This document shows, one piece after another, positions 1 through 61,124 of a stretch of DNA of 61,124 nucleotides. Source of the DNA: Anaerococcus nagyae. Lineage in GTDB: Bacteria > Bacillota > Clostridia > Tissierellales > Peptoniphilaceae. The notes under the pieces were generated by a model, which saw nothing but the letters and a program-made list of their open reading frames with translations, did no database searches and was not told the DNA's origin. Each line of letters opens with the position of its first letter. Within the stretch, counting starts at the first letter, position 1. Location of the stretch: positions 1 to 61,124 of the forward strand of contig NZ_JAGGLS010000011.1 of NCBI RefSeq assembly GCF_017874535.1, written 5' to 3'. The position numbers and the translations under genes are program-made.

Positions 1-91
1 CTGCTGTTGTTGTTGTTTTACCATGGTCTACGTGGCCTATGGTTCCTATGTTTAAGTGTGGTTTTGTTCTTTCAAATTGTTGTTTACTCAT
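1..91 (-). CDS. tuf: Elongation factor Tu, N-terminal fragment cut by window edge
   Basis: Only the first 30 codons lie in the window. They read [20 protein letters not shown] followed by VDHGKTT, the P-loop (G1) start of EF-Tu, the GTPase that delivers aminoacyl-tRNA to the ribosome. The ATG at 89-91 has a GGAG Shine-Dalgarno sequence just upstream on the minus strand. It follows fusA by about 17 bases, so it is the last visible gene of the str operon. The rest lies outside the window. Confidence 0.95.
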
Positions 92-108
92 TATAATCTC
101 CTATTAAA

Positions 109-2181
109 TTAATCGTTTAATACTTGTTCTTTTACTGATTCTGGCACTTGAGCATAGTGATCAAATTGCATTGAATAGGTTGCTCTACCTTGAGTCTTAC
201 TTCTTAAATCAGTTGCATAACCAAACATTTCTGATAGTGGGATGAAGGCATCTAATACATGGATTCCATCTTTTGGATTCATACCATCTATTTTACCTCT
301 TCTTGAAGAAACATCTCCCATTACATCACCTAAGTATTCATCTGGTGTTGTAATTTCTACTTTTTCTATTGGTTCTAATAGAACTGGTTTTGCTCTTTCA
401 ACTGCATTTTTAAGACCCATAGATCCTGCTACGTGGAAGGCTACTTCTGATGAGTCGACTTCGTGGTAAGATCCATCATAAAGGATTACGTGCATATCTA
501 CCATTGGATATCCACCAAGGATTCCTGAGGCAGCCGCTTCACGAACACCTTCTTCAACTGGTCTGATGTATTCTTTTGGTACAGAACCACCGACAATTTG
601 TGATTCAAATGTAATTCCTGAGCCTTCTTCGCCTGGGATTATTCTTAAGTGAACATCACCGTATTGACCAGAACCACCTGATTGTCTTACAAATTTACCT
701 TGAGCTTCAGCTTCTTGGGTAATACCTTCTCTATAAGCTACTTGTGGGTTACCTATATTAGCTTCTACTTTGAATTCTCTTAAAAGTCTATCTACGATAA
801 TTTCAAGGTGAAGTTCTCCCATTCCTGAGATAATTGTTTGTCCTGTTTCTTCATCTGATTTTGTAACGAATGTAGGATCTTCTTCAGCTAGTTTTTGAAG
901 ACCTATAATCATCTTATCTTGAGATGCACGTGTTTTTGGCTCTATAGCAACTGAGATTACCGGATCTGGGAATTCCATTTGTTCTAGGATAATTTGATTA
1001 TCTTGTATACATAATGAGTCACCTGTTGTTGTATCTTTAAGACCTAATAAAGCAACTATATCCCCAGCATAACCTGTTTGGATTTCTTCTTGTTTATTAG
1101 AGTGCATTTGCATGATACGACCAACACGTTCTCTTTTTCCTTTAGTCGCATTGTAAATATAAGAACCTGATTCAATTGTACCTGAGTAAATTCTTGTGTA
1201 GATTAACTTACCTACATATGGGTCAGTGACAACTTTGAATGCAAGTGCTGCAAGTGGTTCATCATCGCTAGGTTTTCTATCGATTTCTTTTTCAAGATCA
1301 GCAGGGTCAGATCCTACGATGTTTGGAACATCTACTGGACTTGGCATAAACTCGATTATTGCATCAAGTAGTGGTTGAACACCCTTGTTTTTATAAGCTG
1401 AACCTAAAAGACATGGGAATATCTTTTGTTCGATAGTACCTTTTCTGATAGCTGATTTGATTTCTTCTACAGAAATTTCTTCACCTTCTAGATATTTCAT
1501 CATGATATTATCATCAACTTCTGATAATTCTTCTAGTAGGTTATTTCTATATTCTTCAGCTTGTTCTTTAAGTTCCGCTGGAATTTCTCCATATATTGGG
1601 TGAGCACCTAAATCTTCTGTATTGTATGTTACAGCTTCCATTGTTATAAGGTCAACTGCACCTTCAAATTCTTGCTCAGCTCCTATTGGAATTTCAATTG
1701 GAACTGCATTTGCTTTTAATTTATCTTTGATTGTATCAACTGCCATGAAGAAGTCTGCACCAGTTGCATCCATTTTGTTTATAAAACAAATTCTTGGGAT
1801 ATGGTACTTATCTGCTTGTCTCCATACAGTTTCTGATTGTGGTTCTACACCACTTTTTGCGTCGAATAAAGCTACAGCACTATCTAGTACTCTAAGTGAT
1901 CTTTCTACTTCTACTGTAAAGTCAACGTGTCCTGGAGTATCGATAATGTTAATTCTATGGTCTTTCCAAAAAGCTGTGGTTGCAGCAGATCCAATTGTAA
2001 TACCACGTTCCTTTTCTTGGTCCATGGAGTCCATTACTGCTGTACCATCGTGTGTATCACCTATTTTATATATTTTACCAGTATAGTATAACATTCTTTC
2101 TGTTACAGTAGTCTTACCCGCATCTATGTGGGCCATGATTCCTATATTTCTGGTATCTTTTAGTGCTACTTGTCTAGGCAT
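109..2181 (-). CDS. fusA: Elongation factor G
   Basis: 690-residue translocation GTPase, the normal length for bacterial EF-G. It catalyses ribosomal translocation and, with RRF, ribosome recycling. The G1 motif AHIDAGKTT is near residue 20, DTPGH near 84 and NKMD near 138, followed by the EF-G domain II-V architecture. GGGGGA lies just upstream of the ATG. The gene lies 14 bases downstream of rpsG and is followed by tuf, the classic str-operon order. Nothing odd was seen in the sequence. Confidence 0.98.
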
Positions 2182-2195
2182 TTATCCCCCTGAAA

Positions 2196-2666
2196 TTAAT
2201 ATCTGTAGTGTGCAAATGCTTTATTTGCTTCTGCAGCTCTGTGCATTTCTTCTTTTCTCTTAACAGCTGCACCAGCGTTGTTAGATGCATCAATGATTTC
2301 TTTTGATAATCTTTCAACCATAGTTTTTTCTCCACGAGCACGTGAAAAATTAACTAACCATCTAAGAGCTAAAGTTTGTCTTCTTTCTGGTCTAACTTCC
2401 ATAGGAACTTGGTAGTTAGCACCACCAATTCTACGAGCTTTAACTTCAAGTGTTGGCATGATGTTTTCTAGTGCTTGGTAGAATACTTCTAGTGCGTCAT
2501 TTCCTGTTGTTTCTTCTATAATGTCAAATGCATCATAGACAATTCTTGTTGCAATACCTTTTTTACCATCAAGCATAACATTGTTGATAAGTTTTGTTAC
2601 AACTCTATCGTTATACTTAGCGTCAGGCATTACTTCTCTTTTTGGTATATGTCCCTTTCTTGACAC
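2196..2666 (-). CDS. rpsG: 30S ribosomal protein S7
   Basis: S7 nucleates the 3' domain of 16S rRNA and sits at the head of the 30S subunit. The body contains [19 protein letters not shown] and ends AFAHYRY, as in the family. A longer reading from a TTG at 2687 is open, but the GTG at 2664-2666 is preferred: it gives 156 residues (the usual length), begins [10 protein letters not shown] like other S7 proteins, and has AAGGAGGG 7-8 bases upstream. It is separated from rpsL by about 146 bases, long for this operon. Confidence 0.95.
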
Positions 2667-2812
2667 TTTGCTTCCCTCCTTTACCAATTATTAAGTAATA
2701 TCATTAGTACTCGACTAATCATTGTCGTAAGTGTGCACACATATACCATAATTTTAATAAAAATTTATTTTTTAATTATAGGTACATTATGCACTTATAT
2801 TAATTTTATGAT
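2667..2812 (-). other. rpsL-rpsG intercistronic region with small hairpin
   Basis: About 146 non-coding bases separate two genes that are usually close. On the minus strand the region holds an ATTAGT/ACTAAT inverted repeat (near 2699-2715) and a TATGGTATAT stretch that could be a weak extended -10. In E. coli the equivalent spacer carries the S7 autoregulatory site. Whether that applies here is not shown by the sequence. Confidence 0.3.
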
Positions 2813-3226
2813 CTAGTTTTGGTTCTTTTTAGCACCGTATTTAGATCTACCTTGTTTTCTTCCGTCTACTCCTGCTGTATCAAGAGTACCTCTTATGATG
2901 TGATAACGCACACCTGGAAGGTCCTTTACTCTTCCACCTCTAATTAGTACAACACTGTGTTCTTGTAGGTTGTGACCAATTCCTGGGATGTATGAAAGTA
3001 CTTCAGCACCATTTGTAAGTCTAACTCTGGCAACTTTACGTAAAGCTGAGTTTGGCTTTTTAGGTGTTACAGTTCTTACTGATGTACAAACTCCACGTTT
3101 TTGTGGTGATTGGTTAGGAGTAACTCTACTTTTTAAAGTATTGTAGTTGTAACCTAAAGCTGGTGTGTTTGATTTTGCTTTTGTACTTTTTCTACTTTTT
3201 CTAACAAGTTGGTTAATTGTAGGCAT
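2813..3226 (-). CDS. rpsL: 30S ribosomal protein S12
   Basis: 137-residue S12, part of the decoding centre. It starts [13 protein letters not shown] and contains [11 protein letters not shown] and [13 protein letters not shown], the two loops where streptomycin-resistance changes occur; both carry the wild-type lysines. The SD AGGAGG lies directly upstream. It is the first gene of the str operon here and has its own promoter (3287-3315). In many Firmicutes rpoB-rpoC directly precede this gene; here they are about 18 kb away. Confidence 0.98.
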
Positions 3227-3259
3227 AATGCACCTCCTTTTCTTTTAAAATTTAATAAA

Positions 3260-3277
3260 TTGGCAAACTTATGCCAA
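3260..3277 (-). promoter_or_regulatory. Leader hairpin of str operon mRNA
   Basis: An 18-base inverted repeat, TTGGCA-N6-TGCCAA, lies between the predicted transcription start and the rpsL SD. It has no following T-run, so it is a leader stem rather than a terminator. Function unknown. Confidence 0.35.
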
Positions 3278-3286
3278 TCCTTAAAT

Positions 3287-3315
3287 ATTCTACTATGATT
3301 TATTTTAAAAGTCAA
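3287..3315 (-). promoter_or_regulatory. Promoter of rpsL-rpsG-fusA-tuf
   Basis: On the minus strand: -35 TTGACT (3310-3315), 17-base spacer, -10 TAGAAT (3287-3292). One mismatch to consensus in each hexamer. Consistent with a strong sigma-A promoter and with the str operon being transcribed independently of rpoBC. Confidence 0.65.
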
Positions 3316-3367
3316 ATAAAACTTGTAATTTTAAGCTTTATTGTTTCAAATATAGATTTTAGGAAAA

Positions 3368-4129
3368 TCATTTACTATCTTTGTTTTCTTTATAGGATAA
3401 ATATTTAAGTATGATAAAATCTATCACCACGTAAAACTGAGATATAGGTGAAATATTAGTCCTACTTTCGTATTCAAAAACCTCATGAGTTACAAACGGA
3501 ATATTGTAAGTAGACATTTGAGCAAGGCTATTATTAGAAAGTTTTGTAATGGACGCTAGTACAGGTTTAGTCTTTAGATTCTTTAGAAAATTAATCATTT
3601 CATTATTTTCACCACTTAAACTAAAGGCAAAGATAACATCATTTTTATGTATTTTTTCAATAATTACATCAGGGCTTTCTTTATCTATAACATAAACCAT
3701 CTTATCAACTGTTAGAAAGTTTCTTTTTAGTTCATCAGCCGCATTTTTTTGGGTATATCCGCTTGCTATAGCATATATATGCTCTGCCTTTTCTAAATCT
3801 TTAAATAAGTCTGAGAGGTTTAAAGAAATCATCATAGTCATTGTTAAAAGCAGATCATTTTTTGTATATTCTATTTCATTATCATCAAATTTACTTTCTT
3901 TTGTATTAGACCATTTGACTATATATCTTAGTTCGCTATAACCATCAAGGCTAATCTTTTTTGCAAAGCTTACTATAGATGATGGAACAAGTTCAAGAGT
4001 ATCAGCTAGCTGATTAATATTAAGCGATAGAAACCTATCTTTATCAAGCATAATATAAGAGTATATTTTAAGATCGTTCTTGCTTAATTTATCATAATTT
4101 TCACTTACTAAATCAGTTAGTATCATCAT
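3368..4129 (-). CDS. MurR/RpiR family transcriptional regulator (second of tandem pair)
   Basis: 253 residues. The N-terminal RpiR helix-turn-helix spans about residues 1-75 (LADTLELVPSSIVSFAKKI, then DGYSELRY, the typical GxxxFxELR-like turn). A sugar-isomerase (SIS) fold follows at about 105-235, with GYTQKNAADELKR and SLSGEN as likely phosphosugar-binding parts. Such proteins sense phosphosugars and control nearby sugar genes. Its start overlaps the end of the other RpiR gene by 17 bases, implying coupled translation, and both lie downstream of the alpha-glucoside PTS and GH4 genes they probably regulate. Confidence 0.85.
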   Translation of the reverse strand: MMILTDLVSENYDKLSKNDLKIYSYIMLDKDRFLSLNINQLADTLELVPSSIVSFAKKISLDGYSELRYIVKWSNTKESKFDDNEIEYTKNDLLLTMTMMISLNLSDLFKDLEKAEHIYAIASGYTQKNAADELKRNFLTVDKMVYVIDKESPDVIIEKIHKNDVIFAFSLSGENNEMINFLKNLKTKPVLASITKLSNNSLAQMSTYNIPFVTHEVFEYESRTNISPISQFYVVIDFIILKYLSYKENKDSK

Positions 4130-4784
4130 TAGCCTTTCTATAAAATTTAAATAGTTCTTCTAAAGCTTTAACATAAGAACTCATTAGCCTTACTCCATCA
4201 TAATTATCAGAAAAATACATATTATAATCCACATTGCTTGCTCTATCATAAGTCTTACCTATTACTATCTTTAGACAATCAATACTAGCTATCTTAAACA
4301 TGAGTTGTTTACTATAAACGTCATTACCAAAATCCACTATAAATACACCACTATTTTTAAGCATTTTCTCTGTAAAAGCGCTTATCTCCTCACCACCACT
4401 ATAAGTCTCAGCTAAAACTCCCATCTCCTGAAGATACATTTTTATAGTAAATTTAATTATTTTTTCATAACCTCCATTACCATATATAAAGATCCTATCA
4501 CAGGATTTTATTTTTTTATATATCCCTCCTAGACTTTCGTCAGCTTGAAAATATGAGTCTTTTTTATTGTTATTGATATAATATTTAAGTTCACTATATC
4601 CTGAAAAACCAAGTTTTTTGGCAAATCTTAAAACACTAGTTCTTGATGTAAAGCATCTAGAAGCAAAGTCATTTATAGATATATCAAGACCTAATCCATT
4701 TTTTGAAATTTCATTAGCTATTGTTATATCAGTATTGCTTAATTTTCCTTCATTTTCTTTTAATAAATTAGAAATATCTATAAT
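4113..4784 (-). CDS. MurR/RpiR family regulator with non-canonical start codon
   Basis: The frame is open from 4787 to the stop at 4113 and encodes an RpiR-type protein of about 223 residues: HTH region INDFASRCFTSRTSVLRFAK then LGFSGYSELKYY, followed by a SIS-like domain. No ATG, GTG or TTG occurs in frame before the ATG at 4439, which falls inside the SIS domain and would leave only 108 residues. A good SD (GAGGTGA, 4788-4794) stands right before ATT (4784) and ATA (4781), so initiation at ATT/ATA is likely; a recent start-codon mutation is the alternative. The length is short for the family (about 280). It sits between the GH4 gene and the second RpiR gene. Confidence 0.7.
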   Translation of the reverse strand: MIDISNLLKENEGKLSNTDITIANEISKNGLGLDISINDFASRCFTSRTSVLRFAKKLGFSGYSELKYYINNNKKDSYFQADESLGGIYKKIKSCDRIFIYGNGGYEKIIKFTIKMYLQEMGVLAETYSGGEEISAFTEKMLKNSGVFIVDFGNDVYSKQLMFKIASIDCLKIVIGKTYDRASNVDYNMYFSDNYDGVRLMSSYVKALEELFKFYRKANDDTN

Positions 4785-4800
4785 ATATCACCTCAATATA

Positions 4801-4841
4801 AAACACCGTTTAATATATAAATTATACATTAAACGGTGTTT
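4801..4841 (-). terminator. 14-bp perfect inverted repeat between GH4 gene and RpiR pair
   Basis: AAACACCGTTTAAT and its exact complement are separated by 13 bases. On the minus strand it follows the GH4 stop by 16 bases and is followed by TTTTATATT, so it can form a weak intrinsic terminator. It ends only 6 bases before the SD of the RpiR gene. It may therefore act as an attenuator limiting regulator expression, or as an operator for a dimeric RpiR protein. Confidence 0.55.
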
Positions 4842-4857
4842 ATTGCTATTAGCTAGA

Positions 4858-6461
<1,604 letters not shown>

Positions 6462-6548
6462 AGTTTTAAATTTATCAGCACCAGCTTTTTTATTTTTTTC
6501 TTTAACTACAGTCTTATCTCCACTAGCTTCTATTGAAGTTGTCTCAGT

Positions 6549-7862
6549 TTATTTTTTATTTCTTTCCCTGTATTCTTTTTTAGAATATAGTTTAGCTGAA
6601 TCTTTATCAGCAGTTCTTCCCGGTGTTTTAAAGTCAAACTTTTCTATTAAAAAAGTAAAGACAAAATACCAAACTACTATAGCAACCAGGCCAATAACTA
6701 ACATTATCACATATGTTTTCCAATGATTAGCTGCAAGTGGTATCCAGTTTAAGGATGCCATTTCTATAACCCCACCAGAAAATATTCCTACTACTCCAAA
6801 GGCATTCATAATCATCGATAGAATAGATGCAAGTACTGCATGTACCACAAAAAGTTGCGGTGCTATAAAAAGAAAAGTAAATTCTATAGGCTCTGTAACG
6901 CCACTTAAGACTGCAGTGAGTGCTACTGGTATCATAAGACCAGCAATCTTCTTTTTATTTTCCGGAAGCGCTGTCTTATAGAAAGCTAAGGCGACACCCA
7001 CACATCCAAATATCTTTGACCAACCTGTAGCTGTAAGTTGAGCATAAGGAGCAATTTCCTTAAGAGAGCCAGTAGCAGCTGCAATTTGTGGTAAATTTTG
7101 TGCCCAATAAGCATAGATGCCACCAGGTACAACCAAACTATCATAAAACATTGGAGCATATAATAAGTGGTGAAGACCAAACGGAATTAAAAGTCTTTCT
7201 AAAAGAACAAAGATTCCAACGCCCCATGTTCCCGAATTAAGAATTACGCTTCTAAATGAAGCCATTCCATGTTGAATTTTTGGCCAGATTAGAACCGCAA
7301 GAAATGCTACAGGAATCATCATTACAAATCCAACTCCAAGCACAAAGGCTGATCCTTTGAAGACTCCTAGAGCTTCGGGAAGCCTTTTATCAAAGTATCT
7401 ATTATGTATCCAAATAGCTATACCTGAAATAACTAGAGCACCCATCATACCCATATCAAGGGTTTTTATGTTTGCTATCATAGCAAGTCCACTTGCACCA
7501 CCCACTTCTTGGCTAAAGTCCACACCAAAAGTTGGCCCCCAGTGCTTTAGTATTGTAGATACATAGTTTAAAAATACTAAGTATATTACAAAAGCTTCCA
7601 TGCTTGCACGAGCATTTTGTTTTTTTGCCAAACCTATAGGTAGGGCAATTGCAAATAATAATGGCAATTGATTAAATACAACCCATGCACCTGATAGAAT
7701 CATATCCCAAATACCAAACCAAATTGTACCTTCTGAAGCAACTGACCCCATAATTGCTTCAGTAGTAAATAAGGTTCCAAATCCTATTAGTAAAGCTGAG
7801 ACTGCAAATAGCATTACTGGCGTGAACATAGCTCCACCAAATTTCTGGATTTTTTCCATCAT
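6549..7862 (-). CDS. PTS system alpha-glucoside EIIC component (EIICB interrupted by stop)
   Basis: 437 residues from the chosen start MMEKIQKFGGAMFTP, which has AAAGGAGGGGG just upstream; a longer reading to 7931 lacks an SD. It is a 10-segment EIIC membrane domain with PFGLHHLLYAP and the conserved SGVTEPIEF motif, as in GlvC/MalX. In relatives EIIC continues through a linker into EIIB on the same chain (about 530 residues). Here a single TAA at 6549-6551, after YRERNKK, splits them in the same frame. No EIIA is present in the window; it would have to come from a general EIIA-Glc elsewhere. Promoter and cre site lie upstream. Confidence 0.85.
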   Translation of the reverse strand: MMEKIQKFGGAMFTPVMLFAVSALLIGFGTLFTTEAIMGSVASEGTIWFGIWDMILSGAWVVFNQLPLLFAIALPIGLAKKQNARASMEAFVIYLVFLNYVSTILKHWGPTFGVDFSQEVGGASGLAMIANIKTLDMGMMGALVISGIAIWIHNRYFDKRLPEALGVFKGSAFVLGVGFVMMIPVAFLAVLIWPKIQHGMASFRSVILNSGTWGVGIFVLLERLLIPFGLHHLLYAPMFYDSLVVPGGIYAYWAQNLPQIAAATGSLKEIAPYAQLTATGWSKIFGCVGVALAFYKTALPENKKKIAGLMIPVALTAVLSGVTEPIEFTFLFIAPQLFVVHAVLASILSMIMNAFGVVGIFSGGVIEMASLNWIPLAANHWKTYVIMLVIGLVAIVVWYFVFTFLIEKFDFKTPGRTADKDSAKLYSKKEYRERNKK

Positions 7863-7876
7863 AATATCCCCCTCCT

Positions 7877-7892
7877 TTGAAAACGTATTTAT
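7877..7892. promoter_or_regulatory. Candidate cre (catabolite-responsive element) for the alpha-glucoside operon
   Basis: TTGAAAACGTATTTAT matches the Firmicute cre consensus WTGNAARCGNWWWCAW at 15 of 16 positions. It lies between the predicted transcription start and the SD of the EIIC gene, where CcpA binding would block transcription when a preferred sugar is present. A CcpA homologue is not visible in this window. Confidence 0.6.
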
Positions 7893-7902
7893 CTTTACTA
7901 AT

Positions 7903-7931
7903 ATATTATTATCATTTGTTATCATTGTCAA
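7903..7931 (-). promoter_or_regulatory. Promoter of the alpha-glucoside PTS operon
   Basis: On the minus strand: -35 TTGACA (perfect), 17-base spacer, -10 TAATAT. The spacer contains the direct repeat ATGATAA-N4-ATGATAA, a possible regulator site. The first gene downstream is EIIC. Confidence 0.7.
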
Positions 7932-8083
7932 TAAACGTTGGATATTAGGTATTTATGTGTATTATTTAAAAATATTTTTTAGATGTGATTTTTCACAAAA
8001 TAATACTTTCATGGGTTATGAGCTAGCAATTCTCTCTTATTAAATGGGTAATAATTTGTAACAGTATTTTACAGGAGGAAATT

Positions 8084-9550
8084 ATGAACATAGCTATAAT
8101 TGGTTGTGGAATAAGTGGCATCTATATACTAAAAACGATTATAGATCATCCAAATTATTATAATAATATAAACTTACATATATTTGAACCTAGGAAAGAG
8201 CTAGGTGTAGGACTAGCATATGAAAATGATACTAAATATAAATTATTAAATGTTGATGAATCATATATGTCCTTAGACTTGCATAATCCAGATCATATAA
8301 ATAATTGGATCTTAAATAATGATAAATATAGTTGTAAAATAGAATCTATGCTTCCTCGTAAAGTATACGGAAAATATATTAAAGATACTTTTGATACTTA
8401 CTTAGATAGAAAAAATATACATATTCATCATGAAGAAGTTATAGATTTAAATGAAATTAATAACAAATACAAGATAAAAACAAATATTAGAGATTACGAA
8501 GAAAGTTTTGATACTATATTCTTATCAATAGGACAATCTCATTATAAGGACGATTATAAACTAAAGAGTAAAGATAAATTCATTTATAATCCTTATCCTC
8601 TAAAAGAAAACTTAGTTATTGATCGGATAAATATGGATACTTCTATTGGAATCATAGGAGCTGGACCAACTTCTATAGATATCTATAGATTTATCAAAAG
8701 AAAGTATAAGCTAAACAAACCTATATATTTTTTCACAAAGTCATCATCTTTTCCAGTAGTAGAAATACCTTATAAATATGAAAGAAAAATATGCTCTATA
8801 GATGATAGTTGGATAGATGAACATATCAATGATAAAGGTTTTATTGATCTTTATACTATTAAAAATACGTTTAATAATGATTTTAAAAGGTATGGCTATG
8901 ATTTTAATAAAGTATACGAAAGATATAAAGATACAGATATAAAAAAATATAAGCTAGCCTTAGAAGAAAATGATAGATCTTTAGCTTTTACACAAAATTA
9001 TTTAATGGAATTTTGGTATGTCGCTGCTAAATTATATAACAGTTTAAGTGGCTTAGATAAAGCTTATGCAGATGATAATTACGTCCATAAAATAGACTTT
9101 CTTATAACCAAAACTCCTACTGCTACTATGAAGGATTTGATAAGTAATTATGATAAGCAAAGTATAAAAATAATCAAAGAAACTAACGAAATAATTGTAA
9201 CAGATAAGGATAATTTTATAGTAAAAAGAAAAAATAATAAAGATATAGAAATAGATTTATTAATAAATGCTCAAGGATTTGAAAAAGAACTTGTTAAAGC
9301 TATCAAAAAAGATACTCTGCTTAATAATCTCTACGATCATAAATTTATAGAAGCAGATGTAGATGGCAAATACATCAAAGTTGCCTATCCATCATATAAT
9401 CTTATTAATAAAAAATATGGAATAATGAATAATATATACCTTTCTGGTATGTGGGCAGGGTCTACGGATATCTTAAATAATGATATAAGATCAATTATCC
9501 AAGCAAGTCAGCTTATGGCTAATAATTTTATGGCAAAATTATCTGATTAG
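8084..9550 (+). CDS. FAD/NAD(P)-binding protein (NAD_binding_9 type)
   Basis: 488 residues. The N-terminal dinucleotide fold begins at residue 1 (MNIAIIGCGISGIYILK), followed by FEPRKELGVGLAYENDT, the signature of the FAD-NAD(P)-binding group that includes YdhS-like proteins. A second Rossmann motif, SIGIIGAGPTSIDIYRF, sits near 188-205, and NAQGF near 400 probably contacts FAD. Substrate unknown. SD AGGAGG precedes the ATG. It is followed by tpx, which has a promoter-like sequence of its own, so a shared redox role is only suggested by adjacency. Confidence 0.75.
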   Translation: MNIAIIGCGISGIYILKTIIDHPNYYNNINLHIFEPRKELGVGLAYENDTKYKLLNVDESYMSLDLHNPDHINNWILNNDKYSCKIESMLPRKVYGKYIKDTFDTYLDRKNIHIHHEEVIDLNEINNKYKIKTNIRDYEESFDTIFLSIGQSHYKDDYKLKSKDKFIYNPYPLKENLVIDRINMDTSIGIIGAGPTSIDIYRFIKRKYKLNKPIYFFTKSSSFPVVEIPYKYERKICSIDDSWIDEHINDKGFIDLYTIKNTFNNDFKRYGYDFNKVYERYKDTDIKKYKLALEENDRSLAFTQNYLMEFWYVAAKLYNSLSGLDKAYADDNYVHKIDFLITKTPTATMKDLISNYDKQSIKIIKETNEIIVTDKDNFIVKRKNNKDIEIDLLINAQGFEKELVKAIKKDTLLNNLYDHKFIEADVDGKYIKVAYPSYNLINKKYGIMNNIYLSGMWAGSTDILNNDIRSIIQASQLMANNFMAKLSD

Positions 9551-9551
9551 G

Positions 9552-9579
9552 TTATACTTTTGTAATCTTGGGGTATAAT
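9552..9579 (+). promoter_or_regulatory. Possible promoter of tpx
   Basis: -10 TATAAT (9574-9579) with a weak -35 TTATAC (9552-9557) and a 16-base spacer, directly after the stop of the preceding gene. Low confidence for the -35. Confidence 0.4.
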
Positions 9580-9615
9580 TTAAAAGTAAATAGGATTAAA
9601 TTAGGAGGAATTATT

Positions 9616-10113
9616 ATGGATATAACATTTGGGGGAAATAAAGTAAACTTATTAGGTCAAGAAATTAAGGTTGGAGATAGTGCTCCTGCATTTAAAGCAA
9701 CAAAAAACGATTTAAGCGAATGGAGCAGTACTGATTACGAAGGTAAAATCGTAATTTATTCTGTAGCACCTTCTCTTGATACTAGCGTATGTGCTTTACA
9801 AGCAAAAAGATTTAACAAAGAAGCAGCTAGTCTTGATGGAGTAAATGTAGTTACAATTACAGAAGACCTACCTTTTGCTCAAGCTAGATTCTGTTCTAAC
9901 GAAGACATTGAAAATACAATTATGATTTCAGATTATCAAAATCGTGAGTTTGGTGAAAAATTTGGCTTCTTAATGGATGAAAATAAACTTTTAGCTCGAG
10001 GCGTTGTTGTAGTTGATAAAGATGGCAAAGTAGCTTATGTAGAATATGTTCCAGAAGTTACTAATGAAGTTGACTTTGATAAAGCTCTTGAAGAAGTTAA
10101 AAAATTAATCTAA
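9616..10113 (+). CDS. tpx: Thiol peroxidase (atypical 2-Cys peroxiredoxin)
   Basis: 165 residues. It reduces peroxides using thioredoxin. Both family cysteines are present: peroxidatic Cys in PSLDTSVCALQ and resolving Cys in DLPFAQARFC. The start at 9616 (MDITFGGN) has TAGGAGGAAT upstream; an upstream in-frame ATG at 9568 has none and would add 16 non-homologous residues. Located in the cytoplasm; one of the few visible oxidative-defence genes of this probable anaerobe. Confidence 0.93.
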   Translation: MDITFGGNKVNLLGQEIKVGDSAPAFKATKNDLSEWSSTDYEGKIVIYSVAPSLDTSVCALQAKRFNKEAASLDGVNVVTITEDLPFAQARFCSNEDIENTIMISDYQNREFGEKFGFLMDENKLLARGVVVVDKDGKVAYVEYVPEVTNEVDFDKALEEVKKLI

Positions 10114-10127
10114 TTTAAAATAAATAG

Positions 10128-10280
10128 AAGGGCTGTTACAAAATTATGAATAACCCGTCCCATCATTAGAAAATTCTCTTAGGAAATTTTTTTACATAAC
10201 CTGCTCTCATGGAGGCAAAATTTCCGTAGAGCTTCTTCTAATAATTTGGGAAAGAGTTATTCATTCTCCAACAGCTCTTT
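10128..10280. repeat. MITE-like 153-bp element folding into one long hairpin (element A)
   Basis: Fills the gap between convergent tpx and the kinase gene. Its ends are complementary: GGGCTGTT (10130-10137) with AACAGCTC (10270-10277), ATGAATAAC (10146-10154) with GTTATTCAT (10256-10264), CCCATCATTAGAA with TTCTAATAATTTGGG, and GGAAATTTT with AAAATTTCC. It has no ORF. The termini resemble those of element B at 19341-19430, suggesting a non-autonomous mobile family. It could also serve as a bidirectional terminator. Confidence 0.55.
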
Positions 10281-10298
10281 TAAAATCTTATATAATAT

Positions 10299-13200
10299 TT
10301 AAATATCTTGCCAGTTCTTTTTACCACTAGCTATATTCTTTATATATTTACCTACTCCATTATTTTTTATCATATCCCTATCTATGAAATACACGCCTGC
10401 TGCAGATGCTAGCATCTTGATATGGGAAGTATCGTCATTTGAGTTTGAAGATATGAGCACTGGTTTAGCATCCATACCAAATTGTTTAGTATGATTATTA
10501 ATTTCATATAGATCTTCATTATTTATATTATTTTCAACGGTAGATATAATTATTGTAGAAAAACCTTTAGTACATACTATATCTAAGATATTCTCTATAG
10601 CTTTACTATCCTCTCTATAATCATCATAAGCCTTCCATCTAAGATTAACTCTTATCTTGATTTCATCAAAGAAATCAGCATATTTAATAAGTTCAAAATA
10701 TGTATACACTCTAAGCATACTTCCTTTATCTTCATATCCGTTAAAAAATTCCCTAAATGAAAGATCACCATATTCATAACGGAATAAAACAAAATCATCA
10801 CCACTTTTTACATAAGGGGAATTTTCGATTTTGTTAAAAATTCTAATAGAATTTCCATCATCTGATTTATCAATATCCAGCATAATTTTATTAACTCTAT
10901 TAGCAAATTCTTTAGGGTTGTCAACTTTATACTTATATTGAAAATTTAACTTATTCGAAACTATTAAATAACTGTATTCATAGTTTTTTTCTAATAACTG
11001 TGTCTTTACTAGATCAAAACCCTCATTATATTCCCACATATTTTTTGATATAAATTCGCCAAGGTTTCTTGATAAATCATCATTATAAGAATGAAGCCTT
11101 AGATAACCAGGATTTGCCGGAAATTCATATTCTATTAGTATATCTTCCTTAATCAGTTCATCTAGAAGATGCTTTAAACTCTTATATTTCTTAGTGTCAT
11201 ATCTTCTGAATTTAAAATCACCAACTTCTAATAAGCTATGCTCATCTTCTCTTTCAAACTTATCAAGATTTAGAATGCATAGATTACGGCTATATTTTAT
11301 AGCTTCTACAAAATTTTGCCAATCATTTGAATCCATATTTATATATGCTTGCCATAACCTAGGATAATGTTTTATTAATCTTGTTATATTAGATATGCTT
11401 GGACTCTCGTATACCATAGCATTATTTAAAAAGAAAGTTTCTTCCACAGTAAGGGAACTTTTCATACTATAGAATTCTAAAGCTTTATAGTTTCCGAACC
11501 AATTATTTGATCCAATATATTCTATATAATCTATATCCATAAGCTCAGGTCTTTTACCATCTAGATGACTATTTAAGGTCAGGTCTACAACTGAATTTTC
11601 CTTATTATAATATTGGAGTTGATCATAAGTAATGACTTCAATATATATATACTTTTGTAGTCTTTTATTTTTCAAAAAGCTTTCAATTCTATCTATTTTC
11701 TTACTATCTACAGGCTTATCACTTAAAAATATAAGTTTTTCTGGATAAAATTTGATAGTTGCTATGATATTAGCCCATAAATTTTCATCATCATCTATAA
11801 AAGGTTTATAAATAGTCTTAATTTTCTCAGATGATATCAAAGGAATAGAATCAATAATCATATAATCTATTAGTTTAATATCTAATTCTTTATTCCTCCT
11901 AATAATTAAATCTAGATCACTTTTTATTTGAATATAATCATTACTTAAAGTCTTTAAATCAGGATTAGCTTCATATAATATCTCTTCTATCTCATAAGTC
12001 AAAACATTTAATGAGTTATTAGCGTAAAGCTCATTTTCTATAATTTTATAAGATAAATTAACAAACTTAATCCATAATGGTCTTAATCTTCTTAAGAAAT
12101 CATTATCATCCCGTAGTGTGTTATTTAAAACATTTAATAATCTAAATTTTACCTGATCTTCTTTATAAATAGTTTTTTCTACAATTAATTTGTCTATATG
12201 ATTTGAAACTTCAGTTAACTTATCAACATAGCCTTTTTTTCGCAGTCCAGCATTACTATTAGTTATTAAAGGATGAAACTTATTTTGATAGTCAGCATAA
12301 CCTTTTTGATCTACATAAGCATAGGAGTTAAGCTCAGCAGTAGTAGGAATTCTATATCCTTGAGATATCATAAATCTATTCCAAGAATGGTGTTCGCTAT
12401 CCGCTAATATATCTCTAATATTTATTTCATCAGTATTGTTTTTTGCTCGCAAAAGCATTTTATAGAAATTAAGTGGTGCTTGATCATCATCTTCTATTCC
12501 AGCCATAAATAGGTAATATTCCATAGATAAGGCCACTCTTAAAGAGGTCTTTAGGTTATAAAAGTTTTCTTCTAAAAATTCTTTCCATATATCATCATAA
12601 TCAACTCGCTCACCTTTATTTACAATTACGTGGAGTCTATAAATATCAAAAGCCTCTTCTAATAACTTATCATTAAATTTCCTATTTTTGAATGTAGAAG
12701 TTGAAGCTAAGTCAAAATTATAATAGGATATATTTTTTTCTTGTCTAATATCCACTCTATGATTATTTCTTGAATAATTAAGAATAACTCTTTTTTGATT
12801 ATCTAATCTAAACTCTTCATACAAGACATCACCCATTCTGCTATAATCATAACCCGTATCATCTAATATTAGAATATAAGATTCTTCTATTCTTTCTTTA
12901 TAAGATTTGAAGTTAATATAAGCGTACGGTTTATCAGTGATATCTGTATTTATATTATTATTTACAATCCTTCCATTTAGCTTTATTTCTGTACTTTGAG
13001 CTAATAATGGATTTTCATTAAGCATCTGCTTATAAAACTTTTTAGGATTTTTATCGTATAAATTAATATTAAGATCTACATCTTTTATTATTACAGTTGA
13101 GAATATAAAACTAAAAAATATTCTAGAAAGGTCATTGTTTCCCACAATTGCAACATCAATACTTTTTAAATCATCTTTCTCAATTATATAATTATAAAGT

Positions 13201-14309
13201 CTATTATAGTCTAAAAAATATACTGCGGATAATATATTAGAAAAGTCCTCATTATTTCTAAATCTTAAGTTGTTTTCTATCTTGATGAGTCTATTTTTAA
13301 ACTCTTCTACACTTATATATCTACGTATAGGTAAAGTTTCCTGTAATAATTCTATAATTTCCTCTACAGCATACTTATTTACTAAAATCTTATTTGACTT
13401 ATTGCTAAGCTCATCTCTTACATTTCTAGCAAGAAACTCCATATCCTCATTTTCTAAATTAGTAGGATATCTGCCCATTATTAATGTAAAGAATGTAGCT
13501 CCTAGCATATATGTATCTATTTCTTCAGTTATAAAAAATTCTTTTCTTTTGTCAATATTCGTAATGTATCTAATTTCAGGAGGAATAAAGGCTCTTTCAC
13601 TTGGCATAGAAAATTCATTTATATATTCAAGCTCATTGAGGTCAATAGCTGCATCAAAGTCAAATAATTTAACCTTGCTATTATTATAGTCATAGAGTAT
13701 ATTAGCAGGCTTTAAATCCATATAAATAATATCATTATTATGTAGGTGGATTAGTATATCTGCTGTTTGAATAAGAATATCTACAATCCTTGCCAAATCT
13801 AAATTATAATACTTATCCACACTAGTAGCAGAATCCACCTCATAAAGAGAATATAAAAATGAATTGTCTATCTCTACCCTATAAGGTCTTACTATCTTGC
13901 TATCAAAAAAGCTATCCATCTCCAAAATTCTAATATGCTTATTATAGGCATCAATAAATTTATCTCGATCTTTTTTTATTCTCTGTTCATCCTTGCTAGT
14001 AATTGCATCAAAATATAATTCCAGTTTGTTAATAGGATTTCTTTCTGCAACAATATTATCCTCATTGTAGTTTGGATAAAATTCTTTCATTATCATCTTT
14101 TTTATAGGCGGATATGTATCATCAACTGCTACCTCATATACCAAAGATGAACCTCCAAGTCCTATAAGTTTTTTAACCTCAACCTCATACTTAACTTCAC
14201 CCATCATACTAATGATATTGAATTTTTCTCCAACAAGTGAACTTCTTGTTGAATTAACTTTGTTATTTAATTGATCAATAAAATTTTCCTGTGAAGTAAA
14301 ATCTTTCAT
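10299..14309 (-). CDS. Multidomain Ser/Thr kinase protein with RyR-like and DUF1887-like regions
   Basis: 1336 residues, cytoplasmic, no membrane segment seen. Residues 40-345: Hanks-type kinase with Gly-rich loop GLGGSSLVYEV, Lys in IMKEFYP (about 75), catalytic YMDLKPANIL (Asp198, Lys200, Asn203), DFD (217-219) in place of DFG, PPE near 243 and Asp265. About 384-500: Rossmann-like segment starting VAIVGNNDLSR. About 636-690: RyR-like motif LADSEHHSWNR with later FHPLI. About 813-960: alternating alpha/beta region (LIFLSDKP, VVDLTLNS) that may be CARF-like. About 1195-1320: resembles the C-terminal PD-(D/E)XK domain of DUF1887 proteins (Card1/Can2), but the usual Glu and Lys appear replaced. 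Only the kinase call is firm. The gene stands alone with its own probable promoter. It may be a sensor or defence protein; the ligand and target are unknown. Confidence 0.7.
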   Translation of the reverse strand: MKDFTSQENFIDQLNNKVNSTRSSLVGEKFNIISMMGEVKYEVEVKKLIGLGGSSLVYEVAVDDTYPPIKKMIMKEFYPNYNEDNIVAERNPINKLELYFDAITSKDEQRIKKDRDKFIDAYNKHIRILEMDSFFDSKIVRPYRVEIDNSFLYSLYEVDSATSVDKYYNLDLARIVDILIQTADILIHLHNNDIIYMDLKPANILYDYNNSKVKLFDFDAAIDLNELEYINEFSMPSERAFIPPEIRYITNIDKRKEFFITEEIDTYMLGATFFTLIMGRYPTNLENEDMEFLARNVRDELSNKSNKILVNKYAVEEIIELLQETLPIRRYISVEEFKNRLIKIENNLRFRNNEDFSNILSAVYFLDYNRLYNYIIEKDDLKSIDVAIVGNNDLSRIFFSFIFSTVIIKDVDLNINLYDKNPKKFYKQMLNENPLLAQSTEIKLNGRIVNNNINTDITDKPYAYINFKSYKERIEESYILILDDTGYDYSRMGDVLYEEFRLDNQKRVILNYSRNNHRVDIRQEKNISYYNFDLASTSTFKNRKFNDKLLEEAFDIYRLHVIVNKGERVDYDDIWKEFLEENFYNLKTSLRVALSMEYYLFMAGIEDDDQAPLNFYKMLLRAKNNTDEINIRDILADSEHHSWNRFMISQGYRIPTTAELNSYAYVDQKGYADYQNKFHPLITNSNAGLRKKGYVDKLTEVSNHIDKLIVEKTIYKEDQVKFRLLNVLNNTLRDDNDFLRRLRPLWIKFVNLSYKIIENELYANNSLNVLTYEIEEILYEANPDLKTLSNDYIQIKSDLDLIIRRNKELDIKLIDYMIIDSIPLISSEKIKTIYKPFIDDDENLWANIIATIKFYPEKLIFLSDKPVDSKKIDRIESFLKNKRLQKYIYIEVITYDQLQYYNKENSVVDLTLNSHLDGKRPELMDIDYIEYIGSNNWFGNYKALEFYSMKSSLTVEETFFLNNAMVYESPSISNITRLIKHYPRLWQAYINMDSNDWQNFVEAIKYSRNLCILNLDKFEREDEHSLLEVGDFKFRRYDTKKYKSLKHLLDELIKEDILIEYEFPANPGYLRLHSYNDDLSRNLGEFISKNMWEYNEGFDLVKTQLLEKNYEYSYLIVSNKLNFQYKYKVDNPKEFANRVNKIMLDIDKSDDGNSIRIFNKIENSPYVKSGDDFVLFRYEYGDLSFREFFNGYEDKGSMLRVYTYFELIKYADFFDEIKIRVNLRWKAYDDYREDSKAIENILDIVCTKGFSTIIISTVENNINNEDLYEINNHTKQFGMDAKPVLISSNSNDDTSHIKMLASAAGVYFIDRDMIKNNGVGKYIKNIASGKKNWQDI

Positions 14310-14367
14310 ATTTAATCCCTTTTATTATTAATAATAATTGCTATAATCGCTTTGTAATTACAAGATA

Positions 14368-14398
14368 ATTATATCATCTTAAATAAATTAGTGGTAAA
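14368..14398 (-). promoter_or_regulatory. Possible promoter of the kinase gene
   Basis: Minus strand: extended -10 TGATATAAT (hexamer 14368-14373) with a weak, over-spaced -35 TTTACC (14393-14398). A perfect 12-base palindrome TTGTAATTACAA (14352-14363) lies just downstream and could be an operator. The SD AAGGGA precedes the ATG at 14309. Confidence 0.4.
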
Positions 14399-14514
14399 GC
14401 ACTTTTATATAGAAATGTTTTCCCGTTATAATTATTATACATCATTTTATACTTAAAATATAAGAATATTAAAGTTATATCAAATTTTATTACTGAATTA
14501 TTAGTGTATTCTGG

Positions 14515-14520
14515 TATAAT
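14515..14520 (+). promoter_or_regulatory. Extended -10 of the luciferase-like gene
   Basis: TGGTATAAT is an extended -10 (hexamer 14515-14520) with no good -35. It lies about 43 bases ahead of the chosen ATG. Confidence 0.4.
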
Positions 14521-14549
14521 CATTCTAATATTAAATGAATTATTCTAAT

Positions 14550-14557
14550 GGGGGGGG
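14550..14557 (+). repeat. G8 homopolymer acting as ribosome-binding site
   Basis: Eight consecutive G in an A/T-rich region lie 5 bases before the ATG at 14563 and are the only SD-like sequence there. Such tracts slip during replication, so their length could vary between cells and change SD spacing. Confidence 0.6.
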
Positions 14558-14562
14558 TAAAT

Positions 14563-15564
14563 ATGAAATTAGGGGTTCATGATTTAATGTTAAAACAAAA
14601 TGATAAAACAAATCAAGAATTCTTCGAAGATACTAAAAAATTAGTACATGAATTAGATAAACTTGGTTACGACAGATATTGGTTTGCAGAACACCACGGA
14701 TATAAAAGTTTACTAGCAGTTGCACCTGAGATAATATCTAGCTACTTTCTATCTATTACTAAACATATGAATATAGGTGCTGGTGGATGCATGATAATGC
14801 ACTATTCGCCACTTAAGGTGGCAGAAATATTTAAAACTATGGCAGAACTTGCTCCAGGCAGAATTGACATAGGTATTGGTCGTGCCCCAGGATGTGGAGT
14901 TCCAGAAACAAGAGCTTTAAATCATAAGTTCGAGGATAAATCTCCTGACTTATATGATGAAATTGAAGTTATACTTGATTACTTACAAGATGAGAAACCA
15001 AAAGATCCCATTTATAGATTTGTAAAGGCTGTACCAAGATATAACGAATCTTTAGTTAACCCACGGATGTTAGGGTCTACAGGAAAATCTGCACCTAAAG
15101 CTGCTGAGTGGGGATTACCATACTCTTTTGCTAAATTTTTTCTAGTTGAAACACCTGCAGAAGTATTTAAGCAATATAGGTCTGAATTTAAACCATCTAT
15201 ATATGCTGACAAGCCATATATTTCTATGTCCTACAAAATATTAATTAGTGATGATAGAGACGAACTCGAATACTTAGGAAAATCTTTTGAGTATTTCCAC
15301 ATTCAACAAAATAATGGTAAATTTAAAGGTATAATTGATCCTGAAGAGCTTAAAGATTATCATTTTAGCCTAAATGAACAAGCAATACTAAAAAAAGGCT
15401 ATGATAATAATTTCTTAATCAAAGGATCAAAGCAAGAAGTAGCTGATATTCTAGAAAAAGAAATAGAAGAATTTTATATAGACGAAATACTTTGCTTTGC
15501 TCCTATTTTCGGCATTGATAATAGAATTAGCACCTATAAGTCCTTAAAAGAAATATTTCATTAA
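14563..15564 (+). CDS. LLM class (luciferase-like) flavin-dependent oxidoreductase
   Basis: 333 residues from the ATG at 14563; an ATG at 14548 lies before the G-tract and is not favoured. It is a TIM-barrel family using FMN or F420. Seen: LGYDRYWFAEHH near residue 45, IGAGGCMIMHYSPLKVAE near 73 and ELAPGRIDIGIGRAPG near 97, all typical of the bacterial-luciferase-like monooxygenase subfamily with a short insert region. Substrate unknown. A terminator follows directly. Confidence 0.85.
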   Translation: MKLGVHDLMLKQNDKTNQEFFEDTKKLVHELDKLGYDRYWFAEHHGYKSLLAVAPEIISSYFLSITKHMNIGAGGCMIMHYSPLKVAEIFKTMAELAPGRIDIGIGRAPGCGVPETRALNHKFEDKSPDLYDEIEVILDYLQDEKPKDPIYRFVKAVPRYNESLVNPRMLGSTGKSAPKAAEWGLPYSFAKFFLVETPAEVFKQYRSEFKPSIYADKPYISMSYKILISDDRDELEYLGKSFEYFHIQQNNGKFKGIIDPEELKDYHFSLNEQAILKKGYDNNFLIKGSKQEVADILEKEIEEFYIDEILCFAPIFGIDNRISTYKSLKEIFH

Positions 15565-15572
15565 TAAAAAAT

Positions 15573-15610
15573 CAGCCCATATTCAACTTGTAGAATTAGG
15601 GTTGTTTTTT
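15573..15610 (+). terminator. Intrinsic terminator of the luciferase-like gene
   Basis: Stem CAGCCC...AGGGTTG with additional ATTC/GAAT pairing, followed by TTTTTT (15605-15610). It lies 9 bases after the stop. Confidence 0.7.
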
Positions 15611-15658
15611 ATCTATAATTTTATAATTACACCTACAATATAATATTCATTATTTTAA

Positions 15659-16558
15659 AATAAAATAACTTATGCTAAAATCATTATAAATAATGATAAA
15701 TCGATAAAAAAGAAAGATTTCTATAAATTATTAAATGAGCAACTAGCAAATCTTAGAACTGATCATCTTGATTTCTATCTACTACATTCTTTAGATATCA
15801 AAAGATTTAATGATATGGTTGAACTAGTTGTATTTGATTTCTTCAATGAAATTAAGGAAAAAGGATTTGTCAAACATGTTGGATTTTCTTTCCACGATGA
15901 ATATTCTTCCTTTGAAAAAATTATAAAATCTTATTCTTGGGACTTTTGTCAAATGCAGCTAAATTATCTAGATATAAATTACCAAGCCGGACTAAAAGGA
16001 TATAAACTTGCAAAAGATATGGAAATACCGGTTATTATAATGGAGCCAATTAAAGGAGGACGCTTAGCAAAGCCACCTAAAGAAATAGTAGCTTTATTAA
16101 AAGACTTCACAGACTTAAGTCCAGCTCAAGAAGCCTTGAAATTTCCTCTAAGTCTAGACAATGTTATGACTATTTTAAGTGGTATGAATGATATTAATCA
16201 GGTAAAAGAGAACCTTGATATGGCTAGTTCTGTTGATTGTAATTCCTTATCTAAAGAAGATATAAATTTTTACCAAAAAGCTCGCCAAATCTATAAATCA
16301 AAAGAGCAAATAGGATGTACTGCTTGTGAATATTGTCTACCTTGCACAGTAGATATAAACATACCAAAAGTTTTCTCTCTTTGGAATAATGCTTATCTAT
16401 ATGACGAGAGTAAAAAAAGTAAAGTTCAATATAAAGATTATCTAAAGGAAAGTGTAAGTCCAATAGAATGTATAGAATTTGGAAAATGCGAGGGAATATG
16501 TCCACAAAACCTTGAGATAATTGAAGGATTACAAAAGGCTAATGAGTTTTTATCATAG
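15659..16558 (+). pseudogene. 5'-truncated aldo/keto reductase with C-terminal iron-sulfur domain
   Basis: The frame is open from 15659, but no ATG/GTG/TTG occurs before 15815. Residues before that ATG already match the family (LLNEQLANLRTDHLDFYLLH), so the true protein started further upstream. About the first 110 residues of the usual 370-380, including the catalytic Asp-Tyr-Lys region, are missing, and the luciferase gene terminator abuts the break. The remainder is intact: VGFSFHD, QLNYLD, MEPIKGGRLA and the ferredoxin-like tail CTACEYCLPC plus CEGICPQN. A 247-residue product from 15815 could be made but would lack the active site. Probably a deletion remnant. Confidence 0.75.
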
Positions 16559-16689
16559 CTTTTCTAAATATAAATATGTGATATATACCCTCTTTAAGTA
16601 AGGATGGTACTTTTAGAAAATACAGCCATACATTTAAAAATAATCTCTACAACTACACAATCCATCTCATATAATAAAATAAGAAAATA

Positions 16690-16719
16690 GATGTTTGCCA
16701 TAAAATATAGGCAAGCATC
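16690..16719 (-). terminator. Terminator downstream of glmS
   Basis: Inverted repeat GATGCTTGCC/GGCAAACATC (one mismatch pair) with a 10-base loop, followed on the minus strand by a T-rich stretch. It lies 60 bases beyond the glmS stop. The rest of the 221-base gap 16559-16779 shows no gene. Confidence 0.55.
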
Positions 16720-16779
16720 CATTTATAACAATTAAATAAATATTGTATCTAGTTAATAACTAAATTTCCTAAGCTAAAT

Positions 16780-18603
16780 TTATTCTACTGTAACTGACTT
16801 AGCTAAGTTTCTAGGTTTATCAATATCTAGTCCTAATTTTTTGGCTACCTCATATGCTATAAGCTGTTGGGGAATTACTGCAAAAATAGCTTGATATAAA
16901 TCATCAGTTGATGGAATTTTTAGACAAACATCATATGTCCTCTCTATCTCTTTATTAATCTCTGGACTAATTCCAATGGTGTAAGCTCCCCTAGCCTTTA
17001 CTTCTTTAATATTTGATAAAGACTTTTCTCTAAGCTTACTTTGAGTAATCAAGTTTACAACTGGTACGCCCTCTTCTATTAAGGCAATGGAACCATGCTT
17101 TAGTTCACCGCTTGGCATATCCACTGTATTAATATAAGATATCTCTTTTAATTTTAAAGCTCCTTCTTTGGCAGATAAATAATCAAGTCCCCTACCCATA
17201 TAGAAAATAGCCTTAGCATCTTTTAATTTTTCCGCAATCTTATCAATTTCTTGCTCTTTATCAAGATAGTCTCTGATTAGAGATGGATATGATTTGAACT
17301 TACTTATAGTATCTTTTACATATTCCATATCATAAGTTCCTACTTTGTATCCAAAATCAAGACCCAAAAGGTATAAAGCCATTAATTGTGCCGTATAGGC
17401 TTTTGTAGAAGCTACAGAAATTTCCGGGCCTGCATCACAATATATAACTTTATCAGCTTCTCTATCTATACTTGATCCAACTACATTGGTTATAGCAAGA
17501 ACTTTAGCTCCACATTTTTTTGCTTCTCTCATTACCGAAAGAGTATCTGCAGTTTCGCCAGATTGGCTAATTGTAATCAACAAGCTATCCTTAGTTAGAA
17601 AATCCATATTGTATCTAAATTCTGATGCAATTTCTGCTGTAAGAGCCTTGCCTAATGCTTTTTCCAAAGCTTTTTTTCCAATCTCTCCTGCATGAAAAGC
17701 TGTACCACAAGCTGTAATATATATATTATCAAAAGCTAGTATTTCCTCTTTGCTAAAAGATGTATCTCCTAGATTTATGAAGTCATCCTTAACTTTTCTA
17801 ATGAGTGAGTCTTCAATAACTTTGGGTTGCTCATTAATTTCCTTAATCATAAAATGTTCATAACCATTTTTGCTGGCAGAATCTATGGACATATCAACAT
17901 GACTGATTTCTTTACTAAGCTCATCTTCCTTGTATTCTATTTTGTATTTACCGTCTTTATTTATTGTTACAACTTCTTCATTTTCTAAGTAGATTACATC
18001 TCTTGTGTAGTTTAATATAGCTGGTATATCTGACGCAGCAAAGACTCCATTATCAGTAATACCTAATATTAGAGGACTCTCTTTGCGAACCACTACTAAG
18101 GACTCTGGATCACGGCTAGAAATTACAGCCAAGCTAAAAGATCCTTCTATAATTTCTATAACTTTTTTTACAGTAGTAGTTAGATTTTCTTCATAGTATT
18201 TATCTAACAGATTTGCCACAACTTCTGTATCAGTTTCTGAATAGAAGCTATAGCCATCTTTTATTAAATCCTCTTTAAGTACCTGATAATTTTCTATAAT
18301 TCCATTATGAACAATAGCAATATCGTTTTTATTATTCACATGAGGATGAGAGTTTTCTTCTGATGGTTTGCCATGAGTCGCCCATCTGGTATGCCCTATA
18401 CCAGTACAGGAATCATATGAATAATCTTTTAGTTTATCAACAAGTCCCTTAATATTACCACTTTTTTTTATTACATCAATAGACCCTCCTTGCAATAGAG
18501 CAATCCCTGCTGAGTCATATCCCCTATACTCTAACTGCTCTAAACCAGCTATCAACTTATCTTTGCAATTTTGCTTGCCATTATAAGCAACAATTCCACA
18601 CAT
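16780..18603 (-). CDS. glmS: Glutamine--fructose-6-phosphate aminotransferase (isomerizing)
   Basis: 607 residues, full length. It makes glucosamine 6-phosphate, the entry point to UDP-GlcNAc and peptidoglycan. It begins MCGIVAYNG, whose Cys1 is the glutaminase nucleophile; GHTRWATHG follows near 75. Two SIS domains follow (TACGTAFHAG and SQSGETADT), and the C-terminus is DKPRNLAKSVTVE as in the family. SD AAGGAGG precedes the ATG. It is controlled by the self-cleaving ribozyme directly upstream. Confidence 0.98.
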   Translation of the reverse strand: MCGIVAYNGKQNCKDKLIAGLEQLEYRGYDSAGIALLQGGSIDVIKKSGNIKGLVDKLKDYSYDSCTGIGHTRWATHGKPSEENSHPHVNNKNDIAIVHNGIIENYQVLKEDLIKDGYSFYSETDTEVVANLLDKYYEENLTTTVKKVIEIIEGSFSLAVISSRDPESLVVVRKESPLILGITDNGVFAASDIPAILNYTRDVIYLENEEVVTINKDGKYKIEYKEDELSKEISHVDMSIDSASKNGYEHFMIKEINEQPKVIEDSLIRKVKDDFINLGDTSFSKEEILAFDNIYITACGTAFHAGEIGKKALEKALGKALTAEIASEFRYNMDFLTKDSLLITISQSGETADTLSVMREAKKCGAKVLAITNVVGSSIDREADKVIYCDAGPEISVASTKAYTAQLMALYLLGLDFGYKVGTYDMEYVKDTISKFKSYPSLIRDYLDKEQEIDKIAEKLKDAKAIFYMGRGLDYLSAKEGALKLKEISYINTVDMPSGELKHGSIALIEEGVPVVNLITQSKLREKSLSNIKEVKARGAYTIGISPEINKEIERTYDVCLKIPSTDDLYQAIFAVIPQQLIAYEVAKKLGLDIDKPRNLAKSVTVE

Positions 18604-18614
18604 TATAAACCTCC

Positions 18615-18754
18615 TTGTGGTGAGGATTACTGTAATGATTTTGTCTTTCTATTACTAGAAGTATTTGTACATTACTAAGGCTGTAATACCTTTGGAGCAT
18701 CCGCCGAATCCTTCGATAACTCCATCCCTCGTCAACCCTAAGGTCCTGGCGCTT
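18615..18754 (-). ncRNA. glmS ribozyme: glmS ribozyme (glucosamine-6-phosphate riboswitch)
   Basis: On the minus strand the leader contains AGCGCCAGGACC (18753 downward), GTTGACGAGG, ATCGAAGGATTCGGCGGAT and a 3' part with ACAGTAATCCTCACCAC, the conserved core and order of the glmS ribozyme. The expected cleavage site is just before GCGCC. When GlcN6P binds, the RNA cleaves itself and glmS mRNA is degraded, giving feedback control. The exact 3' boundary is approximate. Confidence 0.95.
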
Positions 18755-18787
18755 CTTATATTTTTTCCTCAAAATTTTTGCTATTTT

Positions 18788-18816
18788 ATTATACCATAAT
18801 TTGCAAATATACTAAA
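18788..18816 (-). promoter_or_regulatory. Promoter of glmS
   Basis: Minus strand: extended -10 TGGTATAAT (hexamer 18788-18793), 17-base spacer, weak -35 TTTAGT (18811-18816). It starts transcription just ahead of the ribozyme. Confidence 0.55.
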
Positions 18817-18868
18817 TTATAGATTTTTATCTTCTCTTATCTACTAGTATAACCATCAGTTATATGTA

Positions 18869-19300
18869 TTAGTTAAAGCCTCCCATAGATACTTCTTTTA
18901 TAAGATTGTCATATTCTTCTTATTTCCATCCAGAATCGATGGCCGCAGCATCTGAAGTAAATATAGAATCTGGGATCCAGAAATATGCTGGTGTAGATTG
19001 AACACATAGAGCTGTTTCATTTAATCATCCTCTATCTATAGCGACATCAAATGCTTTTCTTACTTATTATTTGCAAATAATTCATCTTTAAGATTTGGAA
19101 GTATATAGTCTTCAGATATCATACTGACATCATCCGTATTGATACCATACATCTTATCAAACACTGACGTCTATTCTTGTAAGTTTGTTGAAATTGAATT
19201 GATTTCCTTAGCTTAAAACACATTCATTCTAGTATTAATATCAGTTAGAAATCTTAAGTTTACTTTTCAAGTTGTACCTTATCAGCATCCTAATAATAAA
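18869..19300 (-). pseudogene. Decayed oligopeptide-binding protein (OppA-like) remnant
   Basis: No intact ORF, but the minus strand read in pieces gives FLTDINTRMNVF-stop-AKEIN, MYGINTDDVSMISEDYILPN, LKDELFANNK, frameshift, VRKAFDVAIDRG-stop-LNE, STPAYFWIP and EEYDNLIKE, ending in a stop at 18869. These match the order and wording of solute-binding family 5 proteins (VRKAxxxAIDR; PAxxxIP; EYDxLI). At least five in-frame stops and one frameshift show old decay. The 5' half is absent. The nearby OPT peptide transporter may have made it dispensable, but that is speculation. Confidence 0.7.
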
Positions 19301-19340
19301 GCTTCATAAACTTCTTTTTATAAAATATTACAAAAACAAA

Positions 19341-19430
19341 GAGTTGTTACAAATTAATAAATAATTATTGCTATATCACTTGAGTATACTCAAATGATTT
19401 TGGAACAATTTATTTATCTTGCAACAACTC
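19341..19430. repeat. MITE-like 90-bp hairpin element (element B)
   Basis: Termini GAGTTGTT (19341-19348) and AACAACTC (19423-19430) are perfect complements; inner arms AATAAATAATT and AATTTATTTAT also pair. The centre is the 14-base palindrome TTGAGTATACTCAA (19380-19393). Both termini resemble element A (GTTACAAA after the left arm; CAACA-CTC at the right). It lies between the oppA remnant and the PqqD-like gene and could also terminate transcription. Confidence 0.5.
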
Positions 19431-19474
19431 CTAATACTATAATATTTTAAATAACACTTATTAATTTGTATGCT

Positions 19475-19792
19475 CTAATATTTTATAAATTTATTTTTTT
19501 CTAGATTATCTAAGTAAATAAGTAATCTTTCATATAGGGGCTCGGATTTTTCTCCGTATGTCTCTTTTAAAATCTTAGCTATATCTTCTATACTATTTTC
19601 ACCATTTATGGATTCCCAAACTATGTTTCCTATACCCTTAACTTTAACTCTAGTAATTTTGGGTCTTTTAAAAAGCTTTTGGGCGATCTTATGATTAAGT
19701 CCCTCATGTGACATTAATATTATATAATTCTTGTTTTTTTCATCATATTCATAATCCACATTTTTATAAGGGATCCTATCTAGATTATCCAT
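19475..19792 (-). CDS. PqqD family protein (RRE-like winged helix)
   Basis: 105 residues. The C-terminal part, IVWESINGENSIEDIAKILK then ERLLIYLDNLEKNKFIKY, matches the PqqD fold, the RiPP recognition element that binds leader peptides in modified-peptide pathways. The N-terminal 50 residues are less typical (ILMSHEGLNHKIAQKLFKRP). Its start overlaps the end of the OPT transporter by 8 bases, so the two are translationally coupled. No precursor peptide or modifying enzyme is visible here. A regulatory or chaperone role for the transporter is possible but unproven. Confidence 0.7.
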   Translation of the reverse strand: MDNLDRIPYKNVDYEYDEKNKNYIILMSHEGLNHKIAQKLFKRPKITRVKVKGIGNIVWESINGENSIEDIAKILKETYGEKSEPLYERLLIYLDNLEKNKFIKY

Positions 19793-21665
19793 TAGTTCTA
19801 TCTTTCTTTATAACTGATTTTGCTTTTGAATAAACAAGTATACCAAGTCCTATAAATAGTAGCACGGATACTTCTTGAGGTAAGCTAAATCTATCAGAAA
19901 TATTTATAGCATCTGCAAATGTCTTTGCCTTAAAAGGTATTATTGCAAATACAGCAAGGATAATACCCATTATTCCTTCACCTGCTATAAGTCCTGCAGA
20001 GTACAATGTACCATTAGTTTCTGCATCCTTTTTACTTTTATCATCCGCTTTGATCTTATCAACTATTAGTCTAACAACTCCACCAAACATTATCCCCAAG
20101 GTAGTATTAAGTGGTAGGTAAAGACCTATTGCAAAAGGTAGAACACTTATTCCTAATAATTCTACCATTATTGCAATCGCAGCCCCTACAAATACTAAGT
20201 CCCAAGGAAGGTTTCCACTCATTACTCCCTCTACTATCATCTTCATAAGTACAGCTTGCGGAGCTGGTAAATCTTTAGTACCAAAACCTATTGAGGTATT
20301 TAATATCCAAAGTATACCACCTATAACTAAAGATGATGTTAGAACTCCAATAATCTCACCAATCTGTTGGTACTTAGGACTTGCTCCTACAATATAACCT
20401 GTCTTTAAGTCTTGAGAGCAGTCTCCTGCTATCGCTGCTATTACGCATATAATCGTTCCTATAGAAATAGCTGCTATCATTCCATCATGGCCAACAAGAC
20501 CTGTAGCCTTAAGAATAAGTGTTGCTATTAATAAGGTGGCTATTGACATTCCTGAAACTGGGTTATTTGAGGATCCTATGATACCAACCATTCTTGATGA
20601 TACTGTAGCAAAGAAAAATCCAAATACAACTATAATTATAGCTCCAATAATATTTACAGGTGTTGATGGCATCAAAAAGATTAATATTACTGAAACAATT
20701 ATTAGTATAATTGATACCTTGAAAGATATATCTGTATCTAATCTATCTCCATTACTAGAGCTATCTCTACTTTTTAAGTCATTTATTGAGTCCTTAAATG
20801 ACTTTACTATCATAGGTAAGGATTTAATCAAAGATATAATACCACCTGTAGCCACAGCACCAGCTCCAATATATCTTATATAGTTTGACCATAAATCTGA
20901 TGGGGCAAGATTTGTAAGTTCTGGACTACCAAAAGCATGAAGAAGTGGCATAAGTACAAACCAAGCAAGCACACCACCTGCTAGCATTATAGCAGAAATA
21001 GTAGGCCCAACTATATATCCAACTCCCATCAAGGCAGGTAGAGCATCAAATCCTACAGCAGTTCCAGCAAAATTTTTAGCTGATATTTCGTAACTCACTC
21101 CTTCAGGAAATATTTTTAGTCCATTTGATAAAAATTTGTAGAGTGATGCAAGGCCTAGTCCTTTAAATACAACACTTGAATCTTGACCACTCTCTTCTCC
21201 AGCCTTTAAAACTTCTGCACAAGCTTTTCCTTCAGGATATGGTAAAACACCATCTTCTTTAACTATAAGTGCACGTCTTAGAGGAATCATAAATATTACT
21301 CCCAAAACCCCGCCGATCAAAGTTAATAGCAAGATATTTAAGTAAGAAATATAATGGCTATCTCCCCATTCACTTTCCCATAAAAACGCAGCTGGTAAAG
21401 TAAATATAGCACCTGCTGCTAGTGACTCTCCTGCTGAACCTATGGTTTGTACTATGTTATTTTCAAGTATGGAATCACGTTTTAATATCTTTCGAACTAT
21501 ACCCATAGATATAACTGCAGCTGGTATAGATGCAGAAATAGTTAGTCCTACACGTAAACCTAGGTAGGCATTAGCTGCTCCAAATACTATAGCAATAAGC
21601 ATACCTAATATCACAGCCAAGGGCGTAAATTCTCTTAACTGCTTATCTTTATCTCGTTTTTTCAT
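19785..21665 (-). CDS. OPT family oligopeptide transporter
   Basis: 626 residues with about 15 hydrophobic segments. The start MKKRDKDKQLREFTPLAVI at 21665 is chosen because AGAGGAG precedes it; a longer reading to 21722 has no SD. Family features: NAYLGLRVGLTISASIPAAV near residue 30-50, PYPEGKACAEVLKAGE near 140, and GDCSQDLKTGYIVGASP near 410. These are of the bacterial OPT group that imports oligopeptides or metal-chelate compounds; the exact substrate cannot be read from sequence. It is followed by the overlapping PqqD-like gene. Confidence 0.9.
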   Translation of the reverse strand: MKKRDKDKQLREFTPLAVILGMLIAIVFGAANAYLGLRVGLTISASIPAAVISMGIVRKILKRDSILENNIVQTIGSAGESLAAGAIFTLPAAFLWESEWGDSHYISYLNILLLTLIGGVLGVIFMIPLRRALIVKEDGVLPYPEGKACAEVLKAGEESGQDSSVVFKGLGLASLYKFLSNGLKIFPEGVSYEISAKNFAGTAVGFDALPALMGVGYIVGPTISAIMLAGGVLAWFVLMPLLHAFGSPELTNLAPSDLWSNYIRYIGAGAVATGGIISLIKSLPMIVKSFKDSINDLKSRDSSSNGDRLDTDISFKVSIILIIVSVILIFLMPSTPVNIIGAIIIVVFGFFFATVSSRMVGIIGSSNNPVSGMSIATLLIATLILKATGLVGHDGMIAAISIGTIICVIAAIAGDCSQDLKTGYIVGASPKYQQIGEIIGVLTSSLVIGGILWILNTSIGFGTKDLPAPQAVLMKMIVEGVMSGNLPWDLVFVGAAIAIMVELLGISVLPFAIGLYLPLNTTLGIMFGGVVRLIVDKIKADDKSKKDAETNGTLYSAGLIAGEGIMGIILAVFAIIPFKAKTFADAINISDRFSLPQEVSVLLFIGLGILVYSKAKSVIKKDRTNG

Positions 21666-21834
21666 AACAACTCCTCTTATAAAATGTATTTTATTTAAAA
21701 TATGTAATTTATTATACCACATTATACTTTATTATGATATGCTATTAAAGACAAATATACTTATTCTTTTATTTCTATATAATATTGATAGATATAGCAA
21801 ACTTAATATCCTAAATTAAGGATCAACTTTTTGT

Positions 21835-21871
21835 AAAGAAAAAAGCCCACTAACTAATTAGTTAGCGAGCT
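21835..21871 (-). terminator. Terminator of rpoBC
   Basis: Long stem AGCTCGCTAACTAA/TTAGTTAGTGGGCT (21844-21871) followed on the minus strand by TTTTTTC. It begins 8 bases beyond the rpoC stop. Confidence 0.85.
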
Positions 21872-21878
21872 ATATATA

Positions 21879-24800
21879 TTATTTTTGCATTTGTTCTTCA
21901 TTTTCAGCTTCTTCTATAGCTTCTATATTCATTGCAATTTGTGCATCTTCTAATTCTTTTGTTTCATAGTCTATTTCTACATCATTGTAGCGTTTCATAC
22001 CTGTACCTGCTGGAATAAGTTTACCAATTATGATATTTTCCTTAAGTCCCATTAGGTCATCTACCTTGCCTTTGATAGAAGCATCTGTAAGAACTCTTGT
22101 TGTTTCTTGGAAGCTGGCTGCTGATAACCATGAATCTGTTGCAAGGGATGCTTTTGTGATACCTAATAGTTCTTGAGTATACTCTGCAGGTCTCTTGCCT
22201 TCTTCTATCAACTTTTCATTAATAGCGTTGACTTCACGTCTTTCTTGTAAGCTTCCTGGTAAGAATTCTGTATCCCCTGATTCATCGATTTTGACTTTTT
22301 TAAGCATTTGACGAGCAATTACTTCTATATGCCTATCGTCAATCTCTACACCTTGGATTCTGTATACTTTTTGTACTTCTTTAGTAATGTAGTTTTGTAC
22401 TCCAACTTTTCCAAGTACTGCTAATACATCGTGTGGATCTAGTGATCCTTCTGTTAATTGATCACCTTTCTTTACCACATCTCCATCGTGCACTAAAAGT
22501 CTTGATCCAAATGGTATGTTGTATTTTTGTACATATCCATCTTCTGATTCTATCTCAACATCTGTTTTCTTTTCATTTTGGATAAGTGTTACAGTACCAG
22601 AATTTTCTGCTATATATGCAAGTCCCTTTGGCTTACGGGCTTCAAATAACTCTTCAACCCTTGGAAGACCTGACGTAATTCCTACACCTGCTATACCACC
22701 TGAGTGGAAAGTTCTCATTGTAAGCTGTGTACCTGGTTCACCTATAGATTGGGCTGCAATAATTCCAACTGCTTCACCAATATTTACTGGCTTACCTGTA
22801 GCAAGATTTCTACCATAGCATTTTGCACAAACTCCATGTTCTGCTTTACATTCTAATACTGAGCGTAATTTTACTTTCTTAACTCCAGCTGCAACAATTT
22901 TTTCTGCTGTATCTTCATCTATTAACTGATCTTTTGAGCAAAGTAGTTCTCCATCAGAATCTTTAATATCTTCAAATGATGTACGTCCTACTATACGAGT
23001 ATAAAGATTTTCAACTAATTCATTACCATCTTTAAATTCGTAAGCCTCTACATAACCGTCAGTATGGCAGTCATCTTCTGTAACTATAACGTCTTGTGAT
23101 ATATCTACCATTCTACGTGTTAAGTAACCTGAATCGGCAGTACGCAAAGCTGTATCTGTTAGACCTTTACGAGATCCGTGGCTTGATATAAAGTATTCTT
23201 GTACAGAAAGCCCCTCACGGAAGTTTGCCTTAACTGGAATTTCTATAGTCTTACCGTCTGCCTGACTCATAAGTCCACGCATACCACCTAGCTGTCTGAT
23301 TTGGTTTGTTGAACCACGGGCACCAGAATCAGCAAATATTTTGATGTTATTATCATCACGTAGATCTGTTAGAAGTGCTTCTGTTACTTTATCTGTAGTC
23401 TCTCTCCAGATATCTATAACTTTTTCATATCTTTCATCATCGGTTATAAGACCGCGTCTGTATAATTTTTCATATTTATCAACTTCATTATCAGCATCTG
23501 CTATTATATCCCATTTTTCTTTTGGAATATTAACGTCTGCCATGGATACTGTAAGTCCTGAAAGTGTTGAGTATTTGTATCCTGTTTGTTTGATGTAGTC
23601 AAGTACTTCTGCAGTTTTGATATTGCCATGTCTTCTAAAGCATCTATCTACTATATCTTTAAGTACTCCAGAATCTGCTACTTGATTGATTTCTAGTGAA
23701 TATGGATCATCTTTACGATTTACATAGCCTAAATCTTGAGGGATACCTTCATTATATATAAATCTACCAACTGAGGATTCTACAATCTTACCTACATCTT
23801 CACTATTTTTTCTTACTCTTACACTAACTCGTGTTTGATATTCTACATCACCTGTAAGTAGGGCTTTTTTCATCTCATTAGTTGAGTTAAATACCATCCC
23901 CTCGCCCTTGGCACCTTCTTTGATAGTTGTTAGGTAATAGGCACCAAGTACCATATCCTGTGAAGGTGTTGTAATTGGTTTACCATCTTTTAGACCTAAG
24001 ATGTTGTTTGTAGACATCATTAATAATCTTGCTTCTATTTGTGCTTCATTTGATAATGGTAAATGTATAGCCATTTGGTCACCATCAAAGTCAGCATTGA
24101 ATGCGTTACAAGCAAGTGGATGTAGCTTAATAGCTTTACCTTCCACTAGTACTGGTTCAAATGATTGTATACCAAGTCTATGAAGTGTAGGGGCACGGTT
24201 AAGTAATACTGGGTGATCTTTGATAACCTCTTCTAGGACATCGTAAACCCTTGGATCTTTTTTCTCTACCATTTTTTTCGCAGACTTAAGATTGTGAGCC
24301 ATACCACGATCTACAACCTTATTCATTATAAATGGTTTAAATAATTCTAGAGCCATTTCTTGTGGAAGTCCACATTGGTTAAACTTAAGATCTGGACCTA
24401 CTACTATTACTGAACGACCTGAGTAGTCTACACGCTTGCCAAGTAAGTTTTGGCGGAATCGTCCAGATTTACCCTTAAGTAAGTCTGATAGGCTCTTCAT
24501 ATTTCTATTGGATGCACCTGTTACAGCTCGTCCGCGGCGACCATTATCTATAAGAGCATCTACAGCTTCTTGGAGCATTCTCTTTTCGTTACGAACGATT
24601 ATTTCTGGTGCTCCTATATCTAGAAGTCTTTTTAATCTATTATTTCTATTTATAACACGTCTATATAAGTCGTTTAGGTCAGATGTAGCAAATCTACCAC
24701 CCTCAAGTTGAACCATTGGTCTAAGTTCTGGTGGCATAACTGGTAGTACATCAAGAATCATCCATTCTGGCCTATTGCCGCTTGTCATAAAGGCATCAAC

Positions 24801-25442
24801 TACTTCTAAACGTCTTGAAATTCTAACTTTCTTTTGTCCTGTAGAATCTTCTAATTCTTTCATTAGAATTTCGTATTCTTTTTCTAAATCTATATTAGAA
24901 AGAAGCTCTCTAACAGCTTCTGCACCCATTGCTGCTCTAAATTCTTGATCATCTGGGTTGTTTTCTATAGTTTCTTGATATTCTGTTTCAGAAATTTCTT
25001 GTTTGACTGAAAGTCCAGATTCACCAGGATTTATTACTACATATGAAGCAAAGTATAATATTTTTTCAAGTATTCTTGGGCTCATATCTAAAAGCAATCC
25101 CATTTTTGATGGAATACCTTTAAAATACCATATATGACTTACAGGAGCTGCTAATTCAATATGGCCCATTCTCTCACGACGTACCTTTGATTTAGTGACT
25201 TCTACACCACACTTTTCACAAACTACGCCTTTATATCTGATTCTCTTATACTTACCACAAGAACATTCGTAGTCCTTAGTAGGTCCAAAGATTTTTTCGC
25301 AAAATAGACCATCTTTTTCTGGTTTTAGAGTTCTGTAGTTTATAGTCTCAGGTTTTTTTACTTCTCCATGGGACCATGATCTGATCTTTTCAGGGGATGC
25401 GATTTTCATCCTCATCCCATCAAATTGTGTTAATTCGCTCAT
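21879..25442 (-). CDS. rpoC: DNA-directed RNA polymerase subunit beta'
   Basis: 1187 residues, Firmicute length. Zinc site 1 [20 protein letters not shown] near residue 60, active-site NADFDGDQM near 455 holding the catalytic Mg, the trigger-loop helix [16 protein letters not shown] near 910, and a second Cys cluster ([14 protein letters not shown]). It starts 8 bases after rpoB and ends at a strong terminator. The neighbours downstream are not the usual str-operon genes. Confidence 0.98.
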
Positions 25443-25450
25443 AAATCTCC

Positions 25451-28400
25451 CTATTCTATTTCTTCAATGCTAAATCCTGAATTATCATCTTCTTTATAAA
25501 GACTTTCAAATTCTTTTTCTATTAATATGTCATCACTTGACTCAACATTTTCTTCATCTTTAACTTCTTCTGTTACTTTATTTTGAGTAAGTGATCTTGT
25601 TTGGGATTTAATTTTTGATGCATCTATTTTGTCTACTTGACTGAATCTATCTTGTTCATCAATATTTTCTTTAAGCTCGATTACTTCTCCATTATTATCA
25701 AGTAACTCTACATCTAAGGCAAGTGATTGTAATTCTTTTACAAGTACCTTAAATGATTCTGGTGTTCCTGGTTCAGGAATATTTTCTCCCTTAACAATAG
25801 ATTCGTAAGTTTTTACCCTACCTGTAACATCATCTGATTTTACTGTTAGAATTTCTTGTAAGGTATGGCTTGCTCCGTATGCTTCTAAGGCCCATACTTC
25901 CATTTCTCCAAATCTTTGTCCACCAAATTGCGCTTTACCACCTAGTGGCTGTTGAGTTACTAATGAATATGGTCCTATAGATCTAGCATGGATTTTTTCT
26001 TCTACCATATGGTGAAGTTTTAGCATATACATTACACCAACCGTTACAGGATTTTCGAATGATTCTCCTGTTCTACCATCACGTAGCTCGATTTTACCAG
26101 TTTTATTAACATATGGTGCAGTCTTTGCTGCTTCCTCAAGTGCATCTTCGATTTCTGTATCCATTGCACCATCAAATACTGGTGTAGCTACTTTCCAACC
26201 CATAGTTCTAGCTGCAAGACCCATGTGTACTTCAAGTACTTGTCCAAGATTCATTCGGCTTGGAATACCTAGTGGGTTAAGACAAATTTGAACTGGTGTA
26301 CCATCTGGTAAAAATGGCATATCTTCTCTTGGTAGTATACGTGAAACGACACCCTTGTTACCATGGCGACCACACATCTTATCTCCAACCATAATCTTTC
26401 TTTTGGTTGCTACATATACTCTTATAACTTTATTTACACCTGGAGATAATTCATCTCCGTCTTTTTTATTGTATTCCTTGACATCTACAACTATACCTTG
26501 TTCACCATGAGGTACTTTTAATGATGTATCTCTTACTTCACGTGCTTTTTCTCCAAAGATTGCGCGAAGTAATCTTTCTTCTGGTGATAGTTCTGTTTCT
26601 CCTTTTGGTGAAACTTTACCAACTAGTATATCTCCTGATTTTACTTCAGCACCGATTCTTATAACCCCGTTTTCATCAAGATTTTTCTTCATATCATCAC
26701 CAACATTTGGTATATCTTTGGTAATTTCTTCAGCACCAAGTTTTGTTTCACGAGCTTCACATTCGTGTTCTTCTATGTGAACTGATGTTAGGACATCATC
26801 TATTACTAGCTCTTCATTAAGAAGCATAGCATCTTCGAAGTTGTATCCTTCCCAAGTTGTAAAGGCTATTAGGATATTTTTACCTAGGGCAAGTTCTCCA
26901 TTTTGTGTAGATGGACCATCAGCTAATATTTCATTAACTTCTACTTTATCTCCTAATTTTACAATTGGTCTTTGGTTAATTGTAGTTCCTTGGTTAGCTC
27001 TTTTAAATTTAAGTAATTCATAAGAGTCAATCTCCCCATCTTCGTCTCTTTTTACTTTGATTCTTTCATCACCAACATAAACTACTTCACCAGCATTGCG
27101 TGATACTACACAAACACCTGAATCTTTTGCAGCTCTATGCTCTATACCTGTAGCAATAATTGGAGCTTCAGATTTTAAAAGTGGCACTGCCTGACGTTGC
27201 ATGTTTGCACCCATTAGAGCACGAGTACTATCATCGTTTTCTAAGAACGGTATTAATGATGCTCCAACAGATACTATTTGTTGAGGAGATACGTCCATGT
27301 ATTGAATACTTTCTCTTGGATAAATATCATTTTCACCATTAAAACCACGTCCTGAAACTCTATCATTTACAAATCTATCTTCTCCATCTAAAGGTTCATT
27401 GGCTTGAGCTATTATATAATTATCTTCTTCATCAGCAGTTAGATAATCAATCTCATCTGTTACAACTCCACCTTCTTTTACGATTCTATATGGAGTTTCA
27501 ATAAATCCATATTTATTGATTCTAGCATAAGTTGTAAGTGAAGTGATAAGACCAATGTTTGGTCCTTCTGGAGTCTCTATTGGGCATATTCTACCATAGT
27601 GAGAATCGTGAACGTCACGCACTTCTACTCCTGCACGGTCTCTTGATAAACCACCTGGTCCAAGAGCTGATAATCTTCTCTTGTGAGTAAGTTCACTCAT
27701 AGGATTTGTTTGATCCATAAATTGTGATAATTGTGATGAACCAAAGAATTCTTTTATAACAGCTGTAACTGGTTTAATATTGATAAGACCTTGTGGTGTG
27801 GCAAGATCTGGATCTTGGGTAGTCATTCTCTCACGAACTACTCTCTCCATCCTTGCAAGTCCAACCCTAAATTGATTTTGTAATAGTTCACCAACTCCTC
27901 TTACACGTCTGTTACCAAGATGATCGATATCATCTACTTCACCAACTCCTTCAAATAAGTTGAATTGATAGTTTACTACAGCTAGAATATCGCTCTTTGT
28001 AATATTTTTTGGAGAAAGTTCTTTCTTTCTTCTATTCATAGCACTTAAAATGTCATCTGGATTGTCATATTCATCTAAGATTTCTCTCATGACAGGATAG
28101 TAAACTTTTTCTGAGAATTCATCTATATCATAGGAAACATCCTCTAATTCTTCAAAAGAAGTTATATCTACAAAGTGATTACCAACTATTCTTAGAGTTT
28201 GATTTTCTCCATCATTATTTAATTTTACAATATCAATTGTGTTTATACCTGCATTTTCGATATCAATAGCAGTTTCGCGATTTATAGTTTCGCCTTCTTT
28301 AACGAAAAGCTCTCCAGTTTCTCCATCAATTACATCATTTGCAGCAACTCTACCCTCAATCCTAGGCCAGAGTGCAAGTTTGATATTGTACTTATACCTA

Positions 28401-29215
28401 CCAACCTTAGCTAAATCATATCTTCTATCATCAAACAATAGATTATTGATAAGATTTTGTGAAGATTCTAAACTTGCAGGGTCTCCTGGTTTTAATTTTT
28501 TGTAAATTTCAATTAAAGCTTCTTCACTTGTTTCAGAATTTTCTTTTTCTAATGTTGTTCTAAGGTGTTTTGTATCACCAAGTGCATTTATTATTTCTTC
28601 ATCTGTTTGAAATAAAAGTGCACGTACTAAAGTTGTTGCTGGTAATTTACGAGTTCTATCTAGACGAACATTTACTGTATGACTAGCATCAGTATCAAAC
28701 TCTATCCAAGCACCTCTATTTGGTATAACAGTTGAAGAATAAAGATTATCTCCTGACTTATCAGTTTCTTCAGAATAGTAAACACCTGGAGAACGAACAA
28801 GCTGGCTTACTATAACTCTTTCTGCACCATTTATAACAAAAGTAGCAGAATCAGTCATCATTGGGAAGTCTCCCATAAATACTTCTTGTTCTTTAACTTC
28901 TTCAGTTTCCTTATTTATAAGTCTAGCCTTAACTTTAAGGTCTCTTGAATAAGTTGCATCTTTATATTTAGCTTCTTGAATAGAATATTTAGTTTCATCA
29001 TCAAATTCATATCCAACAAATTCCAGAATCAAATTTCCATTGTAATCTTCTATAGGTGAAATATCCTCTAAAATTTCTCCTAGTCCTTCTTCTAAGAACC
29101 ATTTATATGAATCTTTTTGAACTTTTAGCAAATTAGGTAAATCTAAGACTTGAGGGAATTTAGAAAAACTCACTCTCTCAGTTCTTCCAAACATCTCATT
29201 GTGATATTGGGCCAT
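25451..29215 (-). CDS. rpoB: DNA-directed RNA polymerase subunit beta
   Basis: 1254 residues. The rifampicin pocket reads [20 protein letters not shown] then [12 protein letters not shown], with Asp, His and Ser at the three main resistance positions, i.e. sensitive-type residues. The acidic, variable C-terminal tail (about 70 residues after [15 protein letters not shown]) is longer than minimal. SD AAGGAG precedes the ATG. rplL does not lie upstream; the gene has its own promoter and a structured leader. Confidence 0.98.
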
Positions 29216-29246
29216 TAATCAAAACTCCTTATCTTTAAAAACAAAA

Positions 29247-29273
29247 GGCTAAAAATACACATATATCTTAGCC
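29247..29273 (-). promoter_or_regulatory. Leader hairpin with T-run ahead of rpoB (possible attenuator)
   Basis: On the minus strand GGCTAA and TTAGCC pair across 15 bases and are followed by TTTTGTTTTT. It lies between the rpoB promoter and the rpoB SD, so it could end a share of transcripts before rpoB. Confidence 0.5.
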
Positions 29274-29320
29274 TCAAAAACGAATAAAAATCTCTATAAT
29301 TAGATTTCTAGCAATGCTTA

Positions 29321-29350
29321 ATTATACTACCTATAATAGGTATTTGTCAA
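29321..29350 (-). promoter_or_regulatory. Promoter of rpoBC with internal palindrome
   Basis: Minus strand: -35 TTGACA (29345-29350), 18-base spacer, -10 TATAAT (29321-29326); both hexamers are perfect. The spacer holds the palindrome TACCTATTATAGGTA (29328-29342), placed where a bound repressor would mask the promoter. Confidence 0.8.
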
Positions 29351-29364
29351 CTTAAAATAAATAC

Positions 29365-29871
29365 CTATATAAAATTTGTATTGATCTTATGTTCTTTGCC
29401 CTTTAATTCTACTTTGCTATGTCCAATTATTATTCCATTTACAGGATAAAAACCGTCATCTAAATTTAATTTATCTATGTATTTAGCATCTTTACCAAGA
29501 TTTTCTATAAGTCCTCTAATATAACAAGATCCAAGATTTAAGCTTGTTGCAGCAAGAGATATATTTTCTAATACACATCCTGCATCTGCATATTTTGCAT
29601 CACTATCTTTACTTGAAGAAAAAATTATAAATAAAGGTGCTCCATATAAAGAATCATGATCCTTATTAAAAGTTTCTTTATACTCTTTACTTATTTCCTC
29701 TATCAATGATTTATCTCTGATAACTGTTATTCTGCACTCATCATATAGACCATGAGCTATAGGAGCTTTATAAGCAGCATCCAATAATACCTTTACATCC
29801 TCTTCGCTTATTTTTTGATCTGTAAAATTTCTTGTAGAAACACGTTTTTCTAAAACTTCATAAAAATTCAT
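29365..29871 (-). CDS. Nitroreductase family protein
   Basis: 168 residues, FMN-binding nitroreductase fold: KRVSTRNFTDQKISEEDV at the N-terminus (the RxSxRxF FMN-phosphate motif), YKAPIAHG, and GCVLENISLAATSLNLGSCY in the middle helix. A short subfamily; substrate unknown. SD GAGGTAA. The stop lies only 15 bases from the rpoB -35 region, so its transcript runs toward rpoB. Confidence 0.85.
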   Translation of the reverse strand: MNFYEVLEKRVSTRNFTDQKISEEDVKVLLDAAYKAPIAHGLYDECRITVIRDKSLIEEISKEYKETFNKDHDSLYGAPLFIIFSSSKDSDAKYADAGCVLENISLAATSLNLGSCYIRGLIENLGKDAKYIDKLNLDDGFYPVNGIIIGHSKVELKGKEHKINTNFI

Positions 29872-30002
29872 AAATTACCTCACTTTACTTTTACTATACG
29901 AATAATTGCTATATTTACGAGTTAAATTTTAATTATACCATAATTTTATAACTAATCCCTAAACAAAGTCATTTATGTTATAATAAAACAAATGGAGGAA
30001 GT

Positions 30003-30791
30003 ATGAAAGATACAATAAAATTTTTTAGTATAATAACAGGAATTTTTAGGTCAATTATGACCATATTATTTTTACTAGGCGTAGTATTTACTGCATTAGT
30101 AGATGTAAATTTATTAATTGCCTTTCTAGATTTATTAGGATTTACCGGTATATCTTTAGCCTTAGTAAAGCCAATAATAATTTTAGGGTTTATACTACTA
30201 TTTATAGTTAACTTTGTTATAACAAGACATATTTTTAAGGCAGCTAATACTGGTGAATATCACTTATCAAACTTTGTATTTGCTCTTTTGTTCCTATCAA
30301 TAACTATATTTTTCTATGTGACATTTAGAAATTTAACAACTAATGCTATATATGTACTATTTGTCTTAAATGGAATTTTAGTTATAAACTCTCTCTTAGG
30401 GCTTATAGCAAGAACCAAAGGAATATATGTTATTGATGATAATACAATAATAGAAAACAAAACTGTTAATAATAAAAACTATATAGAGTTTGATGAAAAT
30501 CCCCAAATATATAAAAATAATAAAGATCAAACAGAACATATAAAAAGAACTACAGATAATAAAAACAATAAAGTAAAAGTAATACCTATCCCTTTAAGTC
30601 AGAAATCAGAAGAAAAATCAATCAAAAATAAAAAGTCTATTTCCGAAAAGCAAGCCAAAGAATCAAATATCCCAAAAGATACTAAGGTAGTTTTCGAAAG
30701 TGGGAATAATAATAACATTAGTGATAATACAGAAGAAATCAAAACAAACAAAAATTCTACTGAAAATTCACAAAAAGATAAAGAAAATTAA
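30003..30791 (+). CDS. Membrane protein with charged C-terminal tail, function unknown
   Basis: 262 residues. Four hydrophobic segments lie at about 10-35, 40-70, 92-110 and 115-138. A hydrophilic, Lys/Asn/Glu-rich tail of about 120 residues follows, of low complexity and probably disordered. No family recognised. SD GGAGG at good distance; an extended -10 TGTTATAAT lies at 29979-29984. It is 42 bases ahead of fbp and probably co-transcribed with it. Confidence 0.6.
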   Translation: MKDTIKFFSIITGIFRSIMTILFLLGVVFTALVDVNLLIAFLDLLGFTGISLALVKPIIILGFILLFIVNFVITRHIFKAANTGEYHLSNFVFALLFLSITIFFYVTFRNLTTNAIYVLFVLNGILVINSLLGLIARTKGIYVIDDNTIIENKTVNNKNYIEFDENPQIYKNNKDQTEHIKRTTDNKNNKVKVIPIPLSQKSEEKSIKNKKSISEKQAKESNIPKDTKVVFESGNNNNISDNTEEIKTNKNSTENSQKDKEN

Positions 30792-30833
30792 TATTTGTTA
30801 CTAGGCTAATGCCAAAATGAAATGAGGAGTCCT

Positions 30834-32732
30834 ATGGAAGAAAATTATTACAAGTTGCTAAAAGAACATTATAGTACAAAGACAAATATCAGAAACGAAC
30901 TTATTACATTAAACTCAAAACTTTACTTACCAAAAGGAACTGAGTATTTCTTCTCTGACGTTCATGGAGAAGCTAGTGCATTCTTACAATTACTTAAATC
31001 CGCTTCTGGAAATATAAGAGAAAAAACTTCTATGCATTTTGGGGATACATTATTAAAAGAGGAACAAGATGAGATTGCAGAATTGGTCTATAATCCAAAA
31101 GAAGTTCTCCACAAAATGGAAATCAATGGCGAACTAACTGATGATTACTTAAATATAACCATACATAGGCTCATAAGTCTATTTAGATTTGTATCTACCA
31201 AATATGCTAAGAGTTATGTAAGAGAAAAATTCAAAGACTGCTATACTGATATAGTTGATGAATTATTATATACCAATGATTCAGAATATAATAAAAAAAT
31301 TTATTATGATAAGCTAGTAGAAAATATTGTAAAATATGGAGCAGCACCAGATTTTATTATTTTAATCTCAAAGCTAATCCAAAGAATTAGTGTTGATAAG
31401 CTTCACGTAGTTGGCGATATATATGATAGAGGTCCTTCTCCTCAAATAATAATGGATGAGTTATTAAACTTTCCAAATGTCGATATTCAATGGGGCAATC
31501 ACGATATAGAATGGATGGGAGCTGTTTCTGGTAATAAGGCTCTTACCGCTGCCTGCCTTGCTAACGCTATCCAATATAATAATATAGACATGTTAGAAGA
31601 TGGTTATGGAATCAACCTTAGACCTCTTTATGAATTCGCCATAAAAACGTATGCAGACGATCCAGCTACTTTATTTACTCCTAGAGTTTTTGACAAAAAT
31701 ATATATGATAATATTAATTCAGAAACTGCAGCAAAGATGTTTAAAGCTATTAGCATCATTAGATACAAATTAGATGGACAACTTATAGAACGCAACAAAG
31801 AATTTAATATGGATGATAGGAACTTCCTAAAAATTATAAACTTTGACGATATGACCTATAAGGGCGAACCATTAAAAGATACAAATTTCCCTACAGTAGA
31901 TCCTAAAAATCCATTAAAACTTACAGCAGACGAAAAAACTGTAATCAATGCTCTACAATTAGACTTTAACCGTGGTGTAAAAATCAATAAACACATAAAT
32001 TTCTTATATGAAAATGGAGCTATGTATAAAGTAGAAAATGGTTCACTATTATTTCATGGTTGTATACCTTTAAATGAAAATGGATCATTTACAGAAGTAG
32101 AAATAGATGGCGGCAAATTTTCTGGGAAATCATTGATGGATAAATTTGATGCTATAGCAAGAGATGCTTATTACAAACATGACCCGTATGCTATAGATGT
32201 TATGTGGTACCTATTTAATAGTAAAAACTCGCCAATATTTGGCAAATCTCAGTTTTCATACTTTGAGAATATATTTATAGAAGATAAGAAACTAAAGGAA
32301 GAAAAATATAACTCTTATTTTAAACTATCAAACAATGAAGAAACTGTTGACATGATTCTAGATGAATTTAATGTTACAAGCAAAAGACGAAGAATTGTAA
32401 ATGGACATGTACCTGTGAAAACCAAAAAAGGAGATACCCCAGTAAAGGCTAAGGGAAAACTATATGTAATAGATGGGGGGATCTCAAAGCCTTACCAAGA
32501 TAAAACAGGTATTGCAGGCTATACACTAGTATTTAATTCTCATGCTGTATCTCTAGCAGAGCATACAAATTACGAATCAATAACAGATGAGGTAAGTTCT
32601 TATAGACCCAATATAAGAGAAATAGAAGTCCTCCACCCAAGGATGCTTATGAAGGATACTGATGAAGGTGCAAGGATTAGAGAAAGAATCAAGGTTTTAG
32701 AAAAACTTCTTAAAGACTATGATAATATTTAA
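30834..32732 (+). CDS. fbp: Fructose-1,6-bisphosphatase, class III
   Basis: 632 residues, close to the roughly 640 of Firmicute class III enzymes. Hydrolyses fructose 1,6-bisphosphate in gluconeogenesis. The metallophosphoesterase motifs are FFSDVHGE near 42, VVGDIYDRGP near 200 and WGNHDIEWMG near 220. The ATG at 30834 is preferred over that at 30822, because AGGAG lies within the extra codons of the longer form. A shared terminator separates it from convergent ppiB. Confidence 0.95.
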   Translation: MEENYYKLLKEHYSTKTNIRNELITLNSKLYLPKGTEYFFSDVHGEASAFLQLLKSASGNIREKTSMHFGDTLLKEEQDEIAELVYNPKEVLHKMEINGELTDDYLNITIHRLISLFRFVSTKYAKSYVREKFKDCYTDIVDELLYTNDSEYNKKIYYDKLVENIVKYGAAPDFIILISKLIQRISVDKLHVVGDIYDRGPSPQIIMDELLNFPNVDIQWGNHDIEWMGAVSGNKALTAACLANAIQYNNIDMLEDGYGINLRPLYEFAIKTYADDPATLFTPRVFDKNIYDNINSETAAKMFKAISIIRYKLDGQLIERNKEFNMDDRNFLKIINFDDMTYKGEPLKDTNFPTVDPKNPLKLTADEKTVINALQLDFNRGVKINKHINFLYENGAMYKVENGSLLFHGCIPLNENGSFTEVEIDGGKFSGKSLMDKFDAIARDAYYKHDPYAIDVMWYLFNSKNSPIFGKSQFSYFENIFIEDKKLKEEKYNSYFKLSNNEETVDMILDEFNVTSKRRRIVNGHVPVKTKKGDTPVKAKGKLYVIDGGISKPYQDKTGIAGYTLVFNSHAVSLAEHTNYESITDEVSSYRPNIREIEVLHPRMLMKDTDEGARIRERIKVLEKLLKDYDNI

Positions 32733-32775
32733 AGGTTGTTGTATTATCGAAAACTTATGAAAGATCTATAATAAA

Positions 32776-32812
32776 AAATGTGCAGAAAAAAACTTACTGC
32801 ACATTTTTTATT
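32776..32812. terminator. Bidirectional terminator between fbp and ppiB
   Basis: AAAATGTGCAG/CTGCACATTTT stem with T-runs on both strands, between convergent genes. Confidence 0.8.
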
Positions 32813-32817
32813 TAAGT

Positions 32818-33339
32818 TTACATTTTTTCAGGCTCTGGATAAGTTTGTCCAAAAGTATCTACTGTTACGTTTTTTATCTTTTGTTCTTCTTTTGGTCTAT
32901 CTGATCTATCGGTTTTTGTTTCTGCAATTTTATCAACCACATTCATACCTTCAATTACTTTACCAAAAGCAGCATAATCCCCATCTAAGTGAGGGCTATC
33001 CTTATGCATTATAAAAAATTGACTTCCTGCTGAATTTGGCATCATAGATCTTGCCATAGATAAAACTCCAGCTTCATGAGCTAAGTCGTTTTTGAAGCCA
33101 TTTGAACTAAACTCTCCTTTGATTCCATAACCAGGACCACCCATACCTGTACCTTCTGGGTCTCCTCCTTGGATCATAAATCCTTTTATAACTCTATGAA
33201 AAATTAAACCATCATAAAATTTTTGATTAATTAATGATATAAAATTTTTTACTGTATTCGGAGCTATTTCAGGGTATAATTCCGCCTTAATTATATCTCC
33301 ATTTTCCATTTCAAATGTAACTATTGGATTTTCACTCAT
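32818..33339 (-). CDS. ppiB: Peptidyl-prolyl cis-trans isomerase, cyclophilin type
   Basis: 173 residues, cytoplasmic (no signal peptide). Cyclophilin motifs FHRVIKGFMIQGGDPEGTG (catalytic Arg in FHRVI), GVLSMARS, SAGSQFFI and FGKVIEGMNVV are all present. A C-terminal 15-residue extension (VDTFGQTYPEPEKM) is unremarkable. SD AGAGG. The upstream region carries a perfect 18-bp tandem duplication containing a -10 box. Confidence 0.95.
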   Translation of the reverse strand: MSENPIVTFEMENGDIIKAELYPEIAPNTVKNFISLINQKFYDGLIFHRVIKGFMIQGGDPEGTGMGGPGYGIKGEFSSNGFKNDLAHEAGVLSMARSMMPNSAGSQFFIMHKDSPHLDGDYAAFGKVIEGMNVVDKIAETKTDRSDRPKEEQKIKNVTVDTFGQTYPEPEKM

Positions 33340-33368
33340 ATATTACCTCTTTTCTTTTTCATGACTTT

Positions 33369-33404
33369 ACTATTATAACCAAAAAGACTATTATAACCAA
33401 AAAG
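33369..33404 (-). repeat. Perfect 2 x 18-bp tandem repeat carrying the ppiB -10 box
   Basis: ACTATTATAACCAAAAAG occurs twice in a row. Read on the minus strand each copy carries TATAAT, and the first copy supplies TTGGTT exactly 17 bases ahead of the second TATAAT. The duplication may therefore create a tandem promoter for ppiB. Confidence 0.65.
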
Positions 33405-33417
33405 CAACATGCAAATA

Positions 33418-34188
33418 TTAATCGTTATCTAAATCTAGTTCTTTATCAATTAATCCTGTACCTGTAGCGTAAGATGGATAATCTTCATCGATACCATCAT
33501 CAAGCTCAAGTCTAGCCTTGTGGTATTCCCTTTTATGTTTTATCTCTTTTATAGCTTCTATAAACCTAGTTTCATCAAAACCATCAATATCATCATTTAG
33601 ATTAATTTTTTCTTTAAAGTCATAATTATTTTTAATAGTAAACTTGCTCTTAGAAGTGTTGTACTTAATCTTGTTTATTCCCATATATCTTTCTAAAATA
33701 TAGTGGTTAGATTTTTCTTTTATATCAAATTTTTTTAATTTTTCTTTTATTAAATCATAGTCATAATCACTTTCATCTATCTCTTTTAAGGCTTCTTCTA
33801 CCTCATAATAGATTTTTTCAGTCTTTATATAATTTAGCTTAATGATTTTCTCATCTAAAGATTCTTCTACTTCCTTAAAGTAATCTTCATCAAGTTTATT
33901 TATATTAAATTTGCTTATAGCCGCTTTATCTATACTAGCTCTAACTATATCATCTAATTTTCCTCTGTGAATCTGACCATTATCATTAACCTTAAGGCTA
34001 GATATAGCTGTGTTTATTTCTACAACAGTTCCATCATCACTATACTTAAGATATACTCCTTTGTATTCAATAGTTTCTAAATCTAATATAATTGAAACAA
34101 TGCTTTCTTCATCTAAGAAAAGACCTTGAATCTTATTCTCATCAGCAAGTTTCCCTAACTTATTCTCTATACCTTTAGATTTATCCAT
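33418..34188 (-). CDS. Conserved-looking hypothetical protein, acidic and charged
   Basis: 256 residues, very rich in Lys, Glu, Asp and Ile; no membrane segment or signal peptide. The first 60 residues (GLFLDEESIVSIILDLETIE, then YLKYSDDGTVVEIN) look like a small beta-rich domain; the rest is mostly predicted helix. No family recognised. SD GGGGG at normal distance. Located between ppiB and a PLD-type gene on the same strand. Confidence 0.6.
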   Translation of the reverse strand: MDKSKGIENKLGKLADENKIQGLFLDEESIVSIILDLETIEYKGVYLKYSDDGTVVEINTAISSLKVNDNGQIHRGKLDDIVRASIDKAAISKFNINKLDEDYFKEVEESLDEKIIKLNYIKTEKIYYEVEEALKEIDESDYDYDLIKEKLKKFDIKEKSNHYILERYMGINKIKYNTSKSKFTIKNNYDFKEKINLNDDIDGFDETRFIEAIKEIKHKREYHKARLELDDGIDEDYPSYATGTGLIDKELDLDND

Positions 34189-34289
34189 TATTCCCCCTAA
34201 GATTGTTTTACATATTTTTAATTATATTAGGATTATATCATTGTTTTGTAAAGTCTATGTAAAATCCTAGGAAACTTATGATAAATGGC

Positions 34290-35696
34290 TTAAAACAGAA
34301 ATCTAAACGGATAAAATAGGATTACAAATAGAACAGCTATCAACTTTTTTATAAAGTTTGCCTTCTTTATTTTCTTACCGGCTAAATTAGTTCTATCACC
34401 ATTTTCTAAAAGTATACTAGCATCTTTTTCATAGTAATTAAATTCATTTTTGACTTCTCTAGAGAAATCTTCCCCATTTATAACAAACATTATCTCAGTA
34501 TCTACATAGGCTGATCTCATATCCCAATTAAAACTTCCTATTGCGGATATATTATCATCTATAGTAAATGCCTTGCCATGATAAGAAGATTCTTTTTCAT
34601 TTTCTAAAATATTTACACCTAAATTTCTAAGTTTCTTTTCATGGATTATATAATCTCCAACTCCTACTGTATTAACACCGCTAGATGGAGAATTAGTAAA
34701 TAAAGTTGTAGGCACATTAGCCGCTATCTCTTCTAATGAACTATACATAAGGTCATTTCCAATAAAATACGGAGTATGAATATCCACTGATTCATTAGCA
34801 TTTTTCATTAATTCTATAATTTGATAAAAAGCTTCAGGCTCCTTGCTATAAACATTTATAGGGTTTGCAATTAAGTTTACACTTTTTACTTTTGTAAGAC
34901 TCTTTTTATAATCCCTATGCGTATAATTATCAGGATTTTTAACCTTATCACTTTCATAAGTATTTTCAAGTTTTTTTATGATTTCTTTGTTCTTTCTGTT
35001 ATTTGCAAATATTGCTGCATCTTTAATATCTTTATTTCTATGACCATTGTTGTATATATCATAAAAATAATCTTTTAGTTGATCTATAGCATCCGCTCTA
35101 CTTCTTTTATCATAATAAACTAAAACATCCCAGTCATATGTATATTTTCCTTTAGTTTGCATAAATCTATCAGCTATATTTCTACCACCAACAAAGGCTA
35201 TCTTATCATCAACGATCATATATTTATCATGCATTCTACCCATGAGCGACCATGGTTTTAAAGGATTCATAGGATTATATATTTTTATATGAACATTTGG
35301 AAAACTATCTAATGCTAAATAATAATTATTTTTACCTAAGTTCATAAAAAGAGTATTGCCATCTAAAATTATATCAATTTTCACTCCTCTACTAGCTGCC
35401 TCAATTAAGCTAGCCATAAAATCTTCTCCTGTACTATCTATTAGAAACCTATAGTTAGATAGAATAATTTTTTCTTTAGCATTTTCTATAGTTCTTATTT
35501 TTTCAACTCTGGCTTCATCATTATCCCTAATTATCTGAGCATAGACAGAAGAATTGTCTTTTCCATAAAACTTATTTATATCAAATTTTTCTTTAAACCT
35601 ATCCGATACATTTTTTTGTTTCATATAGGGAATACTGGAAAATACTATAATATATATTAAAAATCCAAGTAGAACTCTTATTATCTTCGCTTTCAT
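34290..35696 (-). CDS. Phospholipase D-like phosphatidyltransferase
   Basis: 468 residues. An N-terminal membrane anchor (about 7-24) and a C-terminal hydrophobic segment ending FYPFRFLF flank two PLD (HKD) motifs: MHDKYMIVDDKIAFVGGRN near residue 155 and YHGKAFTIDDNISAIGSFN near 380. These form one composite active site. Related to cardiolipin synthases but distinct from the canonical Cls at 44674; likely acts on membrane phospholipid at the membrane surface. SD GAGAGG. Confidence 0.8.
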   Translation of the reverse strand: MKAKIIRVLLGFLIYIIVFSSIPYMKQKNVSDRFKEKFDINKFYGKDNSSVYAQIIRDNDEARVEKIRTIENAKEKIILSNYRFLIDSTGEDFMASLIEAASRGVKIDIILDGNTLFMNLGKNNYYLALDSFPNVHIKIYNPMNPLKPWSLMGRMHDKYMIVDDKIAFVGGRNIADRFMQTKGKYTYDWDVLVYYDKRSRADAIDQLKDYFYDIYNNGHRNKDIKDAAIFANNRKNKEIIKKLENTYESDKVKNPDNYTHRDYKKSLTKVKSVNLIANPINVYSKEPEAFYQIIELMKNANESVDIHTPYFIGNDLMYSSLEEIAANVPTTLFTNSPSSGVNTVGVGDYIIHEKKLRNLGVNILENEKESSYHGKAFTIDDNISAIGSFNWDMRSAYVDTEIMFVINGEDFSREVKNEFNYYEKDASILLENGDRTNLAGKKIKKANFIKKLIAVLFVILFYPFRFLF

Positions 35697-35756
35697 ATAA
35701 ACCTCTCAGTCTTATCTATTATTAAAAACCCTACTTTAAATAATTTTTTTTACAAA

Positions 35757-35786
35757 AAACTCCAAGGATCACCCTTGGAGTTTTTT
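35757..35786 (-). terminator. Terminator of the SH3/Apf-like gene
   Basis: CTCCAAGG/CCTTGGAG stem with short loop and flanking A/T runs, 25-50 bases past the stop of the gene ending at 35810. Confidence 0.75.
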
Positions 35787-35809
35787 AAAATATTTATTAT
35801 ATTTAATTA

Positions 35810-36679
35810 TTAATACCAACCATTAGCTGCCCAGAATTGTTGAGCTCTTTCCCATGAACCATATCTTTGAGCTACATAGTTATCAGCTGCTGCTTCTTGT
35901 TCTGCAGGACTTGCACCATATCTTACTAAAGATGGGTTAAGTTGATATCTACCATAATATCCACCTGCTGCATTGTAAGCTGTATAAGAACCACCTGATT
36001 CTCTTTGTGCTATCCATTCTTTAGCCCAGCTTGATGAACCTTGAGATGATGGTTGAGCTTGTGTTTGTTGAACTTGTTGTCTTTGTTGTTGAGGTTGTTT
36101 ATATGTTTGTGTTCTTTGGTATGTTTGTGTATTTGATTGTTGAGCTTGTTGGTTATTAGAAGCTTGGATTTGTTTATTAGCTTTTTGTACTGCTTGTTTT
36201 TCTTCTCTAGCTTTTCTAAATGAATCTAAGAGATTGTTGTATACATAACCTTCTTTTCCATTTACTTTTACTTTTACATATCCATTATTAGCTAAATCAA
36301 TAACTTCAACATTTGTTCCTGCTTTTAATACTTCAATTACATTTGAATCAATGTTATCTCCATCTCTGAAGTTTGCATCTGATACAAGCTTTGTTTCATC
36401 AAGTATGTGGAACCATTTACCAACTACATAAGCATCCTTACCATTGAAGTTGATTTTTAACCAATCACCTTCTTCATTAATGATATCATATGTATTATCA
36501 CTATCATTGATAAGTCCAATTACATTATCGCCTAAAGCTGCTTCTGTTCTTACATTTACTCCAGAAGCTAAGTCTTTATCAATTGATATTTTTGCTGCCT
36601 CAGAATTTTTAGCTCCTAAGCCAAAAACTGATGGTACTACTAGTGCTGCTGCAAGAGCATATTTTCTTAAATTCTTCAT
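35810..36679 (-). CDS. Secreted SH3-domain protein with Apf/transglycosylase-like C-terminus
   Basis: 289 residues. Signal peptide about 1-28 (KKNLRKYALAAALV-type core, cleavage near NSEAA). Two bacterial SH3 domains at about 30-90 and 95-155, which bind peptidoglycan; a Gln/Thr-rich linker about 165-218 probably spans the wall. The C-terminal 70 residues (WIAQRESGGSYTAYN, YGRYQL, AQQFWAANGWY) match the lysozyme-like domain of lactobacillar Apf and staphylococcal SceD/IsaA proteins, with Glu in RESGG as likely catalytic residue. Probably a wall-remodelling transglycosylase. Its long upstream region is regulated-looking. Confidence 0.85.
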   Translation of the reverse strand: MKNLRKYALAAALVVPSVFGLGAKNSEAAKISIDKDLASGVNVRTEAALGDNVIGLINDSDNTYDIINEEGDWLKINFNGKDAYVVGKWFHILDETKLVSDANFRDGDNIDSNVIEVLKAGTNVEVIDLANNGYVKVKVNGKEGYVYNNLLDSFRKAREEKQAVQKANKQIQASNNQQAQQSNTQTYQRTQTYKQPQQQRQQVQQTQAQPSSQGSSSWAKEWIAQRESGGSYTAYNAAGGYYGRYQLNPSLVRYGASPAEQEAAADNYVAQRYGSWERAQQFWAANGWY

Positions 36680-36747
36680 TATGTTTATATCCTTTCATAG
36701 TCTATCGACTTTTACTTTTAGTTTTAAATTTGACCTTTTAGTTTCGA

Positions 36748-36765
36748 TTGTAACAAAGGTTACAA
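36748..36765. promoter_or_regulatory. Operator-like palindrome near the wall-protein start
   Basis: Seven-base arms TTGTAAC/GTTACAA with a 4-base centre. On the minus strand it also reads TGTAAC-N3-TGTTAC, two WalR-like half sites, but WalR boxes have 5 bases between them, so the match is imperfect. Confidence 0.4.
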
Positions 36766-37056
36766 AATATTAACAGATCGTTTGTACAAGATATATTATA
36801 GGGCGTAATTGTGTCTAAATTATGTATATTTGCAATTTTATTTTATTTGCTATTTTTTGATCTAAACTTTGAAATATAAAGATTTATTAGAAATTTTGAT
36901 AAATTTCATCTTGAAATCAAATAAGAAATTTTCAATTTTTTTAATTATTTTTTATAAAAATCGGGTAAGCAATATAAATAATTACGTATTTTCTCCAAAA
37001 TACAAGTAACTAATTTGTTACAAATTAATCCAAAAATATTCTTTATACCTTTATAT

Positions 37057-37085
37057 TTGCCCACTTTTTTTATATGTAGTAAAAT
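37057..37085 (+). promoter_or_regulatory. Possible promoter of ddl-murF-pfkB
   Basis: -35 TTGCCC (37057-37062), 17-base spacer, -10 TAAAAT (37080-37085), about 30 bases before the ddl ATG. Confidence 0.45.
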
Positions 37086-37115
37086 TTTATATATTAAGAT
37101 GAAAGTGAGTAATGT

Positions 37116-38153
37116 ATGATAAATGTTTATCTACTCTGTGGTGGACCTTCTAGTGAGCATGATATATCACTAAGGAGTGCCCTAAACATCAGTAAAAATT
37201 TAAGTAAAGAAAAATATAATACTAAGATAGTATATATAGATAAAAATGGTGTATTTTCAAAGTCATTTGATTATATTGATTCAAGTGACGAATTTAGCTT
37301 AGTAAAAGAAACAATTTCTAATAAAGCTAAGTCTATAGCGAATTTCTTAAGTGAAATAAAAGATTACAATCCAGATAATACGATCATTATCCCTGCTATT
37401 CATGGAACTTATGGAGAAGACGGTACTATACAAGGTTTTCTAGACTGTATCGGCTACCCTTATTTAGGTAATGGTCTTTTATCTTCTGCTATTTGTATGG
37501 ATAAAGTAACTACAAATGATATTTTTGAAAAAAATAAGATTTCTCAAGCAAAATATCTCTATACATATAAAGATGATTTTAATGATGATTTTGTAAATAA
37601 ATGTATAGATGAAATAGGTCTACCTTTGATAGTAAAGCCCTCCGCTAATGGTTCATCTGTTGGTGTAAGTAAAGTTGAAGATAAAGAACAATTAAAAAAT
37701 GCTGTTAAAGAAGCTTTTGAGTTTGATAAAAAGGTCTTAGTTGAAGAACTAATAGATGGTCAAGAAATAGAAATTGCAATAATAGGAGATGGAAATAGTC
37801 TAGATGCTTCTATGCCTGCAGCCTATATTACAAATCATAGATTTTTAGACTATGATGCAAAATATTTTGATAAGGAAACTATAGAAGAAATTCCTTTTAA
37901 TATGGAAAGAGTCTACCAAAAAGAAGCCATGGAATTTGCTAAGGAGTGCTACAAAGCTGCTGGATGTTCTGGCTTTGCTCGTGTAGATATATTCTATACT
38001 AATGAACACAAATTTTTTGTAAATGAAATTAACACTTTCCCAGGATTTACACCATCATCATTTTTTGCAAGACTTGCTATGTTGATGTATAACAAATCCT
38101 TTGGATACGTACTTGATAAATTAATAGAAGATGGTTTTAGGAGATTTAAATGA
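37116..38153 (+). CDS. ddl: D-alanine--D-alanine ligase
   Basis: 345 residues, ATP-grasp enzyme making D-Ala-D-Ala for peptidoglycan. Seen: LCGGPSSEHDISLRSA at the N-terminus, PAIHGTYGEDGTIQG near 90 (the GxGEDG loop), PSANGSSVGVSKV near 180, and FFVNEINTFPGFTPSSFFAR near 310 with Mg-binding Glu/Asn and the terminal loop typical of Ddl. The SD (AAAGTGAG) is weak. Its stop overlaps the murF start by ATGA. Confidence 0.96.
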   Translation: MINVYLLCGGPSSEHDISLRSALNISKNLSKEKYNTKIVYIDKNGVFSKSFDYIDSSDEFSLVKETISNKAKSIANFLSEIKDYNPDNTIIIPAIHGTYGEDGTIQGFLDCIGYPYLGNGLLSSAICMDKVTTNDIFEKNKISQAKYLYTYKDDFNDDFVNKCIDEIGLPLIVKPSANGSSVGVSKVEDKEQLKNAVKEAFEFDKKVLVEELIDGQEIEIAIIGDGNSLDASMPAAYITNHRFLDYDAKYFDKETIEEIPFNMERVYQKEAMEFAKECYKAAGCSGFARVDIFYTNEHKFFVNEINTFPGFTPSSFFARLAMLMYNKSFGYVLDKLIEDGFRRFK

Positions 38154-39529
38154 TTAAAAGAAGTCTAGGTCAAATTGCTAATATGATAGGCGGCAAGCTT
38201 TCTGATGATATTTATAAAGATTTAATTATTGAAGGTGTATCTACAGATTCTAGAACCATTAGTAAAAATAATCTATATATACCTCTTGTAGGTGAGGTAT
38301 TTGATGGCAGAATTTTTATAAAAGAATGTGAAGATAAGGGAGCAGCTGCTTTTATAATTAATGAAGATTATGAAATTAAAAAAAATATTAATATTCCTTA
38401 TATAAAAGTAACAAACACTGAAGATGCTCTTAGAGATTTAGCTAAAGCTTATCGTAAAGAGCTTGATATAAAGATAATAGGTATTACTGGATCTAACGGA
38501 AAAACTACAACTAAAGATCTTTTAACATCTGTTTTAAGTGAAAAATATAAAGTCCAAAAAACTTTAGGTAATCTAAATAACCAAATAGGAGTTCCCAAGA
38601 CAATACTAAACCTTAATGAAGACACTGAAATAGGAGTAATAGAATTGGGCACCGATAACTTTGGTGATATATCTCTAACCACTAGTATTGCTCAACCTAA
38701 TATAGCTGTGATTTTAAATATAGGAGATAGTCATTTACACAATTTAAAAACTCGCGAAGGTATAGCTAAGGCTAAGATGGAAATAGCTGAAGGATTAAGT
38801 AAAGACGGCATCTTTATTTATAATATAGACGACCCAGTTCTAAAAAAAATAGTTCCAACTTATGATCTAGAACAAAATGTAATGACTTTTGGTCAAGATC
38901 AAAATGCAGATTATATAATAAAAAGATTAGAAACCAATACTAACGGGGTACAATTTAAACATGAGGATGAAGTTTATACAATACCACTTTTAGGCGACCA
39001 TCAAATTTACAATGGTGGTTTTTCTGCTATGGTAGGAGAACTTTTAAATCTAAATGAAAATCAAATCAAAAATGGTCTAAAAAAAGTAAGCGCTAGCTCT
39101 AATAGATCTACTATTTTAGAATTAGATGGCTTTGATATCCTAGATGACTCATACAAATCCAATCCTCAAGCTCTTTTAACAGGACTAAATACTTGTTATA
39201 TGCTAGGTGGGTATACAAATAAAATCGTAGTTCTTGGAGATATGTTAGAACTTGGTGATGATGAAGATAAGCTTCATTATAACATAGGAAAGAACATAGA
39301 CCCTAGCCAAATCCACTATTGTTTATTCTATGGTCCTCTATCAAAGTACATGTATCAAGGAGCTTTGAAAAATTTCCCTAAATCAAGAATTTTCCATTTT
39401 GATAGTAAAGCAGATGCTTGTGATAAGTTAAAGCAACTTATTTGCAAATCAACTCTAGTCTTTGTAAAAGGCTCACATGGTATGCACATGGAAGAAATAA
39501 TCGAATGCGTTAGAAAACTTAAATTATAA
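38150..39529 (+). CDS. murF: UDP-N-acetylmuramoyl-tripeptide--D-alanyl-D-alanine ligase
   Basis: 459 residues; joins the D-Ala-D-Ala from Ddl to UDP-MurNAc-tripeptide. N-terminal MurF domain (GVSTDSRTISKNNLYIPL), ATP loop GITGSNGKTTTKDLL near 110, GVIELGTDNFGDI near 165 and a C-terminal domain with DDSYKSNPQALLTGL near 325. Overlap with ddl (4 bases) indicates translational coupling. Followed 9 bases later by a PfkB gene. Confidence 0.96.
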   Translation: MIKRSLGQIANMIGGKLSDDIYKDLIIEGVSTDSRTISKNNLYIPLVGEVFDGRIFIKECEDKGAAAFIINEDYEIKKNINIPYIKVTNTEDALRDLAKAYRKELDIKIIGITGSNGKTTTKDLLTSVLSEKYKVQKTLGNLNNQIGVPKTILNLNEDTEIGVIELGTDNFGDISLTTSIAQPNIAVILNIGDSHLHNLKTREGIAKAKMEIAEGLSKDGIFIYNIDDPVLKKIVPTYDLEQNVMTFGQDQNADYIIKRLETNTNGVQFKHEDEVYTIPLLGDHQIYNGGFSAMVGELLNLNENQIKNGLKKVSASSNRSTILELDGFDILDDSYKSNPQALLTGLNTCYMLGGYTNKIVVLGDMLELGDDEDKLHYNIGKNIDPSQIHYCLFYGPLSKYMYQGALKNFPKSRIFHFDSKADACDKLKQLICKSTLVFVKGSHGMHMEEIIECVRKLKL

Positions 39530-39538
39530 GGAGTAATT

Positions 39539-40471
39539 ATGATTTATACAGTAACACTAAATCCTTCATTAGATTTATTTACAGAACTTGATAATCTAGT
39601 TTTAGGTGAACGCAATAGAATCCAAAGCGAAAGAACATTGCCAGGCGGAAAGGCTATAAATGTCTCAAGAGTACTAGCTGCTCTTAGAATTCCAACAGTA
39701 GCTACAGGTTTTGTAGGAGGATTTCAAGGTCAATTTATAAAAAAATGGCTTCAAGATGAAGATATCACTACAGACTTTGTAGAAATGAAAGGTGTAAATA
39801 GGACAAACATTAAAATTTTTGAAAATAATAGAGAAACAATGATCAACTTCCCTGGACCTAAAATAAGTGCAGAAGAAATTGACGAATTACTCTACTATCT
39901 TTCAAGAGTCCGTGAAGGAGACACTATAATATTTGGTGGATCTGTACCTCCTATGGAAGAAAATATGGATGAGGATATATATGACAGGCTATTATCTGTA
40001 GCCCGTGGTAACAAAGCTGATTTTGTAGCCGATGTTCCTAGTCAATATCTATTAAATATGGTTAAGGAAAAGCCTTTATTAATAAAACCAAATGGCGAAG
40101 ATATATCTAAAATATTTAATGTAGAAATAAATGATAAATATGACTATATCCCTTATGGCAAAAAGTTAAGAGAAATGGGTGCTAAGAATGTTATAATTTC
40201 TTATGGTGCTCAAGGTTCTATGCTCTTTACAGAAGATAAGGTCTATGCTTCAAACGAAATAGATGATGGTAGAGAGATTATAAATACTGTAGCTTGTCGC
40301 GATTCAATGATTGCAGGTTTCCTTGGAAATATGGTAAAGGATAATGACCCAGTAGAATCTTATAAGCTTGCAATAGCAGCTGCCTCAGCAACAGCAAGAG
40401 TCTTAGATCTACCAACCCATGATCAAATCTTGGAAATGTTTGACTTAGTAGAAATTGAAGAAATTGAATAA
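39539..40471 (+). CDS. PfkB family sugar-phosphate kinase (1-phosphofructokinase / tagatose-6-phosphate kinase-like)
   Basis: 310 residues. N-terminal MIYTVTLNPSLDLFTEL and PGGKAINVSRVLAAL match the FruK/LacC branch, which phosphorylates fructose 1-phosphate or tagatose 6-phosphate. Near residue 260 the anion-hole motif, normally GAGDS or GCGDS, reads ACRDS: the catalytic Asp remains but both glycines are replaced. Activity or specificity may differ. Normal SD AAGGAG; last gene of the ddl-murF operon, followed by a terminator. No fructose PTS is adjacent. Confidence 0.8.
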   Translation: MIYTVTLNPSLDLFTELDNLVLGERNRIQSERTLPGGKAINVSRVLAALRIPTVATGFVGGFQGQFIKKWLQDEDITTDFVEMKGVNRTNIKIFENNRETMINFPGPKISAEEIDELLYYLSRVREGDTIIFGGSVPPMEENMDEDIYDRLLSVARGNKADFVADVPSQYLLNMVKEKPLLIKPNGEDISKIFNVEINDKYDYIPYGKKLREMGAKNVIISYGAQGSMLFTEDKVYASNEIDDGREIINTVACRDSMIAGFLGNMVKDNDPVESYKLAIAAASATARVLDLPTHDQILEMFDLVEIEEIE

Positions 40472-40474
40472 TAA

Positions 40475-40511
40475 AAAAAAGCGAGAAATCTAAAAAACTT
40501 CTCGCTTTTTT
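40475..40511 (+). terminator. Terminator of the ddl-murF-pfkB operon
   Basis: AAGCGAGAA/TTCTCGCTT stem with 11-base loop, followed by TTTTTT. It also faces the convergent small gene at 40513. Confidence 0.85.
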
Positions 40512-40512
40512 A

Positions 40513-40815
40513 TTATTTTGTTTTTATGTATTTTCTTATTAAATATATAAAATAAATTATCATAGCAAATGTAACCATTCCTGCTATTACTCTTCTAGTT
40601 AGTCCAACTTCTGTTGCTAAAATACTATAAATAGAAAGAGATACTATAGCTATTAAAGATACAATTATTACTATTGCTCTACTTATATTTCGCACTTTTG
40701 GTGTAGTCTTTGTATCTTCTGCTTTATTTATAGCAAGATTAAAATACTTCATAGCAAGCATGGCTATAATAAAATACAAAATATTTTCAAAAAAAATCCA
40801 TAAAAATCCTTTCAA
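40513..40815 (-). CDS. Small membrane protein, function unknown
   Basis: 100 residues with three hydrophobic segments (about 5-25, 44-66, 74-92) and a Lys-rich C-terminus. The first usable start is TTG at 40813-40815 and has no SD; AAAGGA lies just after it, and an in-frame TTG at codon 13 is an alternative. It lies directly after the uridine phosphorylase terminator, so expression may depend on readthrough. No family recognised. Confidence 0.45.
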   Translation of the reverse strand: MKGFLWIFFENILYFIIAMLAMKYFNLAINKAEDTKTTPKVRNISRAIVIIVSLIAIVSLSIYSILATEVGLTRRVIAGMVTFAMIIYFIYLIRKYIKTK

Positions 40816-40816
40816 A

Positions 40817-40860
40817 AAAAGCTAGATTTAGTATATAAATTTTTATACTAGCTAGCTTTT
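40817..40860 (-). terminator. Terminator of the GntR-ABC-deaminase-phosphorylase gene group
   Basis: AAAGCTAG...TAGTATA pairs with TATACTA...CTAGCTTT, followed on the minus strand by TTTTTTTG. Starts 6 bases past the uridine phosphorylase stop. Confidence 0.7.
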
Positions 40861-40865
40861 ACTTC

Positions 40866-41633
40866 TTATTTATCTTTTTCAATCAATTCTCTAAGAGCTT
40901 CCACAGCTACTTTAATAGCCATCTCTGTATCGTGAACTACAGGATTTTCAAGTCCTTTCTTTTCTCTTTCTTGATTAGCCACTACTAAAAAGCATGAGCC
41001 ACATCTTACATTTAGATAATTGGCTATTGTAAATATAGCTGCAGATTCCATTTCACTAGCCAACGTTCCAAGCTTTAGCCAAGCATTCCATCTATTTTCT
41101 AGTTCATATGAAACAGGCATCCTTTCTGCTTCATGTTGACCATAGAATGAATCCTTGCATTGAACTACACCTATATGGCTCTTAAGATTTAATTTATTTG
41201 ATGCACTTTTTAAAGCACTTGTTACTTCGAAATTGCTTACCGCTGGAAATTCTATAGGAGCGTACTCACGACTAGTACCTTCTGCTCTTATAGCTGCATT
41301 AGCTATAACAACTTCCCCACTTTTTATATTTTCTTGCATGCCACCACATGTTCCTATCCTAATAAATGTATGAGCACCTATTTTTGTAAGTTCCTCCATG
41401 GCTATTGCAGCTGATGGACCACCAATTCCTGTTGAAGTCACAGAAACTTTTACACCCTCAAGATTTCCAGTATATGTCACATACTCCCTATTATCTCCTA
41501 CAAGCTTTGCATCATCAAAATATGCCGCTATCTTCTCACACCTTTTAGGATCTCCTGGAAGTATTACATATTTACCTATATCCTCTTCACTCACATCTAT
41601 ATGATATTGCTTATTGTCTTCACTATATTTCAT
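40866..41633 (-). CDS. udp: Uridine phosphorylase
   Basis: 255 residues. Phosphorolysis of uridine to uracil and ribose 1-phosphate. N-terminal [20 protein letters not shown] (phosphate-binding GDP motif), RIGTCGGMQ near 95, then [20 protein letters not shown] and [10 protein letters not shown] (ribose-binding Met-Glu). The KDSFYGQ motif favours uridine over purine nucleoside specificity. Preceded by the dCMP deaminase gene with a 17-base gap; together they form a pyrimidine nucleoside salvage pair. Confidence 0.88.
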
Positions 41634-41650
41634 AAATCTTCCTCTTAGGC

Positions 41651-42097
41651 TTAAATTTCCTCTTCTAATACAATTTGCTTATACTCTATATTATTGCGTT
41701 TTAAAAGTTCTAGGGCATATTCATCTACTCTATAAGCCTCTTTGTAATAAATCTTACTAATTCCAGCTTGGATCAAGCTTTTTGTACAGTTTAAGCACGG
41801 AAAATGAGTTACATAGCAAATACAGCCTTTTACAGAAATACCTTCCTTTGCACAATATAACAGTGCATTCATCTCTGCATGAATTGTAGCTATGCAATGG
41901 CCATCACGCATAGTATGACCTATTTCATCACAATGAGGATTGCCTTTTATAGAACCATTATACCCAGTTGTAACGATTCTATTATCATCATTTACAATAA
42001 CACATCCCACATAGGCCCTATCACATGTACCTCTTTGTGAAACTGTTATAGCAAGTTTCATAAAATATTCATCCCAAGTCAATCGGTCTTTAGCCAT
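41651..42097 (-). CDS. dCMP deaminase (cytidine/deoxycytidylate deaminase family)
   Basis: 148 residues. Zinc-dependent deaminase: HAEMNALL gives the His and proton-shuttle Glu, PCLNC gives the two Cys ligands. Overall pattern ([28 protein letters not shown]) is that of dCMP deaminases such as ComEB, which feed dUMP to thymidylate synthesis. A normal SD precedes it. It lies 12 bases after the ABC permease and 17 bases before udp. Confidence 0.9.
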
Positions 42098-42109
42098 AAA
42101 TCCTCCCTA

Positions 42110-43345
42110 TTAAAATTTAAGTCTTATCTTAAATAGGATATCAAATAGTTTTGTTCCAATCAATAGACCAAGAGCATATATGATTAAGTTTATAATGACA
42201 ATATCGTTGTTCATTAAAGTACCTGATAATATCACATAAAAAAGTGCAGCAAAGCTAAAACTAGCAAGTATTTTTGTATATTTTTCTATGGGTTTAGAAA
42301 TAATCATATATCCAGACTTTTCTGCACTTATCTTTTGATTTACTATATATGATAATATAGCAATAAGTAATGCCATTACTAAAAAGCCAACTATATAAAT
42401 ATATTCAAATTGAAAATTTATTAAAGTTATAAAAGGTTTAAAAAACTCTGGTAAACTATCCTTAAATCTACTATAAGAAGTATCGAAGCTATACATATTA
42501 TCTGGTGAAAATATAGATATTATAGATCTTATATTTTGTACTATTAAATCTATACCACCAACGGTTATAATTCCTAAACCTATATGTCCTAAAAAATTAC
42601 CTGCTATCATTCCTGTAGATACTGACAAAATGCTTGCCCCAAACGTTAAAAGTACCAGCTTAAATATTGGACTTAAAATATTGGTAATATCCGCTATAGA
42701 TGAGAATGCTGAGCTTTTTAATATCATAGTACTTATTAATAAATTAATTAATAAGACTGCAAGTCCAAATAAAAATGCTATTAAAGATTTCATCCATACT
42801 TCATCTTGCTTTTTCCATGGGAACATGCTTGTAAATTCATAATATGGTAATGATTGCTCTAAAGAAGTTATTAAAAAAGCCAGTCCTAGCACAAAAAATA
42901 TTATAGGAGCAAGCAAATTATTCATATAATAATCTTTAATTCCATCATTCGATATAAAATCCACTGTATCTATATAATTTTGTATTGGCTTAAGTAATTC
43001 AAAATCATTACCATAATCATTATTTGCATTTGAATCTTCAAAATCATAATATGATTCAGTTTCTGAATATTTAGTGTATTTAAGTTTATATTTACTTGTA
43101 TATTTCTTAGATATTTCTTCGGCCTTATCCATATAAGCTTTATTCAATTGTTTATCAGCTGATGGTGCACAAACACCTACTTTTTTAGCCATAGTTTCTA
43201 CAGACTTACTAAAGTATTCTTCCTTAGATTCTATCTGGCTACTTGCGTTAATACTATTAAGTAAAACAGTTAGTAAGGCTAATAGGATAATCCATATAGA
43301 AAATCTTTTCCAGATAATTTTAAATAATTTTTTTATATCAGTCAT
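42110..43345 (-). CDS. ABC-2 type transporter permease
   Basis: 411 residues. One N-terminal hydrophobic segment (about 13-30), an outside loop of about 110 residues (Lys/Tyr-rich), then five or more segments from 145 on. It resembles the permeases paired with YtrA-type GntR regulators. It overlaps the ATPase gene by 8 bases. Substrate unknown; such systems are often linked to cell-envelope stress or antimicrobial peptides. Confidence 0.8.
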   Translation of the reverse strand: MTDIKKLFKIIWKRFSIWIILLALLTVLLNSINASSQIESKEEYFSKSVETMAKKVGVCAPSADKQLNKAYMDKAEEISKKYTSKYKLKYTKYSETESYYDFEDSNANNDYGNDFELLKPIQNYIDTVDFISNDGIKDYYMNNLLAPIIFFVLGLAFLITSLEQSLPYYEFTSMFPWKKQDEVWMKSLIAFLFGLAVLLINLLISTMILKSSAFSSIADITNILSPIFKLVLLTFGASILSVSTGMIAGNFLGHIGLGIITVGGIDLIVQNIRSIISIFSPDNMYSFDTSYSRFKDSLPEFFKPFITLINFQFEYIYIVGFLVMALLIAILSYIVNQKISAEKSGYMIISKPIEKYTKILASFSFAALFYVILSGTLMNNDIVIINLIIYALGLLIGTKLFDILFKIRLKF

Positions 43346-44207
43346 TATGTCCGCCTTCCTCTAAATAGAAATAATCTTCTAATCTTATATCTAAACTATC
43401 GTATTGAATAACTTGATCCTTATTTAATAAGCTAGTTAAGCTTTCATCATCTATGTCAGCTAGAATTGTATAGACTCTTCCTATGTGAGAAATGATTACA
43501 GACTTATCTTTAATATCACTTGGTAATTCATCCTTTACAACAATTTGAATTTTTTTGATATCTCTTGACCCTTCTTCGTTTGTCACAGATAATTTTCCTT
43601 CTTTTGATAAATAATAAATACTATCACAAATACCGGATAGCTCACTTAGTTCGTGACTTGATGAAAATACAGCACATCCCTTATCTCTAGCATCTAATAA
43701 ATATTCTATAATATGTCTTTTATTTAGAACATCCATTCCATCTAGTATCTCATCGGTAAGTATTACCTCTGCATTTGTTGCAATAACTGTTATAAGACCT
43801 AATAAGTTCTTTTCTCCTTTAGAAAGATTTCTTATAGTCTGATTTGTATCTAAATTATTTTTTTTGATCTCGTCAATAAAAAACTTATAATCAAATTTTG
43901 GGTAAATAATCTTATAATAATCTGGAATTTCTTTTATTTTATCATAGTTAAAATAATCAAATCTATCCGGTAAATAAGCTATATGCTCTATAGTTTTAGG
44001 ATTTACATTTAATGAATTGCCTGCTATTTTAAATTTGCCACTATCAGCATTATAAATACCAGCTAATATTTTAAGTAAAGTAGTCTTCCCAGATCCATTA
44101 CGACCCACTAGACCTGTAATATTTCCTTCTTTTAACTCTAGACTTACATTATCTAGTACCTTACTATTAGAAAAAGATTTATTTATGTTTATTGCTTCTA
44201 CTATCAT
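43338..44207 (-). CDS. ABC transporter ATP-binding protein
   Basis: 289 residues. Walker A GRNGSGKTT near 36, signature LSKGEKN near 130 (in place of LSGGQ), Walker B VILTDEILDGMD and the H-loop SSHE follow. The C-terminal 80 residues are not part of the ATPase core. The gene starts within the last 29 bases of the GntR gene and its stop overlaps the permease, so the three are one coupled unit. Confidence 0.92.
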   Translation of the reverse strand: MIVEAININKSFSNSKVLDNVSLELKEGNITGLVGRNGSGKTTLLKILAGIYNADSGKFKIAGNSLNVNPKTIEHIAYLPDRFDYFNYDKIKEIPDYYKIIYPKFDYKFFIDEIKKNNLDTNQTIRNLSKGEKNLLGLITVIATNAEVILTDEILDGMDVLNKRHIIEYLLDARDKGCAVFSSSHELSELSGICDSIYYLSKEGKLSVTNEEGSRDIKKIQIVVKDELPSDIKDKSVIISHIGRVYTILADIDDESLTSLLNKDQVIQYDSLDIRLEDYFYLEEGGHND

Positions 44208-44568
44208 CTAAATCACCTGACTTTTTATAAAGTGTTATTATTTCATCAAGACTTATGCCTAAATATCGTGCCTCTAGGAAATCATCTTCTAGTTTCTCCA
44301 TCATCTTATCTATCCTTTTGCTGATCTTGTTATCATCAAAAGATATAAATGTACCAATACCTGGTTTAGTTTCTATAATTCCTTGTCTATCCAACTCTTT
44401 AAATGCTTTTGAAACAGTTGCCTGATTTACCAAAAGTTCACGAGATAGCTCTCTAACCGATGGAAATCTATCTCCATTTCTAAAAAGACCCTTAGCTATA
44501 GCTAGCTTTGTCTGTTCTACAATTTGCATATAAAGTGGAGTTTCAGAATTAGGATTTAATTTAAACAC
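44179..44568 (-). CDS. GntR family transcriptional regulator, YtrA type
   Basis: 129 residues from the GTG at 44566-44568, chosen because AGGAGG lies 6-7 bases upstream and because it begins FKLNPNSETPLYMQIVEQ like other YtrA regulators. N-terminal winged HTH: GDRFPSVRELSRELLVNQAT then VSKAFKELDRQGIIETKPG. The short C-terminal helical tail (no ligand domain) is typical of YtrA proteins that repress their own ABC operon. An 8-bp inverted repeat at the promoter is the likely operator. Confidence 0.9.
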   Translation of the reverse strand: MFKLNPNSETPLYMQIVEQTKLAIAKGLFRNGDRFPSVRELSRELLVNQATVSKAFKELDRQGIIETKPGIGTFISFDDNKISKRIDKMMEKLEDDFLEARYLGISLDEIITLYKKSGDLDDSRSNKHK

Positions 44569-44581
44569 TGTGTACCTCCTG

Positions 44582-44612
44582 CATAGTGTTATGTGTTTCG
44601 CCATACACTATG
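44582..44612. promoter_or_regulatory. Operator-like inverted repeat for the GntR-ABC operon
   Basis: CATAGTGT (44582-44589) and ACACTATG (44605-44612) are exact complements 15 bases apart, placed at the predicted transcription start. YtrA-type regulators bind AGTGTA/TACACT-like half sites, so autoregulation is likely. Confidence 0.6.
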
Positions 44613-44617
44613 ATTAC

Positions 44618-44645
44618 ATTATAGCACTAGTTTACATTTTTTCAA
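44618..44645 (-). promoter_or_regulatory. Promoter of the GntR-ABC operon
   Basis: Minus strand: -35 TTGAAA (44640-44645), 16-base spacer, -10 TATAAT (44618-44623). Confidence 0.65.
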
Positions 44646-44653
44646 ATAAAAAA

Positions 44654-44669
44654 GAGCACATTTGTGCTC
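44654..44669 (-). terminator. Terminator of cls
   Basis: Perfect stem GAGCAC-ATTT-GTGCTC followed on the minus strand by TTTTTTATTTG, just past the cls stop. Confidence 0.8.
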
Positions 44670-44673
44670 AAAT

Positions 44674-46266
44674 TTAAAATAAAGTTGCAAACGGCTTAGC
44701 TAAAGCTCCAACAGCTTTGGTAACTATAGGCATATTTCTAACATCTTCCATAGTTACTGGGGTTGCTATATTAAAAAATACATCAAAATCATTTTTCATT
44801 TCCACTAGTGCCGTGGTATCTTTCATCCACACCCCACATTCAAAGTTAAGATATAAAGCTCTATAGTCTAAATTTATAGTCCCTACAAATCCATAGCTAT
44901 CATCTGATAGCCAAGTCTTAGAATGGGAAAATCCTGGAGTATATTCAAAAATCTTTATACCTGTTTCGATTAATATTTTATAGTGAGTTTTCGCCAAAGC
45001 AAAAGCAACCTTTTTATCTGGTATATGTGGTAGGCAAACTCTTACATCTACTCCCCTCTTAGAAGCATTTATAAAGGCATTAATGATTTCATCTTCCACT
45101 ATAAAATAAGGAGTCATTATATATACATAATCAGTTGCATTATTAAGCATCGAAATAATAGAATTTTTACCATAGTCTTCTAAATCCATAGGACTATCAG
45201 AAAATGGCATAGCAAGTCCCTTACCATCAAGGTCAGCTTTAATTGGTAAGTACCTTCCAAAGTCTTCTACTTCATCACTTATAGAATTCCACATTTGTAA
45301 AAACATTATAGTAAAAGTTTCTGTAGCTTGTCCTTTAAGACGAATACCACAATCTTTCCAGTGCCCAAATCTCTCAAAGACATTTATATACTCATCAGCA
45401 AGATTGATACCTCCTGTAAATGCATATTCGTTATCAATAATAAATATTTTCCTGTGGTCTCTATTATTATAGTAGGTAGATAAAATTGGAATCATTGGAG
45501 AAAATACTCTACAATCTATGCCTAAAGATTCCATCTCTTCGGGAAAATCTTTCTTAACTCTAGTCAATAAATTTGTACCATCTATAAGGAGCCTTACCTC
45601 TACACCCTCTTCTACTTTTTTAACTAATTCTTCTAAAACTGTTCCCCACATATATCCATAATCTATAATGAAAATTTCTATAAATATGAATTCTTTGGCG
45701 TTTTTTATAGATTCTAATATATCTGCAAATATATCCTCTCCAACTGGATAGTACTTAGTAGAAGTGTTTCTATGAACCACAAATCCACCCAGGTCATAAA
45801 AATAATTTAGTCTATTATATAAGCTTTTGTCCTCTTCTTTAAGCTCTTCAAGCAAAGTTACATCCTTAGTATGATATTTTCTAGAAGTTTTTTCTATATC
45901 CAATACTCTCCTTTGTTCTTTCTTATAGCCAACACTCAAGTGTGCTAATAAAAATACTCCTGTTCCAAACACAGGAAATATAGATATGAGAATAAACCAG
46001 GATAACTTGTAAGATGGGCTTATAGAACTTACATTTAGTATTATTAACATTATAATAAGTCCTAGAGCAGTATCTCCTCCAATAAGCAAACTAGGTTCTA
46101 GATCTATATATTTATAAAGATATATCAAAATACCAATTTGTAAAAGTATTAGGATTATAAACACTCCTAATCTAGAAAACAACATAGAAGCTAATGATTT
46201 TTTGGTTTTCTTTACATATTTATTGTTATTAACTTTTTCTATAATACGTGCATATTCCTTATCCAT
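44674..46266 (-). CDS. cls: Cardiolipin synthase
   Basis: 530 residues. Condenses two phosphatidylglycerols to cardiolipin at the membrane. Two N-terminal membrane segments (about 30-52, 60-82) and a third near 90-112 precede two HKD motifs: NRDHRKIFIIDNEYAFTGG near 265 and HSKTWLSDDSYGFVGTIN near 445. Length and order are those of Firmicute Cls. No SD precedes the ATG. The -10 TATAAT (46273-46278) ends 7 bases before it, so the mRNA probably starts at the ATG (leaderless). Confidence 0.92.
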   Translation of the reverse strand: MDKEYARIIEKVNNNKYVKKTKKSLASMLFSRLGVFIILILLQIGILIYLYKYIDLEPSLLIGGDTALGLIIMLIILNVSSISPSYKLSWFILISIFPVFGTGVFLLAHLSVGYKKEQRRVLDIEKTSRKYHTKDVTLLEELKEEDKSLYNRLNYFYDLGGFVVHRNTSTKYYPVGEDIFADILESIKNAKEFIFIEIFIIDYGYMWGTVLEELVKKVEEGVEVRLLIDGTNLLTRVKKDFPEEMESLGIDCRVFSPMIPILSTYYNNRDHRKIFIIDNEYAFTGGINLADEYINVFERFGHWKDCGIRLKGQATETFTIMFLQMWNSISDEVEDFGRYLPIKADLDGKGLAMPFSDSPMDLEDYGKNSIISMLNNATDYVYIMTPYFIVEDEIINAFINASKRGVDVRVCLPHIPDKKVAFALAKTHYKILIETGIKIFEYTPGFSHSKTWLSDDSYGFVGTINLDYRALYLNFECGVWMKDTTALVEMKNDFDVFFNIATPVTMEDVRNMPIVTKAVGALAKPFATLF

Positions 46267-46272
46267 ATTAAT

Positions 46273-46301
46273 ATTATAGCAAATTTTATACTTTTAGTTA
46301 A
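46273..46301 (-). promoter_or_regulatory. Promoter producing an apparently leaderless cls mRNA
   Basis: Minus strand: -35 TTAACT (46296-46301), 17-base spacer, -10 TATAAT (46273-46278). The predicted start site coincides with the A of the cls ATG (46266). Confidence 0.5.
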
Positions 46302-46329
46302 TTGACAAAAAAACTTTATTCAATATTAT
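46302..46329 (+). promoter_or_regulatory. Promoter of the pyridoxal-kinase-like gene
   Basis: -35 TTGACA (46302-46307), 16-base spacer, -10 TATTAT (46324-46329). It lies back to back with the cls promoter. Confidence 0.5.
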
Positions 46330-46349
46330 ATATAGTATCGAAGGAGTAA

Positions 46350-47111
46350 ATGATGAGTAATATTCTAGTTATAAATGATTTTGTCTCTAAGGGCAAAATG
46401 GCAGGTAATATGATGGAACCTGTCTTAACATATAAAGGCCATCAAACATTTTTTTTGCCTACAGCTTTAATTTCAAATGATTTTTCTGCTGGAAAGGTAG
46501 CAATCCTTGATGCTAGTTCTTATATCATGGATTGCTTTAAAGTATGGGATGAATTAGCTTTTAAGTTTGACTTGATATTCATTGGTTATATAGAAAATAA
46601 TATTCAAAAAAATTTAATAATTGATTATCTAGAAACTAGAACTAATAATCCACTAGTAATTCTAGATCCTATAATGGGCGATGATGGATCTTTGTATAAA
46701 GGCGTAGGAGAAGAGAAAATAGAAATTTATAAAGAAATACTGCCATACACAGATATTATTATGCCAAACTTTACTGAAGCCAACCTTTTATCTTTAGATA
46801 AACATAAAAATTTAATTAAAGATAATAAAAAATATATTATAACTAGTGTGTATGATAAAAGTGGATACTATACTCTAGGAGTTGATAAAGATTTACATAA
46901 ATCTTACTTTGAAAAGTTAGATTTAAATTATGCTGGAACGGGTGATCTGATGGATGCACTTTTTATTATATATTATTTAGAAAATAATTCTTTTAATAAA
47001 GCAATAGATTTGGCAGTAGATAAAATGAGTGAAATTTTGAAAATTCAAAAGAAACTTATTCCAGATTCTAATGAAATAATGATAGAAAGTTACTTATCTA
47101 TGCTAGATTAA
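46350..47111 (+). CDS. Pyridoxal/pyridoxamine kinase-like protein (PdxK/PdxY family)
   Basis: 253 residues, ribokinase-like fold. It starts with NILVINDFVSKGKMAGN (PdxK-type), then VILDPIMGDDGSLYKG near 108-123, IMPNFTEANLL near 138 and GTGDLMDALF near 200, the latter carrying the catalytic Asp. It would phosphorylate B6 vitamers to make PLP. SD AAGGAG. The ATG at 46353 (second Met) is nearly as good a start. MATE exporter follows after 10 bases. Confidence 0.8.
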   Translation: MMSNILVINDFVSKGKMAGNMMEPVLTYKGHQTFFLPTALISNDFSAGKVAILDASSYIMDCFKVWDELAFKFDLIFIGYIENNIQKNLIIDYLETRTNNPLVILDPIMGDDGSLYKGVGEEKIEIYKEILPYTDIIMPNFTEANLLSLDKHKNLIKDNKKYIITSVYDKSGYYTLGVDKDLHKSYFEKLDLNYAGTGDLMDALFIIYYLENNSFNKAIDLAVDKMSEILKIQKKLIPDSNEIMIESYLSMLD

Positions 47112-47121
47112 GGAGGAAAAT

Positions 47122-48462
47122 TTGCTTGATAAAAAATACTATAAAAGAGCTTTAATACTTGCTTGGCCAGCAGTTTTTGAATCATTTTTTATAGCATTAG
47201 CAGGGCTTATAGATACCTTTATGATTAGTGGTTTAGGGCCTTCTGCAGTTGCAGCTATAGGTCTTACAACCCAACCAAAATTTTTAGCGCTTACAGTATT
47301 TTTTGCAATAACAAGTGCCGTATCAGCACTTGTTGCTAGGCGACAGGGAGAGGGAAATAGAAAAAAAGCTAATCAAACTCTTGTCACTGCTATACTTATC
47401 TCCTTGATATTTGTTGTGATAACCACTGTTATAATGGTTGTTTTTGCAGACCCTATATTAAGATTTGCAGGTAGCTCAGATGAAACTCATGTTATGGCAA
47501 AAGAATATTTCGTTATAATAATGCTTGGAACTGTATTTAATGCCGTAGCTTGGTCTATAAATTCAGCTCACAGAGGCGCTGGAAATACTCAAATAGCATT
47601 TGTAACAAATCTTGTAGCCTCTATAGTAAATATTATATTTAACTATTTATTGATTCAAGGAAACTTAGGATTTCCTGCCCTAGGAACTAAGGGTGCTGCT
47701 ATAGCTACAGTGCTTGGTACTTTCGTTGAAACTATCATGTGTATTCATTCCTTGAAAAAACGTAAGAGCTACATTAGTATAAAAGAAATGAAAAAAGTTC
47801 CTATGAAAATCGATAAAACTATAAGTAAAGAAATTTCAAAATTAGGAACAAATATTTTTATAGAAATAATGTCTATGAGAATAGGATTTTTCATAACAGC
47901 AATAACGGCTGCAAAACTTGGTACAGATAATTTTGCCCTTCACAATGTAGGTATGAATTTATTATCACTTTCTTTCTCCTTTGGAGATGGTATGAGTGTC
48001 GCTGTTATTACTTTAACCGGTAATAGCCTAGGAGCTGGTAAAAAAGATGAAGCCATAGCCTATGGTAGGGTATGTCAGCAAATTGGACTTATTTTAAGTA
48101 TTATAATTTCTATAATATTCTTTGCATTTGGAAAAGGAATATTCTCCTTATTCTTTTCTAGCAAAGAATTAGTTGATAGAAGTTCAATCATCATAAAATA
48201 CTTAGGTATTATAGTATTAATGCAAATCTTGCAGGCAATACATGGCGGATCTTTAAGGGCAGCTGGTGATGTAAAATTCACGTTAGCTGTTGCTATAGTT
48301 TCAGTAACTATAATAAGATCCTTAGTAACAGTTCTAACTGTAAATATATTAAATCTAGGACTTGACGGTATTTGGATAGGAATTTTATCAGATCAAACTA
48401 GTAGACTCCTAGGTCTAAGATATAGATTTAAAAAGGGTAAATGGGTAGATTTAAAAATATAA
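47122..48462 (+). CDS. MATE family efflux transporter
   Basis: 446 residues, 12 hydrophobic segments in two MatE repeats (repeat 1 starts ALILAWPAVFESFFIALAG; repeat 2 near 235, ISKLGTNIFIEIMSMR). Drug or metabolite:cation antiporter; substrate unknown. Start is TTG at 47122 with AGGAGG 5 bases upstream; no ATG fits better. It sits 10 bases after the pdxK-like gene. Confidence 0.88.
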   Translation: MLDKKYYKRALILAWPAVFESFFIALAGLIDTFMISGLGPSAVAAIGLTTQPKFLALTVFFAITSAVSALVARRQGEGNRKKANQTLVTAILISLIFVVITTVIMVVFADPILRFAGSSDETHVMAKEYFVIIMLGTVFNAVAWSINSAHRGAGNTQIAFVTNLVASIVNIIFNYLLIQGNLGFPALGTKGAAIATVLGTFVETIMCIHSLKKRKSYISIKEMKKVPMKIDKTISKEISKLGTNIFIEIMSMRIGFFITAITAAKLGTDNFALHNVGMNLLSLSFSFGDGMSVAVITLTGNSLGAGKKDEAIAYGRVCQQIGLILSIIISIIFFAFGKGIFSLFFSSKELVDRSSIIIKYLGIIVLMQILQAIHGGSLRAAGDVKFTLAVAIVSVTIIRSLVTVLTVNILNLGLDGIWIGILSDQTSRLLGLRYRFKKGKWVDLKI

Positions 48463-48472
48463 GGAAAGGAAT

Positions 48473-48676
48473 ATGAAAAAAATAATAACTTTTATTTTCA
48501 TTACTCTAGCCTTAGTCGGATGTGAAAAAAAAGAAGAAGATATCCATCCTACTGAAACTAAGACTACCATAATTGAAATAGATAAAGATAAGTCTAATAT
48601 AGATAGTGAAAAAGAAGAATCAGAAGAAAATAATACTAGCGATGAGAATTATTTAAAAGATTCTAATACAAATTAG
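48473..48676 (+). CDS. Small lipoprotein, function unknown
   Basis: 67 residues. Signal peptide KKIITFIFITLALVG followed by Cys in the lipobox LVGC, so the mature protein is a lipid-anchored, strongly acidic, Glu/Asp/Lys/Asn-rich 51-residue tail with no fold evident. SD AAGGAA at 48463. Follows the MATE gene by 10 bases and is followed by a terminator. Confidence 0.6.
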   Translation: MKKIITFIFITLALVGCEKKEEDIHPTETKTTIIEIDKDKSNIDSEKEESEENNTSDENYLKDSNTN

Positions 48677-48688
48677 TATTTAGAACTA

Positions 48689-48724
48689 AAAAGAACTGCT
48701 GCAAATTGCAACAGTTCTTTTTTA
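48689..48724. terminator. Terminator between lipoprotein gene and veg
   Basis: AAGAACTG/CAGTTCTT stem with inner TGCAA/TTGCA, followed by TTTTTTT on the plus strand and A-rich on the other side; serves both convergent genes. Confidence 0.8.
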
Positions 48725-48726
48725 AT

Positions 48727-48966
48727 TTATTCTGCCGATAATAACTCTACAGTCGATGTTAATATATCTGAGTAAGAATATGATACTGTTCTTTCAACAT
48801 CGAAATCGTTGTTCACCCTTACAGTAAAGACACTTGGAAAAGCATCTACAATGACACCTGTTCTAGTTTTAATCCTTTTTCTTCCCATGTCAGCTTTCAA
48901 AATTACTTCTTTACCGATATTTCTTTGGACTTCCTGTCTGATGTCATTTACTGACCTTTCTTCCAT
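48727..48966 (-). CDS. veg: Veg family protein
   Basis: 79 residues. Pattern EVQRNIGKEVILKADMGRKR then IKTRTGVIVDAFPSVF and TVSYSYSDILT is that of B. subtilis Veg, a small highly expressed protein linked to biofilm control and early spore development. Size and sequence are typical. It has a near-consensus strong promoter, as in B. subtilis. SD GAGAGG. Confidence 0.93.
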   Translation of the reverse strand: MEERSVNDIRQEVQRNIGKEVILKADMGRKRIKTRTGVIVDAFPSVFTVRVNNDFDVERTVSYSYSDILTSTVELLSAE

Positions 48967-48997
48967 TCAATCATCCTCTCATTAAATACTAATAAGC

Positions 48998-49026
48998 ATT
49001 ATACAGCAAATTAGTAAAAATGTCAA
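48998..49026 (-). promoter_or_regulatory. Strong promoter of veg
   Basis: Minus strand: -35 TTGACA (49021-49026), 17-base spacer, -10 TATAAT (48998-49003), both perfect. Confidence 0.85.
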
Positions 49027-49062
49027 GATAGTCGTTTATTATACTTTTTAGTAAATTGTATG

Positions 49063-50445
49063 TCAAATATTTTTGTAAAATGCTCTATAAGCTCTTACAG
49101 TCTCATAAAGATCGGCCTTACTTACTAGCTCAGTTGGGGCGTGCATACTTATTACAGGTGTACCACAATCGACAACGTCCATACCATATTCTGCGAGTAT
49201 AAAAGCAATAGTTCCACCACCGCCTGCATCAACAGCTCCAAGTTCACCAGTTTGATAAATCACTTCTTCCTTATCAAAAGCAGTTCTAAGCTCTTGTAAA
49301 TATTCGGCATTGGCATCATTTGACCCACCTTTACCACCACTACCTGTGTATTTTGTTAGAGCAACACCGCATCCAAATTGTGCTGAGTTATCTATTTCTG
49401 ATACATCTTTAAAGTTTGGATCATATGCTGAAGTTACATCCGCTGATAATACCTTAGAGTTTTGCAAGCTTCTTTTTAAGCTGATTAAATTTGCTTTACC
49501 TTCAATATTTAATAATTCTAGGACTGTATTTTCAAAGAATTGGCTTGTCATAGCTGTAGCTCCATAGGATCCTATTTCTTCTTTGTCAACAAATAAAGCT
49601 ACTGCTGTCTTGCTTGGATTTTCTATATTAAAGATTGCACTTAAAGCTGAATAAGTACAAACTCTATCATCTTGGCCATGAGCTATAATCATAGAATTAT
49701 CAAGCCCTGCATTCCTAGCCTTAATAGCAGGTACTACCTCAAATTCAGCTGTTATAAAATCTTCTTCGACAATACCATACTTTTCATTAAGAATTTTTAG
49801 AATATTTTTCTTAACTGGATTGTCTTCTTCGTCTGCTAGTGGTATAGATCCTACAATGACCTTTAATTGTTCACCTTCTATAACTTCTCTAGCTGATTTA
49901 TCCATTTGCTTTCTTGATAGGTGGATTAAAAGTTCTGATATTGTAAATACTGGTTCATCTTCATTTTCGCCAATAGAAACTTCTACCTTATCTCCTTGCT
50001 TAGTAAATATTACGCCATGAAGTGCAAGAGGTATTGTTGTCCATTGATATTTTTTAACACCGCCATAGTAATGTGTTTTAAAATAAGCTATAGACGAATC
50101 TTCTGCTAGTGGAACTGGCTTAATATCAAGTCTTGGAGCATCTGTATGAGCTCCAACTATCGACATACCTTTTTCTAAATCTTCACTGCCAATTACAAAT
50201 AAAACTACCGCTTTATTTTTATTTACTGCATAAACCTTATCTCCAGCATCAAGACTTCCACTTTTAATTTTCTCATCAAGTGATTTAAAGCCAGCTTTCT
50301 CAGCACGTCTTATAATCTCTTTTGTGGCAAGCCTTTCTGTTTTTGAAACATTTAAAAAATCTATATAGTCTTTGGATATTTCTTCTAATTCATTTTTCTT
50401 ATTATCATCAATGTTTAACCAAACATTCTTTCTTGTATATTCCAT
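49063..50445 (-). CDS. M18 family aminopeptidase
   Basis: 460 residues. Metal-dependent aminopeptidase of the M18 family (vacuolar aminopeptidase I-like). Zinc ligands and catalytic residues appear in SIVGAHTDAPRLD, DDRVCT, VDKEEIGSYGATAM and ISMHAPTELV. It is about 30 residues longer than the second M18 enzyme at 58903 and differs in the substrate-pocket region. It follows htpG by 9 bases, so it may be co-expressed with it. Confidence 0.93.
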   Translation of the reverse strand: MEYTRKNVWLNIDDNKKNELEEISKDYIDFLNVSKTERLATKEIIRRAEKAGFKSLDEKIKSGSLDAGDKVYAVNKNKAVVLFVIGSEDLEKGMSIVGAHTDAPRLDIKPVPLAEDSSIAYFKTHYYGGVKKYQWTTIPLALHGVIFTKQGDKVEVSIGENEDEPVFTISELLIHLSRKQMDKSAREVIEGEQLKVIVGSIPLADEEDNPVKKNILKILNEKYGIVEEDFITAEFEVVPAIKARNAGLDNSMIIAHGQDDRVCTYSALSAIFNIENPSKTAVALFVDKEEIGSYGATAMTSQFFENTVLELLNIEGKANLISLKRSLQNSKVLSADVTSAYDPNFKDVSEIDNSAQFGCGVALTKYTGSGGKGGSNDANAEYLQELRTAFDKEEVIYQTGELGAVDAGGGGTIAFILAEYGMDVVDCGTPVISMHAPTELVSKADLYETVRAYRAFYKNI

Positions 50446-50454
50446 AATTCTTCC

Positions 50455-52296
50455 TTAGATTAATTTCCAAATATTCTTAGTATAAGTTACAGGATCTTTA
50501 ATATCTAATCCTTCTATAAGTTTTGCTTGATCTAATAGTATACTTGCAATTTCGGATTTTTTATCATCATCTTTTGCATTATTTAATAGCTCATAGGCTT
50601 TAGAATTTTTATTAATCTCTAGGATCTTTTCTGCTTTTATTTCTGGCGCGTTAGGTTGATTTTTGAGAGCTTTTTCCATTTCTATAGAAATCTCTCCTCT
50701 TTGTTTAATCATTGATGGAATATCTTCTAGCTTATCTGTAAATTTGATGTCTACTACGTCATCTGGTAGACTTTCTAATAATTTTTCTACTAGATCTTTA
50801 CTATCAGAGTTTTCTTCGCTAGCTTCATCTTCTTCTGATATTGACTTAAATTTAAGACCTTCATATTCATCAAGCATTCTTATTAAAAATTCATCAATCG
50901 GTTGATCAAGTAAGATTACATCACGATCTTTATCTACCATATTAAGTGCTGGTGAGCTTTTAATTTTTTCTATAGAATCTCCAGTTGCATAAAGAATATC
51001 CTCATCAGTTGATTTCATATTTTCTTTATAGTCTCTTAATGAAATCATCTTATCTTCTTTTCTTGTCTTAAATAGTAGAAGGTCTTGCAATTCTTCTTTA
51101 TTTGCTCCATAAGATTCATAAATAGCCATTTTTATATTATTACCAAATTCATTGAAAAATTCTTCATATTTTTCTGGCTCTTTTTCTTTAATATTTAGTA
51201 AATGAGAATTGATTCTTTTGTTGATTTGTTTTGATATCACTCTTAATTGTCTATCTTGTTGAAGAGTTTCTCTTGATATATTTAAGGTCAAATCATCGGA
51301 TTCTACAACACCTTTTGCAAAAGAGTAGGCATCTTCTAGTAAGTCTTCGCTTCTATCCATAATCTTTACACCATGTGTGTATAATTGTAAGCCCTTTTGA
51401 TAATCTTTTGAATAATAATCAAAAGGAGCTTTTTTAGGTATATAGATTATAGCTCTAAACTCTACAGCTCCTTCTACATTAAAGTGTAGCCAAGAAAGAG
51501 GTTCATCAAATCCAAAGTGTTGATCTTGGTAGAAATTAATATAATCTTCATCAGATAAGTCGTTTTTATTCTTTTTCCATATTGGCGTATCTGAATTAAG
51601 AACATCTAGCTCTTTATACTCCTCATATTTCGGATCATCTTCTGTAGAATCTTCTGCAAGACGTGATTTTGTAACTTCCATTTTAATTGGGTATCTGATG
51701 TAGTTTGAATATTTATTTACTAAATTTTCGATTCTATACTGGTCTAGATAACCATCATAGTTTTCATCTTCTGTATTTTCTTTTAAAAATAACTTGATTT
51801 CAGTACCTTGATCTTTTTTTTCTATTTCTGTAATTTCAAAACCATCAGCATTTTCACTTTGCCATAAATAGGCAGTATCTTCTCCATATTTTTTTGTTCT
51901 TACTTCTACCTTATCTGCCACCATGAAAGCTGAATAAAATCCAACACCAAATTGACCTATAAGATCCTTAATATCAGAATTTTCTACAGAATTTTTAAAG
52001 TTTTCTGTACCAGATTTAGCAATAGTACCTAAGTTTTCGATTAAATCTGACTCATTCATACCAATACCAGTATCTACAATCGTTAAACTTCTTTCGTCTT
52101 TATTAGGTATAAGCTCAATATAATAATCATCTTTGTTGGTTTCATTGTCTGACTTTAAGTCTTTATAATATAATTTATCTAAAGCATCAGATGAATTTGA
52201 AATCAATTCTCTTAGGAATATTTCTTTGTTTGTATAAATAGAATTGATCATCAAATCCATTACTTTTTTTGCTTCAGCTTTGAATTCTTGTTTCAT
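50455..52296 (-). CDS. htpG: Chaperone protein HtpG (Hsp90)
   Basis: 613 residues. ATPase domain: FLRELISNSSDALDK near 30, VDTGIGMNESDL near 80 and GQFGVGFYSAFMV near 118. Middle domain and dimerisation domain follow without gap. Client folding under stress. SD AGGAGG overlaps the downstream edge of a CIRCE element, so HrcA control is expected. The upstream coiled-coil gene ends within the promoter region. Confidence 0.97.
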   Translation of the reverse strand: MKQEFKAEAKKVMDLMINSIYTNKEIFLRELISNSSDALDKLYYKDLKSDNETNKDDYYIELIPNKDERSLTIVDTGIGMNESDLIENLGTIAKSGTENFKNSVENSDIKDLIGQFGVGFYSAFMVADKVEVRTKKYGEDTAYLWQSENADGFEITEIEKKDQGTEIKLFLKENTEDENYDGYLDQYRIENLVNKYSNYIRYPIKMEVTKSRLAEDSTEDDPKYEEYKELDVLNSDTPIWKKNKNDLSDEDYINFYQDQHFGFDEPLSWLHFNVEGAVEFRAIIYIPKKAPFDYYSKDYQKGLQLYTHGVKIMDRSEDLLEDAYSFAKGVVESDDLTLNISRETLQQDRQLRVISKQINKRINSHLLNIKEKEPEKYEEFFNEFGNNIKMAIYESYGANKEELQDLLLFKTRKEDKMISLRDYKENMKSTDEDILYATGDSIEKIKSSPALNMVDKDRDVILLDQPIDEFLIRMLDEYEGLKFKSISEEDEASEENSDSKDLVEKLLESLPDDVVDIKFTDKLEDIPSMIKQRGEISIEMEKALKNQPNAPEIKAEKILEINKNSKAYELLNNAKDDDKKSEIASILLDQAKLIEGLDIKDPVTYTKNIWKLI

Positions 52297-52305
52297 TTTT
52301 CCTCC

Positions 52306-52332
52306 TTAGCACTCTAATAGTACGACTGCTAA
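52306..52332. promoter_or_regulatory. CIRCE element (HrcA operator) upstream of htpG
   Basis: TTAGCACTC-N9-GACTGCTAA differs from the CIRCE consensus by one base in one arm. Located between the -10 and the SD of htpG. HrcA bound here would block transcription and, as mRNA structure, the SD. In B. subtilis htpG is not CIRCE-controlled, so this placement is a lineage difference. Confidence 0.85.
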
Positions 52333-52333
52333 T

Positions 52334-52361
52334 ATTATACTAAGAGTCTCTTAATTTGCAA
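52334..52361 (-). promoter_or_regulatory. Promoter of htpG
   Basis: Minus strand: -10 TATAAT (52334-52339), 16-base spacer, -35 TTGCAA (52356-52361), partly inside the upstream gene end. Confidence 0.55.
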
Positions 52362-52728
52362 TTGTTTTTTCAAGCTCTCTTAGTTCTTTTCCCTTAGCAA
52401 CAAGTTGTTTTTGAAGTACTAATCTTTGTTCAACAAGCTCTTTTTTTCTTTTATTGAGTCTATTCTTATTTAGAAAGGTTGAAAACGCCAAGCATATAAT
52501 AAAAGTAATTATAAAACATCCTGCACTTTGATTAGAAGTAAATAATGAAAGCTTCATAGTTATAAATGTTACAATTGTAGCAACTATTAAAGGGACTATA
52601 AATAAATGTATAAAAGAAATACTAGATCCTAAGTCATTTATCATATCATTTTTTTCTTTTAAATCTTCTCTCAGCTTTAAAATTTCATCTAATAAATCTT
52701 TTTTTTGCTCAATTTTATTACTTTCCAT
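52351..52728 (-). CDS. Coiled-coil membrane protein, function unknown
   Basis: 125 residues from the ATG at 52728, which has AAGGAGG with good spacing; an in-frame TTG at 52737 is too close to the SD. N-terminal coiled coil about 5-35 (KKDLLDEILKLREDLKEKND), two adjacent membrane segments about 37-85, and a C-terminal coiled coil about 88-122 (Lys/Glu/Leu heptads). No family recognised. Its 3' end overlaps the htpG promoter. Confidence 0.6.
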   Translation of the reverse strand: MESNKIEQKKDLLDEILKLREDLKEKNDMINDLGSSISFIHLFIVPLIVATIVTFITMKLSLFTSNQSAGCFIITFIICLAFSTFLNKNRLNKRKKELVEQRLVLQKQLVAKGKELRELEKTIAN

Positions 52729-52854
52729 ATTGACCAATCCTCCTTTTAGTATTATTATACTTATAAATGATAGAAGTCTAATTCCTACTGATTAGCTTGC
52801 TATTATTAAAATTTAATAGTACCATTAAAGTATAAAGAGGGGGTACGATAGACA

Positions 52855-53079
52855 ATGGAAAAATCAACAGATACAAAAAAAACAACTGGTGATGTTGAGA
52901 TTACAACTGATATGCTAATCGGTGAAATTATCCAAGCTAAACCAGAAGCAATAAATACTCTCCTTATGGCAGGTATGGGATGCATAGCTTGTCCATCTTC
53001 ATTATATGAAACATTAGAAGAAGCATGTATGGTTCATGGAATGGATCCTGAATATCTACTTGGAGAACTTAATAAATAA
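52855..53079 (+). CDS. DUF1858 domain protein (CxxC redox type)
   Basis: 74 residues. DUF1858 core ITTDMLIGEIIQAKPEAINT followed by MAGMGCIACPSS, with Cys-Ile-Ala-Cys, and a helical end (CMVHGMDPEYLLGELN). Small proteins of this family are found beside hybrid-cluster and other redox proteins in anaerobes and may bind or exchange thiols. Three Cys in all. SD GGGGG; followed by a strong terminator, so monocistronic. Confidence 0.85.
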   Translation: MEKSTDTKKTTGDVEITTDMLIGEIIQAKPEAINTLLMAGMGCIACPSSLYETLEEACMVHGMDPEYLLGELNK

Positions 53080-53107
53080 GCTCGAAGCCTAGGCTTCGAG
53101 CTCTTTT
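53080..53107 (+). terminator. Terminator of the DUF1858 gene
   Basis: Perfect 22-bp palindrome GCTCGAAGCCT/AGGCTTCGAGC followed by TCTTTTT, starting at the stop codon. Confidence 0.9.
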
Positions 53108-53232
53108 TGTACTTAAATTTCTATTAATATGTATATAATAAGAGTCAAAAATCAAATTATTCATTTCAAATTTATAAGGAAATTATAGTTAAATTGTCAT
53201 TTTTATATTTGCTACTAGTAAAGTATTATAAT

Positions 53233-53748
53233 TCAAATTTCAACATATCTATTATCCTTACTCAATTCAAATAAAAATTTAATAAAGGACTCTTTATAGG
53301 CTACAAATTTACCTTCTCTCCTAAGTTTTAATATCCCCTCTAGACTCTCCCACCTAGCATCTTTTACCTCTTCTTCTTGCAAGACTAAATTATCTGTGTC
53401 TATATCTTTATGAAGTATATAAAAATCATCGAATCCATGGGCAAAATTGACAGTTAAACTTTGTCTTATATCTTTAAAATTTATTGCTACACCAAGCTCT
53501 TCGAATAATTCACGACTAGCAGCAACTGAAGATGTTTCACCAGTTGATACAGCCCCACCGCAGGTGACATCCCATAAACCTGGCATCTTTTTATTATAGG
53601 TTCTTTGTTGGATAAGTAACTTACCCCTACTATTAAAAATACATACATGGACAACTAATCTATAAAATCCCTTTGGTTGGGCTGTTCCCCTTTCATATGT
53701 TTTATCTGTTCTTATTCTCTCTCTGTCATATAAATCCAATATTTCCAT
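53233..53748 (-). CDS. NUDIX hydrolase (isopentenyl-diphosphate isomerase-like)
   Basis: 171 residues. The Nudix box GGAVSTGETSSVAASRELFE-ELG is complete (G-x5-E-x7-R-E-x2-E-E). The flanks (EILDLYDRERIRTDKTYERG, LVVHVCIFNSRGKLLIQQR, MPGLWDVTCGG) match the YfcD-like group that often carries an Idi-like pattern. Substrate probably a nucleoside diphosphate derivative; not determinable. SD AGGAGAG. Confidence 0.82.
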   Translation of the reverse strand: MEILDLYDRERIRTDKTYERGTAQPKGFYRLVVHVCIFNSRGKLLIQQRTYNKKMPGLWDVTCGGAVSTGETSSVAASRELFEELGVAINFKDIRQSLTVNFAHGFDDFYILHKDIDTDNLVLQEEEVKDARWESLEGILKLRREGKFVAYKESFIKFLFELSKDNRYVEI

Positions 53749-53848
53749 AAAAACTCTCCTATAAAATTTTTACCCATATTTAAGATTATTTATAAGATTT
53801 ATAAAAGATCTAGTATAAACTAAATAAAACTTAGACAAAATGTATTTC

Positions 53849-53978
53849 ATAATTTACTAAGGTTTTATTTAAGCTATATCCTAGCTAGGCTAAATAATCG
53901 TGACAAATACATGGAGGAATTTCATGAGATTTCTCCACTATGCTTCGCTCCGGTCGAAATGGGTAAATTTTATATTTT
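53849..53978 (+). repeat. 130-bp structured repeat, copy 1
   Basis: Shares with copy 2 an exact or near-exact core: GACAAATACATGGAGG, TTTCATGAGATTTCTCC, GCTTCGCTCCGGTCGAAATG, GGTAAATTTTATATTTT. The middle is an imperfect palindrome around TCATGA (GGAG...CTCC) followed by a TTCG...CGAA stem. The first third diverges (GTTTTATTTAAGC against AATTTAATTTAAAC). Probably a REP/MITE-like dispersed element. Confidence 0.7.
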
Positions 53979-54040
53979 CTAAATTATCTGAGATAGGAAG
54001 TTTAGTTTACTCATCTTAGTACGTAAAAAAAGTAGACTTT

Positions 54041-54171
54041 ATAATTTACTAATAATTTAATTTAAACTATATCCCATTTAGGCTAAATAATTATGACAAA
54101 TACATGGAGGGATTTCATGAGATTTCTCCGCTACGCTTCGCTCCGGTCGAAATGGGTAAATTTTATATTTT
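54041..54171 (+). repeat. 131-bp structured repeat, copy 2
   Basis: Same order of blocks as copy 1 with roughly 15 single-base differences, mainly in the first half; the terminal 60 bases (TTTCATGAGATTTCTCC onward) are almost identical. A duplication or two insertions of the same element next to ppaC. Confidence 0.7.
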
Positions 54172-54206
54172 GTCAACAGTCTGACTAGCATAAACTAGAA
54201 CTTTTA

Positions 54207-55859
54207 CTAATTATTAGTTTTTAAAAAAGCATTTGTAAGTCTGGGCATAACTTGTTTTTTACGACTTAATACTCCTGGAGCTGAGATAGTTCCATTCTTT
54301 ACCTTATTTCCAAATTCTTCTTCTATATCTTCCAAATGATCACCAACTACAAGTAACTCACTAGTTTCATTAAATATATCTGTTAATACAAGCACGAAAG
54401 TAGTTTCGCCTTTTTTGTTAATTTTTTCTTGCATCAACTGTGTTATTTCTTCTCTTAATGGCTCAAGTTCTTCTGGATTCATTGTCATAACTTGACCTAC
54501 TCTTATGACTTCCTCTCCTATGGTAAAGGTCTTTACATCCCCTTCTACTATATCTAACGAAGATTTTTCTTTTAAGGATGTACCTGCCTTAAACATTTTA
54601 TTGGCAAAATCCTCGACATCTAGATCCGCAATCTTACTCATCCTGTCTAATACTCTTCTATCTACATCTGTGGTAGTTGGAGATCTAAATAGGAGAGTAT
54701 CTGATATTATTGCAGCACATAATAAACCTGCTATTTCTTTACTTGGACGTAAACCACTTTCTAGATACATTTCTGAAATAATTGTAGCTGTTGACCCTAC
54801 AGGCTCTGCCCTAAAAAATAATGGGGAAGTTGTTGATATATTTGCTACCCTATGATGGTCTATAATCTCTACAATTTCTGCTTGGTCTATGTCATCAATT
54901 GATTGATTCTTTTCATTATGATCTACTAGAATAAGCTTTTTCATCCCAGAAGATATCAAGTGATATCTGGATATTGATCCTACTAATTTTTTATTTTCAT
55001 CTACTACAGGATATGATCTAAATCTTGATTTTGACATAGTCTCTCTTACAGAATCTATAGTATCAGTAGTTGAAAAATATACTAAATCTTCTGTTGACAT
55101 AACTGAGCTAACTGGAATAGTCATTGGAAGCAATCTAGATGTCATAAATGTATTATATTCTGTAGATAGGATTGTTACATTATTTTCCTTTGCATAAGTA
55201 ATCAGCTCATCCTCAATTCTTGATCCATTTGTTAAAATTATTAACGAAACCTTGCGAGTTATTAGATATTCTAAATAATCTGTTCTATTACCTAAAACTA
55301 CTATATCACCTTCACTAAAGTAACCATCAAATTCATCACTTCCATCATTCATAGCCATAACTGTAATCTTGCCGTCATACTTTCTAGGATTTTCTGGTAA
55401 ATTATAAACCTTGGCAGATAAAACATCAATTATATTTTCTATTGGAGTTTCAGATCTGCCTATAATTCTGTCATCCCAAACATCCATGTAAGCTTTGGTT
55501 ATATTTGAAAGTGAAGCGATCCCTATAATTTTTCCTTCACTATTTACAACTGATAGGGAGTGGGTTACCCCTTCTTGAAATATATCCCAAGCTGTTCTTA
55601 CGGGTATGGATGGATCTATAGCATAGGCCTTATCATAGTTAATGTCCCTTACCTGAAGTATCATGGACTCTTTAACACTGGGTGCTTTTACCCCAAAGTA
55701 ATCTAACACGAACTTAGTTTCTGGATTTAATTTCCCAAGCCTAACTGGAATGGCGTTTACATCACCTTGTCTATTTTTAAGATTAGCGTATGTAATAGCT
55801 GCTACAATTGAATCTGTGTCAGGATTTTTGTGGCCTGTTATATAAACTGTATCTTTCAC
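54207..55859 (-). CDS. ppaC: Manganese-dependent inorganic pyrophosphatase with CBS and DRTGG domains
   Basis: 550 residues; GTG start with GAGGAG upstream. Family II PPase: ITGHKNPDTDSIVAA at 8-22, a DHN and DHHR pair near 318 and 338 (metal ligands), SRKKQVMP near the C-terminus. Between the DHH halves lies an insertion of about 240 residues with CBS motifs and a DRTGG-like segment, as in nucleotide-regulated CBS-PPases of clostridia, where adenine nucleotides modulate activity. Removes pyrophosphate from biosynthesis. Follows the CNNM gene on the same strand. Confidence 0.95.
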   Translation of the reverse strand: MKDTVYITGHKNPDTDSIVAAITYANLKNRQGDVNAIPVRLGKLNPETKFVLDYFGVKAPSVKESMILQVRDINYDKAYAIDPSIPVRTAWDIFQEGVTHSLSVVNSEGKIIGIASLSNITKAYMDVWDDRIIGRSETPIENIIDVLSAKVYNLPENPRKYDGKITVMAMNDGSDEFDGYFSEGDIVVLGNRTDYLEYLITRKVSLIILTNGSRIEDELITYAKENNVTILSTEYNTFMTSRLLPMTIPVSSVMSTEDLVYFSTTDTIDSVRETMSKSRFRSYPVVDENKKLVGSISRYHLISSGMKKLILVDHNEKNQSIDDIDQAEIVEIIDHHRVANISTTSPLFFRAEPVGSTATIISEMYLESGLRPSKEIAGLLCAAIISDTLLFRSPTTTDVDRRVLDRMSKIADLDVEDFANKMFKAGTSLKEKSSLDIVEGDVKTFTIGEEVIRVGQVMTMNPEELEPLREEITQLMQEKINKKGETTFVLVLTDIFNETSELLVVGDHLEDIEEEFGNKVKNGTISAPGVLSRKKQVMPRLTNAFLKTNN

Positions 55860-55869
55860 TCAAATCTCC

Positions 55870-57114
55870 TCATAAAAACTCTACTTTTAACATTTCTATC
55901 TTATATCTATCTACTTCATCTACAGTTATAAGCATTTTATTGACTTCTATGCTATCTCCTGCTTCAGGAATTCGGGATAGATGATCAATTACAAAACCTC
56001 CTATGGAATCGTTTTTAATCTCCTCTAATTCTACATTAAAATAATCATTAAAGTCACTAAGATGTAGGGATGCTTTGACCAGGTATGAATTTTCAGTTAA
56101 TTTAAAAATATCTTTATCATCTATATCATATTCATCATCTATCTCACCTACAAGTTCCTCTACTATATCCTCTATAGCCACTAGTCCACTTGTACCACCA
56201 TACTCATCAATAACTACAGCAAGTGATGCATTTTCACTTCTCATATTTGTAAAAAGATCAAATATGTGCATATTATCATAAACATAATAAGCTGGCCTTA
56301 TTAGATCTTTTAAGTCCAGGTCTTTACCCTGAACTGTAGCAGAAACTATGTCTTTCATATGGAGTATACCCAATATATTATCAATATTTTTGCCGTAAAC
56401 TGGTATCCTAGAGTGGTTTGTATTAGATAAAAGTTCGTTTAACTCTTTACTATCCACATCTATACTTATAGCTTCCATATTTGTTCTTGGAGTCATGATA
56501 TCTGAAACATCAGAGTTCCCAAACTCAAAAACATTATTAATCATTTCACTTTCTTCGTTATTGATAACTCCTTGCTCTTCAGAAACATCTACAATAGTTT
56601 TTAGGTCCTCTTCAGTTACAAGATTATTATCTTCCTCTTCTCCTACAAATATACTTGATATAAAATTTGTAATATTTCCTAAAAGAAAACTTAATGGTTT
56701 AAATATTATATCGACAACCCTTATCGGTTTTGCTACTGAGAGAGCTAGCTTCTCACTATTTGAAGTAGCTATATTTTTAGGTGTAATCTCACCAAAAATA
56801 AGAACAACTATTGTAAGGATAATTGGAGAAATAACTGCTCCCTTTGATCCAAAAACATCAGTGAAAAATATTGTGGCTATTGTTGTTGTAACTATATTCA
56901 CTATGTTATTTCCTATAAGAATAGTAGTTAACACTGATCCTATATCATCAACTAGCTTCTTCACTAAAGAAGCATTTTCAACTCCATTTTTTTCCATCTG
57001 CCTTATCTTAAATACATTTAAACTCGTAAGAGCTGTCTCTGATGAGGAAAAAAATGCCGATAGCATTATCCCTACTATTATTAAAATTAATTGTATAACA
57101 TTTACCTGACTCAT
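55870..57114 (-). CDS. CNNM/CorC family membrane protein (hemolysin-like)
   Basis: 414 residues. N-terminal DUF21/CNNM membrane domain, about 1-190, with SSSETALTSLN and FGEITPKNIATSNSEKLAL; two CBS motifs about 205-320 (IMTPRTNMEAI, ILHMKDIV); a C-terminal CorC/HlyC transporter-associated domain from about 335. The family is linked to Mg2+ and other ion transport or homeostasis. A 10-base gap to ppaC suggests an operon, with Mg2+/Mn2+ use as a plausible common theme. Confidence 0.9.
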   Translation of the reverse strand: MSQVNVIQLILIIVGIMLSAFFSSSETALTSLNVFKIRQMEKNGVENASLVKKLVDDIGSVLTTILIGNNIVNIVTTTIATIFFTDVFGSKGAVISPIILTIVVLIFGEITPKNIATSNSEKLALSVAKPIRVVDIIFKPLSFLLGNITNFISSIFVGEEEDNNLVTEEDLKTIVDVSEEQGVINNEESEMINNVFEFGNSDVSDIMTPRTNMEAISIDVDSKELNELLSNTNHSRIPVYGKNIDNILGILHMKDIVSATVQGKDLDLKDLIRPAYYVYDNMHIFDLFTNMRSENASLAVVIDEYGGTSGLVAIEDIVEELVGEIDDEYDIDDKDIFKLTENSYLVKASLHLSDFNDYFNVELEEIKNDSIGGFVIDHLSRIPEAGDSIEVNKMLITVDEVDRYKIEMLKVEFL

Positions 57115-57219
57115 ACATCCTCCTAAAGATATTATAGTTTAGTGAGCTAAAAAAATAAAGACAATTAACAAAAATGATGTATAATAACTCTGTATCATTT
57201 TAATTTTAAGGAGGATTAC

Positions 57220-58539
57220 ATGGCATTCGAGTCGTTTAATGAGAAAACTTTTAAGCTGCGTGAGCATGGTACAGATACCCGTACAGAAATCATGGCTGGT
57301 ATCACTACATTTATGACGATGAGCTATATACTTGCTGTAAATCCAACTATATTGGCAGATGCAGGTATGGATAATGGAGCTGTATTCACTTCTACTATCA
57401 TAGCTTCCATAGTAGCTATGCTCATAATGGCTTTTTATGCAAATATGCCTTTTGGTTTATCAGCGGGTATGGGCCTTAATGCATTCTTCACCTATACAGT
57501 TGTAATGCAAATGGGTATGAGCTGGCAGTTTGCACTTACTGCTGTTTTTTTAGAAGGTCTTATTTTTATTATTCTATCATTTACAGGAGTGCGTGAAGCA
57601 TTATTTAATGCTATACCAATCAATCTAAAAAAGGCGGTTTCTGTAGCAATTGGCTTATTTATAGCTCTTATTGGTCTTATCAATGCTAGTATTGTAGAAG
57701 TTGGGGATATATCTCTTAAACTTGGCAACATAGCAAGTAAAGAAGGTTTTGTATTCTTTATAGCTCTAATAATTATGGTAGTATTAACTGCTAGAAAAGT
57801 TAAGGGAGCCTTATTATGGGGAATACTAGCTTCCACAGTTATTTCACTTATATTAGGTGTTTCTAAATTACCTGATGGCAACGCAATAGTTTCTTTGCCA
57901 CCATCTATATCACCAGTAGCATTTAAGTTAGACTTTTCAAATATATTTTCATTTGAAATGTTCTCGGTTTTATTCTCATTTTTGTTTGTGGATATTTTTG
58001 ATACATTAGGAACACTTACAGGAGTCGCAACAAAAGCTAATATGCTTGATGAAAATGGTAATCTAGAAGATGGATCCAAGGCACTTTTAGCAGATGCTAT
58101 AGGTACTACTATTGGATCACTACTTGGCACCTCAACAATAACAACATTTGTTGAATCATCAGCAGGAGTTGCTGAAGGAGGACGCACTGGACTTACTGCA
58201 TTATCAACAGCAATTTGTTTTGGAATAGCAGCGTTCTTTTTCCCATTATTTTCAATAATTCCAGCTCAAGCAACAGCAGCAGCACTTGTAGTAGTAGGAT
58301 TATTCATGCTTTCAACTGTTGTAGAAATAAACTTTACTGATATAACAGAATCTTTCCCAGCATTTATGACAATATTAATGATGCCAGCTACTTATTCTAT
58401 AGCAGAAGGTATTTCATTTGGTATGATTTCATACGCAGGGATCAAACTCCTAACAGGACGTGGCAAAGAAGTAAGCCCTCTTGTTTACGGTCTTGCAATA
58501 ATATTCTTATTAAGATATATAGTTCCTGTATTTATATAA
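57220..58539 (+). CDS. Adenine/guanine/hypoxanthine permease (AzgA-type)
   Basis: 439 residues with about 12 hydrophobic segments. AzgA-type features: TEIMAGITTFMTMSYILAVN near 20, FGLSAGMGLNAFFTY near 80, FLFVDIFDTLGTLTGVA near 260 and GTSTITTFVESSAGVAEGGR near 305. Purine:H+ symporter. A -10 TATAAT lies 46 bases upstream, but no purine riboswitch core was seen. Convergent with the next gene via a shared terminator. Confidence 0.93.
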   Translation: MAFESFNEKTFKLREHGTDTRTEIMAGITTFMTMSYILAVNPTILADAGMDNGAVFTSTIIASIVAMLIMAFYANMPFGLSAGMGLNAFFTYTVVMQMGMSWQFALTAVFLEGLIFIILSFTGVREALFNAIPINLKKAVSVAIGLFIALIGLINASIVEVGDISLKLGNIASKEGFVFFIALIIMVVLTARKVKGALLWGILASTVISLILGVSKLPDGNAIVSLPPSISPVAFKLDFSNIFSFEMFSVLFSFLFVDIFDTLGTLTGVATKANMLDENGNLEDGSKALLADAIGTTIGSLLGTSTITTFVESSAGVAEGGRTGLTALSTAICFGIAAFFFPLFSIIPAQATAAALVVVGLFMLSTVVEINFTDITESFPAFMTILMMPATYSIAEGISFGMISYAGIKLLTGRGKEVSPLVYGLAIIFLLRYIVPVFI

Positions 58540-58547
58540 CTTAAAAA

Positions 58548-58590
58548 GCACTAAACTTTAAACATAACGTTTAAGGCTTAGTGCGATTTT
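58548..58590. terminator. Bidirectional terminator after the purine permease
   Basis: Stem GCACTAA-ACTTTAAAC/GTTTAAGGC-TTAGTGC with ATAAC loop; T-run on both strands. Confidence 0.85.
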
Positions 58591-58597
58591 TTATATT

Positions 58598-58894
58598 CTA
58601 TAATTTACTTTTTACGGATTTTACCTTGTAATCCATATCATGATCTTTATCACGTCTATCATCCATCTTTATAACAGTATAAACTCTATCAGAACCAGCA
58701 TCAAACACTTCTTCTTGCATTTTTCTTGCTATTTCAAAGCACTTATCAGGATCTGCTTGTATAACAGTTCCCATTGGATTAAGCTCATGTTTTATCCCTT
58801 CTTTATCAAGTATTTTGCTAGCACTTGCTACATATTTACTAACTGATGTTTCTTTTGTGCCTATTGGTATTAGACAAATTTCCATTATAGCCAT
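58598..58894 (-). CDS. MTH1187/YkoF-type thiamine-binding protein
   Basis: 98 residues. The pattern EICLIPIGTKETSVSKYVAS, ELNPMGTVIQAD and IKMDDRRDK matches the MTH1187 family, small proteins with a ferredoxin-like fold that bind thiamine or related ligands. Located between the purine permease terminator and an M18 aminopeptidase, 8 bases from the latter. SD AGGAGAG. Confidence 0.8.
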   Translation of the reverse strand: MAIMEICLIPIGTKETSVSKYVASASKILDKEGIKHELNPMGTVIQADPDKCFEIARKMQEEVFDAGSDRVYTVIKMDDRRDKDHDMDYKVKSVKSKL

Positions 58895-58902
58895 AATCTC
58901 TC

Positions 58903-60177
58903 CTAAAAGTTTGTTTCATAAAAAGCTTTATAAATCTTATACGCTTCCAAGTGGTCTTCTATGCCTCCTAACTCTCTTATAGAGTGCATAGCAAGAATTG
59001 GTTCTCCCACATCTATTGATGTAATTCCTAATCCTGTAGAAGCTATCGGGCCTATAGTAGATCCACCTTGTTTATCATTTCTATTATGGAACTTTTGAAC
59101 CTTGCATCCAATAGAATTTGCTAAATCTATTAATCTTGCATTGGAATTGATACTTGATGAATAAGCGCCATTAGCAGCAGTTTTTATTACTAGTCCACCA
59201 TTCATACTTATAGGATTAGTTGGATCGTGATACTCTTTAAAGTTTGGATGTATGGCATGGGCTTGATCTGCTGAAATAAGATAGCTATTAGCTAAAGCTA
59301 TATAAAAATCTTCTTCATCAAGATCCCTATTGACCGCTAACCTTTTAAGTGTATCTTTTAAAAATGGTGAAAATGCACCTGCACTTGTCCTAGATCCTAT
59401 TTCCTCATTATCATTTAATATTAATACATTATTTTTTGTATTTTCGCTATCACAGATAGCTCTTAAAGATGCATGAACTGACCCTAGATTATCTATTCTA
59501 CCAACTTGATACATGTTATTTATAATAGCTCCTTTTTGTCTATCATAAAGAGCTAAATCATAGTCAAGTATAGCAGAACTTTCTATACTTAATTCTTCTG
59601 CTAATAATTCTTGTATATATCCTACATCAAAATTATCTTCTATAGTTTTTACAATAGGATATAAGTGATTTTGTGGATTAAACTCAAACCCTTTATTTAC
59701 TTCCCTATTCATATGAATAGCCGCACTTGGTATAGTTAATAAGTCTTTGTCAATCTTTACTAGCTTACTTTCTATCTTATCCGCATTTTTGTAGGAAACT
59801 TTTCCTGCAAGTGATAAGGTTCTATCAAGCCATGTATAATAAATCATTCCTCCATATGGCTCTATGTTAAATTTTAGATATCCATTATCATTAATTTCAG
59901 GATTTGATTTAATCTTAAAAGTCGGACTATCTGTATGACTTCCTATAATATCAAAACCTTTTTTTAAATCATTTCCTACTGTAAAAGCAATAAGGGCTGA
60001 ATCATTGCGAATAATATAGTACTTACCATTATCTTCTAGCTCCCATCTTTCATTTTCTAAAAGTTTCTTAAATCCATTCTCCTCCAAAATATCACTTGCA
60101 TTTTTAACTGCAAAATAGTTAAGAGGACTCTCATCAATAAATTCTATTAAATCTTTACTAAATTCTAAACTATTCAT
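58903..60177 (-). CDS. M18 family aminopeptidase (second paralogue)
   Basis: 424 residues, close to the usual M18 length. Motifs: GSHTDSPTFKIK, GRIDNLGSVHASLRA (metal ligand region), NDNEEIGSRTSAGAF, ILAMHSIRELGG. The last reads MHSIRE, the classic M18 signature, where the first paralogue has MHAPTE. Weak SD (GGGTAATAAT). No relation to purine genes around it beyond position. Confidence 0.93.
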   Translation of the reverse strand: MNSLEFSKDLIEFIDESPLNYFAVKNASDILEENGFKKLLENERWELEDNGKYYIIRNDSALIAFTVGNDLKKGFDIIGSHTDSPTFKIKSNPEINDNGYLKFNIEPYGGMIYYTWLDRTLSLAGKVSYKNADKIESKLVKIDKDLLTIPSAAIHMNREVNKGFEFNPQNHLYPIVKTIEDNFDVGYIQELLAEELSIESSAILDYDLALYDRQKGAIINNMYQVGRIDNLGSVHASLRAICDSENTKNNVLILNDNEEIGSRTSAGAFSPFLKDTLKRLAVNRDLDEEDFYIALANSYLISADQAHAIHPNFKEYHDPTNPISMNGGLVIKTAANGAYSSSINSNARLIDLANSIGCKVQKFHNRNDKQGGSTIGPIASTGLGITSIDVGEPILAMHSIRELGGIEDHLEAYKIYKAFYETNF

Positions 60178-60220
60178 ATATTATTATTACCCAATTTATA
60201 AGAAAAATTTTATCTTGACT

Positions 60221-60249
60221 TTGACTATTTATGATAATATCCTTATAAT
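60221..60249 (+). promoter_or_regulatory. Promoter of xpt
   Basis: -35 TTGACT (60221-60226), 17-base spacer, -10 TATAAT (60244-60249). An identical TTGACT lies directly before the -35. Confidence 0.7.
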
Positions 60250-60291
60250 AAGTATAATAATTAATAGAAATTACATAAGGAGTTATTTATA

Positions 60292-60867
60292 ATGAAAGAA
60301 TTAGAACAAAAAATCCTTGATGAAGGTATAGTCCTTGGCGAAGATATATTAAAAGTAGACTCATTTTTAAACCAACAAATAGATGTTGAGCTAATTTCTA
60401 AGATGGGTGAGGAATTTGCTGAACATTTTAAAGATCAAAATATAGATAAAGTATTTACAGTAGAATCATCTGGCATTGCACCAGCCTTAGCTACAGCTAA
60501 AAATCTTGGCGTTAAATGTGTATTTGGTCGTAAAAAACAATCTCTTACAACAAGTGAAGATGTCTACCATTCCTCAGTATTCTCATTTACCAAGCAAGTT
60601 ATGAATGAGCTAATAGTTAATAAGGAATTTATCAAAGAAGGAGAAAATGTCCTAATGATAGATGATTTCCTAGCAAATGGTCAAGCCGCAAAAGGAATGA
60701 TAGCTATAATAAGACAAGCAGGAGCTAATCCAGTAGGTTGTGGAATAGTTATAGAAAAGTCTTTCTCAAACGGTCGTTCCATAGTAGAAGATATGGGGGT
60801 AGAGGTCTATTCTCTAGCAAGAATTGCTAAACTTGAAGAGGATAATATTGTGTTTGAGGAAAACTAA
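60292..60867 (+). CDS. xpt: Xanthine phosphoribosyltransferase
   Basis: 191 residues, the usual length. Salvages xanthine to XMP using PRPP. N-terminal MKELEQKILDEGIVLGEDIL as in Xpt; VESSGIAPALATA near 60; PRPP loop VLMIDDFLANGQAAKG near 122-137. SD AAGGAG. In B. subtilis xpt is preceded by a guanine riboswitch; the 42 bases between TSS and ATG here are too short for one. Confidence 0.96.
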   Translation: MKELEQKILDEGIVLGEDILKVDSFLNQQIDVELISKMGEEFAEHFKDQNIDKVFTVESSGIAPALATAKNLGVKCVFGRKKQSLTTSEDVYHSSVFSFTKQVMNELIVNKEFIKEGENVLMIDDFLANGQAAKGMIAIIRQAGANPVGCGIVIEKSFSNGRSIVEDMGVEVYSLARIAKLEEDNIVFEEN

Positions 60868-61021
60868 ATAATCAATATATAAAGTAATTTATATATACTT
60901 ACAATATAAGTTTAGATAAAAAATAATAAAATAAGACTATCAACTATATTAAATCAGTAATATTAATTATCTATGTTATCTAATAAAAAATTATAATATA
61001 AAAAAGTAGCTTAAGTGAATG

Positions 61022-61124
61022 TGTACTGACCCCCAAAAGTTGGACTAAAAAACCAACTTAAGGAGGTCAGTTTTTAGTACCATAAATAGTGTAAGAAAGA
61101 AATTATTTCTATCTTGCACTATTT
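61022..61124. mobile_element. Terminus of an IS3-family (IS150-like) insertion sequence, cut by window edge
   Basis: TGTACTGACCCCC followed by AAAAGTTGGAC is the terminal inverted repeat style of IS150-type elements (TGTACTG...CCC...GTTGGAC). It forms a stem with CCAACTT...GGTCAGT 15-40 bases further in. The last 41 bases (61083-61124) are a near-perfect palindrome, AAATAGTGTAAGA with its partner TCTTGCACTATTT. No transposase ORF is visible before the window ends. Confidence 0.65.

What the first reader, a model, noticed from the sequence alone, without database searches (positions are those of the whole stretch)
10299..14309. 1336-residue solo protein joining a Ser/Thr kinase to RyR-like and DUF1887-like regions
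Seen: a complete-looking Hanks kinase (YMDLKPAN, DFD, PPE, Asp265) followed by about 990 residues in which a Rossmann-like segment (VAIVGNND), an EHHSW RyR-like segment and alpha/beta regions follow in order. Known: RyR domains occur in bacterial signalling and conflict proteins; DUF1887 proteins (Card1/Can2) are CARF-controlled nucleases of type III CRISPR systems. Inference: this may be a kinase-type sensor of nucleotide-like ligands in a stress or anti-phage role. I know of no described system with this exact domain order. Domain calls other than the kinase are by eye.
Basis: partly seen in the sequence, partly recalled or inferred. Interest (0 to 1): 0.85.

Follow-up and report, generated by a model that had tools for sequence, protein, structure and literature searches.

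The report
Sensor kinase with ADP-ribose-type receptor domain
A large bacterial protein joins a working-looking protein kinase to a chain of nucleotide-sensing domains related to those of antiviral systems, ending in a nuclease whose active site has decayed; it looks like a switch that turns a small nucleotide signal into protein phosphorylation.

Summary
The last two match Card1-like proteins at HHalign 99.9%; Rossmann-RyR matches TrkA-type RyR proteins at 99.9%; the RyR call is the weakest by sequence.

In this protein the nuclease residues (NExD...SCK in relatives, NILD...STV here), the CARF DxTGG loop and the Rossmann GxGxxG loop are degraded. Kinase residues are kept, and so are the equivalents of four residues by which phage RyDEP holds cyclic ADP-ribose. 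The dead nuclease domain is as conserved as the kinase.

Eleven copies occur in 8 of 31 Anaerococcus genomes; four distant same-class relatives exist (one cut by its contig). Two keep an ECK nuclease, three adjoin a PP2C gene, three lie among TIR genes.

Best reading: an adenine-nucleotide or ADP-ribose-gated kinase with a pseudonuclease scaffold, derived from a TIR-associated conflict system. The Anaerococcus genomes lack Cas10. Ligand, substrate and phage role are untested; both AlphaFold models failed. Ten library searches showed me no description of it.

The parts
10299..14309 (-). whole gene, 1336 aa kinase-Rossmann-RyR-CARF-like-pseudonuclease protein
   Evidence: open frame without stops; orthologues in six other Anaerococcus genomes, five at the same locus
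13260..14189 (-). Hanks-type Ser/Thr kinase domain, residues about 41-350; K75, D198, N203, D217, PPE, D265 present
   Evidence: Pfam PF00069 E 1e-19; motif positions
12660..13172 (-). Rossmann (TrkA-N/RCK-like) segment, residues about 380-550; GxGxxG loop degraded to GNNDLS
   Evidence: HHalign of Rossmann+RyR slice with 13 TrkA-RyR proteins 99.9%; loop comparison
12165..12632 (-). RyR (R12-like) domain, residues about 560-715
   Evidence: HHalign 99.1% to TrkA-RyR proteins, which match standalone RyR proteins at 95.6%; direct match 32%; fold model failed
12381..12392 (-). H640 and W643 (HxxW), equivalents of RyDEP H75 and W78
   Evidence: alignment A3: H in 13 of 13, W in 12 of 13; RyDEP residues from PMC13232231
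12273..12275 (-). H679, equivalent of RyDEP phosphate-binding H100
   Evidence: H in 12 of 13; Thr at this place in five of five standalone RyR proteins
12222..12224 (-). D696, equivalent of RyDEP D117, same 17-residue offset from the histidine
   Evidence: D in 13 of 13; pattern HxxW...H-x16-D in 25 of 5000 shuffles of the protein
11475..11939 (-). CARF-like segment, residues about 791-945; DxTGG loop degraded to DLTLNSH (909-915)
   Evidence: HHalign 96-97% to the CARF part of Card1-like proteins, 86% with Anaerococcus rows alone
10770..11474 (-). variable region, residues about 946-1180, between CARF-like and nuclease-like domains
   Evidence: 57-60% identity with three orthologues
10302..10769 (-). 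Card1/Can2-type PD-(D/E)xK domain, residues about 1181-1336, active site lost (N1240-I-L-D1243 ... S-T-V)
   Evidence: PADLOC CARF_PDDEXK E 2.9e-6; HHalign 99.7-99.8%; motif state; 78-80% identity with three orthologues

Best explanation
A ligand-gated sensor kinase. The RyR domain, helped by the Rossmann segment, binds an ADP-ribose-type or other adenine nucleotide. The CARF-like and Card1-like parts, which have lost their loop and catalytic residues, serve as a dimerisation/allosteric scaffold (a pseudonuclease). Ligand binding switches the N-terminal Hanks kinase, whose phosphorylation output replaces the nuclease output of related proteins. Its natural partners are probably those encoded with the paralogues: protein b (about 560 aa), protein a (about 177 aa) and a DUF4062-STAND-TPR ATPase. 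Shown here: domain homologies, residue states, operon contexts, purifying selection. Inferred: ligand class, allosteric switching, partners, and a stress/conflict role.
For: Kinase residues intact. Equivalents of all four RyDEP ligand residues kept; H640 and D696 in 13 of 13 family members. Distant relatives adjoin a PP2C gene in 3 of 4 (L082, L083, L143), as expected for an active kinase. Nuclease E and K lost in 9 of 9 Anaerococcus rows of A3 outside G028 against NExD...SCK in 27 of 30 Card1-like ORFs, yet that domain is 78-80% identical between orthologues, much like the kinase at 76-82%. In G027 the operon keeps a, b, a stand-alone kinase and the STAND protein without a sensor half (L034), so the kinase can stand as a separate module.
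Against: No ligand, kinase assay or phenotype. RyR homology rests on a profile chain; direct profile match only 32% and no Pfam hit. Both AlphaFold models were unusable (pLDDT 47 and 48). One orthologue (L040) has R for W643 and another (L042) N for H679; the exact HxxW plus H-x16-D pattern shows in only 6 of 13 TrkA-RyR proteins. The solo copy has no partner beside it. The family profile found no solved structure. The same-genome paralogue, which also splits at the kinase/sensor boundary, does so by one in-frame stop, which may be a mutation rather than a two-gene design.
Confidence: 0.45

Rival explanations
1. Redox/NAD-state sensor: a domesticated housekeeping kinase that reads NAD(P)(H) or ADP-ribose released in oxidative stress, co-located with peroxide genes.
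For: Window copy lies between a thiol peroxidase gene and a divergent LLM-class oxidoreductase gene (names from reading the translations); the a-b operon or its remains is divergent from, or close to, genes read as ahpC-ahpF in seven of seven genomes looked at (L031-L037). PerR-like sequence precedes ahpC and the LLM gene. Distribution follows RpoC similarity.
Against: Rossmann dinucleotide loop is degraded. The PerR-like pattern is not enriched over its reversed control at 2 mismatches, 42 against 70. Distant relatives show TIR, PP2C and, in G371, conjugation neighbours.
Confidence: 0.2
2. Anti-phage effector kinase of the PD-T4-6/Stk2 type: infection activates the kinase, which phosphorylates host proteins and aborts growth.
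For: Kinase matches PADLOC PD-T4-6, mad6, MkoA and PglW models (best E 8e-18); the G371 locus carries a TIR-kinase fusion and a conjugation gene, and three distant loci carry TIR genes.
Against: The PADLOC kinase hits fall on the kinase domain (the MkoA hit runs on to residue 542) and are in my judgement generic to the Hanks fold. The window genome has no TIR_2 match and the locus is not an island. No relative in viral contigs, phage records or plasmids.
Confidence: 0.2
3. Active nucleic-acid-cutting Card1-type effector regulated by the kinase.
For: Two distant relatives (L082, L083) keep NEFD...ECK; domain strongly conserved.
Against: E and K lost in the window protein and in 9 of 9 Anaerococcus rows apart from G028; CARF loop lost. 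No Cas10 palm match over cut-off in 12 genomes carrying the family; G171 and G916 have matches below it.
Confidence: 0.05

Closest known systems
Card1/Can2 (CARF-PD-D/ExK effectors of type III CRISPR)
   Same: CARF-like plus PD-(D/E)xK order, profile match 99.9%
   Different: active-site E and K and CARF glycine loop lost, fused behind kinase-Rossmann-RyR, no Cas10 match in the window genome
RyDEP and the RyR/R12 domain family (PF02026)
   Same: HxxW, His and Asp contact residues and the H-x16-D spacing
   Different: below Pfam detection; one module of a large kinase; about 14 more residues between the Trp and the second His (arithmetic)
TrkA-N-RyR proteins with a hydrophobic N-terminus (L084, L085, L142 etc.)
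   Same: Rossmann + RyR module, HHalign 99.9%
   Different: 13 of 13 have a hydrophobic N-terminal stretch (peak hydropathy 1.8-2.8); the one scanned with Pfam, L084, shows no kinase or nuclease
Kinase-AAA-CARF-wHTH family noted by Makarova et al. 2014 (PMC4012209, passages read)
   Same: protein kinase upstream of a CARF domain in one chain, proposed kinase signalling
   Different: Zn ribbon and AAA ATPase, wHTH end; RyR, TrkA and DUF1887 are not mentioned in that paper (term counts 0)
Thoeris (TIR enzyme plus ADP-ribose-type signal receptor)
   Same: TIR genes near three distant relatives; predicted ADP-ribose-type receptor domain
   Different: no TIR_2 gene in the window genome; receptor output would be a kinase

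Membership tests
Hanks-type Ser/Thr kinase | Pfam kinase match with VAIK Lys, catalytic Asp and Asn, DFG Asp | tested here: met
   PF00069 E 1e-19 above cut-off; K75, D198, N203, D217; HRD is YMD and DFG is DFD
Card1/Can2 (DUF1887) | homologous CARF and PD-(D/E)xK domains | tested here: met
   PADLOC E 2.9e-6; HHalign 99.9% overall, 96-97% CARF, 99.7-99.8% nuclease; Pfam PF09002 sub-threshold in four relatives, no hit in the window protein
Card1/Can2 (DUF1887) | intact PD-(D/E)xK catalytic residues | tested here: not met
   NILD...ISTV against NExD...SCK in 27 of 30 relatives
Card1/Can2 (DUF1887) | cOA control: Cas10 in the genome, conserved CARF DxTGG loop | tested here: not met
   own genome no PF22335 match, 0 of 12 genomes over cut-off, 2 of 12 (G171, G916) below it; DLTLNSH, DxTGG in 19 of 30 Card1-like ORFs
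RyR/R12 domain (PF02026) | Pfam RyR match | tested here: not met
   no hit at E 1, none in the genome (control genomes silent)
RyR/R12 domain (PF02026) | homology by profile chain and ligand-contact residues H, W, H, D | tested here: met
   99.1% then 95.6%, direct 32%; residues
RyR/R12 domain (PF02026) | R12 fold | tested here: inconclusive
   AlphaFold pLDDT 47.8
RCK/TrkA-N NAD-binding Rossmann | GxGxxG dinucleotide loop | tested here: not met
   GNNDLS in the window protein; GCGRLG and GCGKIG in TrkA-RyR proteins L084 and L085
Thoeris-like TIR signalling system | TIR enzyme linked to the receptor gene | tested here: inconclusive
   11 of 12 TIR_2 hits of G171, G292, G371 within 20 kb of the gene; own genome 0; in 3 of 8 Anaerococcus present but far away
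Thoeris-like TIR signalling system | receptor binds a cyclic ADP-ribose isomer | not testable with these tools
   needs binding assay

The most novel reading that the evidence does not exclude
A kinase branch of TIR/ADP-ribose immunity: a TIR-type enzyme (or, in Anaerococcus, perhaps the DUF4062-STAND partner) makes an NAD-derived nucleotide that the RyR domain reads, and the output is protein phosphorylation by the fused kinase, opposed by a PP2C phosphatase, with the CARF-nuclease half kept active in some lineages and turned into a pseudonuclease in Anaerococcus. It would be the first bacterial RyR-type nucleotide receptor wired to a kinase.
Probability: 0.22. Interest if true: 0.85.

Novelty: new variant of a known kind. 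Interest (0 to 1): 0.62.

Why it matters
If right, it gives bacterial RyR domains a signalling output (phosphorylation) and adds a kinase to the known outputs of nucleotide second-messenger defence. It would also be a clear case of a Card1-type nuclease turned into a conserved pseudonuclease. The contact residues named here and the paired intact-site and dead-site versions make the ligand and the output directly testable.

Tried and rejected
Structure: two AlphaFold jobs, residues 353-1336 and 545-735, seven sequences each, gave pLDDT 47 and 48; no fold search was run on them. Profile search of solved structures: no match; phmmer with the whole protein gave 408 matches, of which the 60 shown fall on the kinase.

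Carriers: no relative in viral contigs, plasmids or phage records.

DUF4062 as a TIR-like domain (recalled) was tested against eight TIR segments and not supported, 0.3%; the Viruses 2022 NAD-ADPr review has no DUF4062 or RyR mention (term counts 0). Protein b has no relative among eight neighbours of distant family members and no Pfam hit.

PerR link: 6 sites at one mismatch or fewer in the genome, one ahead of the LLM gene, but the motif was taken from ahpC upstream regions and the reversed control is not lower at two mismatches. Kept only as a lead.

Co-occurrence of protein b with the window-type gene is 7 of 7, but RpoC identity (92% or more) groups these genomes with G012 and G017, which lack the gene and have only a fragment of b (G012) or none, so it is mostly shared ancestry. 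No tree was built.

One search translated the wrong strand and was ignored. Of 39 ORFs extracted near matches, 30 of 355-520 aa made the Card1 profile; three of these (L090, L102, L135) lack the motif and may be wrong frames, and dropping them raised the scores.
Full report
WHAT IS THERE. Window 10299-14309, minus strand, encodes one 1336-aa protein. The window lies in an Anaerococcus genome: the named relatives fetched are A. provencensis, A. octavius and two unnamed Anaerococcus. The gene is flanked by tpx (9568-10113, +, convergent) and an LLM-class oxidoreductase gene (14548-15564, +, divergent), with fusA-rpsG-rpsL on one side and rpoC-rpoB on the other (these names come from reading the translations). 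In the genus there are 11 copies in 8 of 31 genomes: a window-type gene in seven genomes (G000, G014, G020, G024, G025, G027, G029), a paralogue besides in three of these (G000, G024, G025), and a divergent copy in G028. Six of the seven window-type genes lie near rpoC with tpx and LLM genes around; G024's lies far from rpoC, beside LLM genes and between protein b and a STAND protein. The tally of 41 of 61 is mostly kinase-only matches.

DOMAINS. Kinase: Pfam E 1e-19; K75, D198, N203 and D217 present. Rossmann + RyR: the family slice 353-720 matches 13 TrkA-RyR proteins at HHalign 99.9% (E 4e-32); those match five standalone RyR proteins at 95.6%; one of the five, L082:10362-10643, has a Pfam RyR E of 2e-37. 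Directly, the RyR slice matches the standalone proteins at only 32%, in the right register. CARF + nuclease: slice 780-1336 matches Card1-like proteins at 99.9% (E 9e-32 with 30 ORFs; 1.5e-34 with the 27 that carry the motif); the CARF slice alone 96-97%, the nuclease slice alone 99.7-99.8%. With only the nine Anaerococcus rows the values are 99.3, 86 and 99.0%. Most of those proteins were found through the nuclease end, so the CARF match is largely independent of how they were chosen. The nuclease call also rests on PADLOC (window protein E 2.9e-6, L038 8e-13) and on sub-threshold Pfam Card1_endonuc hits in four relatives. Four cross-domain controls scored 0.2-4.2%.

WHICH SITES ARE ALIVE. 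In alignment A3 (13 members) the positions matching RyDEP H75, W78, H100 and D117 are H 13/13, W 12/13, H 12/13, D 13/13. The offset between the second His and the Asp is 17, as in RyDEP. HxxW followed by H-x16-D appears in 6 of 13 TrkA-RyR proteins; five of five standalone RyR proteins have HxxW and T-x16-D. The pattern arose in 25 of 5000 shuffles of the window protein. RyDEP facts are from the preprint PMC13232231 (outline, first part and sections 4-5 read; [quoted passage not shown] In contrast the Rossmann loop is GNNDLS, the CARF loop DLTLNSH (DxTGG in 19 of 30 Card1-like ORFs), and the nuclease motif NILD...ISTV (NExD...SCK in 27 of 30). Among A3 rows the E and K are lost in nine of nine Anaerococcus rows other than G028; G028 and L081 have NE(I/L)D...SCK, L082 and L083 NEFD...ECK.

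SELECTION. Between G029 and G027 whole-gene dN/dS is 0.069, and the nuclease-like domain 0.048. Between the window protein and three orthologues the nuclease-like domain is 78-80% identical, the kinase 76-82%, the CARF-like segment 68-74%, the Rossmann segment 65-66% and RyR 51-58%. So the dead nuclease seems kept for another purpose, and the RyR domain diverges fastest while mostly keeping its contact residues. The RyR stretch has low dS in G029-G027 and G029-G020 (0.15-0.16 against 0.35-0.44 overall), so its dN/dS there (0.17-0.31) may be distorted by recombination.

CONTEXT. In the own genome the paralogue at C6 is cut by one in-frame stop at the kinase/sensor boundary into 344-aa and 992-aa ORFs, inside an operon with a (190 aa), b (561 aa) and a 1285-aa STAND-type protein; its L033 counterpart has DUF4062, NPHP3-type NTPase and TPR matches. 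The operon or its remains lie beside genes read as ahpC-ahpF in seven of seven genomes (L031-L037). G027 keeps a, b, kinase and STAND without a sensor half; in G029, G020 and G014 the operon is decayed while the solo gene is intact.

DISTANT RELATIVES. Profile searches matched 35 of 391 class genomes, 5 of 398 phylum genomes, 19 of 200 genomes of G171's family and 28 of 197 of G371's order (draws overlap and include the own genome or the centre). Most matches are separate Card1-like or TrkA-RyR proteins. Full-architecture relatives outside the genus were G371, G292 and G171, plus G916, whose 3.5-kb contig cuts the gene before the nuclease. PP2C genes lie just upstream in G292, G171 and G916. 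In G371 the neighbours include protein a (HHalign 99.9% to the Anaerococcus a), a TIR-kinase fusion, ClpP and a conjugation coupling protein. TIR_2: G171 3 of 3, G292 4 of 4 and G371 4 of 5 hits lie within 20 kb of the gene, 11 of 12 together; TIR genes cluster, so this is three loci, not eleven independent events. For G916 the contig is too short to tell. Among the eight Anaerococcus with the gene, TIR_2 is absent in five and far from it in three. In G1131 a Card1-like gene, a standalone RyR gene and two TrkA-RyR genes stand within about 8 kb, as if the parts of the fusion. Cas10 palm: none in the eight Anaerococcus; below-cut-off matches in G171 and G916.

MECHANISM. The parts still chemically credible in the window protein are the kinase and the RyR pocket. 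The simplest mechanism is therefore a nucleotide-gated kinase: RyR binds an ADP-ribose-like or adenine ligand, the CARF/pseudonuclease half transmits or scaffolds (Card1/Can2 form homodimers; PMC9704534, passages read), and phosphorylation is the output. The PP2C neighbours of relatives fit a reversible switch. Ligand identity, gating and target are inference.

NOVELTY. Ten library searches showed no paper that I recognised as describing this architecture. Several returned long capped lists of which I saw 8-20 rows, judged from titles and abstract openings. The nearest in print is the kinase-AAA-CARF-wHTH family (PMC4012209, passages). Passages of PMC7016017 and PMC9503650 did not help. Burroughs et al. 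2015, which I recall as surveying RyR and TIR networks, is not held, so a prior mention there cannot be excluded.

Noticed in passing
L031-L037 (Anaerococcus operon beside genes read as ahpCF): Operon a-b-kinase-[sensor]-STAND(DUF4062/NPHP3/TPR)-lipoprotein, whole in some genomes and decayed in sister genomes; protein b (about 560 aa) has no Pfam match.
   Followed up: partly
window 14514-14528 and G000:C6:41743-41757: PerR-like TTAGAATGATTATAA sequences (one mismatch each) ahead of the LLM gene and of ahpC, each near a copy of this gene family; weak statistics.
   Followed up: partly
L081:6180-7748: TIR-Ser/Thr kinase fusion gene (Pfam TIR_2 and Pkinase) next to the G371 family member, in a locus that also has T4SS coupling and ClpP genes.
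   Followed up: no
L142:5171-13221, L145:7982-14745, L147:4567-12431: Standalone RyR genes of about 95-110 aa near TrkA-RyR proteins with hydrophobic N-termini, with a TIR-like gene (L147, by reading) or a Card1-like gene (L142, Pfam) nearby.
   Followed up: partly
residues 560-715, G029 against G027 and G020 orthologues: RyR stretch has much lower synonymous divergence than the rest of the gene, suggesting local recombination.
   Followed up: no
Card1-like ORFs (30): Active-site variant S-C-K rather than E-x-K dominates (27 of 30); none was checked for a linked Cas10.
   Followed up: no
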